In this document: piece after piece, positions 1 through 9,684 of the stretch
How the letters are laid out: every line of letters begins with the position of its first letter
Position numbering within the stretch: position 1 is the first letter of the stretch
Assembly: GCA_003456095.1 (NCBI GenBank)
Contig: DMPF01000199.1
Location: 1-9,684 of the forward strand
DNA: 9,684 nucleotides
Source of the DNA: Bacillota bacterium
GTDB lineage: Bacteria; Bacillota; Dethiobacteria; DTU022; UBA8154
Reading direction: 5' to 3'
Notes under the pieces: generated by a model
Seen by the model: the letters and a program-made list of their open reading frames with translations, nothing else
Databases searched by the model: none
Told to the model about the DNA's origin: nothing
Position numbers and translations under genes: made by a program

Positions 1-5
1 TATAA

Positions 6-336
6 TGGACCCATAAAATGAGACACGATTTGGCAGGGGAAAAGCGACACCTACGTCGAAGTGGTTTATAACAGAAAGAAAGAAGGAAACTAACCCATGC
101 CAAAAAACCAATATTCACCAGAAGAAAAACTAAAAATAGTCCTTGAAACACTCAAAGAAGAACGATTGATTACAGATATTGCCTTAGAGTATGGACTCCA
201 CCCTGGCGTGATCCATCGCTGGAAGAAAGAGCTGCTTGAAAGCGCTGGAAGAGTGTTTGCTGCCTCGAAAAATGCTAAAGATGCTGCTAAAGAAAAACAG
301 CAACAGCAAGCAGAAATCGAAAATCTATACTCCCAA
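6..336 (+). mobile_element. Left-end remnant of an IS3-family insertion sequence
   Basis: The stretch opens with TGGACCCATAAAATGAGACA, which has the look of an IS3-family (IS150-like) terminal inverted repeat beginning with TG. About 90 bases later comes the start of a typical IS3 first ORF. Resemblance to the family stops at about base 336, inside the first ORF. No second ORF (the DDE catalytic subunit) and no matching right-end repeat occur in the window, so this is a dead 5' fragment. The exact outer boundary at base 6 is a guess from the end motif; no target duplication could be identified. Confidence 0.6.
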
Positions 337-390
337 GACACCCATGCCGCCTGCGGCACCATCGGAAGGATGAAAACCCCATCCCGTTGA
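97..390 (+). pseudogene. Truncated IS3-family transposase OrfA (HTH protein)
   Basis: Residues 1-80 are a recognisable IS3 OrfA: a lysine-rich N-terminus, then a helix-turn-helix of the HTH_Tnp_1 type (about residues 6-45, with IALEYGLHPGVIHRWKKELL as the recognition part). A charged, glutamine-rich helix follows (about 56-80), the start of the usual leucine-zipper region. The intact family continues with a heptad-repeat segment of about 20 more residues and a frameshift into OrfB. Here the frame runs instead into 17 unrelated residues and stops. The Shine-Dalgarno sequence AAGGA at 83-87 is well placed for the ATG at 97. The protein would bind IS ends but has no catalytic partner here, so it is called broken. 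Confidence is high for the family and moderate for the exact breakpoint (about base 336). Confidence 0.75.
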
Positions 391-425
391 ATTTAGTTCC
401 CGCGGCTGGCGATGAGGTCGTGTAA

Positions 426-481
426 CCTTGGTGCCTCGAGTCCGATCTTAAGACGGACCTCAGTGATCTGGTGCACCACGG
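426..481. other. Nested stem-loop of unknown origin (structured DNA or RNA)
   Basis: The outer arms CCTTGGTGC (426-434) and GCACCACGG (473-481) pair over nine positions with one mismatch. Inside them, GTCCG (440-444) and CGGAC (454-458) form a perfect second stem whose loop (446-453, TCTTAAGA) is itself self-complementary. The element starts directly after a TAA (423-425) that closes a short open frame in another phase, and ends three bases before the left inverted repeat of the neighbouring RAYT element. It has no U-tract, so a classic terminator is unlikely. It could be a hairpin end recognised by an HUH transposase, a guide-type RNA left by a lost insertion element, or part of a lost structured RNA. 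The pairing is seen directly; the role is unknown. Confidence 0.5.
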
Positions 482-493
482 AAGGGAATAAAT

Positions 494-504
494 GGGACGC
501 ACAC
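494..504 (+). repeat. Left core inverted repeat of the RAYT unit
   Basis: GGGACGCACAC is the exact reverse complement of 1240-1250. It lies 54 bases upstream of the transposase start. The matching flank (484-493) extends the repeat to about 20 bases with one mismatch and one gap. Confidence 0.8.
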
Positions 505-526
505 CATTATCTTGATATTTAAGACC

Positions 527-538
527 GGAGGTTATATG
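527..538 (+). promoter_or_regulatory. Strong Shine-Dalgarno feeding an ATG-TAA start-stop, upstream of the RAYT gene
   Basis: GGAGG at 527-531 is four bases from an ATG (536-538) that is followed at once by TAA (539-541). The real transposase ATG at 548 lies 16 bases from the same ribosome site, which is too far for efficient direct initiation. No in-frame start exists between the TAA and 548. Ribosomes may therefore start and stop at the two-codon frame and reinitiate eight bases later, which would keep transposase levels low. The layout is visible; the regulatory effect is inferred. Confidence 0.45.
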
Positions 539-547
539 TAATTCGTT

Positions 548-1225
548 ATGCCACGGATAGCACGAACAATGATAGAGGGCCTTCCTTATCATGTAACCCA
601 AAGAGGGAACCGGCGAGAGGACATATTTTTTGTAGAAGAAGACCGCAAAAAATATCTTGAATGGCTCAAGAAATATTCGGAGAAGTATGGATTAATGATA
701 TGGGCATACTGTCTGATGACAAACCATATACACTTAGTGGCAGTTCCTCATCATAAAAATTCATTGGAAAAGGCGATGCGTCCTTTGCATACAAAATATG
801 CCCTCCATATAAACCGTTCGAGGAGTTGGAGTGGTCATCTTTGGCAGGGACGGTACTATTCCAGCGTACTTGACGAGAGATATCTGTGGATGGCTGTCCG
901 TTATGTAGAACTCAATCCTGTTCGTGCCGGAATCGTTCAAAATGCAGAAGATTATATCTGGTCAAGCGCCGCTGCGCATTGTGGGAAGAAAAAGGACGAC
1001 ATCCTTTCCCCGGATTTTCCTCCAGAAGGAGTAGTTGAAGACTGGTCCGCATGGCTAAAAGAAAGAGCAGAGTATGAAGAAAATGACATATTGAGGCGAA
1101 ACACAAGGAAGGGTTTGCCCTGCGGGAGCGACTCCTTTGTAACGGAGCTGGAAGAGCTTCTGAACCGATCATTTAGGTTTCGACTTCCGGGAAGGCCAAG
1201 AAAGGTGGAAGGGGGAGAGAGATAG
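548..1225 (+). CDS. REP-associated tyrosine transposase (RAYT, Y1_Tnp HUH family)
   Basis: This is a 225-residue single-strand DNA transposase of the IS200-like Y1 superfamily, the type that handles short palindromic repeats rather than a classical IS. Family hallmarks are in order. The N-terminus is MPRIARTMIEGLPYHVTQRG. The metal-binding HUH motif is TNHIHLV (H60 and H62). GHLWQGRYYSS lies at 97-106. The helix RYVELNPVRAG (118-128) carries the presumed nucleophile Tyr119. A C-terminal tail has RKGLPCGSDSFV (187-198) and ends in GRPRK (215-219). Length and C-terminus match intact family members, so it looks functional. ATG 548 is the only start after an in-frame stop at 539-541. It is enclosed by the inverted repeats at 484-504 and 1240-1259. 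Biochemically it should nick and rejoin ssDNA through a 5'-phosphotyrosine; its true substrate here is unknown. Confidence 0.9.
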   Translation: MPRIARTMIEGLPYHVTQRGNRREDIFFVEEDRKKYLEWLKKYSEKYGLMIWAYCLMTNHIHLVAVPHHKNSLEKAMRPLHTKYALHINRSRSWSGHLWQGRYYSSVLDERYLWMAVRYVELNPVRAGIVQNAEDYIWSSAAAHCGKKKDDILSPDFPPEGVVEDWSAWLKERAEYEENDILRRNTRKGLPCGSDSFVTELEELLNRSFRFRLPGRPRKVEGGER

Positions 1226-1239
1226 GGAACTGAAAAACA

Positions 1240-1259
1240 GTGTGCGTCCCCTTTTTCCC
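1240..1259 (-). repeat. Right inverted repeat of the RAYT unit
   Basis: Bases 1240-1250 (GTGTGCGTCCC) are the perfect complement of 494-504, and 1251-1259 continues the match to 484-493 imperfectly. The repeat starts 15 bases after the transposase stop. It has a T-rich tail, but no local stem that would make it an intrinsic terminator. Confidence 0.75.
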
Positions 1260-1282
1260 ACTTTTTTACACGCCTGTCCCGT

Positions 1283-1541
1283 AAATAATTGCTGCCTGAG
1301 TTTCGATTCCCTCTGCAATAATCTTACAGTTGATATTCTCTGCCAGGCTTATCAGGGCGGCTACTATTGACTGCCTGCTGAAATCACTGTTAATGTTCCG
1401 AACCAATGACATATCAATTTTAATAAAATCCGGCCGAATCTCGGCAATCGCCTGCAATCCGGAAAAACCGGCGCCGACATCGTCGATGGCAATGCAGGGA
1501 CGGTGTCCCGATTGCCGGCAGGCGCGAAAATTAAGCGTAAA
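1283..1541 (-). pseudogene. Fragment of an EAL-domain c-di-GMP phosphodiesterase
   Basis: Read on the minus strand, about 80 codons match the second half of an EAL domain. They include IAIDDVGAGFSGL (the DDFGTGYSSL block), DFIKIDMSLVRNI (the metal and lysine-containing strand) and CKIIAEGIETQ (the catalytic-loop glutamate block). EAL-like sequence upstream of these (reading FRACRQSGHRPC) reaches to about 1535, and an in-frame stop lies at 1542-1544. The signature EAL motif, the first half of the barrel and everything after the AEGIET block are missing. The downstream end breaks off near 1283-1290, where RAYT-flank sequence begins. The gene must once have encoded a c-di-GMP-degrading enzyme of which about a third of the domain remains. 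It is co-directional with the kinase gene and ends up only about 12 bases from that gene's stop codon. Confidence 0.8.
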
Positions 1542-1552
1542 TTAAATGGTGT

Positions 1553-3235
1553 TTACCAATCCGCAAAGTAACAGGAAGCGCCGATGAATTCACGCAATAT
1601 GGAGTTGGACGGCACATCGTGCGGCGCCAGCGGCATAAAAGAAGATAGAAACGCCAGCAGCCTGTTGGCGTCAACAAATTCCATCGCAGATTGGTCGATT
1701 TGTTTCAACAGAAATTCAGCATATTCTTTGATTGCCGCCAACTCGTAAACCAGTGATGAGTTAAACATAATATCCGCTTCTTCCTGCAAGCGGAAGATGT
1801 TTCGCTCCTCGCCCCGCCTCACCGATGGCCATCGCCTGATTGTTTCCCGGGCGCCTGTTCCACGAAATTGGGCGTCACGCACAATACGCCGCAGCAGGCG
1901 TGTATCGGTGGTGTGTACACGGGTGTGCCTGTCGATATTAAGGGCGGTCAGCGCCGATATATAGATTTTAAACTTTTGGCTGCGGGGAATGGAGCGGGTC
2001 AGTTCTTCGTTTAAGCCGTGTATACCCTCTATAATCAAGGGCTGATTTTCTTTCAGTCTGATCTGCCTGCCATGGTATTCCCGCGTTCCGGTGGCGAAAT
2101 TAAAGGTGGGGATTTCTACTTCATCGCTACCGATCAGGCGCAGCAGGTGTTCATTAAAGAGCGGAAGGTCGATCGCCTCAATATGCTCGAAGTCAGGGTT
2201 CTTTGACTCATCCAGGGGCGTATGCTCACGGTCCACAAAATAGTCGTCGATGGAGATAGGATAAGGGCGCATACCATTGACCAGGAGCTGTGTGCGCAGG
2301 CGCTGGGCAAAGGTTGTCTTGCCGGAAGAAGACGGGCCCGCAATCAGGATGATGCGGATCTCATCCTTGCGTTCGGTAATCATATCGGCAATCTGGGCGA
2401 TCTTTTTTTCGTGCAATGCCTCGGCAATGCGTATCACCTCAGGACCCTGCCCTTCCTCGATGAGGCTGTTCATGGCTCCCACCGTGTCGAAACCCAGAAT
2501 CTTCCCCCATCTTTCCGCTTCACGAAAAATCTCGAACAGTTTTGTCTGTCGAATATATGGGGGGATGGTAAAGGGATCGTTCTCATCAGGAAAACGGAGC
2601 ACAAGGCCGGGATGGTAGAATTCCAGCGCGAATTTTTGCAGCAATCCGGTACGGTGGAGATGGTAACCGTATAAAGTATCTTCAATATTGCCGATGGAGT
2701 AAAGGCTCAAATAATCCTTTAACCAGTATTTAAGCAAATACACTTTATCATCATACCCCTGGCGGCTGAAAACCTGCGCCGCCTCGGGGAGAGCAACACG
2801 CCTTTTTTTTATGGGAAGATCCATGTTTACAAGCTGCCTCATTCTTTCCTCCACAGCCGTCACGTTTGCCTCATTTAATGCAGGCTTCTTATCGATTTCA
2901 CAATAAAGCCCCTTACCGAGGGAATGTTCAACTTTTACCACTGCTTCGGGAAAAAGATCATGGACCGCTTGAATGAGCAGACCAGTGAGGCTGCGGCGAT
3001 AGATGCGTGTTCCTTCCGTAGTGGTCAAGTCAAGAAATTGTATTACGGCCGGTCCTTCTGCCAAGGAGTTTAGTTCGGCAAGTTTATTATCTACCAGTGC
3101 GGCTACGATGGGGGAAGGGTAAAAACGGCTGATTTCCTCGCTGATCGCAAGCAGGCTGCGTCCTCCGGCTACGGTCAGCATTTCACCACCGGGCAACAAA
3201 ATATCAACTGTTAAAAATTTCGGACGATTTGTCAT
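1553..3235 (-). CDS. Uridine/nucleoside kinase with TGS and ThrRS-like N-terminal domains
   Basis: This 560-residue cytoplasmic enzyme most likely phosphorylates uridine/cytidine or a related nucleoside with a nucleoside triphosphate (pyrimidine salvage). Residues about 8-70 resemble a TGS (ubiquitin-like) domain, and about 75-190 the second additional domain of threonyl-tRNA synthetase. Residues 295-510 are the P-loop kinase: Walker A AGPSSSGKTT (299-308), SIDDYFVDREHTPLDESKNP (328-347) with the nucleoside-binding acidic pair, FNFATGTR (378-385) and IIEGIHGLNEEL (401-412). Length fits the family (about 550). I chose ATG 3235 because GAGGA sits about nine bases upstream and a TATAAT lies at 3287-3292. 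A longer open frame to 3583 covers that promoter and shows no family similarity. The gene is divergent from the pilus operon. Substrate specificity cannot be read from the sequence. Confidence 0.88.
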   Translation of the reverse strand: MTNRPKFLTVDILLPGGEMLTVAGGRSLLAISEEISRFYPSPIVAALVDNKLAELNSLAEGPAVIQFLDLTTTEGTRIYRRSLTGLLIQAVHDLFPEAVVKVEHSLGKGLYCEIDKKPALNEANVTAVEERMRQLVNMDLPIKKRRVALPEAAQVFSRQGYDDKVYLLKYWLKDYLSLYSIGNIEDTLYGYHLHRTGLLQKFALEFYHPGLVLRFPDENDPFTIPPYIRQTKLFEIFREAERWGKILGFDTVGAMNSLIEEGQGPEVIRIAEALHEKKIAQIADMITERKDEIRIILIAGPSSSGKTTFAQRLRTQLLVNGMRPYPISIDDYFVDREHTPLDESKNPDFEHIEAIDLPLFNEHLLRLIGSDEVEIPTFNFATGTREYHGRQIRLKENQPLIIEGIHGLNEELTRSIPRSQKFKIYISALTALNIDRHTRVHTTDTRLLRRIVRDAQFRGTGARETIRRWPSVRRGEERNIFRLQEEADIMFNSSLVYELAAIKEYAEFLLKQIDQSAMEFVDANRLLAFLSSFMPLAPHDVPSNSILREFIGASCYFADW

Positions 3236-3286
3236 CCACAACATCCTCATCATTAGTTGCTTAGCGTATATTGCTGATTGTAAAAT

Positions 3287-3315
3287 ATTATAGTTTAAAT
3301 ATACTGCGGCAGTAA
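3287..3315 (-). promoter_or_regulatory. Probable sigma-A promoter of the uridine kinase gene
   Basis: On the minus strand, a perfect TATAAT -10 box lies at 3292-3287. A weak -35 (TTACTG, 3315-3310) sits 17 bases upstream. Transcription would start near 3280, giving a leader of about 45 bases before ATG 3235. The -35 is poor, so an activator or other promoter is possible. Confidence 0.45.
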
Positions 3316-3526
3316 AGGGGTGCCGAGAAAATAAGCAGCACCGTATCAGTGCCTCATTCAGCTCTGCCACCTCTCTGGTGAAAAGTTCACGCATAATCTG
3401 CTTTTTTTGTTTGTACACCATAGTGGTATTTTTTCTTAAAAACACAACCCTATACGAAGTAGCCCCACTTAAGGCCCATAAAAATAATCTTCCAGAAAAA
3501 AGGAGAGAGAAGGATACCGGAAAAAG

Positions 3527-3555
3527 TTGTAGAATTAAAAAAAGTGTCGTATAAT
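3527..3555 (+). promoter_or_regulatory. Probable sigma-A promoter of the pilus assembly operon
   Basis: TTGTAG (3527-3532) and a perfect TATAAT (3550-3555) are separated by exactly 17 bases, about 50 bases upstream of the first gene. Transcription would start near 3562. The region before the start codon carries CCGGAGG at 3595-3601, a strong ribosome site four bases before GTG 3606. Confidence 0.6.
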
Positions 3556-3605
3556 CGGTTTTTTTATGCAGTCTTATTAACATTTTTCCTCAGTCCGGAG
3601 GTCTT

Positions 3606-4094
3606 GTGGAAATTCGCAATGCTATTCATGATAAAATTCAAATTATCCGTGTTATAATTAGAAATAAAAAAGGACTTATCGTCCCGTTAAGCATCCTCTT
3701 GTTATTGTTGTCAACCGGGCTGGTTTATTATACGATTGAACTGCGCAGGCCAGACGCCTTGCCAGCCCTTCCTGTTGAACCGGCAATAGGAAACGAAAGA
3801 AGGGAAAATGCCTTTGTTGCAGATGATGCGGTGGAGGTATTACCACAGATCGAGCGGCAGGAAGAGGAAGCAACGGTGCGCCCCCCCGATCCCTTTGCCG
3901 CGCCCCCGATCCTGGTAGGTGTGCTTATGGGCGGTGTGGGGGAAAATATAGCTATCATTGAAGCCGGCGGGAATACGTATGTTGCCACTGAAGGGAATAT
4001 GGTGGCCGGGCTGTGGAAGGTTCAGGAAATTCAACGGGATAAGGCTATAATCATCCTGAGAGATCGGGAAACAGTTCTCTATCTTGGCAGGTAA
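3606..4094 (+). CDS. GspC/PilP-like single-pass pilus assembly protein
   Basis: This 162-residue inner-membrane protein has a short cytoplasmic, basic N-terminus (1-23) and one membrane helix (about 24-43). A proline- and acid-rich linker follows (44-93), then a small extracytoplasmic beta domain (about 95-161). That domain opens with DPFAAPPILVGVLMG and has the pattern AIIEAGGNTYVATEGNMVAG and WKVQEIQRDKAIII. This is the layout of GspC homology-region / PilP proteins, whose domain contacts the N0 domain of the secretin in Gram-negative machines. The next gene encodes exactly such an N0 domain and overlaps this stop by one base (TAATG), so the pair is likely translated together. Start GTG 3606 is set by the CCGGAGG just upstream. 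Similarity is by pattern; GspC and PilP cannot be separated by eye. Confidence 0.65.
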   Translation: MEIRNAIHDKIQIIRVIIRNKKGLIVPLSILLLLLSTGLVYYTIELRRPDALPALPVEPAIGNERRENAFVADDAVEVLPQIERQEEEATVRPPDPFAAPPILVGVLMGGVGENIAIIEAGGNTYVATEGNMVAGLWKVQEIQRDKAIIILRDRETVLYLGR

Positions 4095-5392
4095 TGTATA
4101 TGCTAAGTAAGGTGGTAAAGAACAAGCTTTATGCCAGCCTGACGCCCCTGGCGCTCTTCCCTGTACTTTTAGTATGGTGCACCGTTGTCGCTGGGCCAGT
4201 CCCAGCGGCCGGGCAAGCTCCGCTTCATTATAAAGCTTCCGGCACTGCTGGCCAGTTCTACGAAGACCTAGTGCTTTTCGAAAACCCCCCGGGAGAGGCG
4301 GCAGAAAAACCATTTATCCTGGATGTGCGCAATGCTGACCTGCGGGATGTGCTCTCAGCGTTGGCGCTGCGCATGGAGAAAACGATTATCCTGGTTGACG
4401 AACCGGTGCGGGTAACCTTTCAGATAGAGGGGGTATCTCCTAAGAGGGCAATGGAGCTGCTGCTGCAACGCGAAGGTTACGACTACCTGGAAGACAACGG
4501 TCTCATCCTTGTGGGCAGCCCAGAAAGGTTGCACGATGAATATTTTGACCAAATGGCGGTGACCCGCTTCAGCATGCGGTATATCGGTACAGCTCCCCTG
4601 CTCGGCGCTTTGGACCAGTTTGGCGTGCAACTGCCCACCTTTACCGTGGATACGAACCCCCGCACCCTGTGGGTGCAGGGAACCCCCAGGGAATTGGGCC
4701 GGGTAAAGGAGATCATCGGCGCCCTTGACCGCCCGGAAAATGTAGGTGCGGGGACAGTTTTACCATTGGAGCGTTTTGATCTCCAGCACATGGAAGCGGA
4801 AACAATAATTCACTTGCTTCCCCAGCTTGGTATTATCGCCCAGCCGATCACTGTTCCGGCCGCCCCCCGGGTCTTCTGGATACAGAGCACCCCTGATAGG
4901 GCGGCACAGATCCGAGACCTGATCGCTGCCTTGGACCACCCGGAAAACGCTGCGTTGTTACCCAATATCTTTATCTATTCACTGCGCAATATCAGTGCGG
5001 CAGCCGCACAAAGCAGGCTGGAGGAGATGGCTTTATTCGACGAGGTGGAGACCATGACTTTTAGGTTTCCCGAAATTAGTCAGGAGCTGCTGGTCATAAC
5101 TCCCCCCCATTTGCGAGAACAGGTTTACACCGTGCTCGGCCAGCTCGACGAGGCACGCCGCCGCGTGCGCAGACCGGTGGAATCCGCAACCAGTCGCGCC
5201 AGACTGATCGCCCTGCGCACACTGTTGGCGCAGCTTACGGATGTGCCGATCAGCAGGTTATTCATTTCGGATAACCTTACTGGCGACCTTCAAAACCCCT
5301 ATTACATACTCTGGGTGGAGGATACTCCGGATAATATTCAAAAGGTACTGGATATGCTGGCGATCATCGACGCGCCCCGCCAGGCAAATTAA
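4094..5392 (+). CDS. Exported secretin-like N-domain protein without a channel domain
   Basis: This 432-residue protein has a basic then hydrophobic N-terminus (about residues 7-34), probably a Sec signal peptide cleaved near Ala42. A lipobox is not convincing. Residues 73-142 are a secretin/TonB short N-terminal (STN, N0) domain: FILDVRNADLRDVLSALA, then VRVTFQIEGVSPKRAMELLL and LILVGSPE. Four N1-like units follow at about 157-214, 225-284, 293-352 and 366-428. Units 1, 2 and 4 carry a (T/N)PRTLWVQGTP-like strand and an alpha helix ending in LD(R/H)PEN or IDAPRQ. In GspD or PilQ a beta-barrel of about 200 residues with a conserved C-terminal secretin signature follows. Here the gene stops cleanly and no barrel sequence is found before pilT. 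It probably forms an extracytoplasmic ring or scaffold with the GspC/PilP-like protein. Start ATG 4094 overlaps the upstream stop; ATG 4100 is an alternative. Confidence 0.75.
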   Translation: MYMLSKVVKNKLYASLTPLALFPVLLVWCTVVAGPVPAAGQAPLHYKASGTAGQFYEDLVLFENPPGEAAEKPFILDVRNADLRDVLSALALRMEKTIILVDEPVRVTFQIEGVSPKRAMELLLQREGYDYLEDNGLILVGSPERLHDEYFDQMAVTRFSMRYIGTAPLLGALDQFGVQLPTFTVDTNPRTLWVQGTPRELGRVKEIIGALDRPENVGAGTVLPLERFDLQHMEAETIIHLLPQLGIIAQPITVPAAPRVFWIQSTPDRAAQIRDLIAALDHPENAALLPNIFIYSLRNISAAAAQSRLEEMALFDEVETMTFRFPEISQELLVITPPHLREQVYTVLGQLDEARRRVRRPVESATSRARLIALRTLLAQLTDVPISRLFISDNLTGDLQNPYYILWVEDTPDNIQKVLDMLAIIDAPRQAN

Positions 5393-5416
5393 GGAAAAAA
5401 GGAAAAGGAGCTGTTC

Positions 5417-6562
5417 TTGTTGATGCCGGAACAAAAGATAAGCAGTACACCGCGCGGCGGTTACTCCGTCCCCATCGACCAGCTGCTGCAGCTGACGGTG
5501 GATCAGGGAGGATCGGATATGCACCTTACGATGGGAGTGCCTCCCCAAGCCCGCATTCATGGAGATCTGACATCGTTTGATCTCCCCCCCCTCTATCCCG
5601 AGGATATAAAGGGCCTACTCTACAGAATACTGAGCGATCAACAGGTGAAGCAGCTGGAAGAAAAATGGGAGCTGGATCTCTCCTATTCCATCACCGGATT
5701 GGCCCGTTTCCGCGGTAATATTATGTACCAGAAAAACAGCCTTTCCGCCGTATTTCGTGTTGTCCCGTTCGCGGTTCCGGAATTTGAAAAACTGGGTATA
5801 CCGCCTGCCGTCAAGTCCATCTGCGATCTGACACGGGGGCTTGTCCTGGTTACGGGGCCGACCGGCAGCGGCAAATCCACCACCCTGGCTGCCCTGCTTA
5901 ATATTATTAACCGGGACCGCAGCAAGAACATCGTGACGATTGAAGATCCGATTGAATTTCTGCACAAACACCGCAAATCCACAATCCGGCAGCGTGAAGT
6001 GGGCAGCGATACCCATTCTTTTGCCGATGCCCTGCGTCATGTGCTGCGCCATGATCCGGACGTGATCCTGATCGGGGAGATGCGGGATTTGGACAGCATC
6101 GCCATCGCCCTTACGGCTGCGGAAACGGGACACCTGGTTTTTTCCACACTTCATACCCAGACCGCTCCACTGACAGTAAGCCGTATTGTCGATGTATTTG
6201 AGTCCTATCGCCGCGAACAGGTACGGCAGCAGTTGGCCGGCTCGCTACGCGCTGTGGTCTGCCAACAGTTGCTGCCTACAGCTGACGGCAAAGGACGGGT
6301 ACCTGCCGTGGAATTTATGGTGGATACACCGGCAGTACGCAATATGATCCGGGAAGGAAAGGACCGCCAACTATACAGCGCCATTCAGACCGGGCGCATC
6401 CAGGGTATGCAGACCCTGGACCGGTCTCTTTCCGATCTTTGCAAAAAAGGTAAAATTACCAGGGAAACGGCTCTGGAATACTGTGTGGACAGGTCGGAGC
6501 TGGAGCGCCTCCTGGACGGCGGTCCGGAAAAAGGCGAACGCAATTCCCTCTGGCGGGATTAA
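5417..6562 (+). CDS. pilT: Type IV pilus retraction ATPase PilT
   Basis: This is a 381-residue cytoplasmic hexameric motor ATPase. An N-terminal PAS-like half (about 18-120) starts with IDQLLQLTVDQGGSDMHLTM, the usual PilT opening. The RecA-like half carries Walker A GPTGSGKST (147-155), Asp box IVTIEDPIEFLH (172-183), Walker B DVILIGEMRD (215-224) with the catalytic Glu, and His box HLVFSTLHTQ (239-248). AVRNMIRE (306-313) is the PilT-specific AIRNLIRE retraction motif. GMQTLDRSL (330-338) follows. It lacks the long N-terminal MshEN domain and zinc cysteines of PilB/GspE, so a retraction role is favoured. The ribosome site AAGGAG (5405-5410) suits TTG 5417 (6-base gap) better than ATG 5423 (12), so the start is uncertain by two codons. 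It lies 24 bases after the secretin-like gene and 30 before pilC. Confidence 0.93.
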   Translation: MLMPEQKISSTPRGGYSVPIDQLLQLTVDQGGSDMHLTMGVPPQARIHGDLTSFDLPPLYPEDIKGLLYRILSDQQVKQLEEKWELDLSYSITGLARFRGNIMYQKNSLSAVFRVVPFAVPEFEKLGIPPAVKSICDLTRGLVLVTGPTGSGKSTTLAALLNIINRDRSKNIVTIEDPIEFLHKHRKSTIRQREVGSDTHSFADALRHVLRHDPDVILIGEMRDLDSIAIALTAAETGHLVFSTLHTQTAPLTVSRIVDVFESYRREQVRQQLAGSLRAVVCQQLLPTADGKGRVPAVEFMVDTPAVRNMIREGKDRQLYSAIQTGRIQGMQTLDRSLSDLCKKGKITRETALEYCVDRSELERLLDGGPEKGERNSLWRD

Positions 6563-6592
6563 AGATAAAGCGGGAGATGGCGGTGCATTGAG

Positions 6593-7798
6593 ATGGGTTT
6601 GTTTTTTTATGAGGTGTTCAATACGGTGGGAGAGATTGTAAAGGGGAAGCTTGAGGCCCCGGAAGAAGAAGCAGTTGCGGATAAACTGCGCAAGATGGGC
6701 TACTTTGTCATCGACATAAAGGAGATCCGTCCCTCGCCTTTAAGCGGCCTCCTTAAAGGCAAAGTTAAGATCGGCGCCGGCGAACTTGGCCTATTCAGCC
6801 GTCAGTTGGCAGCCATGCTCGATGCCGGCGTGCCCCTTACGCGCTCACTCTATACCCTGAGCAGCCAGATGACCAATAAAGGATTTGGCCGTATTGTGGG
6901 TGAAATATCCCGCAGCGTGGAAGGAGGCATGAACTTTGCGGAGTCATTGAGTGCTTATCCCCATGTTTTTCCTTCTCTTTTTACCGGAATGGTCAGGGCG
7001 GGAGAGGTGGGAGGGGTCCTGCAGGAATCCCTCATCCGTCTTTCCGAGCAGCTGCAAAGGGATAAGGTTCTGCAGGACAGCTTGCGCTCCGCTACCTTTT
7101 ACCCTGCCGCTATTGGCGTATTCGCGCTGCTTGTATTACTGGGGATGCTTATTTTCCTCGTGCCTGTTTTTATGGGCTTTTTTCCCCCGGATATGCGGCT
7201 GCCTCTGCCTACGCAGATCGTTGTCCTCATCTCGGAATCACTGCGCTACCGGTGGTATATCTGGTTTCTGGCGGTAACCTTGCTGCTCTTTGCTTTATTC
7301 TATTACGTGCGCAGCGCTGCGGGCAGGCGCCACTGGGATCTGATCAAGTTCCGTATCCCCCTTTTTGGCCCGCTGTTTCACCGGGCAGCTATCGCCCAAT
7401 TCGCGCGCACCCTCTCCACCCTATTTGGAGGTGGCATTCCCGTTGTCCAGGCATTGGAAGCAGCGGGGGCGGCCACAGGCAATATCCGGCTGCAAGAAGC
7501 AGCGAAAGATGCGGCGGAAAAAGTGCAGGAGGGAAAAAGTATTACTATACCGCTGAGCGAGAGCCCCGTTTTCCCCCCCATGGTCACGCAAATGGTAAGT
7601 ATCGGGGAGGAGACAGGCGCGCTGCCCGATTTGTTAAACCGCATCGCCAGTTTTTTTGAAGACGAGGTTGCAGTTCTAACCAAAGGACTGACTGCCATGA
7701 TCGAGCCGATTATGCTCATCGTTGTTGGATTAACGGTGGGAGCAATACTCATTTCGCTCTATTTGCCAATGTTTATAATTATTACAGAGCAGTTATAG
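6593..7798 (+). CDS. pilC: Type IV pilus inner-membrane platform protein PilC (GspF family)
   Basis: This 401-residue polytopic membrane protein anchors the motor ATPase and the PilN/PilO complex. Two GspF domains are clear: about 65-190 (FSRQLAAMLDAGVPLTRSL, then MVRAGEVGGVLQESL) and about 268-390 (FARTLSTLFGGGIPVVQALE, then MVSIGEETGALPDLL). Membrane helices lie near 170-195, 220-240 and 370-396. The cytoplasmic N-terminus (1-60) has the FEVYNTVGEIVKGKLEA-like strand pattern typical of the family. Length is normal. The start is ATG 6593, but its ribosome site is poor: the best purine run, GGGAG (6572-6576), is 16 bases away, and a four-codon frame (6577-6591) sits between. Coupling to pilT translation may matter. 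It follows pilT by 30 bases, as expected for its partner. Confidence 0.93.
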   Translation: MGLFFYEVFNTVGEIVKGKLEAPEEEAVADKLRKMGYFVIDIKEIRPSPLSGLLKGKVKIGAGELGLFSRQLAAMLDAGVPLTRSLYTLSSQMTNKGFGRIVGEISRSVEGGMNFAESLSAYPHVFPSLFTGMVRAGEVGGVLQESLIRLSEQLQRDKVLQDSLRSATFYPAAIGVFALLVLLGMLIFLVPVFMGFFPPDMRLPLPTQIVVLISESLRYRWYIWFLAVTLLLFALFYYVRSAAGRRHWDLIKFRIPLFGPLFHRAAIAQFARTLSTLFGGGIPVVQALEAAGAATGNIRLQEAAKDAAEKVQEGKSITIPLSESPVFPPMVTQMVSIGEETGALPDLLNRIASFFEDEVAVLTKGLTAMIEPIMLIVVGLTVGAILISLYLPMFIIITEQL

Positions 7799-7812
7799 TA
7801 AAGGTGAAACTT

Positions 7813-8841
7813 ATGTTGTTTGCTGCCGGCAATATTGTTTCCGCGTTGGATCTTGATCACGGCGAGCTGCGGGCTGTGGAACTGCGCAGCAGTAAAAGCG
7901 GCCTTGAGCTATTGACATGGGGGCGCACTCCCCTCCCGGCAGAGGCGCTGTCCAATGGCAGAATACTGCAGCCGCATGTTGTGGCAGGATCTCTGGAACG
8001 CCTTTGGAAAGAAAATAAATTCAAAAGCCGTGAAGTGATTGTCGGCGTTTCCAGCCAGGATGTGCTGGTCCGTTTCGCTTCCTTTCCGCGCATTCCTTTG
8101 GAAAAAATACGCTCCATGGTCCGTTTCCAGACCAGGGATTATCTTCCCATTTCGCTGGACGATGCGATTATGGATCTGTCCATCATCGGGCCTGCTGCCG
8201 AAGCGAAAGAGCATATGCAGGAGGTGCTCCTTGTGGCAACACCGCGGATTATGATTCAAAACATCCTGGAGACTGTGGCGCAGGCCGGATTAAAGCCAAG
8301 GGATATTAACGTGGCTTCACTGTCCCTGCTGCAGCTGTTGCCCATTAGTATTAACAGCAATGACGGTGTTGTCGCTTTTCTGGATTTGGCGAACGGCTCG
8401 AGCAATATATTTGTGGCCACTGCCGCGGGCATACCGCGCCTGGCGCGCCGCCTTTTTACCGGTCTGCAGTATGCAGCCGAGCTGATGCGCTGTTCCCTGC
8501 CTGTAGTGTTGCAGGAGGCCGGCGCCGCTACGGACAGCGCTCATCCCGCTCCTTATAACGAATGGGTTGATTCTTTGGTGAAGGATGTTCGTTCGTCGAT
8601 TAGCTATTATCAGGCGCAGGCGGGAGCGGCACCGGTGGAACGGCTGATCTTAAGCGGTCGGGGCGCCCGCCTGGCCGGCATTGCCTGCTTATTGGAGGAT
8701 ATTTTTGGCATACCGGTCAGCACCGTTGCGCCGCTGCAGCTCATTAACAGTATAAAACGGGATCGGGGAGCGCTGGAAAAAGAAGCGGTTGACTATGCCG
8801 TGAGTATTGCGCTGGCCTGCGGCGCGGCAGGAGGGAGTTGA
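7813..8841 (+). CDS. pilM: Actin-like pilus assembly ATPase PilM
   Basis: This 342-residue cytoplasmic protein has an actin/FtsA-like fold and couples pilus assembly by binding the N-terminal tail of PilN. Visible blocks (numbered from this start) are the first phosphate loop SALDLDHGELRAVELR (10-25) and IVGVSSQDVLVRFASFPRIP (76-95). A typical PilM helix FQTRDYLPISLDDAIMDL (105-122) comes next. The second phosphate loop is VVAFLDLANGSSNIFVA (186-202), and the adenosine motif LILSGRGARLAGI (278-290). No membrane helix is seen. ATG 7813 is preferred because AAGGTG (7801-7806) lies six bases upstream. GTG 7804 would add three residues but is inside that ribosome site. It starts 14 bases after the pilC stop, and its own stop adjoins pilN. 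Confidence 0.9.
   Translation: MLFAAGNIVSALDLDHGELRAVELRSSKSGLELLTWGRTPLPAEALSNGRILQPHVVAGSLERLWKENKFKSREVIVGVSSQDVLVRFASFPRIPLEKIRSMVRFQTRDYLPISLDDAIMDLSIIGPAAEAKEHMQEVLLVATPRIMIQNILETVAQAGLKPRDINVASLSLLQLLPISINSNDGVVAFLDLANGSSNIFVATAAGIPRLARRLFTGLQYAAELMRCSLPVVLQEAGAATDSAHPAPYNEWVDSLVKDVRSSISYYQAQAGAAPVERLILSGRGARLAGIACLLEDIFGIPVSTVAPLQLINSIKRDRGALEKEAVDYAVSIALACGAAGGS
8829..8835 (+). promoter_or_regulatory. Shine-Dalgarno of pilN, inside the end of pilM
   Basis: AGGAGGG lies within the last codons of pilM. It is eight bases before TTG 8844 but only two before TTG 8838, which settles the pilN start at 8844. Its position suggests pilN translation follows pilM. Confidence 0.65.
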
Positions 8842-8843
8842 TA

Positions 8844-9431
8844 TTGAAGCCGATCAGCCTCCTACCCCCGCAAATAAAAATCCGTCAGCGCGAGTACCGC
8901 CGCAGGCTATTCTATCTTCTGGCCGGCGCTTTTACACTGTTTACCTTTGTTTTACTAAACGCTGTATTTTTTTTCCTCTCCGCTGCTGTGCTAAACAGAC
9001 TGGCGCTGGTGCAGCAAGAGCGTTATCTGGTTCGGCAGCAAATTGACGCCCTGGGTGAATATGCGGCACTGCATGAACAAGCCGTTGCTACTGCAAGGAT
9101 CCTCGAAGACGCCCTGGGCAAGGAACCGGACCGGCATGCCCTGCTGCTGGCGCTGGCCCTTGAGGCTCCTACGGGTATACACATATCGCATCTTTCCGAC
9201 TCTTTTGACGGGGAAAGGGGCGAGCTTCTCTTGCTAGGGTTCGCCTCCGATCACGATACTATTTCTTTCTGGGTGGAACGCCTTGAAGCCATACCCCAAC
9301 TGGCGCAGGTAGATTGCCGTTTGACCGTGGAGAGGCTTGAGCATGAGAGAACAATCATTCACTTTGAGATCAGCGCGGTCATAGAGCCGGGTGAGCCTGC
9401 CGGGGGAAGAAAGGGGATAGTTGACCTTTGA
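8844..9431 (+). CDS. pilN: Type IV pilus inner-membrane assembly protein PilN
   Basis: This 195-residue bitopic protein opens with KPISLLPPQIKIRQ (2-15), a version of the INLLP tail by which PilN docks onto PilM. One membrane helix follows (about 24-50), then a coiled coil (about 55-92) and a small extracytoplasmic alpha/beta domain (about 97-180) ending in a charged tail. Size and layout match PilN, which pairs with PilO to form a periplasmic/extracytoplasmic dimer linking the cytoplasmic PilM ring to the outer parts of the machine. TTG 8844 is chosen for the correct distance to AGGAGGG. The gene starts two bases after the pilM stop and overlaps the next start by four bases. Confidence 0.87.
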   Translation: MKPISLLPPQIKIRQREYRRRLFYLLAGAFTLFTFVLLNAVFFFLSAAVLNRLALVQQERYLVRQQIDALGEYAALHEQAVATARILEDALGKEPDRHALLLALALEAPTGIHISHLSDSFDGERGELLLLGFASDHDTISFWVERLEAIPQLAQVDCRLTVERLEHERTIIHFEISAVIEPGEPAGGRKGIVDL

Positions 9432-9684
9432 GCCTGAAAAGAATGCTATCCGCGGAAAATATAACGCTCTATCTGCTCATACTGATGCTAATCCTGCTCA
9501 TCATCTTTTCCGGCAGGCAGCTCTCGGCGCTGGGAGACGGACGTGAAATGCTTAAACTCGAAGAAGAAGCGCTTGCCGCGGATCAGGCACGTCTGCTTTT
9601 TTTAGAAGGGCTTGCGGCGGAGAAACCGCAACTCCGACTGGATCTGGCCTCTGCGCATAGGCTTATTCCGCAAAAAGCTTCTGA
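9428..9684 (+). CDS. pilO: Type IV pilus assembly protein PilO, 5' part only
   Basis: The frame is open from TTG 9428 to the window end (85 codons). It shows a short basic N-terminus, one membrane helix (about residues 11-29, ITLYLLILMLILLIIFS) and a long charged coiled coil (about 30-72), then LIPQKAS. This is the PilO layout, though sequence conservation in this family is low. Supporting context is strong: it directly follows pilM-pilN and overlaps the pilN stop (TTGA). AAGGGG at 9411-9416 lies 11 bases upstream of TTG 9428. ATG 9443 is an alternative start without a ribosome site. PilO would dimerise with PilN in the extracytoplasmic space. The rest lies beyond the window. Confidence 0.7.
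   Translation, partial: MSLKRMLSAENITLYLLILMLILLIIFSGRQLSALGDGREMLKLEEEALAADQARLLFLEGLAAEKPQLRLDLASAHRLIPQKAS

What the first reader, a model, noticed from the sequence alone, without database searches (positions are those of the whole stretch)
4094..5392. A secretin reduced to its N-domains in a probable Gram-positive pilus operon
The protein has a signal peptide, a clear N0/STN domain and four N1-like units, then stops cleanly without the beta-barrel that defines secretins. The barrel is absent, not frameshifted: only 24 bases separate the stop from pilT, and the frame is intact throughout. In known systems (GspD, PilQ) the N-domains exist to hold an outer-membrane channel. If the host has one membrane, this would be a channel-less collar around the pilus in the wall zone. 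If it has two, the channel may be a separate protein. Either case would be an uncommon pilus architecture.
Basis: partly seen in the sequence, partly recalled or inferred. Interest (0 to 1): 0.75.

Follow-up and report, generated by a model that had tools for sequence, protein, structure and literature searches.

The report
Pore-less pilus gate in one-membrane bacteria
Many Bacillota that apparently have only one membrane carry, among their type IV pilus genes, a relative of the outer-membrane pilus gate protein that has no pore-forming part; it likely forms a ring that holds the pilus where it crosses the cell wall and is probably a leftover of a lost outer membrane.

Summary
The ORF at 4094-5392 (432 aa) has a secretin N0 domain, three N1-like domains and a fourth, divergent N1-like C-terminal domain, then stops; no PF00263 barrel. 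It is no local truncation: relatives lie in 36 loci of Bacillota genome records, and 0 of 35 of those genomes searched has a barrel match. The locus is a type IVa pilus locus; a PilP/GspC-like gene lies directly upstream in 30 of 37 loci, in the order pilM-N-O-P-collar in 22, where secretin-bearing Bacillota often have full PilQ (14 of 20 loci). Omp85 is absent (0 of 29), LptD too (0 of 33); LpxC homologues occur in 3 of 33. Some relatives carry LysM; N1-like units run from 2 to 11. In four loci of one clade N0 and PilP are missing together. Best reading: PilQ that lost its barrel and probably guides the pilus through the wall as a membrane-docked ring; ring and function are untested. Imam et al. 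2011 noted PilQ homologues in Gram-positive pil operons; the passages seen do not mention the missing barrel.

The parts
3606..4094 (+). PilP/GspC-like protein (162 aa): N-terminal hydrophobic segment, linker, conserved 'DPF', HR-like domain
   Evidence: T2SSC PF11356 E 0.036 for this member (below cut-off), 23 of 26 aligned members match at E up to 0.1, best 9.6e-7; profile hits GspC HR 3oss_C at E 0.0027; within 300 nt upstream of the collar in 30 of 37 loci
4094..5392 (+). barrel-less PilQ-type secretin homologue ('collar'), 432 aa
4094..4210 (+). probable signal peptide (residues 1-39)
   Evidence: read from the sequence; helix 17-32 in the model; no predictor run
4319..4516 (+). N0 (STN-type) domain, residues 76-141
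4559..4729 (+). N1-like domain 1, residues 156-212
4766..4936 (+). N1-like domain 2, residues 225-281
4973..5149 (+). N1-like domain 3, residues 294-352
5165..5383 (+). C-terminal domain (residues 358-430), beta-alpha-beta-beta-alpha, in the place where a secretin has its barrel
   Evidence: model alone pLDDT 93.5; positions S39, L53, W54, P59 of the fragment invariant in 30 sequences (two rows of another type dropped); N1 HMM also matches 372-426; no decisive PDB match
5417..6562 (+). pilT, retraction ATPase
   Evidence: TIGR01420 E 1.8e-141, above cut-off
6593..7798 (+). pilC, platform protein
   Evidence: PF00482 E 1.8e-60
7804..8841 (+). pilM
   Evidence: PF11104 E 3.5e-26; TIGR01175 131.3 bits against a cut-off of 133
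8838..9431 (+). pilN
   Evidence: PF05137 E 0.0011, 19.4 bits against a cut-off of 22.8; phmmer matches to ORFs after pilM in relatives
9428..9684 (+). start of pilO, cut by the contig end
   Evidence: open-ended ORF; phmmer matches to ORFs after pilN in six relatives; no Pfam hit

Best explanation
The 432-residue protein is a PilQ-type secretin homologue without a beta-barrel that, held by the neighbouring PilP-like protein, would form a ring collar around the type IV pilus where it crosses the cell wall. Shown: domain make-up, no barrel, conservation, the pilus locus, no secretin barrel in the collar genomes searched, no Omp85 or LptD there, joint absence of N0 and PilP in one clade. Inferred: it derives from PilQ of a diderm ancestor whose barrel was lost once, when the outer membrane was lost; N0 docks on the HR domain of the PilP-like protein, which sits on PilN/PilO; the N1-like domains stack as rings in the wall zone; the C-terminal domain takes the outer position that the barrel had; in some relatives (not in the window's protein) a LysM in front of N0 fixes the collar to peptidoglycan, the job that AMIN domains do in diderm PilQ. 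The collar then would guide the filament through the wall and pass the pulling force of the PilT-driven pilus to the wall.
For: No PF00263 in the protein, in any of 35 genomes searched that encode relatives, or above cut-off in any of 71 genomes of the order. In 398 genomes of the phylum the family profile hit 82: 17 with best E of 2.3e-59 or better, none with a secretin over cut-off, and 65 with best E of 1.8e-24 or weaker, all with one (Fisher p 0.009, kinship not corrected). Best solved relatives of the profile are PilQ (seven entries, E 9e-11 to 2.6e-8), then GspD (1.1e-6). PilP-like gene within 300 nt upstream in 30 of 37 loci, order pilM-N-O-P-collar in 22; in 14 of 20 secretin-bearing loci of the phylum a PilP-like gene stands next to the full secretin. 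Type IV prepilin motif in 10 of 11 relatives examined, in 7 just after the collar. PilM tree of 51 loci: one branch, support 98/100, 97% of 200 bootstrap trees, parts 33 collar from 18 secretin loci. N0 is missing in 4 loci, and these 4 have no PilP-like gene in the locus or genome (0 of 4 against 6 of 6 controls). LysM in 5 of 40 aligned members.
Confidence: 0.72

Rival explanations
1. The protein is kept only to stabilise the PilN/PilO/PilP membrane complex and makes no collar around the filament; the N1-like repeats are a passive tail outside the membrane.
For: In diderms PilP is needed for PilN-PilO stability, and Streptococcus sanguinis makes type IV pili with neither PilP nor PilQ (PMC6916266, passages), so a collar is not needed everywhere.
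Against: N1-like repeats and the C-terminal domain stay while N0 and PilP are gone in four loci; repeats are multiplied up to 11, and LysM is added in some.
Confidence: 0.15
2. The cells have an unusual outer layer, and another protein supplies the channel to which this protein is the periplasmic part.
For: LpxC homologues in 3 of 33 collar genomes; an Omp85 protein in 1 of 71 genomes of the order.
Against: Omp85 in 0 of 29 and LptD in 0 of 33 collar genomes; no secretin barrel in 35; the LpxC homologues lie among sugar-aminotransferase-like and WbqC-like ORFs (by eye, names recalled); the one Omp85 genome is a MAG with 8% contamination and has no collar hit.
Confidence: 0.06
3. The operon came by horizontal transfer from a diderm of another phylum and the collar is a decaying secretin.
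For: Imam et al. 2011 suggested transfer for the PilQ-bearing operons of Desulfotomaculum reducens, Pelotomaculum thermopropionicum and Halothermothrix orenii (PMC3244431, passages).
Against: Decay does not fit long open frames and a conserved C-terminal domain over many families; one branch parts all 33 collar loci from 18 secretin loci in the PilM tree, so a transfer would be old and single.
Confidence: 0.1

Closest known systems
PilQ, the type IVa pilus secretin
   Same: N0 plus N1-like domains, place after a PilP-like gene at the end of pilMNOP in many loci; best sequence match among solved proteins
   Different: no beta-barrel, no channel; a small alpha/beta domain at the C-terminus; number of N1-like units varies from 2 to 11; LysM in front of N0 in some relatives
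GspD/GspC of the type II secretion system
   Same: N0 with an HR-domain partner; several N domains
   Different: the locus has PilT, PilM and PilN; sequence nearer PilQ than GspD
Monoderm type IVa pili (such as Streptococcus sanguinis)
   Same: PilM/N/O, platform protein, PilT and pilins without an outer membrane
   Different: those lack both PilP and PilQ (PMC6916266, PMC4471445; passages); here both are present in altered form
PilQ homologues of Gram-positive pil operons (Imam et al. 2011, PMC3244431)
   Same: probably the same family in Desulfotomaculum reducens and Pelotomaculum, judged by the genera found here; not compared by sequence
   Different: the passages seen treat them as secretin homologues and mention neither the missing barrel nor PilP, LysM or repeats

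Membership tests
Secretin (PF00263 superfamily) | secretin beta-barrel domain | tested here: not met
   no PF00263 in the protein at E up to 10; none in 40 aligned members at E 0.01; no barrel in the model
Secretin (PF00263 superfamily) | N0 and N1-like ring-building domains | tested here: met
   PF03958 E 9.3e-19; PilQ is the top profile hit among solved proteins; N0 fold
Secretin (PF00263 superfamily) | ring of about 12-15 subunits | not testable with these tools
   no prediction of complexes offered
Type IVa pilus machinery | PilT, PilC, PilM, PilN in one locus | tested here: met
   (PilM 131.3 of 133 bits and PilN 19.4 of 22.8 bits are just below curated cut-offs)
Type IVa pilus machinery | extension ATPase PilB and type IV prepilins | tested here: inconclusive
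   not on this 9.7 kb contig; PilB-type ORF in 29 of 36 loci of relatives, prepilin motif in 10 of 11 relatives examined
PilP / GspC (HR-domain partner of N0) | HR domain | tested here: inconclusive
   PF11356 in 23 of 26 members at E up to 0.1, best 9.6e-7, window member 0.036 below cut-off; PF04351 PilP in 1 of 26; GspC HR 3oss_C E 0.0027
Type II secretion system | GspD with barrel and no PilT-type retraction ATPase | tested here: not met
   PilT present; no barrel

The most novel reading that the evidence does not exclude
A one-membrane bacterium can have a dedicated pilus conduit through its cell wall: stacked secretin N-rings without a pore, docked on PilP, tied to peptidoglycan by LysM in some species, with a height set by the number of N1-like repeats (2 to 11), the surviving relic of the outer-membrane gate from before these Bacillota lost the outer membrane.
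Probability: 0.45. Interest if true: 0.85.

Novelty: new variant of a known kind. Interest (0 to 1): 0.72.

Why it matters
Reviews say that one-membrane bacteria have neither secretin nor PilP in their type IV pilus machines and use this to argue which parts are needed for filament assembly (PMC6916266, PMC4471445; passages). Here is a Bacillota family with both, the pore removed. That (a) separates a collar function of secretins from the channel function, in nature's own deletion series; (b) offers a candidate for the open question of how a pilus passes a thick wall, called unclear in PMC5007114 (passages); (c) may be a molecular trace of outer-membrane loss in Bacillota.

Full report

It is a family, not an accident. 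A protein search gave 28 relatives besides the window's own protein, a profile search 33 proteins at E 1e-30, own one included, none with PF00263 among the precomputed domains (capped candidate list). An alignment scan of genome records gave 36 loci: Dethiobacter, Desulfoscipio, Sporotomaculum, Desulforudis, Desulfovirgula, Desulfotruncus, Desulforamulus, Desulforadius, Desulfocucumis, Heliobacterium, Heliophilum, Heliorestis, Thermoclostridium and unnamed Clostridia MAGs. Of 40 aligned members, the window included, 39 match Secretin_N, 24 STN, 5 LysM, 4 an InlB-like repeat, none the barrel. The genomes of 35 of the 36 loci were searched for PF00263: no match in any. In the window's order 6 of 71 genomes gave hits, all below cut-off; the four that I read are permease-like. 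The distribution is patchy: 18 of the 60 nearest genomes have a match, 1 of 4 others in the window's genus.

Collar and secretin exclude each other. In 398 genomes drawn from the phylum, 82 matched the collar profile at 1e-8. They fall in two sets: 17 with best E of 2.3e-59 or better, none with a secretin over cut-off (one, G029, has the permease-like hit), and 65 with best E of 1.8e-24 or weaker, all with a secretin over cut-off. 103 of 398 genomes carry a secretin over cut-off. Fisher p for 0 of 17 against 103 of 381 is 0.009 and ignores kinship.

Envelope. Omp85: 0 of 29 collar genomes; 1 of 71 genomes of the order, a MAG with 8% contamination. LptD: 0 of 33. LpxC: 3 of 33, in surroundings that look like a surface-glycan cluster (by eye). 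The simplest reading is a monoderm envelope. That heliobacteria and Desulfotomaculum-type cells have a Gram-positive type of wall is recalled, not from a call.

Locus. The window carries a PilP/GspC-like gene overlapping the collar by one base, then pilT, pilC, pilM, pilN and the start of pilO. In the 36 loci plus the window a PilP-like gene lies within 300 nt upstream of the collar in 30 of 37; 22 have pilM-N-O-P-collar; the window, L037-L039, L062 and L063 have P-collar-T-C-M-N. Of the other seven, L046 and L047 have a PilP-like gene on the other strand, L071 starts inside the collar, and L058, L060, L067 and L068 have none. Of 20 secretin-bearing loci of the phylum, all with PF00263 in the ORF, 14 have a PilP-like gene next to the secretin. 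A prepilin motif (a pattern of my own) is found in 10 of 11 relatives examined, in 7 just after the collar, and not on the window's contig. The PilP-like family matches T2SSC in 23 of 26 members at E up to 0.1, Y4YQ_C in 15, PilP in 1, and GspC HR in the PDB at E 0.0027; the window's member alone is weak (E 0.036).

Origin. In a PilM tree of 51 loci (33 collar, 18 secretin) one branch with support 98/100 separates the two kinds. A quick tree of joined PilC, PilM and PilT from 45 loci needs two changes, because two Desulforudis loci with unlinked, divergent pil genes fall next to long branches. The simplest history is one loss of the barrel in a PilQ-bearing ancestor; the trees have no other phylum and no root, so an old transfer is not excluded.

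The N0-PilP joint. Among the 37 loci N0 is missing in L058, L060, L067, L068 and the contig-end fragment L071. The first four also have no PilP-like gene in the locus, and none in the genome (0 of 4), while all six control genomes have one. In diderm machines PilP links PilQ to PilN/PilO (PMC6916266 and PMC10191384, passages). Joint absence is what a docking pair predicts. It is one clade, so one event. The N-termini of these four proteins have a hydrophobic stretch and a GDPF motif that recalls the DPF of the PilP family, which may mean a fusion of the PilP anchor to the collar; a suggestion only.

Length and wall binding. By HMM matches, C-terminal unit included, N1-like units run from 2 in order relatives with an InlB-like tail, through 3 in most Desulfotomaculum-type genera, 4 in the window, 5 in Dethiobacter and Thermoclostridium types and 6 in P0014, to 11 in one genome of the order with a 1146-residue protein. 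LysM lies before N0 in the relatives whose sequences I read; the window's protein has none. AMIN domains of diderm PilQ bind peptidoglycan and recruit PilQ (PMC10653833, abstract). That LysM replaces AMIN is inference.

Mechanism, with its status. Shown: barrel absent, N domains present, pilus locus, exclusion from secretins in the genomes searched, joint N0/PilP absence in one clade. Inferred: ring assembly, docking of N0 on PilP, position in the wall, guidance of the filament, load-bearing. I saw no test of function for any member.

What was known. Imam et al. [quoted passage not shown] Reviews of 2014 and 2019 say that PilP and PilQ are absent in Gram-positive or monoderm type IV pili (PMC4471445, PMC6916266, passages); the filament survey of 2019 treats secretin as absent from monoderms (PMC6668835, passages); PMC5007114 says the clusters of diderm and monoderm Bacillota are similar but for PilQ (passages). 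PMC11201294 notes one syntroph with pilB, pilC and pilT but no pilQ or pilP (passages). Paper searches listed no paper on barrel-less PilQ in monoderms by title or abstract start; only open-licence papers are held, and Melville and Craig 2013 could not be read.

Noticed in passing
L058:9665-10798, L060:3606-4673, L067:8887-9990, L068:2216-3301: Collars without N0 in genomes without a PilP-like match; N-terminus with hydrophobic stretch and GDPF motif, possibly a PilP anchor fused to the N1-like part.
   Followed up: partly
L073:832-4272: Collar of 1146 residues with ten regular N1-like repeats, one divergent one, and a C-terminal InlB-like repeat.
   Followed up: partly
L167, L168, L169: LpxC homologues in three collar genomes inside similar gene clusters with WbqC-like and aminotransferase-like ORFs (by eye), without Omp85 or LptD matches in the genome; possibly a deacetylase for a surface glycan.
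   Followed up: partly
L036:556-1851: An Omp85 (BamA-like) protein of 431 aa in one MAG of the window's family with 8% contamination; real or contaminant not decided.
   Followed up: partly
L046, L047: Desulforudis collars stand beside a divergent pil cluster on the other strand.
   Followed up: no
L072: In Desulforamulus aquiferis several pil ORFs and the collar are split into pieces, which looks like a poor draft or gene decay.
   Followed up: no
window 97-390 and 548-1225: A transposase HTH ORF (PF01527) and an IS200-like Y1 transposase (PF01797, E 4.3e-16) at the left end of the contig.
   Followed up: no
window 1553-3583, minus strand: A 676-aa ORF with a uridine kinase domain (PF00485), divergent from the pil genes.
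   Followed up: no
names of P0025 and P0027: Collars are named 'energy transducer TonB' in public records, probably because of the STN domain.
   Followed up: no
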